A DNA stretch of 44,606 nucleotides from Corallococcus praedator (lineage in GTDB: Bacteria; Myxococcota; Myxococcia; Myxococcales; Myxococcaceae): assembly GCF_003612125.1 (NCBI RefSeq), contig NZ_RAWI01000029.1, positions 1 through 44,606 on the forward strand, read 5' to 3'. Under the pieces are notes generated by a model that made no database searches, had not been told where the DNA came from, and saw only the letters and a list, made by a program, of their open reading frames with translations. A program made the translations under genes and the position numbers. This document shows, one piece after another, positions 1 through 44,606 of this stretch (positions are counted from its first letter, which is position 1; the number at the start of each line of letters is the position of its first letter).

Positions 1-250
1 GTGGAGCATCCCCCGGGGGGGCGGGGGACACACCGGTGACCTTCGGAACGCACTCCTCGGCGATCCACGCCGCCGTGAGCGGCTCCCGGCGCAGCAGCCG
101 GCGACCGACGGGCACCAGCTGCTCGCCAATCAGGATGCCCAGCAGCCCCGCCAGCGCGACGAGGGGCGGCGCCGGGGAGCGGACACCGAGCAGGCCGTAG
201 AGGAGGCCCATCAGCGCCCCCGCGGCGAGCGACACCAGATAGATTTTCAT
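1..250 (-). CDS. XapX/DUF1427-type small membrane protein (3' end cut off)
   Basis: Reading the minus strand from ATG at 250 gives 83 codons with no stop before the window edge. The first 45 residues form two hydrophobic segments with the pattern KIYLVSLAAG..GLLYGLLGVRSPAPP..ALAGLLGILIGEQ, which I recognise as the XapX (DUF1427) domain. The family is a short integral membrane domain without a known reaction. A hydrophilic tail (RRLLRREPLTAAW) follows, longer than the bare domain. The gene lies 17 bp downstream of the isochorismatase-like gene on the same strand, so the two are probably co-transcribed; such pairing is common for XapX genes. The C-terminus is outside the window. No obvious Shine-Dalgarno precedes the ATG. 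Confidence 0.75.
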   Translation of the reverse strand, partial: MKIYLVSLAAGALMGLLYGLLGVRSPAPPLVALAGLLGILIGEQLVPVGRRLLRREPLTAAWIAEECVPKVTGVSPAPPGDAP

Positions 251-267
251 GGCCGGAAGACGGACGG

Positions 268-924
268 TCAGTGACCGCCCTCGCCACCGCCGAACATCGT
301 CTTCGCGTAGAGCAGGCCGAGCCCGTAGGCGCCGCCCGACTCCTTCGCCAGGTTCACGACGGCGTCGTACGTCTTGCTCCGGGCCCAGTCGCGCTGCAGC
401 TCAAGGAGGTACTGGAGCGACGTCATGGGCCGGACGCCCGCCTGGATCATCCGCGCCATCGCCCGCTCGTGCGCCTCCGTGGAGACGTCACCACACGCGT
501 CGGCGATGACATAGACCTCGAAGCCCTGGTCCAGCGCGGACAGCGCGGGACCGACGATGCACACCGACGTCCAGAGGCCCGCCAGCACGATGCGCGACTT
601 GCCGATGGCGTTGACCCGCTCCGCGATGCGGGGGTCCTCCCAGGTGTTCATCGAGGTGCGGTCGATGGCCACCTCCTCCGGGAACGCCTCCTTGATCTCC
701 GTGAACATCGGGCCGGAGAAGGACTTCTCCGCGACGGTCGTCAGGATGGTGGACACGTTGAACACCCGCGCCGCGCCAGAGATGAGCGACACGTGGGTGC
801 GCAGCTGGTTCGCGTGGATGGAGTGCGTCGCGAACGCCATCTGCGGCTGGAAGTCGATGAGGATGAGCGTGTGGTCGCTGGGGGTGAGAAGCGTCTTGCC
901 AGGAGCTGCGGTCGCGGTGGCCAT
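268..924 (-). CDS. Isochorismatase-family cysteine hydrolase (YcaC-like)
   Basis: The product is 218 aa, starting at ATG 924; a longer in-frame start at 984 would add 20 poorly conserved residues. It shows the isochorismatase-like Rossmann core: LILIDFQ with the conserved Asp at residue 24, then a WTSVCIVGPALSAL segment carrying the nucleophilic Cys, then VYVIADACGD. The overall order matches the YcaC branch of the cysteine-hydrolase superfamily, whose members hydrolyse amides or related bonds and whose substrates are mostly unknown. A Gly-rich end (MFGGGEGGH) is unusual. It is probably the first gene of a two-gene operon with the XapX protein. No isochorismate or siderophore genes are adjacent, so a role in that pathway is not supported. 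Confidence 0.82.
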   Translation of the reverse strand: MATATAAPGKTLLTPSDHTLILIDFQPQMAFATHSIHANQLRTHVSLISGAARVFNVSTILTTVAEKSFSGPMFTEIKEAFPEEVAIDRTSMNTWEDPRIAERVNAIGKSRIVLAGLWTSVCIVGPALSALDQGFEVYVIADACGDVSTEAHERAMARMIQAGVRPMTSLQYLLELQRDWARSKTYDAVVNLAKESGGAYGLGLLYAKTMFGGGEGGH

Positions 925-999
925 GAGGGGTGCCCTTCTTCCGTGGAAGGGCGACACCCTCTCTTTTTCAAGACACATCCACAATCAGCAAATGGCAGA

Positions 1000-1011
1000 T
1001 GATTTGTATCA
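1000..1011. promoter_or_regulatory. Short inverted repeat upstream of the isochorismatase operon
   Basis: TGAT-ttgt-ATCA, a perfect 4-bp inverted repeat with a 4-nt spacer, lies in an unusually AT-rich stretch (about 960-1020) upstream of the start at 924. It could be part of a promoter or operator. This rests on composition and symmetry only. Confidence 0.2.
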
Positions 1012-1066
1012 ATTGGGGAGATGGCACGAAAGACAGACAAGCCTTCGCACCCTCCCTGACCCACAC

Positions 1067-1564
1067 TCAGCGCGTGGTGGCCGGAATCACACCCTGGCTG
1101 TAGTTGTCGCACAGGGCCAGGTACTCGTCGCTGTCAATGGCGAGCGCGGAGACCCGCTGCTTCTTCACCTTGGGCTTCGCCAGGGTGGTCTTGATCTGCA
1201 CCATCTTCAGGATGGGGATGCCCATGTAGCTCTGGTCGACGTAGAGGTTCTCCTTCATCTCGTCCCAGGCGATGAGCACGCCGTCATTGAAGCGGATGCC
1301 GTCCCGGCCAATCAACAGCGCGGGCTTGTCCAGGCTGCCCAGGCCCTTGACGCAGTTGAAGAACATCCAGCCCGCGGCCAGCGTGACGAAGCCGAAGAAG
1401 GCCATCGCGCCCGTCTCCCCCAGCGACCGGTAGGTGAGCGCCCCGAAGAAGGCGAGCGCCAGCGCCCAGATGACCGCGCCCGCGATGAGCTTGAGGCGCG
1501 AGTTGTAGACCGCGTGCGGCTGTTCGGCTTTCTTCTTCGTCTGGGGGTTGCGGTAGATTTCCAT
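1067..1564 (-). CDS. Two-helix membrane protein with a PH-like domain (STM3941-type)
   Basis: The product is 165 aa from ATG 1564. A short basic N-terminus (about residues 1-25) is followed by two hydrophobic helices (about 26-45 and 50-70). A cytosolic domain begins KPALLIGRDGIRFNDGVLIAWDEM, the pattern of the small PH-like domains seen in STM3941-type proteins (a conserved 'valIdxxGI ... ipWddI' signature). The function of this family is unknown. The next upstream gene (1593-2312) is also a two-helix protein with PH-like segments, 28 bp away on the same strand, so the two are likely co-transcribed and may act together at the inner membrane. Confidence 0.6.
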   Translation of the reverse strand: MEIYRNPQTKKKAEQPHAVYNSRLKLIAGAVIWALALAFFGALTYRSLGETGAMAFFGFVTLAAGWMFFNCVKGLGSLDKPALLIGRDGIRFNDGVLIAWDEMKENLYVDQSYMGIPILKMVQIKTTLAKPKVKKQRVSALAIDSDEYLALCDNYSQGVIPATTR

Positions 1565-1592
1565 GAGGTGATGCCCGGTGTTGGGGGTGAGG

Positions 1593-2312
1593 TCAGCCGG
1601 CCAGGCGGTCTGACAGGTAGGCCAGCAGCACTGGCGCGTTGGGAATCTTCGCTTCGTCGATCTTCCGGGGCTTGCCCTGCGCGACGATGACCAGCTCGCG
1701 GGTCGATACGCCGGTGTCGAACTCATCCTGGACGCGGATGCTCTCGATCTCCTCCCAGCGCATCCGCCGGCCCTTGTGCGTCAACCCCGCGTCGTCCAGG
1801 GTCAGCGGCCCGAAGCGCACCGGCTGTCCGTCGGCGACCTGCTGGTGCACGCGCTCCAGCAGCTCCGGCACGACGTGCTCCATCACCGACTGGTGCAGCG
1901 CCTCCGCGTCGCTCCACAGGTTCAGCCGCAGCTTGTAGCTGCCGCCCCGGTGCCGCAGGACGATGCGGTCGTGGTTCTGGATTTCGAGCACCGACTCCAC
2001 GTCCCGCCAGGCGATGTGGACGGCGCCCGCGCGCAGGCCCTGGTCGTCCAGAGACAGGGAGTGCGGCGCGCGCATCCAGACAAAGAGGTCACTGGCCCGC
2101 CAGCCGATGAGGTAGATGCCACAGGGCAGGCCGAACAGCAGGATGAAGAACCCCATGTTGCCGCGCAGCAGGCTGACCACCATGTCCAGCGGCAGCAGGT
2201 GCACCCCCGCCGGGGCCAGGAGCATCGCCACGACCAGGTAGCTCAGCACCAGGCCCGCGAAGAACCAGTAGAGGACGGGCGTGGGGAAGACCAACGAGTG
2301 CGTGCGTTTCAC
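1593..2312 (-). CDS. Two-helix membrane protein with tandem PH-like segments
   Basis: The product is 239 aa. I place the start at GTG 2312 because GGAGG sits about 7 nt upstream of it, whereas the upstream ATG at 2399 adds an Arg/Pro-rich stretch with no site. Two hydrophobic helices (about residues 11-33 and 50-72) precede two similar soluble segments: HSLSLDDQGLRAGAVHIAWRDVESV, and later GPLTLDDAGLTHKGRRMRWEEIESI. Each has the 'strand - DxxGL - xxWxxIesI' layout of a PH-like fold. The C-terminal KIPNAPVLLAYLSDRL resembles the end of DUF6585-type proteins. No enzymatic motif is visible. A shared function with the downstream PH-like neighbour is inferred from order alone. Confidence 0.6.
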   Translation of the reverse strand: MKRTHSLVFPTPVLYWFFAGLVLSYLVVAMLLAPAGVHLLPLDMVVSLLRGNMGFFILLFGLPCGIYLIGWRASDLFVWMRAPHSLSLDDQGLRAGAVHIAWRDVESVLEIQNHDRIVLRHRGGSYKLRLNLWSDAEALHQSVMEHVVPELLERVHQQVADGQPVRFGPLTLDDAGLTHKGRRMRWEEIESIRVQDEFDTGVSTRELVIVAQGKPRKIDEAKIPNAPVLLAYLSDRLAG

Positions 2313-2476
2313 CGAAGCCTCCAGACGGGCCGGGGATGGGCCGGGGTCGGGGCTTCGTGAGCCACAGCGACGCGTCCGCACGTCTATAAACAATCGCATG
2401 TGTCAGCGCGATGTCTTTCGTCCGGTTCGCGACTTCTCACGGGCTGAGACCGTCTATGTTTGTTCTTCGCGGAGTT

Positions 2477-2492
2477 CCGTTATTCCTAACGG
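2477..2492. promoter_or_regulatory. Inverted repeat upstream of the beta-helix-like gene
   Basis: CCGTTA-ttcc-TAACGG is a perfect 6-bp inverted repeat, 70 bp upstream of the ATG at 2562, inside the 249-bp divergent region between 2312 and 2562. The position suits an operator or a small hairpin in the leader. No transcription factor can be named. Confidence 0.28.
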
Positions 2493-2561
2493 CACCGGGA
2501 AGCAGGCGTGCGCCGCGAATCATCCCCCCGAAAGGTGGGACTTCTCGGCTAGGGTCCCCCC

Positions 2562-3161
2562 ATGTCCAACGACTTCGAACCCATCGACTCCAAGCGCGCG
2601 AACGAGCTTCTTGCGGACATCCTCGCGACCCCCTTCGATGAGGACGACGATCAGCTCCAGTTCGTGCTCCACCGGGGGAACCTCGCGATGCCGGGCGACT
2701 TCCAGCTCGACAGCAACGAGGTCGTCATCGTGAACGGGGACATGGCGGTCGCCGGCTGCCTGGCGGACTCGTTCGAGAACGAGGACGATTTCTCGAAGCT
2801 CTACGTCCTGGGAAACCTGCGCGCGCGGGACATGGTCTGCGGCTCGGAGGTGCACGTCACGGGGAACCTGGAGGTGGCGCACGTGCTGTACGCCAACTCG
2901 TTCGACCAGGACACCCTGCACGTGGGCGGGACGCTGAGCGCGAAGATCCTCATCGAGGAAGGCCACCAGGTGGAGTTCGGCGCACTCGCGGTGGAAACCC
3001 TCATCACGGACGATGAGACCTGGCGGGAGGTCAAGGCGGATACCCAGGTCGGCGACTACGGGAAGGCCCTCAAGCCGCACCTCGTCGGCAAGGGCGGCCG
3101 CTTCATCCTGAGCGAGGCCCTCCACAAGGACCTGCAGGAAGGACTCTCCGTCCTGCGCTGA
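2562..3161 (+). CDS. Beta-helix-like (polymer-forming-type) protein of unknown function
   Basis: The product is 199 aa, acidic, without signal peptide or membrane segment. Residues about 45-150 alternate short strands with Gly/Asn turns: VVIVNGDMAVAGCLADS, then LYVLGNLRARDMVCGSEVHVTGNLEVAHVLYAN, then TLHVGGTLSAKIL. This is the right-handed beta-helix rhythm seen in bactofilin/polymer-forming proteins, although the sequence is not a canonical bactofilin. No catalytic residues are apparent. It is divergent from the membrane-protein pair and its stop lies 6 bp from the convergent desaturase stop. It may be an assembly or scaffold protein; this is inference from the fold pattern. Confidence 0.55.
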   Translation: MSNDFEPIDSKRANELLADILATPFDEDDDQLQFVLHRGNLAMPGDFQLDSNEVVIVNGDMAVAGCLADSFENEDDFSKLYVLGNLRARDMVCGSEVHVTGNLEVAHVLYANSFDQDTLHVGGTLSAKILIEEGHQVEFGALAVETLITDDETWREVKADTQVGDYGKALKPHLVGKGGRFILSEALHKDLQEGLSVLR

Positions 3162-3167
3162 CCCGAT

Positions 3168-4052
3168 TCACGAAGGCCTCGCGGGGCGGTCCCAGGCCTG
3201 GAGCGAGTGGACGAGCCCGCAGGCCTCCATCCCCCGGAGGCTCAGCCACCCCAGGTCCAGCTCCTCCGGCCGCATCCCCATCCGCGCCGAGTGGGCGAAC
3301 GCGTGGTGGTTGTTGTGGAAGCCCTCGCCAAACGACAGCACGCCCAGAAGCCAGACATTCGTGCCGCTCTCCGTGGTGCCCGGGATGACGTGCCGTTTCT
3401 CACCCCAGACATGCGCGGCGTAGCCCACGAACCAGTGCCCCAGGATGCCGCCCGCGGTCCGGGCGCAGACAAAGACAGCCACCGCGCCCGGCCCACCCAC
3501 CGCGAAGGTCACCGCCGCCAGCGCGAGCACGTGCAGGGGCCACGTCCCCTCCAGGAATCGCAGCCACCGGTCCTCGAAGAGGCCCGGAGGCAGCCGCGAA
3601 AGGGCGCGGTCATCCGCCGCGTCGAAGCGCAGGTGCAGGTTCCACACGAAGTCGCGCCACACCGAATGCCGGTACGCGAAGTACGGCGGACAGTCCTCCT
3701 GGTTCTGCCAGTGGTCGCGCACCGCGTGCAGCCGCGCCCACGACAACGGCCCGCCCAGGCCGCTCAGGACGAAGAGGTAGAGCAGCGCCCCACCCACCAC
3801 CGGGCTTGCCTGGAAGGTGCGGTGGATGACGCCGCGGTGCAGCCCCACCGAGTGGCCCAGGCACAGCGTCAGGAAGGCCATCACCAGGGACGCCGTGAGC
3901 GTCGCGGGCGTCACGGCGGGGATCCCGAAGACGAGGCCGGGCACCAGCATGGCCCAGAGCCAGAGGCTCTTGAACGCGTCGAACCGGACCCGACCCACCG
4001 ACGGGGGCACCAGCGGGCGCCCCGACACGGCTGCTGCTGTTTCGGTCAACAT
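3168..4052 (-). CDS. Membrane fatty-acid (acyl-CoA/acyl-lipid) desaturase
   Basis: The product is 294 aa from ATG 4052; an open frame extends upstream to 4406 but overlaps the kinase gene and looks non-coding. It is an integral membrane di-iron desaturase. Three histidine clusters are visible: HRGVIH (H72, H77), HAVRDH (H109, H114) and HNNHH (H246-H250), with hydrophobic helices between them (about residues 28-66, 85-100 and 172-210). The family introduces a double bond into fatty acyl chains using O2 and an electron donor. The second box is HxxxxH rather than the usual HRxHH, which may mark a divergent regio- or substrate specificity. It lies 131 bp downstream of an oxygen-sensor-type phosphorelay operon on the same strand, so regulation by oxygen or membrane state is conceivable. 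Confidence 0.85.
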   Translation of the reverse strand: MLTETAAAVSGRPLVPPSVGRVRFDAFKSLWLWAMLVPGLVFGIPAVTPATLTASLVMAFLTLCLGHSVGLHRGVIHRTFQASPVVGGALLYLFVLSGLGGPLSWARLHAVRDHWQNQEDCPPYFAYRHSVWRDFVWNLHLRFDAADDRALSRLPPGLFEDRWLRFLEGTWPLHVLALAAVTFAVGGPGAVAVFVCARTAGGILGHWFVGYAAHVWGEKRHVIPGTTESGTNVWLLGVLSFGEGFHNNHHAFAHSARMGMRPEELDLGWLSLRGMEACGLVHSLQAWDRPARPS

Positions 4053-4183
4053 GGGGATGCTGCCTTTCGTCGTCCCAGAAGGACGCACTTCGGCGCTCCA
4101 TGACCACGCTGACTTGTTAACCGCCCGAGCCCCCGCCGCCCGACCTCCGGTCGCGCGCGGATGCACCGGCCTCGTGGCAGGCA

Positions 4184-5317
4184 TTAGACGTCGTGGGCTC
4201 CCCCCACCATGGTGGGGAGCCGGACGGTGATGCGCGCGCCGCCCAGCGGCCCATCCCCCACCGTGATGGTGCCCCCGTGCTGCGTGACGATGGCGTGCAC
4301 GATGGAGAGCCCCAGCCCGCTTCCGCGCGCCTTGGTGGTGAAGAAGGGCTCGAAGAGGCGGGCCTGCACGGCGGCGGCGATGCCCGGGCCGCTGTCGTCC
4401 ACGCACAGCGCCGCCTCGTCGCCGTGCGGGCTCGCGCTGAAGCGCACCCGACCTCCCGGGGGCGTCGCCTCCAGGGCGTTGAGCGCGAGGTTCAGCAGCA
4501 CCTGCCGCAACCGCTCCTCGTCGCCCCGCACCGCCACCACCCGCGTGAGCTCCACCTCCAGCGCCACGCCCCGCTGCTCCGCCTGTCCCGACAACAGGCT
4601 GCGCACCCGCTCCAGCAGCGGCGCCACCTCCACCGGGCTCGCCAGGAAATCCCGGGGGCGGGCGAACTGCAGGAAGTCCTCCAGGATGTGATCCAACCGG
4701 CGGATCTCATCGCGCACGAGCAGCAGCGGCTCCAGCAGCGGCCCCTGGACGCCCTCCTCCAGCCGTCGCACCCGCCGCTCCAGCACGGTGAGCTGCAACG
4801 CGGCGGCGTTGAGCGGGTTGCGGATTTCATGGCTCAGGCCCGCCGTGAGCGTGCCCACCGCCGCGAGCTTCTCCGTCACCTGCGCGCGACGGGCCAGCTC
4901 CCGCTTCTCGCGGTGCAGCCGCACCTGCCGCAGCGCCTGCTCCAGGGTGAGCAGCAGCTCCGGCGTGGCGCAGGGCTTGAGCAGGTACGCGCATGCGCCC
5001 GCGTGCACCGCGGCCACCGCCGCCTCCAACATGCCCAGGCCGGTGAGCAGCACCACCTCGCCGTCCGGCACGCGCTCCTTGAGCCGGGGCGCCAGCCCGG
5101 TGCCCTCCCCGTCCGGCAGCCGCACGTCCACCAGCGCGACATCGAAGCCGTCCCGCGCCCGCTCCAGCGCTCCCGCGCAGCTGGTCGCGCTCGCGACCTC
5201 GTAGCCCTCGTCCCCCAGCAGCTCCACCATGTTGTCCAGCAGGGCCGCGTTGTCGTCCACCACCAGCACGCGGGGGCGGTACGGCGCTCGGGTCTCCGGT
5301 GTCAGGGACCTCTTCAT
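4184..5317 (-). CDS. Receiver-histidine kinase hybrid (REC-HisKA-HATPase)
   Basis: The product is 377 aa and soluble. An N-terminal receiver domain (about residues 15-130) has the phospho-acceptor D64 (ALVDVRLPDG) and K114 (LLKP). A HisKA helix follows with LSHEIRNPLN (phospho-accepting H163), then a HATPase_c domain with the N box (NLALNALEA), G1 (VDDSGPGI) and G2 (GSGLGLSIVHA). It lacks any sensor or membrane segment, so it probably takes phosphate from, or is controlled by, a partner kinase through its receiver. The start overlaps the stop of the double-receiver gene by 4 nt (ATGA), showing translational coupling. It is the last gene of the four-gene signalling set. Confidence 0.9.
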   Translation of the reverse strand: MKRSLTPETRAPYRPRVLVVDDNAALLDNMVELLGDEGYEVASATSCAGALERARDGFDVALVDVRLPDGEGTGLAPRLKERVPDGEVVLLTGLGMLEAAVAAVHAGACAYLLKPCATPELLLTLEQALRQVRLHREKRELARRAQVTEKLAAVGTLTAGLSHEIRNPLNAAALQLTVLERRVRRLEEGVQGPLLEPLLLVRDEIRRLDHILEDFLQFARPRDFLASPVEVAPLLERVRSLLSGQAEQRGVALEVELTRVVAVRGDEERLRQVLLNLALNALEATPPGGRVRFSASPHGDEAALCVDDSGPGIAAAVQARLFEPFFTTKARGSGLGLSIVHAIVTQHGGTITVGDGPLGGARITVRLPTMVGGAHDV

Positions 5318-6015
5318 CCGCGGCCCCCGTGCACCCGTTCGAGCGCGGCGAGCAGCCCTCCGGTGTCGAAGGGCTTGCGGACCAGCCGGCCGTCGAAGTC
5401 ACCGGGCAGGGCGTCCGGGTGGGCGGTGACCACGAAGAGGGTCAGTCCCGGGAAGCGCTCGCGCACGCAGCGCAGCGCTTCGCCGTCGGGGCCCCCCGGC
5501 ACGCGCAGGTCCACGAGCGCGGCGAAGGGGCTCACGTCCCCCAGCCGCGCCACCTCCGGCACCGAGCTGGCGGACACGGACGTGAAGCCCCGGGCGCGCA
5601 GCACCTCCGCGAGGTTGTCCAGCAGGTGCGGGTCGTCCTCCACCAGCACGACCAGCCCATCGCGCCGCGCCCGCGCGAGCAGCTCCACCAGCGTGGGCAT
5701 GGGCACGGGCTTGGGCAGCACCGCGAGCACCCCCTGGCCGCGCGCCCACTCCAGTTCGGCCTCCCCCGGGTGCGCCGTGATGATGATGGCCGCGAGGCCG
5801 GGGTCCACCCGCCGGAGTTGATGCACCACCGCGGCGCCGCTCATCCCGGGCATGCGCATGTCGGTGAGCAGCACGTCGTAGCGCCGCGCGCGCACGGCCG
5901 CCAGGGCCTCCTCGCCGGAGACCACCACCGTGGCCACATGGCCCGCATCCTCCAGGATCTCCGCGAGGTTCTCCGCGAAGGCCCGGTTGTCATCCACCAC
6001 CAGGAAGCGGCCCAT
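5314..6015 (-). CDS. Double-receiver protein (REC-REC)
   Basis: The product is 233 aa from ATG 6015; residues upstream in the open frame are shadow of the kinase gene. Two complete receiver domains are joined head to tail with no output domain: REC1 (about 1-112) with D52 (LLTDMRMPG) and K102 (LPKP), and REC2 (about 121-230) with D169 (ALVDLRVPGG) and K216 (VRKPF). Such proteins shuttle or sink phosphate between kinases and response regulators. The start overlaps the upstream kinase stop by 1 nt (TGATG) and the stop overlaps the next start by 4 nt, so expression is coupled to both kinases. Confidence 0.87.
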   Translation of the reverse strand: MGRFLVVDDNRAFAENLAEILEDAGHVATVVVSGEEALAAVRARRYDVLLTDMRMPGMSGAAVVHQLRRVDPGLAAIIITAHPGEAELEWARGQGVLAVLPKPVPMPTLVELLARARRDGLVVLVEDDPHLLDNLAEVLRARGFTSVSASSVPEVARLGDVSPFAALVDLRVPGGPDGEALRCVRERFPGLTLFVVTAHPDALPGDFDGRLVRKPFDTGGLLAALERVHGGRG

Positions 6016-7211
6016 CAGGAGGCCTCCGGAGGCAGGGGCAGGCGCAGCACGAAGCGGGCCCCTCCGAGTCCGCCCTCGCGCGGAGCATGTTCGATGCCGC
6101 CACCGTGGCGCTCGAGGATGCGCCGCACGAGCGCGAGCCCCAACCCCAGTCCCCGCGCCCGGGTGGTCATCAGGGGTTCGAAGACGCGCGCGCGGATGGC
6201 GGGCTCCAGGCCCGGACCGCTGTCCTCCAGGACAAGCCACACCTCGCGCGCGCCGGACTCCGCCAGGGCCGCCTCCAGCCGCACCTCGCCCGCGGCGTCG
6301 CCCAGGGCCTGCACGGCGTTGTCCAGCAGGTTGACGAAGACCTGGAGCAGTTGCACCGGATCCCCTCGCAGCGGGGGCAGCGCCTCCAGTCCCCGTGCGC
6401 TCACGCGCACGCGCGCCGGGGGGACGACCGCTCCCAGCGCGGAGGTCCAGACCTCCTCCAGACGCACCGGTGCGTGGGTGAGCGGCCGGGCGCGGATCAT
6501 GTCCAACAGGCTCGTGACGATGTGGTTCGCGACGTCCACCTGTTCGCCAATGCGCTCCAGGTGCTTCGCCACGCGCGGGTCCTCCTGCGCGGCGGGGCGG
6601 CCCTTGAGGATGAAGAGCGAGGTTTCGATGACGCCCAGCGGATTGCGCAGCTCGTGCCCGATGGAGCCCACCAGCTGCCCGAAGGTCGCGAGCCGTTCGG
6701 CGCGCGCGGCCTGGGCCAGCAGGTCCTCGCGGTAGGTGTGGAGCATGATGGCCAGCTCCAGGTCCAGGATCTTCCCCAGCGCGCGCCGCAGCCGGGCGGC
6801 CTCGTCGGGCTGCTCTCGCAGCGACGACTCCAGCACGTCCGTCAGCGCCTGTCGCAGCAGGTTCATGGCGCCGAACATGTAGTGCTGCGGCAGGCTGATG
6901 CGCACGTGCACCCGGCCGATGCGGCAGCGGCGCTCGAAGTACGCCGCGTCCCAGGGCCCCAGCAGGAGCGAATCCATCCAGTCCTGGAGCGTCACCTTGA
7001 GGTGGCCCACCTGGCGCTCGCCGCCCTCCAGCGCCTTGCGCGCCTCCGGGTGTTCCAGGATGCGCCGGTAGAACACGTCCGCGATGCGCTCGAAGTGCGC
7101 CTGGACCCGAGGATGCAGCGCCCGCAGGGCCTCGCCGTCGTCGGCGCGGAAGTCGACGTAGCGTTGCAGCTCCTCGAAGACGTTCTGGGTCACGGACTCC
7201 ACGGAAGACAT
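6015..7211 (-). CDS. Globin-coupled sensor histidine kinase
   Basis: The product is 398 aa from ATG 7211; this start leaves a 25-bp gap to the upstream gene and is preceded by GGAAGGG. The N-terminal ~165 residues are a protoglobin/globin-coupled-sensor domain: [18 protein letters not shown], then [14 protein letters not shown], then [15 protein letters not shown], where H102 is the expected proximal haem ligand. A HisKA segment follows ([13 protein letters not shown]186) and a HATPase_c domain with N box [11 protein letters not shown]1 [10 protein letters not shown] and G2 [11 protein letters not shown]. The family senses O2, NO or CO through haem. Within this operon it is the only visible input domain, so it is the likely signal source for the phosphorelay. 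It is cytoplasmic, with no membrane segment. Confidence 0.88.
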
Positions 7212-7236
7212 CCCTTCCGCCCGCTCTGCGGGCGAC

Positions 7237-8622
<1,386 letters not shown>

Positions 8623-8660
8623 GGCTCCTGCTTAGCAAACCTGTCCGGGCAGCGACGTCT

Positions 8661-8939
8661 TCAACGGCCAGGCGCCAGGGCCCGCCGCCTGTCCGCGCAC
8701 CCCAGGCAGTAGCGCGCCTCCGGGACGGCGAGCAGGCGCTGTCGTCCGATGGCGCCACCGCAACACTCACACCCCCCGAAGCACCCCTCGTCGATGCGCA
8801 CGAGCGCCGCCTCCACCTCCACCAACTCCTGGGGCGCGAAGCGGACTCCGCGCGCGTTGGACAGCCGCTGGGTGCGCAGCGCGTCCTGGCGACAGCGCAG
8901 CATCTGCCGCGCCCGGAGGATCATCGGGTCGGTGCTCAT
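8661..8939 (-). CDS. DksA/TraR-type zinc-finger protein
   Basis: The product is 92 aa from ATG 8939, which has GGAAGG four nt upstream. An alternative ATG at 8984 overlaps the stop of the preceding gene (ATGA) and would give 107 aa. The N-terminal half is a helical hairpin (ILRARQMLRCRQDALRTQRL, then ELVEVEAALVRI). The C-terminal half has the DksA zinc finger layout CECC-x17-CLGC with GCFGGCECCGGAIGRQRL. DksA/TraR proteins bind the RNA polymerase secondary channel; this one lacks most of the long coiled coil, like short TraR proteins. It lies 38 bp upstream of the NtrC-type regulator on the same strand. Confidence 0.8.
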   Translation of the reverse strand: MSTDPMILRARQMLRCRQDALRTQRLSNARGVRFAPQELVEVEAALVRIDEGCFGGCECCGGAIGRQRLLAVPEARYCLGCADRRRALAPGR

Positions 8940-8980
8940 GGGTCCTTCCGGTACGAATTCACGAAGCGTGCCCGGGGCGC

Positions 8981-10027
8981 TCATGGTGCGGGGGGGACGG
9001 CGGGCTCCACGGTGCTCCGCCGCCGCGCGGCCAGCACCCCTGGCATCGCGAGCACCGCCACGGCCACCGACATCAGCGCCGCGCCCGCCAGGTCCGTGGC
9101 CTCCAGACCGGGAAGCCCCAGGAAGAGCCCCAGGAAGAGCGTCGCCCCCACGCCCGCGAACACGCTGGACGCGCGGTTCACCGGCACCGTGAAGCTGTTC
9201 TCCCGGGCATCCAGGAGCACCCGCGCGCCGAAGATGCCGCTGCCCTGGGAGAAGCCTCCCACCGCCAGCTCGAAGGGCAGCGTGGGGCGCGACACCATCC
9301 CGACGAAGCCCTCGCGCAACTGCGCCGCCGCGCCCCCCACGCCCAGCCAGGCCCACGCCGCGAGCAGGACGAGCAGCGCGGGCGTGGCCACCATCTGCTC
9401 CTCCACGAAGTAGCGCTCGCGCGCACCGGGCGCGTCGTTCTTCGCCCGCTGGCTCATGAAGCGCAGCCGCACGAAGTAGCTGGCGATGTACACCGCCACG
9501 TCCAGCGCCGCGACGCGTGAGAGGTGGGGGCTTGCGCCCGGGCCCGTCGCGACGAGCAGCGACAGGAGGCTCAGGCCCAGCGCCACGCGGGAGGGCCACG
9601 CCACGCGCCGGCCGCTCAGCGCATCCACCAGCGGGGCCAGCACCAGCACCCCGCCGCGCATCAGCAGCATCATGAAGACGATGGAGGTGCCGTCGAACGT
9701 GTAGGCGAGCGTGGTGGTCGCGATGATGCCCGTGGTGCACAGGCCCGACAGGAACGTCCAGCGTCCGGGCCACGGCAGCCGCCACCGCCCGAAGCGCCGG
9801 TGGCCCGCGTGCTGGAAGCCGCCCGTCGCCTTCAGGTACAGGAACATGCCCGCGAACGTGGCCACCGCCGTGGAGGGCAGCAGCACGAAGCCCGGCAGCC
9901 CCGCGCCCATGCCCGGCAGCGCGCCCAGGCTCAGCGCCTTGGTGAGCGCGCTGTAGGGCAGGTAGCAGGCGAAGTAGCCGAAGGCGAGCCACCCGATGGA
10001 GGCGGGGGGCTTCCCCGGAGGACTCAT
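8981..10027 (-). CDS. Polytopic membrane protein, DMT-transporter-like
   Basis: The product is 348 aa from ATG 10027; the open frame further upstream is Gly/Pro-rich shadow. About nine or ten hydrophobic helices are spread along the chain, among them GWLAFGYFACYLPYSAL, SIVFMMLLMRGGVLVLAPLVDALSG and ATLFLGLFLGLPG. The segment GTSIVFMMLLMRGGVLVLAPLVD is reminiscent of the drug/metabolite transporter superfamily, but I cannot assign a substrate. The start overlaps the upstream zinc-ribbon gene by 4 nt, so the three genes 10362-8661 form a coupled set with two small zinc-finger proteins. Confidence 0.55.
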   Translation of the reverse strand: MSPPGKPPASIGWLAFGYFACYLPYSALTKALSLGALPGMGAGLPGFVLLPSTAVATFAGMFLYLKATGGFQHAGHRRFGRWRLPWPGRWTFLSGLCTTGIIATTTLAYTFDGTSIVFMMLLMRGGVLVLAPLVDALSGRRVAWPSRVALGLSLLSLLVATGPGASPHLSRVAALDVAVYIASYFVRLRFMSQRAKNDAPGARERYFVEEQMVATPALLVLLAAWAWLGVGGAAAQLREGFVGMVSRPTLPFELAVGGFSQGSGIFGARVLLDARENSFTVPVNRASSVFAGVGATLFLGLFLGLPGLEATDLAGAALMSVAVAVLAMPGVLAARRRSTVEPAVPPAP

Positions 10028-10362
10028 CGTGCCCGCGCCGGGCAACCCCGGGGACACCGGGACGCACGGGGCGCCTTCGCGGACACGGGTTCCAGGCACC
10101 CGCCGCAGACCTCGCAGCGCGACGCGTCGTCGGGGACGAGCCGCTCCAGGGCCTGCTCCAGCGCGAGGAACTCCTGCAGCTCCCGCGCCTCCAGCCGCTC
10201 CAGCAGGTGCTTCGCCTCCGCCGCCACCGCCGGGTCCGGCAGGCCGGGCGACAGGGCCGTCTGGACCAGCACCCACACGTGCTGGTGCTGTTGCCGCAAC
10301 GCGAGCAGGCGCATCCAGCGGGGCAGCAGCTCCCGCGACACCACATGCTGGGGGACGTCCAT
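10024..10362 (-). CDS. Small cysteine-rich (zinc-ribbon-like) protein
   Basis: The product is 112 aa from ATG 10362. The body is helical and Leu/Glu-rich (KHLLERLEARELQEFLALEQALERLVPDD). The end carries clustered cysteines, CEVCGGC and later CPRGC, that could hold one zinc ion. I do not recognise a named family. It begins the run of minus-strand genes that continues with a membrane protein (4-nt overlap) and the DksA-like protein. The 247 bp upstream (10363-10609) are shared with the divergent lactate dehydrogenase gene and must hold both promoters. Confidence 0.55.
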   Translation of the reverse strand: MDVPQHVVSRELLPRWMRLLALRQQHQHVWVLVQTALSPGLPDPAVAAEAKHLLERLEARELQEFLALEQALERLVPDDASRCEVCGGCLEPVSAKAPRASRCPRGCPARAR

Positions 10363-10609
10363 CCGGGTCCGCCTTCCACGCACCGGGGCTTCGGCCCGGG
10401 GCTCCGGCCTGAGGGATTCATCCGGCGTGCCAGCCCTGTGCGCCCGGCCCCGCCGCCGCGCGCCGCAAGCAATGCGCGCAAGGCGGGCCGCCCGCGCAGC
10501 GCTTGCGCCAGCACGGTCCGGGGCTTCCCGTCCCGCCGCGCACGCCGGATGCATGGCCGGACGGGAAGTCCCCGGACGGCCACCGCCGTTGTCGGGAGGA
10601 GGACCCGAA

Positions 10610-11626
10610 ATGCGCATCGCCTTTTTCGACACCCACCGTTTCGACCGCGCGGCCTTCGAACAGGCCAATGCCGCGGCGGGCCAGAGCCTCACCTACTTCG
10701 AGCCGCGCCTCACCTCGCAGACGGCCGGGCTGGCCGCGGGCTTTCCCGCCGTGTGCTCGTTCGTCAACGATAGACTGGACGGGCCGTGCCTGCGAGCGCT
10801 CGCGGACGGCGGCACCCGGCTGGTGGCGCTGCGCTCCGCGGGCTTCAACCACGTGGACCTGCGGGAGGCCGCGCGGCTGGGGCTCGCCGTCACGCGCGTG
10901 CCCGAGTATTCGCCGCAGGCGGTGGCCGAGCACACCGCCGCGCTGGTGCTGGCGCTCAACCGCAAGGTGCACCGCGCCTACGCGCGCGTGCGCGACTGGA
11001 ACTTCTCGCTCGACGGGCTGGTGGGCTTCGACCTGTGCGGCAAGACGGTGGCCCTGGTGGGGTTGGGGCGCATCGGGCGCGCCGCCGCGCGCATCTTCCG
11101 GGGCTTCGGCTGCCGGCTGCTCGGCGTGGACCCCCTGCTGTCGGACGCTGACGCACGAGCCCTGGGGCTGGAGCGCATGGCGCTGACCCAGGCACTGGAG
11201 CAGGCGGACATCGTCTCCCTGCACGTGCCGCTCACGCCCGGCACACGCCACCTCATCGACGCGGCCGCGCTCGCGCGGATGAAGCCCGGGGCCATGTTCA
11301 TCAACACCAGCCGGGGTGCGCTGGTCGACAGCCACGCGCTGCTGGACGCGCTCAAGGCGGGCCACCTGGGCGCCGCCGGCCTGGACGTGTACGAAGAGGA
11401 GGAGGGCATCTTCTTCCAGGACCTCTCCGACCAGGTGCTCCAGGACGACGTGCTCGCGCGCCTGCTCACGTTTCCCAACGTGCTCGTCACCGCGCACCAG
11501 GGCTTCCTCACCCAGGAGGCCCTGCGGGCCATCGCGCGGACCACGCTGGAGAGCGTGGGACGCTTCGAGCGAGGGGAGCCGCTGGGGCCCACGCAGGTGC
11601 AGGCCGAACAGGTGCTCAAGCAGTAG
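10610..11626 (+). CDS. ldhA: D-lactate dehydrogenase (LdhA type)
   Basis: The product is 338 aa from ATG 10610, with GGAGGAGG about 8 nt upstream. It is a D-2-hydroxyacid dehydrogenase that reduces pyruvate to D-lactate with NADH. Visible are the Rossmann GLGRIG (151-156), the substrate-binding Arg in INTSRGALVD (R235), the catalytic Glu in GLDVYEEEEG (about E264) and the catalytic His in VLVTAHQGFLT (H296). The segment GIFFQDLSDQVLQDDVLARL matches the E. coli LdhA-type insert, which separates it from generic SerA-like enzymes. The length equals the family's usual ~330 aa. It precedes a universal stress protein by 296 bp, fitting a fermentative or low-oxygen role. Confidence 0.9.
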   Translation: MRIAFFDTHRFDRAAFEQANAAAGQSLTYFEPRLTSQTAGLAAGFPAVCSFVNDRLDGPCLRALADGGTRLVALRSAGFNHVDLREAARLGLAVTRVPEYSPQAVAEHTAALVLALNRKVHRAYARVRDWNFSLDGLVGFDLCGKTVALVGLGRIGRAAARIFRGFGCRLLGVDPLLSDADARALGLERMALTQALEQADIVSLHVPLTPGTRHLIDAAALARMKPGAMFINTSRGALVDSHALLDALKAGHLGAAGLDVYEEEEGIFFQDLSDQVLQDDVLARLLTFPNVLVTAHQGFLTQEALRAIARTTLESVGRFERGEPLGPTQVQAEQVLKQ

Positions 11627-11922
11627 TCGGGGGACTGCGCCCGCCGTGCCGGCGCGGGCGGGGGGCCGCCGCGCGGCGCGAGCTTGCGCGGTTACGGAAG
11701 GCTCCGGGATTGCGAAGCCCACGCCGCCCCGGGCAACCGGGACGCGGCGGCGCGACGCGCAGGATTTGCGCGGGAGGCCGCAGCCGTTGCGCGACCTGCG
11801 CCTTCCCCCCCGCGAAGGCGTCCGGCACGCATCGTGAAGAACCCGGGAGCGGCTGGGGCACGCCCCACCGCAGTCAGGCCGGGCGCCGAGGTGCGACGCG
11901 CCCCTTCATCCGGAGTCCGCCC

Positions 11923-13212
11923 ATGACCATCCTGTGCGCAATCGACTTTTCCGAGGGAGCCCGCCAGGCGGCGACGGTGGCCGCGCTGCTCGCGGCCCGC
12001 CACGAGCAGCCCCTGCTGCTCGTGCACCAGGTCCATCCGGACGAGCTCATCGGCGCGGCCGAACCCGTGCGCGAGGGCCTGCAGGCCCTGCTCCGGGAGG
12101 AGGCCGCGCGCCTGGAGGCGCTGGGAGCGCGGGTCCAGGTGGCGCTGGTGGAGAGTGCCTCCCCGCAGGCCCTGAGCGACCTGCGTGCCCGACATGACGC
12201 GCGGCTCCTGGTCGTGGGGCCGCCGCGCGGCGAGCTGCCCTACCCCGGCGCGGGTGGCAGCCTGGATCGCATCGCCCAGGCCACCTCGATACCGCTGCTG
12301 AGGGTGCGGGATGCGGCGCCCTTCCAGGCCTGGCTCGCGGGCCAGCGGCCCCTGCGCGTGATGCTGGGGGTGGACCGCTCGCGGGGCACGCTGGCCGCCC
12401 GCGGCTGGTTGACGGAGCTGGGCCGGTACGGCCCCCTCGAACTGATGGCCGGCAACGTCTACTACGTCTACGAGCAGTGCCAACGGCTGGGGCTGCCCGT
12501 GCCGGCCACGATGGACGACGCGAGTCCGCTGCTGCGGGACATGTTGTCGCGCGAGGTGGCCACGCTCGCGGACGCGGGAGCGGGGCAGCCGGTGCGGGTG
12601 CACCTGCGCCAGGGCGTGGGCCGCGCGGCCGACCATCTGGTGGACCTGGCCCAGGAGCAGGAGGCGGATGTGCTCGTGTTGGGCACGCACCACCACACCG
12701 CCCTGGGCAACCTCGCGTCGGTGGCGCACCACGCGCTGCGCCTCGCGCCCATGGCGGTGGTCGCGGTGCCGGTGCGCGACGCGGCCTCGCAAGGCGAGGC
12801 CCCCCTGCCCCAGGTGCGGCGGCTGCTGGTGGCCACGGACCTGTCCCCGCTCGCCGACGAAGCCATTCCCCTGGCCTTCGCCCTGGCACCGCAGGGCGCC
12901 GAGGTGCATCTGGTGACGGTGGTGCAGGAGCCCCTCACCCCGGAAGAGCAGCGCGACCTCGAGCGGCAGCTCCTGGAGCGCGTGCCGCGAGGACTGGAGC
13001 AGCGGCACGTGCGCGTGCAGGCGGAAGTCTTTGTCGCGGGGGAGGTGGCGGCCATGCTCACCCAGGCCGCCGAGCGGCTGGACGCGGACCTGCTCTGCAT
13101 GGGCTCGCGCGGACACGGAGGACTGAAGGAGGCCCTGCTCGGCTCGGTGACGCGCCAGGTGCTCGCCCAGAGTCGTCGTCCCGTGCTGGTGTTGCGGCCC
13201 CCCGCGCGCTGA
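11923..13212 (+). CDS. Universal stress protein with three UspA domains
   Basis: The product is 429 aa from ATG 11923. Three UspA-like alpha/beta segments follow each other: about 1-132 (MTILCAIDFSEGAR ... LLVVGPPRGE), about 140-285 (RVMLGVDRSRGT ... VLVLGTHHHTALGNLASVAH) and about 293-429 (RLLVATDLSPLADEA ... MGSRGHGGLKEALLGSV). The last carries the nucleotide-binding pattern G-x2-G-x9-GS at about 397-409; the first has lost it, and the middle one has a partial version. Most family members have one or two domains. Function is stress survival by an unknown mechanism. The upstream 296 bp (11627-11922) are GC-rich, with no promoter I can name. Confidence 0.85.
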   Translation: MTILCAIDFSEGARQAATVAALLAARHEQPLLLVHQVHPDELIGAAEPVREGLQALLREEAARLEALGARVQVALVESASPQALSDLRARHDARLLVVGPPRGELPYPGAGGSLDRIAQATSIPLLRVRDAAPFQAWLAGQRPLRVMLGVDRSRGTLAARGWLTELGRYGPLELMAGNVYYVYEQCQRLGLPVPATMDDASPLLRDMLSREVATLADAGAGQPVRVHLRQGVGRAADHLVDLAQEQEADVLVLGTHHHTALGNLASVAHHALRLAPMAVVAVPVRDAASQGEAPLPQVRRLLVATDLSPLADEAIPLAFALAPQGAEVHLVTVVQEPLTPEEQRDLERQLLERVPRGLEQRHVRVQAEVFVAGEVAAMLTQAAERLDADLLCMGSRGHGGLKEALLGSVTRQVLAQSRRPVLVLRPPAR

Positions 13213-13229
13213 ATGCCTCCGGGTGAGGC

Positions 13230-14159
13230 TCAGGCCGCCCGAGGCCGGGCGTTCACCATGGCGATGCCCGCCAGGATGACGCCCATGGACAGCAGCATCG
13301 GCAGCGTCAGGTGCTCGTTGAAGAAGACGAGCCCGGACAGCACGCCGGTGGCGGACACGACGTAGCCGAACTGGCTGAAGTACACCGGGTCCGCGACCTT
13401 CTGGAAATGGAAGTACACGCGGTAGCCCAGGCTGGTGAAGAAGCACTGGGCCAGGATGACGCCCCACCCCGCCATGCCGGGGCGCGGCAGCCCCCCGTTC
13501 ATCACCAGGAGCGGCAGGAGCGCCAGCGCCCCCCCCAGGAGCATCCCGCCGGCCAGCAGGCTCGCGGGCACGCCCTTGGGCATGCGCAGCTTCCGGTACA
13601 CGTTGCCGGCCGCGATGCTGATGGGCGTGCACAGCGCCAGCGCCAGCCACCAGGACGACCCGGTGCCCGGCGCGCTGCTCCGGCCCAGCACCAGGAGGGC
13701 CGCGCCCACCAGCCCCACCACGATGCCCGCGAGCCGCAGCGGCCGGTAGCGCTCGATGCCCAGGCCCCAGGCAAAGGCATACGTGAACAGCGGCGGCAGC
13801 GTGTACACCAGGGACGTCACGCTGGTGCCCACGAACTGCATGACGATGAACGTGACGCTGTTGGGAACGGCCACGCTCAGCACGCCGGCGATCAGGCTGT
13901 AGAGCAGCACGGGCCGCGCCTCCGGGGTGCCGCTCAGGCTCCGGCCGCCGGCGAACGCCAGCACCAGCCCGCTGCCCAGCGCGGGCCAGAAGGCGAAGGC
14001 CAGGGGCGACCAGCCCTCCGCGCGCGCCACGCGGGACATGGGCAGCATGCTGCCCAGCAACATCCCGGTGGCGATGAGCAGCAAGAGGGGCGCGTCGCCC
14101 CACTGCCGCAGCCGCGAGCCGACCAGGGAGGGGGAACTCATCGGGACGGGGTCGCTCAT
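13230..14159 (-). CDS. EamA/DMT-family transporter
   Basis: The product is 309 aa from ATG 14159; a second ATG lies six codons downstream. Ten hydrophobic helices in two similar halves give the EamA (drug/metabolite transporter) layout: LLLLIATGMLLGSMLP, then VPNSVTFIVMQFVGTSVTSLVYTLPPLFTYAFAW, and in the second half LAQCFFTSLGYRVYFHFQKVADPVYFSQFGYVV and MLLSMGVILAGIAMVN. It is an inner-membrane exporter or importer of small metabolites; the substrate cannot be deduced. Its start codon overlaps the stop of the upstream beta-barrel gene by 1 nt (TGATG), so the two are translationally coupled. Confidence 0.83.
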   Translation of the reverse strand: MSDPVPMSSPSLVGSRLRQWGDAPLLLLIATGMLLGSMLPMSRVARAEGWSPLAFAFWPALGSGLVLAFAGGRSLSGTPEARPVLLYSLIAGVLSVAVPNSVTFIVMQFVGTSVTSLVYTLPPLFTYAFAWGLGIERYRPLRLAGIVVGLVGAALLVLGRSSAPGTGSSWWLALALCTPISIAAGNVYRKLRMPKGVPASLLAGGMLLGGALALLPLLVMNGGLPRPGMAGWGVILAQCFFTSLGYRVYFHFQKVADPVYFSQFGYVVSATGVLSGLVFFNEHLTLPMLLSMGVILAGIAMVNARPRAA

Positions 14160-14992
14160 CAGAAGGTGGTGCCCAGCGCCAGCGCCGCCGCCCAGAGCCC
14201 GTTGTCGGAGAAGGCGAAGCCCAGCGGGGCATCCAGGTTCATCACCAGCCGGGCCTCCACGAAGCCCGCCGAGCCGTAGAAGCGCGCATGGGGGATGAGC
14301 GCGAGGAAGGTGGGGTCCGCCCCCTCCACCGCCGTCGCGAGGTAGATGGCCTGGAAGGTGGACCCCACGAGGACGTGCGAGGTGACGTCCATGGCGGCGG
14401 AGCCGGAGAACTGGAAGACCGCGTCCACGCGCTGCCCGCGCTTCTCGGAGAGCTGGGCGGACATGGGGATGCGCCCGTCCACGCCGAAGCGGAAGCGCCC
14501 CGTCTTCAGCGTCGCGTCCACCCACGGCGTCAGGCCGACGAGCCCCGGGTTCACCAGGCTGAAGCCGCTGTTGCCCCGCAGCGTGGCCGCGCGCCGCAGC
14601 AGCGCCGAACCGAAGTCGTCCGGGTCCGTGATGAGGGTGAAGGGCAGCACCAGGTTGCCACCCGTGCGGACCTTCAACGCGCCGTCGTCGCTCAGCACGC
14701 CGCCCAGCCCCACGGAGGGATTGCCCGCCTGGAACGCGGTGGGCCCTCCCGCGCGGGACGGGGCATAGGCGAAGAGCCAGGCCGCGTTGAGGCTCAGCCT
14801 GTCCGACAGCGCGACGGACGCGGAGAGCGCCGGGGCGAACACCGTGGTGGGCTGCCCGTTGAGCGACCCGGAATAGGCATACGTCTCATACAGCAGGGCA
14901 TTGGGCGGACGGGGCGCGGGCCCCTGCGCGAGGGCCGTTGGGGCGGCGAGGAGGAACGCGGCGGCGCCAAGGGCGCGAAGGAATGAAGTCAT
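14159..14992 (-). CDS. Exported beta-barrel-like outer membrane protein
   Basis: The product is 277 aa with a clear signal peptide (FLRALGAAAFLLAAPTALAQ, cleavage after ALA at about residue 22). The mature part is built from alternating amphipathic strands such as FAPALSASVALSDRLSLNAAWLFAY and GTDATLKTGR-like loops, and ends in the aromatic LALGTTF, a typical outer-membrane barrel terminus (C-terminal Phe). No family name is certain. It is coupled to the EamA transporter, suggesting passage or sensing of the same compound at the outer membrane; that link is inference. Confidence 0.65.
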   Translation of the reverse strand: MTSFLRALGAAAFLLAAPTALAQGPAPRPPNALLYETYAYSGSLNGQPTTVFAPALSASVALSDRLSLNAAWLFAYAPSRAGGPTAFQAGNPSVGLGGVLSDDGALKVRTGGNLVLPFTLITDPDDFGSALLRRAATLRGNSGFSLVNPGLVGLTPWVDATLKTGRFRFGVDGRIPMSAQLSEKRGQRVDAVFQFSGSAAMDVTSHVLVGSTFQAIYLATAVEGADPTFLALIPHARFYGSAGFVEARLVMNLDAPLGFAFSDNGLWAAALALGTTF

Positions 14993-15026
14993 GAAGGGGG
15001 ACCGCTGGAAAAAGGAAGAAAAGGGT

Positions 15027-15950
15027 TCAGAGCGCCAGGGGCGCGTACGCGGCGCCGAACTGGAACAGCTCCGGCAGCAGCTCCCGGCCCAGCAGGGCGG
15101 CCGCGCACAGCGTGGCGAAGGCCTCGCGCCCCGCCGGAGGGGACGGCACCGCGTGCGGCTCGCACGCGGGCACCGCTAATACCTTCACGGACACGGGCTC
15201 CGTCTCCGGAAGGGGCCGCGCCGCGTCGAAGCGTTCGTGCGACTGGCGCAGCTGGTGCGGAACGCCCGGCAGCGCCTCCGTCACGGCGCGCACCACGGGC
15301 CCCTGCCCGTCGGAGACGACCCCGACGACCGGCACGTCCAGCGACCGCGACATCTCCTGGAAGCGCGGCACCAGCTCCTCCTCGCGGTGTTCGGGCAGGC
15401 TCCAGGCCCCCAGCACCTCGGAGGACAGACACTCCCGCGCCACCCACAGCACCTGGTTGCCCACCTCCGGACGCAGGGCGCTCATGGACAGCACCACCCG
15501 GCCCAGCTTCTGCGTCACCGCCTTGAGCCGCAGGCAGTCCGAAAGCCGCAGCGCCAGCAGTTCGTCGTACCGGTCCAACAGGTTGGTGACGCTGCGCTCG
15601 GAGATGGGGACATCCCGCGCGCGCAGGGCCGCGTGGATGGAGGGGACGCTGCGCTGCTCCTGGTAGCGCAGCGCCCCGATGAGCGCGATGACGTCCAGGC
15701 CGAACTCGTGCTCCGGCAGGACCCACAGCCCCTCTTCCTCCGCGCGGATGGCCTTCAGGCGCAGGGGACACCCCTCGCGGTGACACACGCGCACCTGCAC
15801 CTTGAGCGCGACGACGCCGTTGAGCGTCACCACGTTGCGGCGCGCCCGATAGTCCGCGGGCGCCGGCCCGCCACAGGCGGCGCACTGCCGCCGCCGATTC
15901 TCAAGTCCGACCTGACGGCTGGCCGGGGGATGCGCGCTGGTCCGAGCCAT
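15027..15950 (-). CDS. Transposase-derived protein (MULE/ISL3-like), probably inactive
   Basis: The product is 307 aa from ATG 15950 (GGGAG about 9 nt upstream). The N-terminus has a CxxC ... CxxxxC zinc motif (C23, C26, C56, C61). A middle region (RYQEQRSVPSIHAALRARDV, ISERSVTNLLDRYDEL) and the segment PVVGVVSDGQ (D214) ... ALPGVPHQLRQSH resemble a family of DDE transposases found in cyanobacteria and myxobacteria. In relatives I know the first catalytic Asp lies in an 'L-x-x-D-G-L' motif; here that place reads LSMSAL (S157). The chain also ends soon after the second motif, while relatives are longer. No terminal inverted repeats are visible. It is either a domesticated protein or a decayed transposase with an intact reading frame. 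Confidence 0.55.
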   Translation of the reverse strand: MARTSAHPPASRQVGLENRRRQCAACGGPAPADYRARRNVVTLNGVVALKVQVRVCHREGCPLRLKAIRAEEEGLWVLPEHEFGLDVIALIGALRYQEQRSVPSIHAALRARDVPISERSVTNLLDRYDELLALRLSDCLRLKAVTQKLGRVVLSMSALRPEVGNQVLWVARECLSSEVLGAWSLPEHREEELVPRFQEMSRSLDVPVVGVVSDGQGPVVRAVTEALPGVPHQLRQSHERFDAARPLPETEPVSVKVLAVPACEPHAVPSPPAGREAFATLCAAALLGRELLPELFQFGAAYAPLAL

Positions 15951-15999
15951 GACACCAACTCCCTTGGGGAAGAGGGGAAGACCGCCGTTGACGGCGGCG

Positions 16000-16626
16000 C
16001 TACGGGGTGGTGCTGGCGGCGGACTTCACCGGCTGCTTCGGCTGCTTCTTCACCAGCTCGATTTCGAGCGTGATGGAGACCTGCTCGCCCACCGCCACGC
16101 CGCCCGTCTCCAGGGCCGTGTTCCACGTCAGGCCGAAGTCCTTGCGGTTGACCTTCGTGGTGGCGCTGCCGCCCCGCTTGAGGTTGCCGTACGGGTCCTT
16201 GGACTCCACGGTGAAGCCCTCGGCCTCCAGCACCACGGGCTTCGTCACGCCGTGGATGGTGAGGTTGCCCGTCAGCTTCAGGCCGTCACCGGACTTCTCC
16301 ACCTTGGTGGACTTGAAGGTGAGGGTCGGGAACTTCGCGACGTCGAAGAACTCGGGCCCGCGCAGGTGTTCGTCACGACCGGTGTCGTTCGTGGTGACGG
16401 TCGTCGCGTCGATGACCGCCTCCACCGTCGACTTCGTGATGTCCTTCTCGTCGATGTTCGCCGTGCCGGTCACCTTCGAGAAGGAGCCCCGCACGTTGGA
16501 GACCATCATGTGCTTGACGGAGAAGAGCGCGGACGAGTTCGTCGGGTGGATCTCGTACTCGGTGGCGGCGGCGAGCGAGGGAACGGCGAGGGCGACGATG
16601 GCGAGGGACTTGAGGAACGACGTCAT
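16000..16626 (-). CDS. YceI-family periplasmic lipid-binding protein
   Basis: The product is 208 aa from ATG 16626 (GGAGAG 8 nt upstream). A signal peptide (FLKSLAIVALAVPSLAAA) precedes a YceI domain: YEIHPTNSSALFSVKHMMVSNVRGSFSKVTGTANID, then EFFDVAKFPTLTFKS, and LTIHGVTKPVVLEAE. YceI proteins form a lipocalin-like barrel that binds polyisoprenoids or amphiphiles in the periplasm. The C-terminal Lys/Pro/Thr tail is extra. Its start is 64 bp downstream of the HMG-CoA synthase stop, with a candidate hairpin between them, so co-transcription is uncertain. Confidence 0.88.
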   Translation of the reverse strand: MTSFLKSLAIVALAVPSLAAATEYEIHPTNSSALFSVKHMMVSNVRGSFSKVTGTANIDEKDITKSTVEAVIDATTVTTNDTGRDEHLRGPEFFDVAKFPTLTFKSTKVEKSGDGLKLTGNLTIHGVTKPVVLEAEGFTVESKDPYGNLKRGGSATTKVNRKDFGLTWNTALETGGVAVGEQVSITLEIELVKKQPKQPVKSAASTTP

Positions 16627-16659
16627 GGTGTTGCTCTCCAATGGGAAACAATCACGGCA

Positions 16660-16682
16660 GGCCCCCCGCGCCGCGGAGGGCC
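16660..16682 (-). terminator. Candidate hairpin downstream of HMG-CoA synthase
   Basis: A GC-rich hairpin (stem GGCCC-CCGCG with one mismatch) lies just after the HMG-CoA synthase stop on the minus strand and is followed by a weak T-containing stretch. It could act as a terminator or attenuator before yceI. There is no strong U-tract. Confidence 0.3.
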
Positions 16683-16690
16683 GCCAGGAA

Positions 16691-17881
16691 TCAGGTCGCG
16701 TAGATGCGCTTGTGGTCGCGCGTGCCCTGGTAGCGGAAGCCGGAGCCGGCGGCGTCCGCGGCGGGCCGCTCGTCCAGGTGCTCGCGAGCGCGCATCACGT
16801 CCTCGTATTCAGGGATGGACAGCGCGCGGCGGCGCGCGAGCTTCGCCTCCAGGCCCAGCGCCTTCACGCGCGCCTGGGCGCCGTCCTGCACCACGCCGCT
16901 GAAGAACTCCGCGCAGGAACCGCTGCCGTAGGAGAACAGGCCCACGCGCTTGCCCGTCAGGTCCTCCGGGGCGGACGACAGGAGGCTCGCCAGCGCCAGG
17001 TACATGGAGCCCGTGTAGATGTTGCCCACCTGCGAGGGCATCACCAGGCTGTGGCCCACCAGCCGATCAAAGCTGGCATCCGGCGCGGCGTCCCCGTCCA
17101 GCGTGCGCAGGTGCCGGTGCGCCTTGCGGGACATCTTCCCGTAGGGCACGTGGTAGACGAGCGCGGCGAAGCGGTCGCTGTAGGCGCCCTCCCCGCCCGC
17201 GTCCCCCGCGGCCTCCTGGTAGGCGCGGTAGGCCCCCTCCAGCGCGTCCAGGTAGCACTGGACGGAGTAGTGCCCGTCCACCAGCGCGTCCTTCGAGTAC
17301 AGCGGACGCCAGAAATCCATCACGTCCTTGGAGTAGACGCCCGTCTTGCCGGCCTCCAGGACGACGAGGCTGGGGTGGTCCGACACCAGCATCGCCACCG
17401 CGCCCGCGCCCTGGGTGGGCTCGCCCGGCGTGCCCACGCCGTAGCGGGCGATGTCCGAGCACACGATGAGCGCCTTGCGGCCCTTCGCGCTGCCGGAGCG
17501 CACCCAGTCCAGCGCCATCTGCAGCGCCGCAGTGCCGCCGTAGCAGGCGTGCTTCGTCTCGAAGATGCGGCAGCGCGTGGACAGGCCCAGCAGGCCCTGG
17601 ACGTAGGAGGCCACCGGCTTCGAGTGGTCCACCGCCGTCTCCGTGCCCACCACCAGCAGGCCGATGTCGTCGGGAGAGCAGCGCGCGGACTCCAGCGCCA
17701 TCCGCGCCGCGCGGGCCGCCAGCGTCACCGTGTCCTCGTCCACCAGCGGCACGCCCATGCGCGTCACGCCCAGGCCGTCCACGTACTTGCCGGGCGCGAC
17801 CCCGCGCGCCATCGCCAGGTCCGCCAACTCCACATACGTGTCAGGAACCGCGACACCGATTGCTTCCAGGCCCACCTGCAT
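16691..17881 (-). CDS. mvaS: Hydroxymethylglutaryl-CoA synthase
   Basis: The product is 396 aa from ATG 17881 (GAGGGGGAAG upstream). It condenses acetyl-CoA with acetoacetyl-CoA to HMG-CoA. The catalytic triad is visible: E81 (VVGTETAVDHSKP), C113 (ETKHACYGGTAAL) and H244 (ALVYHVPYGKM); GSGSCAEFFSG near the end is also typical. Length is normal for bacterial MvaS. In myxobacteria HMG-CoA synthase feeds isoprenoids and also the alternative isovaleryl-CoA route (aib genes), but no aib, liu or other mevalonate genes are next to it here. The possible tandem YceI gene (isoprenoid binding) is intriguing but not proof of a link. Confidence 0.92.
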   Translation of the reverse strand: MQVGLEAIGVAVPDTYVELADLAMARGVAPGKYVDGLGVTRMGVPLVDEDTVTLAARAARMALESARCSPDDIGLLVVGTETAVDHSKPVASYVQGLLGLSTRCRIFETKHACYGGTAALQMALDWVRSGSAKGRKALIVCSDIARYGVGTPGEPTQGAGAVAMLVSDHPSLVVLEAGKTGVYSKDVMDFWRPLYSKDALVDGHYSVQCYLDALEGAYRAYQEAAGDAGGEGAYSDRFAALVYHVPYGKMSRKAHRHLRTLDGDAAPDASFDRLVGHSLVMPSQVGNIYTGSMYLALASLLSSAPEDLTGKRVGLFSYGSGSCAEFFSGVVQDGAQARVKALGLEAKLARRRALSIPEYEDVMRAREHLDERPAADAAGSGFRYQGTRDHKRIYAT

Positions 17882-18123
17882 GACTTCCCCCTCGGGTTCT
17901 TCGGTTGATTGCTTCAAGCACACGCCTCCCGTGCACCGCGGACGCGGTGGATGGGATTGCGGGTGTGTCATTGCTTCAAGGCGGGCCGGCGCTCGCGGGG
18001 GCCCCACCCCCGCCCCTGGACGCCGCCTTCACATCCGGACCGGAAGCCCTCGCTTTCCGGTGGAGGCGCTTTGCGCGCGCGTCGGTGTTGGAGGCACCGG
18101 CGCGCGAGCGAAAGCCGCCTGCT

Positions 18124-18999
18124 TCAGCGTCGCGCGTAGGAACCGGTGCGCAGCTCGTCGATGATGCCGGGGCCCTTGGGCGCCCAGCCCAGCAGCGTCT
18201 GCGCCTTCTGCGCGGAGAACTTCTGGTCCAGGGCCAGCGCGTCGGCGAAGGCGCCAAACTGCTTGCGCGCCTCCTCCAGGGGCCACGCGACCGTCTTGCC
18301 ACCCGCGCCAGCGCCCTCGCTCGCCGCGGCGGCGATCTCCTTCACCTTCAGGGGCGGGCCCTGCACGGCGACCAGCACGGTGCCAGCGGGGGCCTGCTCG
18401 ACGGCGCGCACATAGAGGTCCGCCAGGTCCTCCACGAACACCACCGGCCAGTGGTTCTCACCCGTGCCCATGAAGCGGGCGGCGCCGCCGTCCTTCACGG
18501 ACGCGCTGAGCATGGAGGGGATGCCGGCGCCGCGCCCGTAGACGATGCCCGGACGGATGACGATGCCGCGCACGCCCGCCGTGTTCAGCGTGCGCTGCTC
18601 CACGGCCGGGCGCCAGGCGACCAGCGCCGCCGCGCTCAGCGGGGTGTCCTCGTTCACGATGTCGCCGCGCGTGTCGCCGTGCACCCAGACGCCGCTGGTG
18701 TAGACGAAGGTCTTGTTCGTGCCCTTGAGCGCGTCCAGCACCGCCGCGACGGCGGGCGCGTCCACGGCCTCGCTGTTGGTCGTCGCCGTCCAGACAACCG
18801 CGTCCAGGTTCTTCACCAGGGCGGCCAGCCCCGCGGTGTCCGCGAGGTCGCCCGCCACGGCCTGGACGCCCCGGCCGGTGAGCTTGTTGCGCGCATCCTC
18901 GGAACGCGCGAGGCCCAGGACCTGGTGGCCCGCCTTCTTGAGCGCATCCACCACCGCCCCGCCGATGTAGCCCGTCGCGCCCGTGACAAGGATCTTCAT
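18124..18999 (-). CDS. NAD(P)-dependent epimerase/SDR-family protein
   Basis: The product is 291 aa from ATG 18999 (GAGG upstream). An ATG at 19032 overlaps the upstream stop (ATGA) and would add 11 residues, so coupling is possible. The N-terminus is an extended-SDR Rossmann motif (MKILVTGATGYIGGAVVDALKKAGH, GxxGxxG at 7-13), followed by VAGDLAD, VVWTATT and VYTSGVWVHGD. The Tyr/Lys catalytic pair of active epimerases is not clearly present, which suggests an atypical SDR (NmrA/YwnB-like or reductase). The reaction is unknown. It follows the DUF5519 lipoprotein gene by 29 bp. Confidence 0.78.
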   Translation of the reverse strand: MKILVTGATGYIGGAVVDALKKAGHQVLGLARSEDARNKLTGRGVQAVAGDLADTAGLAALVKNLDAVVWTATTNSEAVDAPAVAAVLDALKGTNKTFVYTSGVWVHGDTRGDIVNEDTPLSAAALVAWRPAVEQRTLNTAGVRGIVIRPGIVYGRGAGIPSMLSASVKDGGAARFMGTGENHWPVVFVEDLADLYVRAVEQAPAGTVLVAVQGPPLKVKEIAAAASEGAGAGGKTVAWPLEEARKQFGAFADALALDQKFSAQKAQTLLGWAPKGPGIIDELRTGSYARR

Positions 19000-19028
19000 G
19001 TTCCGCCTCTTCTCAAGTTCAGGTTGAG

Positions 19029-19649
19029 TCATTCGACAGTCACTCCCACCACCTGGCCGTCATGGGCCCAGGCGTAGGAGCGCAACAGCAGTTGCCACAC
19101 GACCTCAAGCTCGTCCGCGTCGCGAGGTCCGAAAAGCATCGGCGTTCCCGAGCGCGGATGCGGCATGCCCCAGCCCTGCTGGAACACCTGCCGCGCCAGC
19201 TCCGGCGGGAACTTCAGGTGCAGGCTGCCGTCCTCCGCCGGGTGGATGTGCGCGAACTCCGTCCCCACCTGGAACGCCGCCCGGGGGCCTCGCACGGACT
19301 CCGGCCGCAGCCAGAACGCACGCGCCCCCGGCACGGAGATGCCGCTGGGCGCCACCGTCACGTCCGGCAGCGCCGCCGCGCGGGTGAAGAGGCGCTCCTG
19401 GATGTCCGTGGGGGACTGCTGGCTCAACTGCCGGTGCGCCAGCGGCGTGCCCGGAGGCGCGTCGCTCGTCTCCGGACGTGGGCCCTTGCGCGCGGCCAGC
19501 CGGAAGGACGGCTCCGGCGCCGTGGACGTCAGCACCCGCGACACGCCCGCCGCCTCGGCGCGAGGCACTTCATTCGCTGGGGGGGTGCAGGCCGTCGCGG
19601 CCAGGAACAGCGCCACGTGCACCCGGAGGACCGGACCTCGGGAAACCAT
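19029..19649 (-). CDS. Lipoprotein with a DUF5519 (luciferase-like) domain
   Basis: The product is 206 aa. A hydrophobic leader (VALFLAATAC, candidate lipid-modified C21) is followed by a Pro/Ala-rich linker. Residues about 85-206 match the DUF5519 pattern: SGISVPGARAFWLRPESVRGPRAAFQVGTEFAHIHP-type text, then SLHLKFPPELARQVFQQGWGMPHP, then MLFGPRDADELEVVWQLL. The domain is related to fungal luciferase-like proteins of unknown reaction. The lipobox is weak at -3. The gene is divergent from the LysR regulator (75 bp between starts), so LysR control is plausible. Confidence 0.68.
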   Translation of the reverse strand: MVSRGPVLRVHVALFLAATACTPPANEVPRAEAAGVSRVLTSTAPEPSFRLAARKGPRPETSDAPPGTPLAHRQLSQQSPTDIQERLFTRAAALPDVTVAPSGISVPGARAFWLRPESVRGPRAAFQVGTEFAHIHPAEDGSLHLKFPPELARQVFQQGWGMPHPRSGTPMLFGPRDADELEVVWQLLLRSYAWAHDGQVVGVTVE

Positions 19650-19724
19650 GACTTCCCTATAGAGCGGGTTGACGACTGGACACTACGCGCAGGAGGGAAA
19701 AGGATTGTTTCCTGGAGGTGACCA

Positions 19725-20651
19725 ATGGAGCACGTCGCGCCCTATTTCACGTTCGCCGAGGTGGTGCGGACCGGCAGCTTCACGGTGGCGGCCAAATCGC
19801 TGGGGCTGTCGAAGGCGACCGTGAGCAAGCAGGTGATGCTGCTGGAGAGCACGCTGGGCGTCCGGCTCCTGCACCGCACCACGCGCAAGCTGTCGCCGAC
19901 GGCGGAGGGGCGGGCCCTGGCGGCGCGGTGCCAGCGGATGACGGACGAGTTGGAGGCGGCGAAGGCGGAGGTGCTGCTCTTGCGGAGCAAGCCGCGCGGA
20001 CGCCTGCGCGTGAGCCTGCCGATGACCTTCGGGCTCATGCAGGTGGTGCCCGCGATGCCGGAGTTCCTGGAGCGCTACCCGGAGATCGACCTGGACATCC
20101 AACTGGATGACCGCGTGGTGGACCTGGTGGAGCACGGCTTCGACGTCTGCATCCGCATCGCGACGCTGCCGGACTCCTCCCTCGTGGCGAGGAAGCTCGC
20201 GTCCAGCCGCCGCGTCATCTGCGCGACGCCCGCGTACCTGAACCGCCACGGTACGCCGCACCGGCCCGAGGACCTGAAGCAGCACCGGTGCGTGCAGTAC
20301 ACCTACCTGGCCTCCGGCACGGCCTGGAAGCTGCGCGGGCCCGGGGGCGAGGAGTCCCTGGTGGAGACGACCGGGCCCCTGCAGGCCAACAGCAGCCTGG
20401 CCCTCAAGATGGCCGTGCTGGGGCACACCGGCATCGGGCAGTTCCCGCTGTTCGCGGTGGCGGAGGAGCTGCGGGGCGGACAGCTGGTGGAGGTGCTGGA
20501 TGACTACGCGCTGCCCGACCTGTCCATCTGGGCCGTGCACGCGCCGGGGCGCACCATCACTCCGAAGATCCGCGCGTGGGTGGACTTCCTGGCCCGGCGC
20601 TTCGCGAGCGACACGGGCTGGAGTCACGCCGCAGGGGGGAAGCGCGGCTGA
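19725..20651 (+). CDS. LysR-family transcriptional regulator
   Basis: The product is 308 aa from ATG 19725 (CTGGAGG nine nt upstream). The N-terminal winged helix-turn-helix (about residues 8-65: FAEVVRTGSFTVAAKSLGLSKATVSKQV) and the effector-binding domain (about 92-300) follow the LysR pattern, in the subgroup with TRKLSPTAEGRAL and LVARKLASSRRVICATPAYL (CrgA/AaeR-like). It is divergent from the DUF5519-SDR genes, a common arrangement for LysR targets. It is also convergent, with 2 bp between stops, with the thioesterase of the asnB operon. The effector is unknown. Confidence 0.9.
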   Translation: MEHVAPYFTFAEVVRTGSFTVAAKSLGLSKATVSKQVMLLESTLGVRLLHRTTRKLSPTAEGRALAARCQRMTDELEAAKAEVLLLRSKPRGRLRVSLPMTFGLMQVVPAMPEFLERYPEIDLDIQLDDRVVDLVEHGFDVCIRIATLPDSSLVARKLASSRRVICATPAYLNRHGTPHRPEDLKQHRCVQYTYLASGTAWKLRGPGGEESLVETTGPLQANSSLALKMAVLGHTGIGQFPLFAVAEELRGGQLVEVLDDYALPDLSIWAVHAPGRTITPKIRAWVDFLARRFASDTGWSHAAGGKRG

Positions 20652-20653
20652 AA

Positions 20654-21115
20654 TCAGCCCGTGCGGGCCGCGCCATCCTGCCAGTCGACGCGCATGCGGA
20701 ACTTGCTCAGCTGCGCGGAGGCGATCTGCGTGCGCTGGCCGTCGTCCGCAATCTTCCAGGCCTGGCTCTGGGTGAAGATGAGGTTGCGGCCGCTGCGCAG
20801 CACGTGGGCCTCGAAGAGCACCTCCGCGCCCAGGGGGGTGGCCGACATCATCATGCTGTTGAAGCTGTTGGTGAGCGCGTACTCGTCGGGCCCCAGCATG
20901 GGCAGGGTGGCCAGCATGCTGACCACGTCCAGCATGGAGTAGATGACCCCGCCGTGCAGGGTGTGGCTCAGGTTGTCGATGGCCTCCGTCACGCGCAGGC
21001 GGCACTGGCAGAAGCCGGCGCGCTGCTCGATCAGGCGCAGGCCGCAATAGCGCTGGTACGCATGCTCCAGGAGCGCCTGCGAGTGCGCCCGGGCGTGTTC
21101 ACTCAGGTCCTTCAT
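20654..21115 (-). CDS. Hotdog-fold thioesterase (PaaI/4HBT-like)
   Basis: The product is 153 aa from ATG 21115 (GGGAG upstream); a GTG at 21130 overlaps the previous stop by 4 nt. The hotdog helix HGGVIYSMLDVVSMLATL and the following strand pattern (ALTNSFNSMMMSATPLGAEVLFEAHVLRSGRNLIF) identify a 4HBT/PaaI-like acyl-CoA thioesterase. The catalytic residue cannot be fixed from sequence alone. It is the last gene of the run asparagine synthase - monooxygenase - acyl-CoA dehydrogenase - thioesterase and could release a CoA-bound product. Confidence 0.75.
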   Translation of the reverse strand: MKDLSEHARAHSQALLEHAYQRYCGLRLIEQRAGFCQCRLRVTEAIDNLSHTLHGGVIYSMLDVVSMLATLPMLGPDEYALTNSFNSMMMSATPLGAEVLFEAHVLRSGRNLIFTQSQAWKIADDGQRTQIASAQLSKFRMRVDWQDGAARTG

Positions 21116-21126
21116 CGTGTCTCCCG

Positions 21127-22203
21127 TCACAAGGCCCGTCCGATGACTTCCAGCATGACTTCCCGCGCGCCCCCGCCAATGCCGAGCAGCCGCGCGTCGC
21201 GGTAGATGCGCTCCACCCGGGCCGGCTCGACGCAGCCGTGCGCCCCATGCAACTGGACCGCGTCGTGCGCGATGCGCTCCAGCACGTCCACCGCGGAGTT
21301 CTTGGCGATGGCGGCCTGCGCCGGGGACAGCTGTCCCTCCGCCTGCCAGCGCACCGCCTGCTCCACGTACACCCGCACCACGCTCAATTCAGAGTGCCGC
21401 TCCGCCAGGCGCTGGCGCAGGACGGACTTGTCCAGCAGCGCCTCGCCGCCCACCCGGCGCGTGCGGCAGTGCGCCACCGTGTCGCGCAGCGCCAGCTCCG
21501 CGGACGCCACCGCCATCACCGCCAGGTTCAGCCGCTCCTGCTGCAGGCACGTCTGGAGCAGGCGCCCCGCCTCGCGTCCGGCGATGAGGAGCCGCGCGGG
21601 CGCCGCCTCGAAGCGCAGCGAGGCGAGCGGCAGGCACCGCCAGCCCAGGCACGCCAGCCGCGTGCTGCTCACCCCGGGCGCCTTTGCCTCGACCAGGAAC
21701 AGCGCCAGGGCGCCCTCGTGGACCGCGCCCACCAGCAGCAGGTCCGCGCGGCCGCCGTTGCAGATGAAGCTCTTCTCCCCGGTGAGCCGGTATTCGCCCC
21801 CGCGCGACTCCGCCCGGCATTCAAAGGCGCGCAGGTCGGAGCCCGCCTGGGGTTCGGTCAGCGCCAGGACGATGCCCTGGTCGCCCTTGAGCACCGCCGG
21901 CACCACGCGGGCCGCCACCTGCGCGTCGCTGCCCTGCACCGCCTTGAGGCTGACGAAGTGCGACGCCAGCCCCATGGTGATGCCCTGGGCGCCGCCCAGG
22001 GTCAGCTCCTCCACCAGCACCGCCAGCGCCCGGGGGTCGTCGGGGAGCTGCTCCGGGGATTTCCCCAGGGCCAGCAGGCCCGCGCGGCCCGCCTGGCGGT
22101 AGAGCTCCAACGGGTACGCACCCTCGCGCTCCCAGGCGTCCACGTCGGGCCGCACATGGTCGTTGACGAAGGCGCGCACCTGCTCCCGGAAGGCTTGCGT
22201 CAT
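21127..22203 (-). CDS. Acyl-CoA dehydrogenase-family flavoprotein
   Basis: The product is 358 aa from ATG 22203; a GTG directly after the upstream stop (22218) is an alternative. The acyl-CoA dehydrogenase order is clear: helical N-terminus (FREQVRAFVNDHVRP), then the middle domain with VLALTEPQAGSDLRAFECRAE and YRLTGEKSFICNGG, then C-terminal helices with AVQLHGAHGCVEPARVERIYRDAR. The end reads LLGIGGGAREVM where many relatives have Y-x-GT. It oxidises an acyl-CoA or carrier-bound acyl group with FAD. Its place between a FAD monooxygenase and a thioesterase suggests tailoring of a specialised metabolite rather than beta-oxidation. Confidence 0.84.
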   Translation of the reverse strand: MTQAFREQVRAFVNDHVRPDVDAWEREGAYPLELYRQAGRAGLLALGKSPEQLPDDPRALAVLVEELTLGGAQGITMGLASHFVSLKAVQGSDAQVAARVVPAVLKGDQGIVLALTEPQAGSDLRAFECRAESRGGEYRLTGEKSFICNGGRADLLLVGAVHEGALALFLVEAKAPGVSSTRLACLGWRCLPLASLRFEAAPARLLIAGREAGRLLQTCLQQERLNLAVMAVASAELALRDTVAHCRTRRVGGEALLDKSVLRQRLAERHSELSVVRVYVEQAVRWQAEGQLSPAQAAIAKNSAVDVLERIAHDAVQLHGAHGCVEPARVERIYRDARLLGIGGGAREVMLEVIGRAL

Positions 22204-22218
22204 GGCGTCCGTGCCCAC

Positions 22219-23343
22219 CTAGAAGACCGTGGTCTGCGCGAGGTGCTGGAAGCGCTGGACGATGGGGGACAGCCGCGCCGGGGACACCTCGCCCTCCGGT
22301 TCGAAGTAGTAGAGCTGGGTGAAGTCGTTCATCACCTGGAGCATCTCCCGCGAGCGCCGCGCCGCGCGGATTTCATAGCGTTTGAGCGCCGTCTCCAGGT
22401 CCGCGTCGCAGTGGCCCACCAGCGCCTGGGCCAGCATGAAGCCGTTCTCCAGCCCCAGCGTCAGCCCGTAGCCCAGGGTGGGCAGCATCGCGTGGATGCT
22501 GTCGCCCAGCATCACCACGCGGCCCCGGAACCACTGGCCCTCGCCCGTCAGCGCCTTGAGCTTGTGGGTGAGGATGTCCTCCTCCGGCGTCCGCGCCATC
22601 ATCCGCAGCAGGTCCTCCGGCAGCGGCGCGAACAGCTCCAACAGGCCCTGCCTGTCCAGCAGGGGCTGGTTCTTGTGCTGGTAGGCGGCGAACCAGTAGC
22701 GCAGCGAGCTGGCCTTGCTGAGCGGATAGGTCACCACGCGCGAGTGGTGGGACGTGAAGATCTGACAGCGGTCGGAGTGCAAGAGGGGCGAGTCGAACGT
22801 CACCACGCCCCGGCTGGCCACGAGCCCCGTGTCATGCGGCTGGAGCCCCGGGTTGACGAACCCTCGCGTCGTGGAGGAGACGCCGTCCGCGCCCACGACC
22901 AGGTCGAAGTCGAAGCGGTGGCCGTTGGTGAAGGTGAGGCGCACCTGGTCGCCCAGGTTCTCCAGCTTCTCGCAACCCATGTCGTAGTGGATGTCGTCCT
23001 CCTCCAGGCTGTCCGCCAGCAGGCGGAACAGCTCCGTGCGAAGGAACATCATCGCGGGCGCGGGCAGGCCCAGCCCGTCCGGACGCACCGGCTGGCTGTG
23101 GATGAGCCGGCCGTGCTTGTCGTGCGTGTCCAGGAACTCGATGGGCTGGCCCCGGGAGAGGAACTTCCGGTCCTTGAGCACGAAGCGCAGCACCTGCATG
23201 GCCTGCGGCCACACGTAGATGCCCGTGCCCGAGTCCCGGGGTCCCTTGCCACGCTCGAAGACGACGCAGTCCACGCCCAGGCGCTTGAGCATGACGGCGC
23301 AGGCCAGGCCGTTGAGGCCCGCGCCGATGATGGCGACCCTCAT
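22219..23343 (-). CDS. FAD-dependent monooxygenase (PHBH-like)
   Basis: The product is 374 aa from ATG 23343 (GAGGAGG upstream), overlapping the asparagine synthase stop by 4 nt (ATGA). It has the dinucleotide-binding GAGLNGLACAVMLKRLG (7-12 GxGxxG), the DG motif VVGADGVSSTTR and the GD motif RGRVVMLGDSIHAMLPTLGYG. This is the class A flavin monooxygenase set that uses NAD(P)H and O2 to hydroxylate aromatic or activated substrates. Substrate is unknown. Tight coupling to the amidotransferase argues that they act on the same molecule. Confidence 0.87.
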   Translation of the reverse strand: MRVAIIGAGLNGLACAVMLKRLGVDCVVFERGKGPRDSGTGIYVWPQAMQVLRFVLKDRKFLSRGQPIEFLDTHDKHGRLIHSQPVRPDGLGLPAPAMMFLRTELFRLLADSLEEDDIHYDMGCEKLENLGDQVRLTFTNGHRFDFDLVVGADGVSSTTRGFVNPGLQPHDTGLVASRGVVTFDSPLLHSDRCQIFTSHHSRVVTYPLSKASSLRYWFAAYQHKNQPLLDRQGLLELFAPLPEDLLRMMARTPEEDILTHKLKALTGEGQWFRGRVVMLGDSIHAMLPTLGYGLTLGLENGFMLAQALVGHCDADLETALKRYEIRAARRSREMLQVMNDFTQLYYFEPEGEVSPARLSPIVQRFQHLAQTTVF

Positions 23344-25292
23344 GCCGCCTCCTCGCGGGCGCTCCACAGGGGCTGGGTGTTGGAGGAGCGCAGCGAGTAG
23401 CGGTTCTGCAACAGGCAGAGGCTGGTCAGCTCCATCAGCATCGGGTCCAACAGGCCCTGCTCATGGGCGCTCAACTGCGGCAGGCGGTTGAGCAGGTCGC
23501 GCACGCGGGCCGGGTCGAAGAAGGGCAGCGAGTCCAGCTCCGAGCCGTTCAGCACGTCGCGCACCAGCTGGTACAGCCGGCCCTTCTGCTGGAGCGTGGC
23601 CGGGGGCGCGCGGAAGTAGTGCTTCTTGCGCTTGTAGAGGGCGTCCGGCAGGTAGGACTTCATCGCCTCGCGGAACACGTACTTCTCCGTGGAGCCGCGC
23701 ACCTTCATCCAGACGGGCATCTGGCAGGCCAGCTCCACGACGTGGTGGTCCAACAGGGGGACGCGGCCCTCGATGCTGTTGGCCATCTCCATGCGGTCGC
23801 CCAGCGTGGTGAGCACGAAGTTGGGCAGGTAGGACTTGGCCCACAGGTACATGGACTTGTGGACCGGGTCGCGGCCCTCCAGGTTGCGGTGGTCCAGGCG
23901 GTCGTAGAACTGGCGGTAGGGGTCCGTGCCCTCGAAGCGGTCGCGGAAGTCCTTGCGGTACAGGGCCTCCAGGGCCTTGAACCAGCCGGCCTGGTTGTCC
24001 AGCCAGGACACGCCGTGGCTGAGCTGCTCCACCATCCAGTGGATGTCCTGGGGCATGTCCGGCCGCTGGTAGCCGTTCTCGCTCTCCTGGATGCGCTGGC
24101 GCAGCTGGGTGACCACCTTCGGGTCCTGGCGCTCCGGGTTGTACAGGAGCATGTCGCGGCGGAAGTGCGGGTAGCCGGCGAACACTTCGTCGGCGCCCTC
24201 GCCGGTGAGGACGACCTTCATCCCGGCGTCGCGCACCGTCCGGCTCAGGATGTACTTGGCAACGCCGTGCGCGTTGAAGAACGGCGTCTCGTTGTGCCAG
24301 AGCGCCTGCTCGAAGTGATCCGCCAGGTCGTCCTGGGACACGGCCACCGTGTGGAAGCGCGCCCCGTTGTGCTCCGCGGCCAGCCGGGCGAAGCGGTTCT
24401 CGTCGTAGTCATCCATGTCCGTGAAGGACAGGTTGAACGCGTCCAGCGGCTGCCCGGACAGCTGCGTCGCCACGCCCAGCATGGCGGAGGAATCAATGCC
24501 GCCGCTCAGGTAGACGCCCATGGGCACGTCGGCGCGCAGGCGCAGGCTCACGGACTTCTCCACCGCGGCGCGCACGGCTTCGATCATGCCCTGCTCGTCG
24601 GACGGATCCGGCGCGTCCTGGCGGGCGAACTCCATGTCCCAGTAGCGGCCGTGGTGCAGCCCGCCGCTGTCCGCCATCACCCAGCAGCCCGGCTGCACGC
24701 TGCGCACGCCCTTGAAGAGGGTGTGGTCGCGCAGATAGAAGGCGCGGCTCGCGTAGGCGTCCTCGTCCCACTCTGCGGGGACCCCGGCGGCCAGCAGGGC
24801 CTTGATCTCCGACGCGAAGTACCAGGCGCCCCGGTGCTGGGCGTAGAACATCGGCTTGATGCCCATGCGGTCGCGCACGGCCAGCATCAGGCGGCGCTGG
24901 CGGTCGAACAGCAGGATGGCGAACTCGCCGCGCAGCTGCTTGAGGCCCGCGAGGCCCGAGCGGCGGTACAGGTGCAGGGCGATCTCACTGTCGGAGTCCG
25001 TCTTGAACTCACACCCGAGCGCCTGGAGCTCCCGGCGGATCCGCTCGTGGTCGTAGAGCTCGCCGTTGACCACCAGGGCCAGGTCACCCTGGTCCGCGAC
25101 GATGGGCTGCTTGCCGTTGTCCAGACCGATGATGCTCAGGCGGACGTGCCCCAGCACCGCGCGGCCGGCCGGGTCATGCCACAGGCTGCGCTCGTCGGGT
25201 CCACGGTGGTGGATGGTGGTCAGCGCGGTGATGAGGGCCCGCTCGTCAAAGGACGAGGGAGTACGCTGGTAGACGCCAATGAATCCGCACAT
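23340..25292 (-). CDS. asnB: Glutamine-hydrolysing asparagine synthase-family amidotransferase
   Basis: The product is 650 aa. The N-terminal class II glutaminase domain begins MCGFIGVY with the nucleophile Cys2, R51 (RLSIIG), N76-E78 (VNGELYD) and S100-D101. The C-terminal synthetase domain has the ATP pyrophosphatase loop YLSGGIDSSA (263-269) and later TGEGADEVFAGYPHFRRD. The reaction is ATP-dependent transfer of glutamine-derived ammonia to a carboxylate. It could be the housekeeping asparagine synthase, but the co-transcribed monooxygenase, acyl-CoA dehydrogenase and thioesterase suggest an amide-forming enzyme of a small biosynthetic operon, as for AsnB-like proteins in antibiotic pathways. 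It leads the operon, with a GAAGGA site about 12 nt upstream. Confidence 0.86.
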   Translation of the reverse strand: MCGFIGVYQRTPSSFDERALITALTTIHHRGPDERSLWHDPAGRAVLGHVRLSIIGLDNGKQPIVADQGDLALVVNGELYDHERIRRELQALGCEFKTDSDSEIALHLYRRSGLAGLKQLRGEFAILLFDRQRRLMLAVRDRMGIKPMFYAQHRGAWYFASEIKALLAAGVPAEWDEDAYASRAFYLRDHTLFKGVRSVQPGCWVMADSGGLHHGRYWDMEFARQDAPDPSDEQGMIEAVRAAVEKSVSLRLRADVPMGVYLSGGIDSSAMLGVATQLSGQPLDAFNLSFTDMDDYDENRFARLAAEHNGARFHTVAVSQDDLADHFEQALWHNETPFFNAHGVAKYILSRTVRDAGMKVVLTGEGADEVFAGYPHFRRDMLLYNPERQDPKVVTQLRQRIQESENGYQRPDMPQDIHWMVEQLSHGVSWLDNQAGWFKALEALYRKDFRDRFEGTDPYRQFYDRLDHRNLEGRDPVHKSMYLWAKSYLPNFVLTTLGDRMEMANSIEGRVPLLDHHVVELACQMPVWMKVRGSTEKYVFREAMKSYLPDALYKRKKHYFRAPPATLQQKGRLYQLVRDVLNGSELDSLPFFDPARVRDLLNRLPQLSAHEQGLLDPMLMELTSLCLLQNRYSLRSSNTQPLWSAREEAA

Positions 25293-26064
25293 AGCAGGCT
25301 GCTTCCTTCGAGATAAAACGGGTCCGTCAGCGCCAGCGACGTGAGGGCCCCCAAGGCACCCACGACACGGCGAAGCACGTGGCGGTCCGTCCTGGAGACG
25401 CGTCCAGACCGGCCACGGTTTTCTGGCAATGGATTGGAGCCCGCTGGAAGGAAGAACGCGTGCGCTACCGAACGCCCCTCCAGAGGCGCCTCGTCAGGCG
25501 GTCGTCGAATGCATCCCCATACCGCTACAGTGTCTTCCCATCACTCCCCCTCTGAAACCACGACCCATGACGGGTCACGCCGGCGAACTGTTTCATCGCA
25601 ACCGGCGGCGCGGGACATAGCATCAGAATAGCCAGAGCGATAGCTGAAATCTCGTATCAAGCAACTTAATCCGGTTAATTCAATGTAACTGGACTTGTTC
25701 CCCGCTCCTCTGGCGGACGCCCTGGGAAGAGCAGATTACGCCTGCCTTTGGGGCTCCACCGACAGCAGAGTTCGCCTGCCTTCGATGACGAGGGACCGCT
25801 GTATGCATTTACGGCAATAGCTGCCTGCCCCGGGCAAGGATTGCCGGCAGAGTTCGCCTGTCTTTCAGTGGCCCCTGGCGGGGCCGAGCGCCGCCTTGGA
25901 GCAATGACAAACACCCGTCCTGAGCACGCCAATGACTGGCGATGTCGCGGGCGGCGGCTCCGCGAGAGACGCGGGGAGGCTGTCGACACGGAACCGTCAC
26001 CCCGGCCAGGCAGGGGCGCATTCGCCCAGGAAACGTGGCCGGAAGTGGCCTACATTCACCCCTC
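25293..26064. other. 772-bp non-coding region
   Basis: It separates the divergent asnB operon and the Mpo1-like gene. Open frames here are short and lack family resemblance. Around 25555-25690 the GC content drops clearly below the surroundings, with TTAA-rich sequence, which suits a promoter or a remnant of acquired DNA. Three 19-nt direct repeats lie at 25731-25865. I see no tRNA or known RNA motif. Confidence 0.6.
25731..25865 (-). repeat. Three interspersed 19-nt direct repeats
   Basis: Copies at 25731-25749, 25767-25785 and 25847-25865 share GCAGA-TT-CGCCTG(C/T)CTT(T/C), with two mismatches in the first copy. A weaker copy may lie at about 25813-25830. Spacings of 36 and 80 nt are not CRISPR-like. 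They may be regulator-binding sites or a decayed short repeat element. Confidence 0.4.
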
Positions 26065-26577
26065 ATGAGCTTCGCCGACAAGCTGCGCCCCTGGCTGCCC
26101 CTGCACGAGAACGGTGTCAGCCGCGCCGTGCACTTCGTGGGGGCCTACCTGTTCACCTTCTCCCTGCTCGTGCCCCTGTCCTGGGTGCACCTGCCGGTGC
26201 CCGGGCTGTCCCTCACGGCCGCGCACCTGCTGGTGCTCGCGGTGGTCCTCTACGCCGTGACGCTGGAGTGGACCGCGGGCCTGCTCATGGCCATCCCCCT
26301 GCTGCCCACGCTCGCGGCCGCCGAGGCGGTGTCGCGCCTTCCCACCGGGACCGCGGTGGGCGTGGCGGTGGGCGTGATGGTGGTGCGCTTCGCGCTGGTG
26401 GTGGGCGCGCACATCCTCTTCGAGAAGAAGACCCACGGGCTGTCCCTGGGCGGCCCGCTGCTCTTCTTCATCGAGCCCGTGTACCTCATCACCCTCGTGC
26501 TCTTCTCGATGGGCTTCAAGCGCGACCTGCGCGCCCGGGCGACCTCCGGAAGCGCCGGGGCCGCCGCCGCTCGCTGA
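26065..26577 (+). CDS. Mpo1-like (DUF962/YGL010w) membrane protein
   Basis: The product is 170 aa from ATG 26065. It has four or five hydrophobic helices. The Mpo1 signatures are present: WLPLHENGVSRAVHFVGAYLF near the N-terminus and GAHILFEKKTHGLSLGGPLLFFIEPVYL near the C-terminus, with conserved His in HENGVSRAVH and HILFEKKTH. Yeast Mpo1 is an Fe(II)-dependent dioxygenase acting on 2-hydroxy fatty acids; bacterial homologues are generally uncharacterised. It is convergent with the WD40 lipoprotein, 16 bp between stops. Confidence 0.8.
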   Translation: MSFADKLRPWLPLHENGVSRAVHFVGAYLFTFSLLVPLSWVHLPVPGLSLTAAHLLVLAVVLYAVTLEWTAGLLMAIPLLPTLAAAEAVSRLPTGTAVGVAVGVMVVRFALVVGAHILFEKKTHGLSLGGPLLFFIEPVYLITLVLFSMGFKRDLRARATSGSAGAAAAR

Positions 26578-26593
26578 GCATCCCCGCGCCGTC

Positions 26594-28714
26594 TCAGCGG
26601 TGCTGGAGGAGGAAGTGGGCCTCATCCCAGAGCAGCCCATGGCGTCGCAGGAGGTCTTCAATCCCCGTCCCCGCCGGGGGCGGATGGGCCAGGGCCTGGA
26701 ACCCGAGCAGGTGCACGGTCCGGTCGGAGGCCGCTGACGCCAGGACCGTCCCGTCGGGCGAGAAGGCCAGGGCCGACAGGAAACCCTGCTGGCCCCCAAC
26801 GCGGCCCATCAGCTCTCCGGATGGCAGGCCCCAGACCTTCACCTCCGCATCCAGGCCCCCCGAGGCCAGGAACCGCCCATCCGGTGACAGGGCCAGGGAC
26901 AGGATGCCCGCCGTGCCCTCATCCAGCGTCTGCAACAACCGGCCCTGCACCGCGTCCCAGACCCGAAGGGGCTGCCGCATGCCCGCCGTCACCAACCGGT
27001 CGCCGGACGGCGTGAACGCCACCGCCCGGACCCGCTCCCCCGCTTCGAGTCGCAGCAGCGGCTGACGCGTGGCCACATCCCAGGTGCGCACGGTCTTGTC
27101 CGCTCCGCCCGAGGCGAGCCGATGCCCGGTGGCATCGAAGACCAGGGCCCAGAGCTTCCCCGTGTGCCCCTGGAGCCGTCCCACGGGCGTGCCCTCGGGC
27201 AGGGACCAGAGGTGAATGTCCGGGTCTCCCGCCGCGGCGAGCGTCTTCCCATCCGGGCTGAACGCCACCGCGCGCACGGAGCCGTTCACACCCGACAGGT
27301 CCAGCAGGGGTCGGCCCGAGCCGGCCTCCAACACCCGCACCCGTCCCTTCAACGTGCCCGCCGCGACCAGCCTCCGGTCCGGACTCACGGCCAGGGACCC
27401 CACGGCCTCCGTCCCTTCCGCGCTCGACGCGACGCTGCTCCAGTCCGCGAGGCGCCACCGTCGCAACCCATCTTCCGCGCCGGAGAGCAGCTCCTGCTCC
27501 TGGGAGAACGCCAGCGCCTCCACCCACACCTCATGTCCGCGCAGGAGCACGTCCAGCGGAGCACGCGGTCTGGACCAGACCTTCAAGACGCCCTCCATCC
27601 CGCCGGAAGCGAAGGTGTACCCGTCGGGAGACAACGCCACGCACATCACGAACCCACGGTGCGCATCCAGCCGCTCCAACAGGGCCCCGCCGCGCGCATC
27701 GACAAGTTGGACGCGCCCATCCCATCCCGCCTGGACGACGAGCGTGAACGCGGGGTCGATGGCCGCGGCCGACACATCCCCACTGTTTCGCAGGACGTTC
27801 ACGAGCTGCCCCGACCGCGCATCCCAGAAGCGCAGGGCGTGGTCGGCCGCCGCGGTCATGATCCGCTGCCCGTCCAGGGAGAAAGCCCCCGACTCCACCT
27901 TCTCCTCGTGACCGATGAGGCGATGCGCTTCCTTGCGCGCCTCCAGGTCCCAGACCCGCGCGCTCCGGTCCATGCTCGTCGAGAGCAGCCGCTGGCCATC
28001 CGTGGAGAAGGCCACGGCAATCACATGCTCGTCATGTTCGAAGCGCAGGTGTTCGGCTCCGGTGGCCACGCTCCAGACGCGCACCGTCTTGTCCAGGCCT
28101 CCGGAGGCCAACCGCTCTCCCCCGGGTGAGAACGCCAGCCCCCGCACGACGTCCGTATGGCCTTGATACAGGGCCACCTGACGCCCCTGCCGCCAATCCC
28201 AGACGCGAATCTCCCCGGGCCTGCCGGCGGACGCCAGCCACCGGCCGTCCGGCGCGAAGGCCACGGCGTGCACCTCCGCCGTGTGGCCCTTGAGCTCCGC
28301 CAGCAATCCACCGTGCTCCACGTCCCAGAGCCGCACGACGGAGTCGTAGCCCGCGGAGGCCAGCACCCGCCCATCCGGCGAGAACGCCACGGCGAGGACG
28401 GAGCCTTCGAACGACTGCGTCCAGCGCAGCGTGGAGGCCCGGCCCGACGCCTGCCCTTGTCCCCACCGGGCCGCCAGTGAGTCCTGGGAGGCGCGGGCGA
28501 TCGCGAAGGAGGCCGCCGCCACGCCCCATTGCCGGGACTCGGCGGCCGCTTCGCCCTTCGCCAGGTAGATGCGCGCGCGCAGGTCCCGCGCCACCGCGTC
28601 GTCCCGGTCCTCCGCGCGGGTGGGTTCGTGCGCCGCGCACGAAGCGAGCAGCAACGCCAGGACGCCCCACCGCGGCTTCAGGCACTTCAAGGACTGCTCC
28701 CCTCCGGAAGACAT
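26594..28714 (-). CDS. Lipoprotein with 14 WD40 repeats
   Basis: The product is 706 aa. A signal peptide with lipobox LASC (C26) suggests a lipid-anchored periplasmic or surface protein. A short helical stretch (about 35-85: [26 protein letters not shown]) resembles a TPR-like helix pair. From about residue 100 I count 14 WD40 repeats of ~42 aa, for example [25 protein letters not shown], ending about residue 690. Fourteen repeats make two seven-bladed propellers. Repeats 6, 8 and 9 are degenerate. WD40 proteins are binding scaffolds. The frame is intact despite the repetitive sequence. Confidence 0.88.
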
Positions 28715-28877
28715 GGACGCGGAGCCTACGCGGACGGGCCCTTCCCATGAACGGTGGGCGACCAGACGAGCAGCCAGGGGAGGCGGTGCGATAGCTGGCG
28801 CGGCACCCCACCTTGTCCCTCCGCGCCGCGGCCACAGGTTTGGATCAATGGCGCGCTCAGCCCGTCAGGAGGAATCC

Positions 28878-29057
28878 ATGCCCGACAAGCAGCCCCCCGA
28901 CAAAGCCAGGAAGGACCCACGCGAGGACAAGCGTCCCTTGACCGTCCAGGGGGAGTTCATCCGCGAGGAGCCAGGCCCCGCACGCGCTTCCAAACAGACC
29001 CCGCCGGCCCAGGAGAAGAGCGCGGCGCAGCGGGGCAAGCCCCGGACGGGGAGGTAG
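28878..29057 (+). CDS. Small charged protein of unknown function
   Basis: The product is 59 aa from ATG 28878 with a strong AGGAGGAA site. It is almost entirely hydrophilic (Lys, Arg, Pro, Gln, Glu; e.g. DKARKDPREDKRPLTVQGEF) and probably disordered. No family is recognised. It ends 6 bp before the DUF3175 gene, whose Shine-Dalgarno overlaps its stop, so the two are co-translated. Confidence 0.55.
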   Translation: MPDKQPPDKARKDPREDKRPLTVQGEFIREEPGPARASKQTPPAQEKSAAQRGKPRTGR

Positions 29058-29063
29058 AACGCG

Positions 29064-29435
29064 ATGGCAGCCGCCACCCGGAAGACGCGGGGCCACAACA
29101 TGCCCCGCAAGCGCGCCCCCACCCGGAAGAAGACCACCGCGTCCCATGCACCGAAGCAGGGACGCTGGTCCCAGGCGGTGACGGAGCACAGCGACGCGAT
29201 GACGCTGGAGGATCGGGTCTTCACACTCTCCCCGAAGGAGATCGCACGCTCGGTGAAACGCTCCGCCGAACGCAGCACCCGGCGGAAGGCCTCACCGTTC
29301 CAGTCCGCCATGTCGATGCTCACGTTCTACGGAAACCGCGCGGGGCGGAATCTCCCGGCTTCCCGGAAGCGCGCGCTCCAGGAGGCCAAGGAGGAGCTGC
29401 GCAAGCTGTACCACCGGCCCTCCAAGTCCCCGTAG
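29064..29435 (+). CDS. DUF3175 family protein
   Basis: The product is 123 aa from ATG 29064 (GGGAGG ten nt upstream). A basic N-terminal tail is followed by the DUF3175 core: WSQAVTEHSDAMTLEDRVF, then PKEIARSVKRSAERSTRRKA and SAMSMLTFYGNRAGRNL, then ALQEAKEELRKLY. The function of this family is unknown; its small, very basic and helical make-up suggests nucleic-acid binding. It lies 124 bp upstream of the repeat-protein gene on the same strand. Confidence 0.8.
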   Translation: MAAATRKTRGHNMPRKRAPTRKKTTASHAPKQGRWSQAVTEHSDAMTLEDRVFTLSPKEIARSVKRSAERSTRRKASPFQSAMSMLTFYGNRAGRNLPASRKRALQEAKEELRKLYHRPSKSP

Positions 29436-29559
29436 TCACAGGGACTTTCGCGGCGCGGACGGCAGGGCGGAAGCAAGCAGGCGAGCAGGACTCTCATCCT
29501 CGGAGAATCAAGCAACTCCCGGGGCATCCGGCGCGATAACCCATCGCAAAGGACCCCCT

Positions 29560-30384
29560 ATGACCAAGATCAAGTCTCCGCCGGGATTCGTTTCAACGCC
29601 CAAGACCGCGCCGAAGAGCGCCACGACCGAGGGCAAGCCCGCTGGCGCGCCCGAGCTGAAGAAGGCCCCCAAGCGCGCGGGCGACAGCTTCGAGCAGACG
29701 AAGCCTGCCCCGAAGTCCGGCAAGGAGGGCTTCAAGGTCAATGACCGCGTCATCGTGAAGGTCATCGCGGACGAGCCCACCACCCCCGTCAAGGGCGAGA
29801 ACACGGGCCTCAAGGTCAATGACCGCATCATCGTGAAGATCGTCGCGGACGAGCCCACCAACCCCGTCACGGGCGGCGGTGACATCGGCTTCAAGGGCAA
29901 CATCGGCGGCAAGGGCGACTTCAAGGACATCGGCTTCCCGCACGGGCCCATCAAGGTCATCGCGGACGAGCCCACCACCCCCGTCACGGGCGGTGGGACG
30001 CCGGGCCTCATCGACGATCACATCGTGAAGATCGTCGCGGACGAGCCCACCAACCCCGTCACGGGCGGCGGGACGTCGGGTCTCATCGATGATCACATCG
30101 TGAAGATCGTCGCGGACGAGCCCACCAACCCCATCAAGGGTGGCACGGACTCCGGCCTGAAGATCGGTGACCACATCGTCAAGGTCATCGCGGACGAGCC
30201 CACCAACCCCATCAAGGGCGGCGGTGACGGCAGCATCAAGGACATCGATGACGGCGTCATCGTGAAGATCATCTCCGACGACCCCATCCGTGGCCCGTCC
30301 GAGCCTTCGTTCAAGCCGCCGAAGCTCGACATCAAGCCGCTGGACACCCAGGTGCTGAAGGTCCGCATGGACAGCCCGGTCTGA
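29560..30384 (+). CDS. Repeat protein, candidate RiPP precursor (ADEPT[TN]P repeats)
   Basis: The product is 274 aa, no signal peptide. ATG 29560 has AAAGGA nine nt upstream. Residues 1-55 are a Lys/Pro/Thr-rich leader-like region. Residues 56-222 carry six repeats of about 25 aa with the core IVKxxADEPT[TN]P[VI], at D71, D97, D136, D161, D186 and D212 (spacing 26, 39, 25, 25, 26). The 39-residue step holds an extra Gly-rich insert (FKGNIGGKGDFKDIGF). Two degenerate copies follow (IISDDP at 238-242, VRMDSP at the end). Each core offers paired acid residues and Thr/Lys, the chemistry used by ATP-grasp ligases that make ester or amide cross-links (graspetides). It is followed directly by an ATP-grasp and a 2OG oxygenase gene. 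It could instead be a structural repeat protein. The family is not one I recognise. Confidence 0.7.
   Translation: MTKIKSPPGFVSTPKTAPKSATTEGKPAGAPELKKAPKRAGDSFEQTKPAPKSGKEGFKVNDRVIVKVIADEPTTPVKGENTGLKVNDRIIVKIVADEPTNPVTGGGDIGFKGNIGGKGDFKDIGFPHGPIKVIADEPTTPVTGGGTPGLIDDHIVKIVADEPTNPVTGGGTSGLIDDHIVKIVADEPTNPIKGGTDSGLKIGDHIVKVIADEPTNPIKGGGDGSIKDIDDGVIVKIISDDPIRGPSEPSFKPPKLDIKPLDTQVLKVRMDSPV
29752..30222 (+). repeat. Coding tandem repeats of the candidate precursor
   Basis: Near-identical DNA blocks of about 75-78 bp (one of 117 bp) encode the six ADEPT[TN]P units, with conserved GGACGAGCCCACCA-type text. Copies 4 and 5 (about 30007-30150) are almost identical, pointing to recent duplication. The downstream copies diverge. 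Confidence 0.85.
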
Positions 30385-30412
30385 GCAGCCTCCTGGCGGA
30401 GTCACGGTCCCC

Positions 30413-31351
30413 ATGGCGTCCATGAAGAAGGTCGTGATCATCGGCTCGCGGACGGATGACGCCACCCGCTTCGTCGCTGAAGCGGTGGAGCGCCGACGCG
30501 CGCGAGCCATCGTCGTGGAAACCGACAAGGTGCCCGACTCCGCCACGCTGAGCTGGGAGGACGGCGACGTGCTCTGGGACGGTGAATGTCTCAGCGACCT
30601 GCGCTCGTTCTACATCAAGGCCATCCGGCTCTCGCTCCCGGTCCCCGAGGCCGAAGCCCTGTCCGCGCGGAACTTCCCGCGCTGGCAGGAGCAGTACCTC
30701 GCGGAACGGGAGCGTCAGTCGCTGCTGCACTCCGTCCTGCGCTCGCTCAACAAGCGCGGGTGTTCCTTCATCAACCCGATGGAGGCGGTGGAGCTGCACT
30801 ACCTGAAGCTCCACCAGCTGGCCCTGCTGCGGCGGCACAAGATCCCCGTGCCCGCGAGCCTGGGCACCGCCTCCGCGGACGCGGTGCGGGAGTTCGTCGC
30901 CCGCCACAAGGCCGTCATCTACAAGCCGCTGGGCGGCGGCGCGCTCGTGCAGAAGATTGGCGAAGCGGACCTCACCGAGGAGCGGATGGCGCTGCTCGTC
31001 AACTGCCCGGTCCTCTTCCAGCAGCAGATCCAGGGCGACGAGTTCCGCGCCTACGTGCTCGACGGCGAGCCCGTGGCGGCCTTCCGCATCCCCACCGAGG
31101 GTGTGGTGGACGCGCGGCAGAACCTGGACAAGGTGAAGCCCGGCCGCCTGCCCAAGGAGGCCTGGGAGCTGTGCATCCGCGGCGCGAAGGCGCTGGGCAT
31201 GGTCTTCACGGCGGTGGACCTGCGCCGGACCCCCGAGGGCGAGTTCGTGGCCCTTGAATTCAACCCCACTCCCGCCATCTCCTTCTTCGATGATCCGCGC
31301 GACGGAAAAGTCATCACCCGACTCGCCAGCTACCTGGTCGCCAAGGCCTGA
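30413..31351 (+). CDS. RimK-like ATP-grasp ligase
   Basis: The product is 312 aa from ATG 30413 (GGAG 11 nt upstream; ATG 30422 also possible). The C-terminal half is an ATP-grasp fold: VIYKPLGGGALV (nucleotide Lys171), the hinge VLFQQQIQGDEFRAYVLDGE (E210, R212) and the metal site AVDLRRTPEGEFVALEFNPTP (D269, E282, N284). This pattern matches the RimK/MvdC-MvdD branch, which activates a carboxylate as acyl-phosphate and joins it to an amine or hydroxyl. The N-terminal ~130 aa form a pre-ATP-grasp domain without a recognised leader-binding motif. It starts 28 bp after the repeat-protein gene and overlaps the oxygenase frame, so all three are probably one transcript. The substrate is inferred. 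Confidence 0.83.
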   Translation: MASMKKVVIIGSRTDDATRFVAEAVERRRARAIVVETDKVPDSATLSWEDGDVLWDGECLSDLRSFYIKAIRLSLPVPEAEALSARNFPRWQEQYLAERERQSLLHSVLRSLNKRGCSFINPMEAVELHYLKLHQLALLRRHKIPVPASLGTASADAVREFVARHKAVIYKPLGGGALVQKIGEADLTEERMALLVNCPVLFQQQIQGDEFRAYVLDGEPVAAFRIPTEGVVDARQNLDKVKPGRLPKEAWELCIRGAKALGMVFTAVDLRRTPEGEFVALEFNPTPAISFFDDPRDGKVITRLASYLVAKA

Positions 31352-32054
31352 GCGCCCCAGCGGCTTCTTCGTCGCGCACTTCGCCGACAGCGTCTTCGGC
31401 CACGTCCGCGCGAAGCCGCCGAGCGCGTTCCCTGCGTCCGCGGCCGGGTGGTCCCCGCTCGCGGACGCATCCCCGAAGCTGCACGACGCCATCCGCCACG
31501 AGTTCATCTCCGGTGGACGGGTGCCGCACGTCTGCCTCCAGCGCATGCTCCTGCCCGAGCGCGCCGAGGCCATGCACCAGGCGCTCCGCGACGCCCGCTT
31601 CCAGCGCCACCACCACGGGCCCTATCCGCTGCACGTCGCGCCGCTGGCGCAGCAGGCGCCCGGCGTCCTGTCGGACTTCTGCGCGTGGCTCGCGAGCGAG
31701 GACGGCGCGGACTTCCACGCGGCGCTCGTGGGCTGGCCCCAGAAGCTGGAGACCCGGCAGGTCCAGGTGTCGCGCATGGACGTGGGCGAGCAGTTCCCGG
31801 AGCACCGGGACACGGACGAGGAAGGGCTCGCGGTCGTCTACAACTTCACCCGCCCCTGGGAACAGGGCTTCGGCGGGGTCCTCGCCTTCCCGCACCCGGA
31901 CGGCGACCGGGACCTGATGCGCGTCCCGCCCATCTTCAACTCGGTGTTCATCTTCCGCGCCGTGAACGCCCCGCACCGCGTGACGGAGTGGATGCCCGCG
32001 GCGCAGGGCCATCAGCGCTACTCCATCACCGCCTTCATGCTCGCGAAGCGGTGA
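31290..32054 (+). CDS. 2-oxoglutarate/Fe(II)-dependent oxygenase (prolyl-hydroxylase-like)
   Basis: The product is 254 aa if it starts at ATG 31290, which overlaps the ATP-grasp gene by 62 nt; there is no good start codon between the ATP-grasp stop and 31518, yet third-position GC stays high from about 31353. The double-stranded beta-helix core is clear: QVSRMDVGEQFPEHRDTDEEGLAVVYNFTR with the HxD metal motif (H172, D174), then IFNSVFIFRAVNAPHRVTEW with distal H229, then QRYSITAFML with R243 for 2-oxoglutarate. This is the P4Hc/Tpa1-like pattern that hydroxylates Pro, Asp/Asn or similar residues in proteins. Prolines and acidic residues in the neighbouring repeat protein are natural candidate targets. 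Confidence 0.78.
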   Translation: MIRATEKSSPDSPATWSPRPERPSGFFVAHFADSVFGHVRAKPPSAFPASAAGWSPLADASPKLHDAIRHEFISGGRVPHVCLQRMLLPERAEAMHQALRDARFQRHHHGPYPLHVAPLAQQAPGVLSDFCAWLASEDGADFHAALVGWPQKLETRQVQVSRMDVGEQFPEHRDTDEEGLAVVYNFTRPWEQGFGGVLAFPHPDGDRDLMRVPPIFNSVFIFRAVNAPHRVTEWMPAAQGHQRYSITAFMLAKR

Positions 32055-32136
32055 GCCCTCGCCTGGCCGCCCGCCCGCGCGCGAAGGCCTGGAGGCCGGC
32101 GCGCGTTGACGGTCTTGAACCTGGAGGAGACGCGCC

Positions 32137-33390
32137 ATGGCACCGACAGGCCGGACGGAATCGCCCCCCTCGCCCAGACGGGCTTCAGGAGGACTGACCC
32201 GCGAAGGGCTCGCCGCGGTGTCCTCCGTGCTGCGCGGCCCTGTCGAACAGGGCGGGCTGCCCGGCCTCGTCTCGCTGGTGGCGCGAGGGGCTCAGGTCCA
32301 CGTGGATGCGCTGGGCGTGCAGGACCTCCAGTCCGGCGTGCCCATGCGGCGCGACACCCTCTTCCGCATCGCGTCCATGGGCAAGCCCGTCACGGCCGTG
32401 GCCACGCTGATGCTCGTGGAGGACGGAAGGCTCCAGCTCGATGGCCCCGTCGACCGGTGGCTGCCGGAGCTGGCGAACCGCCGCGTCCTGCGCGCGCTCG
32501 ACAGCCCGCTGGAGGACACCGTTCCGGCGCGCCGCCCCATCACGGTGCGGGACTTGCTCACGCTGCGGCTGGGAACGGGCGCGGTGATGGCGCCTCCGAA
32601 CACCTACCCCATCCAGAAGGCGATGCAGGCGGAGCGGGTGGCTCCCGGCTTCGAGCCCATCCCCCACACGCCCGACGAATTCATGCGGCGTCTGGGCGCG
32701 CTGCCGCTCATCCATCACCCGGGAGAACGGTGGATGTATCACACCGGGTTCGAGGTCCTGGGCGTGCTGGTCGCACGCGCCTCCGGGATGGGCCTTGATG
32801 ACTTCCTCTCCGAGCGCCTCTTCAAGCCCCTGGGCATGAACGACACCGCGTTCAGCGTGCCGCAGGAGAAGCTGGACCGGGTGTCGACCGCCTACCAGCG
32901 AGCCCCCGGCACCGGAGCGCTCACGGCCTGGGACAGCCCCCTGTCGGGCCTGTTGTCACATCCTCCCGCCTTCCTCGCGGGCGGCGGGCAGGGCGGCGGG
33001 CTGGTGTCGACCGCCGACGACTTCCTCACCTTCTGCCGGATGCTGCTGAACCAGGGCCGCCACGGTGCGACGCGCCTGCTGTCCCCCGAGAGCCTCCAGC
33101 AGATGCTGACGGATCAGATCCCCCCCGAGCAGAAGGCCGCCTCGCCCTTCTTCCCGGGCTTCTGGGACACCTCCGGCTGGGGCTTCGGCGGAAGCGTCAC
33201 GACGCGGCCGGATGGCATCTCCCCCACGGCCGGTCGCTATGGCTGGGCCGGCGGCTTCGGCACCACGTTCTTCATCGACCCCGACCAGGACCTGGTCGCG
33301 CTGCTGCTCACCCAGCGGATCATGTCGGGCCCCGACGATGAGGCCTTCGCCGTGGCGTTCTCGAAGGCGGCGTACGCGGCGCTCGGTTAG
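32137..33390 (+). CDS. Serine hydrolase, class C beta-lactamase/DD-peptidase-like
   Basis: The product is 417 aa from ATG 32137 (GGAGGAG upstream). It has the S12-type motifs: SMGK (S80-K83, nucleophile and base), YHT (Y201, the Y-x-N/T motif in ERWMYHTGFEVLG) and a WAGGFGTTF segment near the C-terminus that takes the place of the KTG/HxG box. There is no signal peptide, so it is likely cytosolic, unlike a beta-lactamase for drug resistance; esterase or peptidase activity fits better. It is 83 bp downstream of the oxygenase on the same strand and might trim or hydrolyse the cluster's product, but could equally be independent. Confidence 0.82.
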   Translation: MAPTGRTESPPSPRRASGGLTREGLAAVSSVLRGPVEQGGLPGLVSLVARGAQVHVDALGVQDLQSGVPMRRDTLFRIASMGKPVTAVATLMLVEDGRLQLDGPVDRWLPELANRRVLRALDSPLEDTVPARRPITVRDLLTLRLGTGAVMAPPNTYPIQKAMQAERVAPGFEPIPHTPDEFMRRLGALPLIHHPGERWMYHTGFEVLGVLVARASGMGLDDFLSERLFKPLGMNDTAFSVPQEKLDRVSTAYQRAPGTGALTAWDSPLSGLLSHPPAFLAGGGQGGGLVSTADDFLTFCRMLLNQGRHGATRLLSPESLQQMLTDQIPPEQKAASPFFPGFWDTSGWGFGGSVTTRPDGISPTAGRYGWAGGFGTTFFIDPDQDLVALLLTQRIMSGPDDEAFAVAFSKAAYAALG

Positions 33391-33977
33391 AGCGCGGACG
33401 CGGGCGTCGCCGTGCCGGCCTGGGCGCTCTGGGAGGCCGCCTGCGTTCCGCTTCGCGCGGCGGCGTCCAGGTTCGCGAGCCCCTTCTCGAAGTCCTTGCC
33501 CAGCATCGTGTCCATGTTCACGACGAGCGAGAACGCCTTGCCCATCAGGGTGTTCTCCCCCTCCATGCGCCAGCTCACCCGGGTGCCGCCCTCGACGGGC
33601 GCGAGCGTGAAGACGGTCTGGTTCGTGGCGGCGAACGGCTTGAAGAACTCCAGCTTGAGGACGACGCGCTCCGAGGGCCGGCTCTCCACGAGGGTCATGC
33701 GCCCCGCGCCGGCCTTGCTTCCCCCTTCCCAGGTGTAGCTGGCGCCCTGCCCCGTGGCCGGCCCGTCGAAGGACTTGCTCAGGCCCGGCGCGAGTTCGAA
33801 GCGGTACGGCGACCACCCGTCGAACTGGCGCAGGTCGTTGATCATCGCGAAGACGACCTCCGGGGAGGCGTGGACCTGGGCGTGGCGCTCGACGCTGAAG
33901 CGGTCCGGGCGGGTGGCAATGAAGGTCCCCAGCGCGGCGAGGAGGATGAGGGCGGCGACGGCGAGCTTGATGGCCAT
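33387..33977 (-). CDS. Membrane-anchored SRPBCC (polyketide cyclase-like) protein
   Basis: The product is 196 aa. One N-terminal hydrophobic helix (AVAALILLAALGTFIA) anchors a START/SRPBCC fold: RHAQVHASPEVVFAMINDLRQFDGWSPY, then GGTRVSWRMEGENTLMGKAF, typical of the helix-grip ligand pocket. The C-terminal Ala/Ser/Gln tail is low complexity. The substrate is unknown. Its stop codon overlaps the convergent serine hydrolase stop by 4 nt, so the two genes share their 3' ends. Confidence 0.8.
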   Translation of the reverse strand: MAIKLAVAALILLAALGTFIATRPDRFSVERHAQVHASPEVVFAMINDLRQFDGWSPYRFELAPGLSKSFDGPATGQGASYTWEGGSKAGAGRMTLVESRPSERVVLKLEFFKPFAATNQTVFTLAPVEGGTRVSWRMEGENTLMGKAFSLVVNMDTMLGKDFEKGLANLDAAARSGTQAASQSAQAGTATPASAL

Positions 33978-34141
33978 GGGGACGGCTCCTGTTCCAGACG
34001 AAGGCGCCTCCCGGGTGCATCCCAGGAGGCTTCAGCTCCACGTCGAACGAGGGGCCGCGAATTCGACACGGCATTTCTGGCCCGGGAGGCCCACCCCGGC
34101 CTACCGCACCGTTGCGCCCGGTCCACCGGAAGCTTCGTCGC

Positions 34142-34663
34142 TCAGAACGTGACGGCCCAGCGGGTGAAGTTGTCGCTCTGGAAGCGGTGCAGGGGGTTGC
34201 CGGCCATGGTCAGCAGGATTGTTTCCGTCGAGTTCGACAGGACCGCGGTCACGGTGATGCTGTTCATGTTCCAGTTGTCCCCCGTGGAGAAGATGTTGGG
34301 CTGGCCGGAGGTGAACTGGACGGCGAACTCCAGCAGGCGGTCCACGTAGACGTCGCCCGGCACCGCGTAGGTCACGGTGTTCTCCGTGTAGTTGCCCCAG
34401 CCGACGTAGTTGTTCAGGTTGCCGCTGGCGGTCTGCTGGCTGCCCGTCAGGGACAGGTACTTGAGCTGGGCGACGGCGAGGCTCGCGGTGCGCAGGTCAT
34501 CCCCGCCGGTGGTGATCTTCACGCGGATATAGGAGACGCGCAGGGACTCGTCGTAGGCGTGCGCGTCGCCCGGCGCCAGGGTGATGAAGGCCAGGGCGAA
34601 GGCGGCGACCAGCGTGGCGAAGGCGCGGCGGGACAGGGCACCCAGGGAATGGATTCCAGACAT
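34142..34663 (-). CDS. Secreted PLAT-like jellyroll protein
   Basis: The product is 173 aa from ATG 34663. A signal peptide (FATLVAAFALAFITLAPGDAHA, cleavage after AHA) precedes a ~135-aa beta-rich domain: SYIRVKITTGGDDLRTASLA, then VDRLLEFAVQF, then TGDNWNMNSITVTAVLSN and GNPLHRFQSDNFTRW. The TGGDDLR and DNWNMNSITV signatures recall PLAT/LH2-like domains that bind lipids or proteins. No catalytic residues are visible. The protein is probably extracellular or periplasmic. The 149 bp to the kinase gene show no obvious features. Confidence 0.6.
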   Translation of the reverse strand: MSGIHSLGALSRRAFATLVAAFALAFITLAPGDAHAYDESLRVSYIRVKITTGGDDLRTASLAVAQLKYLSLTGSQQTASGNLNNYVGWGNYTENTVTYAVPGDVYVDRLLEFAVQFTSGQPNIFSTGDNWNMNSITVTAVLSNSTETILLTMAGNPLHRFQSDNFTRWAVTF

Positions 34664-34812
34664 GGTGTGGCTTCTCTTTCGTGGGGTTCGGGGAATGGAC
34701 AGACACCACACCCGCGCCTCCCGGAAGCGCGGGCTCACGAAGCACCCTGCCGGGAAGCCCTCGATGCGAACACTGCCAAACTTCTTGCACGGCCCCTGAC
34801 GGGGGCGGCGAC

Positions 34813-36132
34813 TCACGCATCGGTCAGCAGCAGCACCTCCACGCACGCGCCTCCTTCCGGCGGGTTGGTGGCGCGCAGGGAGCCCCCGCTCGCCTCCACA
34901 AGACCGCCCACCAGGAGCATGCCCAGCCCCGACCCGTCCCGCTTGGTCGTTCCCCCCAGGAGGCGCGCGCCCTCCAGCAGCCCCGCGTGGAAGCCCGGCC
35001 CGTCGTCGCTCACGCTCAGCAGCAGGTGCGCGGGGCTCGAGCCCGGCCGCACCCGCACCCGGACCGTCCGGGCTCCCTGCTGGCCGTCGCCCTCGCAGGC
35101 ATTCACGAGCAGGTTGGTCACCACGTGGGCCAGGCCCCGCTCGCCTCCGACGATGCGGGCGCGCAGGGGCGAGGCCTGGGCCTCTGCTTCCACGAGGATG
35201 TGGACATGGGAGAAGCGCGCACGGACGACCTGCGCCGCGTGGTGCAGCGCGGCCCCCACGTCCACGCCTTCCGCCTCGTCGATCATCGCGAGTTCCCCCT
35301 GCGCACGGGACTTCACGCTGGACACGAAGTCCCCCAGTTCGCGCAGGTCCTGCACGATGGCCTGGGCGTAGCGCGAGGACGTGGGGCCGCCCGGGTCGCG
35401 GACCAGGAGCTCCGCGCGCAGCCGCGCCGAGGACAGCAACGTCCTCACGTCGTGGTGCTCGCGCAGCAGCAGGTCCAGGTTGCGGCGCGTCCTCTCCACG
35501 CGGGCGCTCTCGCGGCCCGCCCGCAGCACGATCCTCCGAGCGACGTCGCACGTCACGATGGACACCACCCCCGCGCTGCCGATGACGATGACGAGCAGCG
35601 CCACTTCCGACAGGCCGTAGGTGACGAAGCGGGCGTTGAGGTGGAGGTCCAGCGCGACCAGCCCCCCCAGCAGGAGCAACGTGGCGAGCGTGCCCGCCCA
35701 CGCGGCCCGGGGCGACAGGCGCAGGGCGGTGATGAAGACGACCGAGACGGAGGCGGCCGGGTCGGGCATGCGCAGCAGGCCCGTGTACTGGGGGCCATGC
35801 CACGCCATCGTGGACAGCAGCGAGGCATGGGCGAACACCGCGTCCAGCACCGCGGAGGCGACCAGCAGCCAGGGGCCGAACAGGCGCCGCCGCGCCGCCC
35901 ACCCCGAGCCCGCCGACACCGCCATGCAGATGCCCAGCACGGGCAACTCCACCAGCGCCGCCGGCACGCCGCCTTCCGCGTGGATGCCGCCCAGCAACAG
36001 GTAACGCACCAGGATGAGCCCGCAGAACACGATGCGGGCCACGCTCAACAACGCCTCACCATTGTTGGAGGCGTCCAACAGCACACGGTAGGCAATCTGT
36101 TCGGGAGAGGAAGGCTCGGAGCGTTCAGGCAT
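34813..36132 (-). CDS. Membrane histidine kinase (RegB-like)
   Basis: The product is 439 aa from ATG 36132; the open frame continues to 36246 but overlaps the divergent gene. About six hydrophobic helices (residues 32-195) are followed by a coiled segment, an unusual H-box LLLREHHDVRTLLSSARLRAELL (H226 or H227) and a HATPase_c domain with the N box VTNLLVNACEG, G1 SDDGPGFHAG and G2 GSGLGMLLVGG. The architecture resembles redox-sensing RegB/PrrB kinases, without their conserved redox Cys being evident. It is encoded back to back with a short response regulator of the RegA type, which is its obvious partner. Confidence 0.83.
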   Translation of the reverse strand: MPERSEPSSPEQIAYRVLLDASNNGEALLSVARIVFCGLILVRYLLLGGIHAEGGVPAALVELPVLGICMAVSAGSGWAARRRLFGPWLLVASAVLDAVFAHASLLSTMAWHGPQYTGLLRMPDPAASVSVVFITALRLSPRAAWAGTLATLLLLGGLVALDLHLNARFVTYGLSEVALLVIVIGSAGVVSIVTCDVARRIVLRAGRESARVERTRRNLDLLLREHHDVRTLLSSARLRAELLVRDPGGPTSSRYAQAIVQDLRELGDFVSSVKSRAQGELAMIDEAEGVDVGAALHHAAQVVRARFSHVHILVEAEAQASPLRARIVGGERGLAHVVTNLLVNACEGDGQQGARTVRVRVRPGSSPAHLLLSVSDDGPGFHAGLLEGARLLGGTTKRDGSGLGMLLVGGLVEASGGSLRATNPPEGGACVEVLLLTDA

Positions 36133-36151
36133 ACAGGGTAGGCTTCCCGGA

Positions 36152-36706
36152 GTGGGGCGGGCGCGACATCTGTTGCTGGTGGAGGACTCGAAACGTCTGG
36201 CTTCGGTGCTGGAGGACGCGCTGCGCTCCCGCGCCGAGCGCATCACCCACGTGACGACGCTCGCGGCGGCACGTCAGGTGTTGCGAGAACAGCCCCCGGA
36301 TGCCGTGCTGCTGGATGTCAGTCTTCCGGATGGCACCAGCGACTCCCTGCTCGCGGATCTGCAAGCGGTTGAGCCCCTGCCGCACGTCATCGCCATCAGT
36401 GGCAACGCCACCGCCGAGCAGGCGTTCCGTCTGGCCTCCGGCGGCGTGCGGGCCTTCATTCCCAAACCCCTGGACCTGGCGCGACTGGAGGCGGTGTGGA
36501 CGCAAACCCTGGCACGCCCCCCGGACCTGGTGCATGCGCTGCGGGCGAGCGCCGGGCAGGTGCCACTGCACCAGTTGGAGGGCGTCGTCCGGAACACGCT
36601 GGTGGATGAAGCGCTGGCGAAATCCCAGGGCAGCGTGCGCGGCGCGGCGAAGCTGCTGCGCATCTCGCGGCAGTTGCTTCAGCACATCCTCAATGGAAGG
36701 AAATGA
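36152..36706 (+). CDS. Response regulator with Fis-type HTH (RegA/ActR-like)
   Basis: The product is 184 aa from GTG 36152. A receiver domain (about 6-118; acceptor D55 in AVLLDVSLPDG, K105 in FIPKP) is joined by a short linker to a Fis-like helix-turn-helix (about 145-182: VDEALAKSQGSVRGAAKLLRISRQLLQHIL). This REC-HTH_8 layout without an AAA+ domain is that of RegA/PrrA/ActR, partners of RegB kinases. The start lies only 19 bp from the divergent kinase start, so promoters or leaders must overlap. Confidence 0.87.
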   Translation: MGRARHLLLVEDSKRLASVLEDALRSRAERITHVTTLAAARQVLREQPPDAVLLDVSLPDGTSDSLLADLQAVEPLPHVIAISGNATAEQAFRLASGGVRAFIPKPLDLARLEAVWTQTLARPPDLVHALRASAGQVPLHQLEGVVRNTLVDEALAKSQGSVRGAAKLLRISRQLLQHILNGRK

Positions 36707-36766
36707 GTCCACGGGCCTCGGGCGACGCGACGGGTGCACAGGCCTTGAGGCACACCGGGGTGACGG

Positions 36767-38065
36767 TCACTTCGTGGCGGGGCGCAGGGGCGCGAGCCGC
36801 GCCTTCTCCAGCTTCGCGACGACACCCACGCTGCGCCCCGCGAGGTTCGCGACGACGTACTGCACGGAGCTGCCCAGCACCTGCGCGCTCTCCGACAGGG
36901 TGAGGCCGTACTCCTGCTCCAGCCACTGCGTGAGGCCCTGCGTCGCGGAGCGCAGCGCGTCGTCCAGCGAGCCGCCCTGCCCCAGCGCCATCAGGTGCGT
37001 GGGGGACTCCACGCGAGGTGTCGAGGGAGGCGCCTTGCCGTGCACCACGTCCACGGTGAATTCGACCTCCATGGAGGTCTCCAGTGCGTACTGCGACGTT
37101 TCACCGTCGCCCTGCGCGGCGTGCGCGTCCCCCAGGTAGAGCAGCGCGCCGGGCTGGGACACGGGCAGGTAGACGGTGTTGCCCTCCACCACCTCGTTGA
37201 AGTCCATGTTGCCGCCGGAGCGGCCCGTGTCGCCGGTGGACGGGGACGCGGACCCGAACCCCGGCGCCACCGCCAGTCCTCCCAGCATGGGGCGCAGCGG
37301 GACGGTGAAGTGCTTCAAGCGCTCCGTCGGAGCCTCCGGGGTCGCGACGCCGCGCTCCAGGTCCAGCTTCCAGCGCACGGGCTTGCCCAGCTCCGTCGCC
37401 TTCGCGGCGAGCCCCGGCGTGAGGGCCCGGCCCACGATGCCGTCCAGGCTGTCGGCGAACGTCCGGTTCAATCGCAGACGTTTGAGCCGGATGACCAGCG
37501 TGTCGCCCGGGTTCGCGGTGGCGACGAAGAAGGGGCCCGTCTGAGGATTGCCGAAGAGCGCGCGCGTGACGCCGTGTTCGTCCATGCCGCCGGAGTCGAG
37601 CGTCGTCGTGCGCACGGTGTCCCCCGGCCACACCGTGAGGACCGGCTTGCGGTGGGCGGAGAACTCGTTGGACCAGGTGGTCGGCTTGAAGTCGTGCACG
37701 CGCGGCGGACCGGCGGGACGCGTGGGCAGCAGCCGGGCCGTGAAGGCATGCATCACGCGCGTCTTCGGGTTGTTGCTGTCCGGGTAGTCCGCGGTACCGC
37801 GCAGCGATTCCCCGCCCACCTTGCCGCTGAAGACATACGTCTGCTTGCGAGCGTCGGTGACGACGAAGCGGATGTCGTTGCCCACGCGCTCGCCCTCCAG
37901 CGCGTCACCGTCCAGCTCCCCGGTGAGGCGCTTGCCGGCGCGCTCCAGCGTGAGCAGCTGGTACGCGGGGTTGCCCCACAGGTCGGTCGTCACCCACCAG
38001 GACTCGGAGGCCGCGAGCACGGCCGTCGGCAGGCAGCAGAGGAGCAGGACGAAGAGTCGGAGCAT
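36767..38065 (-). CDS. Exported acetamidase/formamidase-family protein
   Basis: The product is 432 aa from ATG 38065. A signal peptide (LRLFVLLLCCLPTAVLA) precedes about 90 residues of beta-rich sequence not found in cytosolic FmdA enzymes. The FmdA/AmdA domain (from about 120) follows: AHRKPVLTVWPGDTVRTTTLDSGG, then TGDTGRSGGNMDFNEVVEGNTVYLPVSQPGALLYLGDAHAAQGDGE, the metal-site region of the family. The family hydrolyses formamide or acetamide; the exported location and extra domain suggest another amide substrate. It is preceded by a perfect hairpin abutting its start codon and lies 25 bp after the methyltransferase-aminotransferase gene. Confidence 0.82.
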   Translation of the reverse strand: MLRLFVLLLCCLPTAVLAASESWWVTTDLWGNPAYQLLTLERAGKRLTGELDGDALEGERVGNDIRFVVTDARKQTYVFSGKVGGESLRGTADYPDSNNPKTRVMHAFTARLLPTRPAGPPRVHDFKPTTWSNEFSAHRKPVLTVWPGDTVRTTTLDSGGMDEHGVTRALFGNPQTGPFFVATANPGDTLVIRLKRLRLNRTFADSLDGIVGRALTPGLAAKATELGKPVRWKLDLERGVATPEAPTERLKHFTVPLRPMLGGLAVAPGFGSASPSTGDTGRSGGNMDFNEVVEGNTVYLPVSQPGALLYLGDAHAAQGDGETSQYALETSMEVEFTVDVVHGKAPPSTPRVESPTHLMALGQGGSLDDALRSATQGLTQWLEQEYGLTLSESAQVLGSSVQYVVANLAGRSVGVVAKLEKARLAPLRPATK

Positions 38066-38085
38066 GCGCGGAGTGTAGTCCGCGC
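38066..38085 (-). promoter_or_regulatory. Perfect hairpin immediately upstream of the acetamidase ATG
   Basis: GCGCGGA-gtgtag-TCCGCGC (7-bp stem, 6-nt loop) occupies most of the 25-bp gap and touches the start codon. The only purine-rich ribosome-binding candidate lies in its stem. It may limit translation or act as a weak attenuator. Confidence 0.4.
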
Positions 38086-38090
38086 CACGC

Positions 38091-41000
38091 TCAGCGCAGC
38101 CGCTGTCCGAAGGCGCGCAGCCGGTCGCGGGCCTTGAGCAGCTTCTCCCTGGGGATGGAGAACACCGCGCGCACGCGCTCGGGGTCCCCGCACCACGCCC
38201 CGCCGTTGAGCACCACGTGGGTGTGCTCGTAGACGATGCGGGGCAGGTTCTCCGGCGTGAGCTTCACCCCGTCCACGGTGCGGCCCAGCCAGGCCGTCAT
38301 CCGGGGCGCGAGGAAGAGGCCGCCCGCCTCGGTGGCCTCCGCGCGGCCGTCGTCGGGCAGCGCTTCGGACAGCAGCTCGCGCTTCTCCGCCAGGTCGCGC
38401 CGTATCCTCGCCAGGAAGGCCCGGAGCGCCTTGTGCCGCGCCGGATAGAGCAGCTGTCCGTCCGGGCCCCTGGCATGGGCCGCGTACAGGTACGCCGCCG
38501 CGCGCGCGGTGGGCGCGTGCAGCACGCCCGGGGCGCTGTCGCGCAGCGCCGCCACCAGGGCCCGGTCCTTCGTCGCGAGCCAGCCCACGCGCAGGCCCCC
38601 CGCCGCGAACTCCTTGGACAGTCCGCCCAGGAGCACCGTGTGCGCGCCGATGCCGGGCACCGCGCCCTCCAGCGTCACCGGGCTGTGCACCGTCTCCGCC
38701 GTGGGGTTGGAGAGGTTCACCAGCCCGAAGATTTCGTCCGACACCCACAGGCAGCGCTGCTCCACCACGTACGTCGCCAGCGCCATCAGGTCCTCGTGGG
38801 AGAGGTAGTGGCCCGTGGGGTTCGCCGGCTGGGACACCACCACCGCGTCCGGTGCCCCGCCCCGCGCGCGGCGCGACAGCAGCGTGGCGAGCGGCCCCGA
38901 CTCCACCTCACAGCCCGCCGCGAGGAACGTGGGCGCCAGCACGCCATAACAGGGCGTGACGAGGAACACGCGCGGCCCCCGGCCCAGCCGCTTGCGCAGC
39001 GCCACGCCCAGGTGGTGCATGAGGGGCCAGACGCCGGGGGCCACGACGACGTCCTCGGCGGTGTAGCGGGCGCCTCGCGTCTCCAGGAGGAAGGCCGCCA
39101 CGGACTCGGCCAGGCCCGTCTGCGTGGCATCCGCGCGCGGGGCGACGCCCGCCGCGATGAGCCCTTCAATCAGGGGCAGCGGCAGCGGGCCTTCGTTCTC
39201 GCCGTAGTCCAGGCGCACAAGCTCCGGGTCGTCCTCGCGGAAGAAGCGGGGGGCGAACGCGGGCAGGGTGGAGAGCCGGGCGATGCGCTGGGCGCGGGGC
39301 AGCGGCACCTCGGGCGCGCGGGGCGGCGTGGGCGGCTTAGGCTCCGCGAAGGCCATGCGGAAGGCGAGCAGTTCGGAGAAGGTGCGCTCGTAGAACCACT
39401 CCGCGAAGACGCTGATGCGCGAGTACGTCACCTCCGCGGCCACCTCCAGGTCGGCGCGCAGCGGTTCGGGCACGGGCAACAGCAGCGTCAATTCCAGGTC
39501 CGGCCACACCGCGTTCTTGATGAACCCGTACAGGATGACCAGGTTGGGCGCCTGCGGGGCCCGCGCGAGGAACTCGAAGAGCGTGCGCGGCTCCACCTCG
39601 CCGGTGATGTTGAAGAAGGCGCTCTCATCCAACACCACCCAGATGCCGCGCCGCGCGGCCTCCGCCACGATGTCGCGCAGCACCGCGAGGTTCGTGCGCT
39701 CGCCCGGCTCCACCGTCAGCAGCACGGCCTTCACATCGAAGGCGGTGAGCAGGCGGCGGATCTCCCCCAGCGCGTTGTGCGTGACGACGGCACGCACGCC
39801 CGCCTTGTCCAGCGCGCGGGCGTAGAGCGGGTGCAGGCTGCGCGACACCAGCACCGTGTCGCCCGGGTCGCAGGTGGCGAGCAGCAGCGAATAGACGGCC
39901 TGCTCGCGCTCGGGCGCGACGAACAGGGAGTCCTCCGACAGGCGCAGCCCGAAGTGACGGTCCAGGTAGCGGGCCACCAGCCGGCGGAAGGAGGCGTCTC
40001 CCGCTTCGTGCGCATAGGGCAGGCGCGGCGACTGCGACATCCGCTCCGCGAGCGCCGTGACGAAGCCGAGCTGTTCGGCGGACGCGGTGCCCAGGTCCAG
40101 CTCCTCCTGGAGCGCCGCGATGCCCAGGGTGCGCAACGCCGAGCGCAGGGCCAGCGTTTCACGGGGCAGCGACAGGTGCGCTTCCCACACGGCCACTTCG
40201 TGCCAGATGGGATGGCCCGACTGGAGCCAGCCGAGCGCGGTCGCCGCGCGCAGGGGCTCCGGGCTGTGGGCCTCCATGAAGAACTCGAACTCCCGTCCGG
40301 TGCGCTGCTCCAGCGACACCAGGGGACGGATGTCCGTGTCCGCCGCCTGCATCACGCGGCGGGCCACGCGCACCCGGGTGGTGAAGCCGCGCCGGGTGAA
40401 CATGCGCGCGATGATGGCGCGGCCCGGACGGCCCGCGAGGTTCAGCAACAGCCGTCCGCCGGCGTGGAGTCGCTCCGGAGCTTCGTCCAGGAGCCGTGCG
40501 ATGAGGCCCAGGCCGAAGTGGTCCTCGTAGACGTTCTGGAGCGAGGTGTAGTTGGACAGGTCCAGCAGGGCCTGCTCATCCGCCTGCGCCAGCTCCGCCG
40601 GCAGCTCGTCACCGCGCAGCACCTGGGGGATGCAGCCGACGATGAAGTCCCAGTCGGGCTTCTGGGGCAGGCCGCGCAGCAGGTCGCTCTCCCCGAAGGA
40701 CAGCCGCGACACGAGCTGTTCGTCGCCGTTGAGCCACGCGTTGCAGAGGCCCACGGCGGGAGCCTGGGGATTGAGGTCCAGGCCCCGGATGCGCGACAGG
40801 CCGGTGAACTTCGCCAGCGCGATGCAGATCCACCCGGAGCCCGCGCCCACCTCCACCAGGTGCTTGCCGGCGTACTCGTCCAGCGGGACCTTGAGCAGGC
40901 CCTCCAGGAAGGTGAAGGCCCAGGCCTCGGGCGCGAAGATGGACGGCGGGATGAGCAGCTCCAGCCGCTCCTGGGACGCACCCACGGCGACGACCACCGA

Positions 41001-41162
41001 CGCGAGGCGCAGCGGTGCGCCCTCGGGTTTGTCGCGCGACAGCTCCGCCAACTCGCGCAGCTCCACCAGCGCGCGGGCCCGCGTCTCCGTTTGGCTCAGC
41101 GCTTCGGCGAGCGAGCGAAGCTGGAGGAAGGCTTCACGGGGAGACGCGGGATAGGTGGCCAT
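38091..41162 (-). CDS. Plant-type methionine S-methyltransferase homologue
   Basis: The product is 1,023 aa from ATG 41162. Residues about 60-330 form a SAM methyltransferase: LVEVGAGSGWI (103-111), GLDLNP (D128) and IVGCIPQVL (173-180). Stretches such as SIFAPEAWAFTFLEGL, EDHFGLGLIARLLDEA, MQAADTDI and REFEFFM match plant methionine S-methyltransferase (MMT, makes S-methylmethionine from SAM and Met). Two aminotransferase-like regions follow: about 370-610, and 640-1023 with SQPANPTGHY, VSDEIFG and LSKEFAAGGLRVGW (K850). From memory, plant MMT lacks the PLP lysine in this last region; here it is present, so the domain may be catalytic. Length and order equal plant MMT (~1,080 aa). It may be co-transcribed with the acetamidase homologue. 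Confidence 0.85.
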   Translation of the reverse strand: MATYPASPREAFLQLRSLAEALSQTETRARALVELRELAELSRDKPEGAPLRLASVVVAVGASQERLELLIPPSIFAPEAWAFTFLEGLLKVPLDEYAGKHLVEVGAGSGWICIALAKFTGLSRIRGLDLNPQAPAVGLCNAWLNGDEQLVSRLSFGESDLLRGLPQKPDWDFIVGCIPQVLRGDELPAELAQADEQALLDLSNYTSLQNVYEDHFGLGLIARLLDEAPERLHAGGRLLLNLAGRPGRAIIARMFTRRGFTTRVRVARRVMQAADTDIRPLVSLEQRTGREFEFFMEAHSPEPLRAATALGWLQSGHPIWHEVAVWEAHLSLPRETLALRSALRTLGIAALQEELDLGTASAEQLGFVTALAERMSQSPRLPYAHEAGDASFRRLVARYLDRHFGLRLSEDSLFVAPEREQAVYSLLLATCDPGDTVLVSRSLHPLYARALDKAGVRAVVTHNALGEIRRLLTAFDVKAVLLTVEPGERTNLAVLRDIVAEAARRGIWVVLDESAFFNITGEVEPRTLFEFLARAPQAPNLVILYGFIKNAVWPDLELTLLLPVPEPLRADLEVAAEVTYSRISVFAEWFYERTFSELLAFRMAFAEPKPPTPPRAPEVPLPRAQRIARLSTLPAFAPRFFREDDPELVRLDYGENEGPLPLPLIEGLIAAGVAPRADATQTGLAESVAAFLLETRGARYTAEDVVVAPGVWPLMHHLGVALRKRLGRGPRVFLVTPCYGVLAPTFLAAGCEVESGPLATLLSRRARGGAPDAVVVSQPANPTGHYLSHEDLMALATYVVEQRCLWVSDEIFGLVNLSNPTAETVHSPVTLEGAVPGIGAHTVLLGGLSKEFAAGGLRVGWLATKDRALVAALRDSAPGVLHAPTARAAAYLYAAHARGPDGQLLYPARHKALRAFLARIRRDLAEKRELLSEALPDDGRAEATEAGGLFLAPRMTAWLGRTVDGVKLTPENLPRIVYEHTHVVLNGGAWCGDPERVRAVFSIPREKLLKARDRLRAFGQRLR

Positions 41163-41337
41163 GGCGCGCGCGACTGTCCGGGCCCGGGTGTCCCCTGTCA
41201 ACGACGGTCGCGCGACGCGCCTCGTCATCGCGAGGCCGCCGCACGCGGCCACACACTTTCAGTCCTCGTCGCCCGCGGCATTCATCACCGGGCCATCCCT
41301 CCACATTGCGACGGTCGGCGCACGGGTGCGCGCGACT

Positions 41338-41790
41338 TCAGCCTTCCGAGGCGGCCGTCGGAAAGAAGAGGTCCGCCAGGCCCGGCTTGGAGCGGCGCAG
41401 CAGGTCCTCCAGCGTGTACTTGTCCAGCGTGGCCAGGAACGCGTCCCGGGCCTCCGCCAGCACGCCCTTGAGGCCGCAGGCCGGCGCGATGGGACAGGTG
41501 TTCTGCTCGCGGTTGAAGCACTCCACCAGGTGGAAGTCCGGTTCGGCTGCGCGCACCACCTTGCCCAGGCGGATGTCCCCCGTGGGCTTCGCCAGCAGCA
41601 CGCCGCCGGAGCGCCCCGGCTTCACCTCCACCCAGCCCTGCTGTCCCAGGGTCTGCACCACGCGCACCAGGTGGTGCTTGGAGATGCCGTAGGCGTCCGC
41701 CATCTCCTGCGTGGACGAGGGCCTGTCTGGACGCGCGGCCAGGTACATGAGGACGCGCAGCGCGTAGTCGGCGTGAAGGGTCAGGTGCAA
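41338..41790 (-). CDS. nsrR: NsrR-type Rrf2 repressor (nitric oxide sensor)
   Basis: The product is 150 aa if TTG 41790 is the start, two nt after the reductase stop; no ATG fits the family N-terminus, and GGAG lies about 13 nt upstream. The sequence follows E. coli NsrR almost end to end: LTLHADYALRVLMYLAA, MADAYGISKHHLVRVVQTLGQQGWV (winged helix), RSGGVLLAKP, and the cluster-binding cysteines C91, C99 and C105 in ECFNREQNTCPIAPAC. NsrR holds an Fe-S cluster that NO destroys, releasing DNA. As the last gene of the haemoglobin operon, and with a matching palindrome at 43198-43236, it is probably autoregulating. Confidence 0.9.
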   Translation of the reverse strand: MHLTLHADYALRVLMYLAARPDRPSSTQEMADAYGISKHHLVRVVQTLGQQGWVEVKPGRSGGVLLAKPTGDIRLGKVVRAAEPDFHLVECFNREQNTCPIAPACGLKGVLAEARDAFLATLDKYTLEDLLRRSKPGLADLFFPTAASEG

Positions 41791-41792
41791 GG

Positions 41793-42788
41793 TCAGGCGG
41801 CTCCGGCGACACGCCCTGCTGGCGGTGTGCTCGGCAGGAAGGCATCCGCGTGGATGTCCTTCAGCGAGAACCCCGCCAGGAAGAGCTTCTTGCGCAGGGA
41901 TAGCACCCCTTCGGCATTCCCGCAGAGGTAGGCCCGCCAGCCCGTGGGCCGCTTCGGCACGCGGGCGAGCACGAGCGCCTCCAGCGTCCCTTCCCGCACA
42001 TCCCCTCCTCCGCCGGTCAGCACGGTGGGCCCGTAGTGGAGGTTCGGGTGCCACGTCGCCCATTGCCGCAGCCGCTCCACCAGGTACAGGCCGCCCGGCT
42101 CCCGCGCGCCGTGGAACAGGTGGATGGGCCCGGTGTGCCCGGCCTCCAGCGCGTCCCGCACAATCCCATACAGCGGCGCGAGCCCCGTGCCCGTGCCCGC
42201 CAGCAACAACGGCGCTTCCGGCTGTCCGGGCACGTAGAAGCAATCTCCCGCCGGGCCCTGCACCTCCACGCGCTCGCCGGGCCGCGCGTCGCGGGCCAGC
42301 CACTCACTCATGGCGCCCCCGGGGATGATCCGCACGTGGAGTTCCAGGGTGCTTTCGCGGGGCAGGCTCGCCAGCGAGTAGCTGCGTGCGAGCCCGTCCC
42401 CTCGCACCACCGTGATGTACTGCCCCGCCCGGTAGGACAGCGGGGACTCCGTCTCCAACCGCACCGACAGCACGTCCGGGGAAAGCGACTCCAACGCGAC
42501 GATGCGCGCGGGGATCCGCAGCTCCCCGGCCCCCGCCACCTCCAGCGCCGCGCCGTCCGGCAGCCGGCACGCGCACGCGAGGAAGTAGTTGCGCGCCTGG
42601 AGCGTGTCCTTGAGCCCGACCTGCGCGGCCGCGGGCACGCTGCCCTCCACCGCGCGCATCAGACAGGACTGGCACGCGCCCGCCCTGCACGCGTGGGGCA
42701 CGCTCACGCCCTGCCGCAGGAGGCCGTCCAGCACCGTCTCGCCGGACTCCAGCGGGTACCACGCGGCTTCGTGTTTCACCTTCGCCAT
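41793..42788 (-). CDS. 2Fe-2S ferredoxin-NAD(P)H reductase (flavin type)
   Basis: The product is 331 aa from ATG 42788 (AAAGGGG upstream). The N-terminal plant-type ferredoxin domain has C34, C39 and C42 (HACRAGACQSC) and a distal Cys in FLACACRL. An FAD-binding domain (about 90-190: RAGQYITVVRGDGLARSYSLAS) and an NAD-binding domain (LLLAGTGTGLAPLYGIV, then YLCGNAEGV) follow. This is the architecture of oxygenase and Hmp-type reductases. Placed between a truncated haemoglobin and NsrR, it most likely re-reduces the haem so that the pair works as a two-protein NO dioxygenase, in place of fused flavohaemoglobin. Confidence 0.88.
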   Translation of the reverse strand: MAKVKHEAAWYPLESGETVLDGLLRQGVSVPHACRAGACQSCLMRAVEGSVPAAAQVGLKDTLQARNYFLACACRLPDGAALEVAGAGELRIPARIVALESLSPDVLSVRLETESPLSYRAGQYITVVRGDGLARSYSLASLPRESTLELHVRIIPGGAMSEWLARDARPGERVEVQGPAGDCFYVPGQPEAPLLLAGTGTGLAPLYGIVRDALEAGHTGPIHLFHGAREPGGLYLVERLRQWATWHPNLHYGPTVLTGGGGDVREGTLEALVLARVPKRPTGWRAYLCGNAEGVLSLRKKLFLAGFSLKDIHADAFLPSTPPAGRVAGAA

Positions 42789-42807
42789 GACGTGCCCCTT
42801 TCGCGCT

Positions 42808-43173
42808 TCAGCGGTTCAGCACATCCGCCCGAGCCCCCTCCGCGACCGCCATCACCTTCCCCACCAGCTCCGCGGACACGCCCAGCTCCTCCAGCGTCTC
42901 CTTCAGGTGTCCCGCCACGGCGTTGAAGTGCGTCTCGTTCAAGCCGCGCTGGACCAGCGGCCGGTGGCCCTCCCGCATGTCCTTGCCCGAGTAGTTCGCG
43001 GGGCCCCCGCACACCATCGTCAGGAACGCCTTCTGCTTCGCGGCCTGGCGCTCCATGTCCACGGTCTCGAAGAAGTGGCTGATGCGCTCGTCGCCCAGCA
43101 CCTTCCGGTAGAAGAGCTCCACCGCAGCCGCCATCGCCGGTTCCCCGCCAATCTGCTCGTACACGCTCGACAT
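42808..43173 (-). CDS. Group I truncated haemoglobin
   Basis: The product is 121 aa from ATG 43173 (GGGAG nine nt upstream). It matches TrHbN: SVYEQIGGEPAMAAAVELFYRKVLGD (Y22 as the B10 distal Tyr), FFETVDMERQAAKQKAFLTMVCGG, then MREGHRPLVQRGLNETHFNAVAGHL with proximal H70. These proteins bind O2 and convert NO to nitrate. It starts 25 bp downstream of the palindrome and is followed after 19 bp by the reductase, so NO detoxification is the likely role. Confidence 0.92.
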   Translation of the reverse strand: MSSVYEQIGGEPAMAAAVELFYRKVLGDERISHFFETVDMERQAAKQKAFLTMVCGGPANYSGKDMREGHRPLVQRGLNETHFNAVAGHLKETLEELGVSAELVGKVMAVAEGARADVLNR

Positions 43174-43197
43174 GTCGCCGCTCCCTGCCCGGACCCG

Positions 43198-43236
43198 GGC
43201 CCTTAAAGATGCATTCAGAATGCATCTTTAAGGGCC
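43198..43236. promoter_or_regulatory. NsrR-type operator: perfect 39-bp palindrome
   Basis: Two 19-nt arms (43198-43216 and 43218-43236) are exact reverse complements around one central base (43217). The core AAGATGCATTC-a-GAATGCATCTT is close to the known NsrR consensus (AAGATGCATTT-n-AAATGCATCTT-like). It begins 25 bp upstream of the haemoglobin ATG. A TTGACG at 43241-43246 (minus strand) just upstream could be the -35 box, so bound repressor would cover the -10 region. Confidence 0.88.
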
Positions 43237-43321
43237 GGCCCGTCAATGTCCCTGAAGCAGCAGGGCTGTTCGCACCGATTCGGTGGGACGACGCTCGGTT
43301 CCGACGTGTGGGGGGGAAGGC

Positions 43322-44257
43322 CTACGCCGCCCCGCTCACCGGCTGGGGCGGCAGTTGGAGCGTGGGCGCCACGATGCGCGCCAACTGCGGCATCCGCCCG
43401 TGCTTGCACTCCACCAGGAAGCCATGGAGCAGCTCCGCGGACAGGCCGTGCAACATCAGCCGGAAGCCCGCGCGCATCGTCGTCAGGGGCACCAGCGGGT
43501 GGCGGTTGTTCACCAGCGCCACCAGCCCCGGCGCCTGGAGCAGCGTTGCGACGTAGATGGCGATGGTCTCATCCAACTGCAACGAATTGCTCGCGCGCCA
43601 GAAGTCCCGGTCCGTCAGGAACAACTGATACATCGGCGTGAAGATCTCGATGGCCGACTGCAGGTCCAGGAAGTTCGTCCACCGGTTCGGCATCTCCTGG
43701 ATGGGGAACTCGTCCGACACCCCACTGAAGTCCAGCTTCGCCGGCGGTGACAGCGTGCGCCCCTGGTCCCTCAACGCCCGGCTCAGCCGGATGACGAAGT
43801 TGTAGAGGTTCAGGTCGTGGTTCAGGAAGATCTCATCCTTGACGTGCACCAGCTCCGTCGGACAGATGGGATTCGTGGGCACGTTCAGCTCCGACGCGTT
43901 CCGGGCGATGAAGTCGAGGATCTCCGAGCCCACGTGGAAGTGCCGCAGGATGAGGTAGTTGGCCTCCGGGCTCACCCACGTCTTCAGCCCCCACGCCAGC
44001 AGCCGGTGCAGCAGCTTCGAGGACGTGAAGCGCCGGGGCACGAAGATCTTCAGGCACTGGAACAGGATGATGCACAGCCGCGCGAGGGGCCGGACCACCG
44101 GCAGCATGTACTGCCGCGCGCTCGAGCGCTGATCCACCAGCATCGCCGCCTTGGTGCGCTCGTGCATCGGCAGGCTGCGGTCCAGGAACAGCGCGACCCA
44201 GGGGTCCGGATCCTTCGGGTCGTGCGGTTCGCTGTTCAGCAGTTCGACGGGATCCAT
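43322..44257 (-). CDS. Protein of unknown function linked to a desaturase
   Basis: The product is 311 aa from ATG 44257, three nt after the stop of the desaturase gene, so the two form an operon. It is soluble or peripheral with helical segments (LPVVRPLARLCIILFQCLKIFVP, AIEIFTPMYQLFLTDRDFW) and a His/Asn-containing middle (LRHFHVGSEILDFIARNASELN; FLNHDLNLYNFVIRL). I do not recognise the family. Because it is coupled to a desaturase, it may be an accessory factor or a lipid-binding partner; this is inference from position. Confidence 0.6.
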   Translation of the reverse strand: MDPVELLNSEPHDPKDPDPWVALFLDRSLPMHERTKAAMLVDQRSSARQYMLPVVRPLARLCIILFQCLKIFVPRRFTSSKLLHRLLAWGLKTWVSPEANYLILRHFHVGSEILDFIARNASELNVPTNPICPTELVHVKDEIFLNHDLNLYNFVIRLSRALRDQGRTLSPPAKLDFSGVSDEFPIQEMPNRWTNFLDLQSAIEIFTPMYQLFLTDRDFWRASNSLQLDETIAIYVATLLQAPGLVALVNNRHPLVPLTTMRAGFRLMLHGLSAELLHGFLVECKHGRMPQLARIVAPTLQLPPQPVSGAA

Positions 44258-44260
44258 GGC

Positions 44261-44606
44261 TCACCGGGACAGGGGGACGGAAATGGGCCCCGACGGCGAC
44301 GGTCGGTGCATGCGCGCTTCGATGTCCGCCGGAGCCGGAACGCGCAGGTCGCTGGCAAGCCCCAGCCGCTCGAACAATCGCAGCACGTGCCAGATGAAGT
44401 CGAACTGTCCCGGCAACAATCCGTGGCGCGCGCTCGACGGGAAGCTGTGGTGGTTCGCATGCCACCCCTCGCCCAGCGTGAACCACCCCATGAACACGCC
44501 GTTGCGCGCGTGATGCGCCTCCGCGTACGGACGCTCACCCCAGAGGTGCGCCACGCTGTCGATGGCGTCCCCCAGGTTGAAGATGACCACCAGCATGCCC
44601 CAGGCC
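44261..44606 (-). CDS. Second fatty-acid desaturase (N-terminal part outside window)
   Basis: The frame is open to the window edge, giving the last ~114 residues. It shows VIFNLGDAIDSVAHLWGERPYAEAHHARNGVF and the third His box GEGWHANHHSFPSSARHGLLPGQFD, exactly the C-terminal part of delta-9 acyl-CoA/acyl-lipid desaturases. It differs from the desaturase at 3168-4052 (HNNHH) and is closer to the canonical enzymes. The tail ends with LRVPAPADIEARMHRP. It is encoded just upstream of the unknown 311-aa protein. Confidence 0.85.
   Translation of the reverse strand, partial: AWGMLVVIFNLGDAIDSVAHLWGERPYAEAHHARNGVFMGWFTLGEGWHANHHSFPSSARHGLLPGQFDFIWHVLRLFERLGLASDLRVPAPADIEARMHRPSPSGPISVPLSR

Follow-up and report, generated by a model that had tools for sequence, protein, structure and literature searches.

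A cor operon for a predicted corallotide-type graspetide in Corallococcus praedator and related loci among Myxococcota

Does a group of genes for a repeat protein, an ATP-grasp ligase and an oxygenase in Corallococcus praedator specify a new kind of graspetide, and which residues of the repeat would be linked and hydroxylated? The genes lie in a stretch of 44,606 nucleotides (assembly GCF_003612125.1, contig NZ_RAWI01000029.1, positions 1 to 44,606), henceforth referred to as the window. A first-pass annotation had described these three genes as lying on the same strand in close succession and had proposed a new class of graspetide-type RiPP cluster. Open reading frames and Pfam matches confirm the three genes; a fourth, encoding a PF00144 protein (32137-33390), had been overlooked. 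The genes are named here after those of the cor cluster of Corallococcus exercitus.

Operon layout and encoded proteins

The operon in the window consists of four genes on the plus strand, the first three arranged head to tail and the PF00144 gene next. The corA-like gene (29560..30384) encodes a precursor of 274 amino acids, recognized from its open reading frame and repeat units. The corB-like gene (30413..31351) encodes an ATP-grasp graspetide synthetase of 312 amino acids (Pfam, NCBIfam and alignments), the corC-like gene (31290..32054) a 2OG-Fe(II) oxygenase of 254 amino acids (Pfam, alignments and model fold), and the corD-like gene (32137..33390) a PF00144 protein of 417 amino acids (Pfam, PF00144 at 2.7e-69). 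The start of corC most likely is the ATG at 31290, because this codon is found in all 14 loci of the window's genus (g1, taken here to be Corallococcus), including the window. The TTG at 31254 was dropped as a start, being absent from one genus locus (L036). With the ATG start, corC overlaps corB by 62 nt (31290..31351), in the same phase in 14/14 genus loci. Outside the genus, the overlap is again 62 nt in four of eight loci. Of the other four, two have shorter overlaps (8 nt and 4 nt), one has a gap of 79 nt, and in one the genes are fused.

Two features of the surrounding sequence are recorded here. A WD40-repeat protein is encoded upstream of corA (26594-28714, minus strand), and homologues lie near several other cor loci at varying positions. 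Further away (16694-25292, minus strand except for one gene), a run of genes encodes HMG-CoA-synthase-like, epimerase, acyl-CoA dehydrogenase, FAD-binding and asparagine-synthase proteins together with a LysR regulator, perhaps a separate biosynthetic cluster.

CorB matches PF02955 and PF08443, both above their cut-offs, while its best NCBIfam match, TIGR04187 (2e-24), stays below the cut-off of that model. The best solved relative is PDB 7drm (1e-43), which we take to be PsnB, the plesiocin synthetase, and E210 and R212 of the DEFR stretch are invariant in all 13 aligned rows. Taken together, these matches and residues place CorB among the ATP-grasps of the graspetide-synthetase branch. CorC, whose frame ends at 32054, matches PF13640 above cut-off (6.5e-9), and its iron-ligand motif HxD...H as well as Arg243 are likewise invariant (13/13 aligned rows). 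A sequence search of solved structures returned a single match for CorC, at E 0.9. The nearest solved fold to the CorC model (mean pLDDT 79.3; residues 1-44 below 50), among the matches listed, is OGFOD1 (4nhx; Z 20.4, rmsd 2.2, 196 residues aligned), and the same matches include Tpa1 (Z about 19.8) and PHD2 (Z about 16). In CorD, SxxK, the catalytic motif of the PF00144 family, and YHTG are invariant in 14 rows, comprising the window, 12 loci and the copy of genome G010; locus L033 was excluded, as only part of its CorD lies within its stretch. No CorD match at E 0.01 or better was found in the fetched stretches of the eight loci outside the genus, which suggests that CorD was added at the level of the genus.

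The cor cluster of C. exercitus was published in March 2026 in ACS Chem Biol as graspetide group 15, with corallotide as its product, and was characterized by MS, NMR and reconstitution (PMC13097080). As described there, C. exercitus CorB forms a Lys-Asp isopeptide within KxxxD motifs of a long repeat protein, and CorC places a hydroxyl onto the delta-carbon of the bridged Lys (5-hydroxylation) after the link has formed; CorC also binds CorB and activates it, and CorD is described there as not essential (PMC13097080). The published CorA has five modified motifs, a mass of about 22 kDa as tagged protein and a helical leader (PMC13097080).

In the window, too, a large KxxxD-repeat precursor adjoins a synthetase, a 2OG oxygenase and a PF00144 gene. 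Orthology was measured by identity to C. exercitus AB043A (locus L031): CorB is 85% and CorC 78% identical. The NMR-solved trypsin fragment of the paper (PMC13097080) occurs letter for letter in the AB043A precursor, alone among the 22 precursors compared. The AB043A precursor carries seven KxxxDxP words and has a mass of 26.1 kDa, as against the five modified motifs and about 22 kDa reported (PMC13097080), and therefore is not the exact protein studied; KxxxDxP words may not all be used. Judged from gene content and sequence identity, the window operon is an orthologue of the C. exercitus cor cluster and not a new kind. The earlier assignment to a graspetide-type cluster, in which an ATP-grasp cross-links a precursor of several units and a 2OG oxygenase hydroxylates it, thus agrees with a characterized orthologue, and for that same reason the claim of a new class falls (PMC13097080). 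Literature searches for corallotide, or for graspetide combined with Corallococcus, returned nothing beyond this paper.

Precursor units and predicted modifications

The window precursor begins with a Pro-rich leader (aa 1-66; 29560..29757, plus strand), shorter than in other genus precursors, followed by six ADEPT[TN]P units: KVIADEP at K67-P73 (29758..29778), KIVADEP at K93 (29836..29856), KVIADEP at K132 (29953..29973), KIVADEP at K157 (30028..30048) and K182 (30103..30123), and KVIADEP at K208 (30181..30201). Two further units are without ADEPT, KIISDDP at K236 (30265..30285) and KVRMDSP at K267 (30358..30378), the latter at the extreme C-terminus. The six repeats of IVKxxADEPT[TN]P described earlier were thus correctly counted as ADEPT[TN]P units; one of them is preceded by PIK instead of IVK, and units 7 and 8 come in addition. 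The DNA repeat array scores 256 to 378 for its main rows in Tandem Repeats Finder, far beyond chance. A structure model of the precursor has a mean pLDDT of 40.8, and there is no leader helix in this low-confidence model. The plesiocin motif TTxxxxEE was not found in the window precursor sequence.

To delimit the unit, 22 precursors (14 from the genus and 8 from outside) with 138 KxxxDxP words (102 + 36) were compared in a leave-one-position-out test, in which words were recovered by V/I/F at +1, M/A/S at +3 and the remaining positions; 134 or 135 of the 138 words are recovered in this way. With the tested position left out, K is found in 134/134, D in 134/134 and P in 134/135 cases, counts that come from related precursors and from units that are copies within one precursor, and hence are not independent events. 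By contrast, position +5 takes six residues (Asp in 81/136, Glu in 36/136) and position +7 ten (Thr in 64/136). ADEPT[TN]P is present in 4 of the 22 precursors, all from a single clade. On this comparison, ADEPT is one clade's version of the KxxxDxP unit, and the expectation that only ADEPT[TN]P would be conserved gives way to a recognition word defined as KxxxDxP from 138 natural words. As KxxxDxP alone is conserved, Thr is an unlikely donor and Glu would not be needed; both were set aside as linking residues because +7 and +5 vary.

We consider it highly probable (about 0.88), by analogy with the characterized system, that the four genes constitute a cor operon for a corallotide-type graspetide in which CorB would form a Lys-Asp link and CorC would subsequently hydroxylate the Lys. 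This reading is supported by the published set of four genes and their order, by the identity of CorB and CorC, by the fixed K, D and P, by the invariant residues of CorC, and by the finding that CorC adjoins CorB in every one of the 22 genomes whose match is intact. CorB would activate the Asp of KxxxDxP and join it to the Lys four residues before, giving an i,i+4 isopeptide (-18 Da). CorC would bind and activate CorB and then add a hydroxyl to the bridged Lys at its delta-carbon (+16 Da), leaving a net change of -2 Da per unit, with CorD as a presumed accessory protein. We infer that the reactions of C. exercitus would also take place on the units of the window, of which there are eight, the C-terminal one being the least certain. 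The computed shift is -2.016 Da per fully modified unit and -18.011 for the link only (no corC). For the predicted tryptic peptides IGDHIVKVIADEPTNPIK, DIDDGVIVKIISDDPIR and IIVKIVADEPTNPVTGGGDIGFK, the computed monoisotopic neutral masses are 1958.084, 1882.005 and 2339.274 unmodified and 1956.068, 1879.989 and 2337.258 if stapled and hydroxylated, respectively. Published CorA truncation data suggest that CorC requires sequence beyond the unit (PMC13097080), so that hydroxylation may fail at the last unit of the window, whose Pro is followed by a single residue. As to the product, the corallotide paper reports no growth inhibition and notes collagen-like properties (PMC13097080); our guess is that the window product serves as a structural protein, stapled and prone to aggregate, and not as an antibiotic.

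The first-pass annotation had instead regarded the Thr of ADEPT[TN]P as the donor, esterified to Asp or Glu, with hydroxylation of Pro or Asp. In favor of such chemistry, Thr directly follows Pro in every ADEPT unit of the four ADEPT precursors, the fold of the CorC model is of the prolyl-hydroxylase type and Thr donors are common among other graspetides (PMC13097080). Yet the variation at +7 and +5 given above, the lack of ADEPT in units 7 and 8 and the use of Lys and Asp by the characterized orthologue, with the hydroxyl on the Lys delta-carbon (PMC13097080), leave this alternative very improbable. The description of the oxygenase as prolyl-hydroxylase-like accordingly holds for the fold (OGFOD1/Tpa1/PHD2) but not for the residue it implied, since the published CorC targets Lys (PMC13097080).

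Lys-Asp staples might also be complemented by extra links specific to the ADEPT clade, made through the Thr or Glu of the unit or through KxxxD words in the linkers (KGGGD, KDIDD). Such words do occur in the ADEPT precursors, at K193, K219 and K227 of the window and similarly in L035, L039 and L040. However, these words have neither an xP behind them nor a hydrophobic flank, and not every precursor retains them. Moreover, the published NMR fragment starts directly after the Lys of a linker-type word (K-NPDD; PMC13097080); cleavage by trypsin at this point means that the Lys carried no link. We regard additional links as having little chance of being real.

The clade that carries ADEPT units (the window, L035, L039 and L040) groups together in the CorC tree (100/100); the CorB tree recovers it at 98/98 with L035 not included. 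Its four leaders place 63-66 residues ahead of the first unit and contain 6-10 Pro; the remaining ten precursors of the genus have 88-101 residues there, with 5-6 Pro. Since the leader is thus rewritten with respect to the published one, docking to the enzymes is not assured, and the clade could be decaying, its leader having lost helix-forming Leu so that the enzymes cease to dock. Leu14 is replaced by Pro in 4/4 of the leaders and Leu18 and Leu37 in 3/4, 13 alignment columns are lost, CorB of one clade genome (a MAG) has an internal gap of 45 aa, and another genus genome, G010, holds a cor relic. Against decay, the CorB and CorC frames of the window are whole with their invariant residues kept, no unit has lost its K or its D, and the new leader persists in four genomes with a pooled pN/pS of 0.30 over 40 codons (0.14 and 0.58 in the other two groups; crude counts from pairs that are not independent). 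Decay therefore seems a poor explanation, no likelier than the two foregoing ones, and we retain the cor operon with Lys-Asp staples as the preferred reading.

Distribution and variants

When genome contigs were queried with the CorB of the window, eight loci were obtained. Seven belong to named strains of Corallococcus (identity 85-98%) and the eighth to a Myxococcaceae MAG (83%, best segment). Of the 16 genus genomes, 14 encode the repeat protein, and an ATP-grasp gene adjoins it in all 14. This bears out the earlier expectation that the two always co-occur, with one MAG copy carrying the 45-aa gap. A CorC profile built from the 14 genus sequences only was searched in 195 Myxococcota genomes at a cut-off of E 0.001 and matched 23, namely the 14 genus genomes in full, G010 in fragments, and eight genomes outside the genus (3e-149 to 2e-36). 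A wider profile including these eight added four weak matches, G138, G034, G114 and G117 (9e-9 to 1.5e-4). With a genus-only CorB profile, searched in 96 family genomes, the 14 genomes of the genus and six others matched at 4.7e-66 or better, followed by a gap to 3.6e-42; these six are the same six family genomes that carry CorC. In the two remaining genomes, G182 and G185, CorB-like frames adjoin CorC. CorB, CorC and a unit precursor with at least two units occur together in 22 of 22 loci among the 195 genomes. This agrees with the published remark that the oxygenase accompanies the synthetase (PMC13097080). At E 0.001 the CorB profile matches 64/96 family genomes and, judged from these matches, most graspetide-type ATP-grasps of the family are without a CorC partner.

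The eight loci outside the genus belong to genus g41 (three), genus g8 (one), genus g17 (two) and families f24 and f25 (one each). They question the published confinement to Corallococcus of group 15, a group defined in that paper by a similarity network (PMC13097080). Two of the g41 loci (L082 and L083) have a CorB 90-92% identical to that of C. exercitus that nests among the genus sequences in the CorB tree, and may have acquired it by horizontal transfer. In G138 (C14:101572-103961, minus strand) the weak CorC match (9e-9) and a weak match to the CorB profile are about 1.6 kb apart and may mark another graspetide cluster with an oxygenase.

Two of the 16 genus genomes are without an intact cluster. 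G010 retains a relic (L090:6420-8266) with a leader piece, a frame-broken CorC, no CorB and a whole CorD frame; in G013 no match to CorA, CorB or CorC was found. In C. sicarius (L033:376-5634), a HlyD/ABC/TolC set (Pfam) and a LysR-like gene lie between corC and corD. We take this candidate cor exporter to be an unrelated insertion. ABC homologues (E < 1e-60) are present in 4/16 genus genomes including C. sicarius, and in the other three they lie on a contig other than that of cor or its relic. No exporter consistently accompanying the cor cluster was found, the L033 set being the one candidate followed.

Three loci outside the genus depart from the common layout. In G185 (L088:2850-6169, minus strand), CorB and CorC are fused in a single 587-aa frame, and the precursor, 470 aa from the chosen start, has two units and matches no Pfam domain above its cut-off. 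Such a natural fusion hints, independently of the paper, at the CorB-CorC complex described there, and might serve as a construct for studying it. The G109 precursor (L086) is about 98 aa long and has almost no leader, with Gly-Lys-Pro triplets between its units. In G182 (L089:6545-9648, minus strand), a precursor interrupted by the contig end carries, within 128 aa, eight TTxxxxEE words in alternation with two KVRADDP units and is followed by two ATP-grasps and then CorC. The best solved relative of the first ATP-grasp is 7drm (1.3e-30); the second is CorB-like and 37% identical to that of the window. G182 is a possible two-chemistry graspetide and, if its precursor does bear both linkage types, the graspetide would be built by two different synthetases. 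Among the literature titles listed for graspetide with Myxococcus, or for hybrid or fused graspetides, none was on such variants.

These loci suggest that the corallotide kind extends further, and is more modular, than the published account has it. A bolder proposal, that KxxxDxP with CorB and CorC forms a portable stapling module of Myxococcota rather than a Corallococcus peculiarity, placed on carriers as varied as those of the window, G109, G185 and G182 and including ester rings and hydroxy-isopeptide staples in one G182 chain, is tentative, and we rate its chances slightly below even.

Relation to known systems

The closest solved relative of CorB is a synthetase of the plesiocin type (7drm), and both systems have precursors built of repeat units. 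Whereas plesiocin has two ester links per repeat unit (PMC12291112), one Lys-Asp amide is expected per window unit. The window precursor also differs from plesiocin and microviridin proper, with their Thr-donor cores, in that TTxxxxEE is missing and Thr is not conserved in the units. The CorC model shares its fold with the prolyl hydroxylases OGFOD1, Tpa1 and PHD2 at only about 14-16% identity, and the published CorC acts on the bridged Lys, not on Pro (PMC13097080).

The corallotide cluster of C. exercitus itself is alike in its four gene families, their order, the orthologous CorB and CorC, the KxxxDxP units and, to judge by the loci, the genus. The window differs from it in units that are mostly ADEPT[TN]P rather than of the published DDP type, in having eight words compared with five modified motifs (PMC13097080), and in its shorter, Pro-rich leader. 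If our reading is correct, the window operon would extend a very recently described 5-hydroxylated isopeptide chemistry to a clade in which both the repeat and the leader are different.
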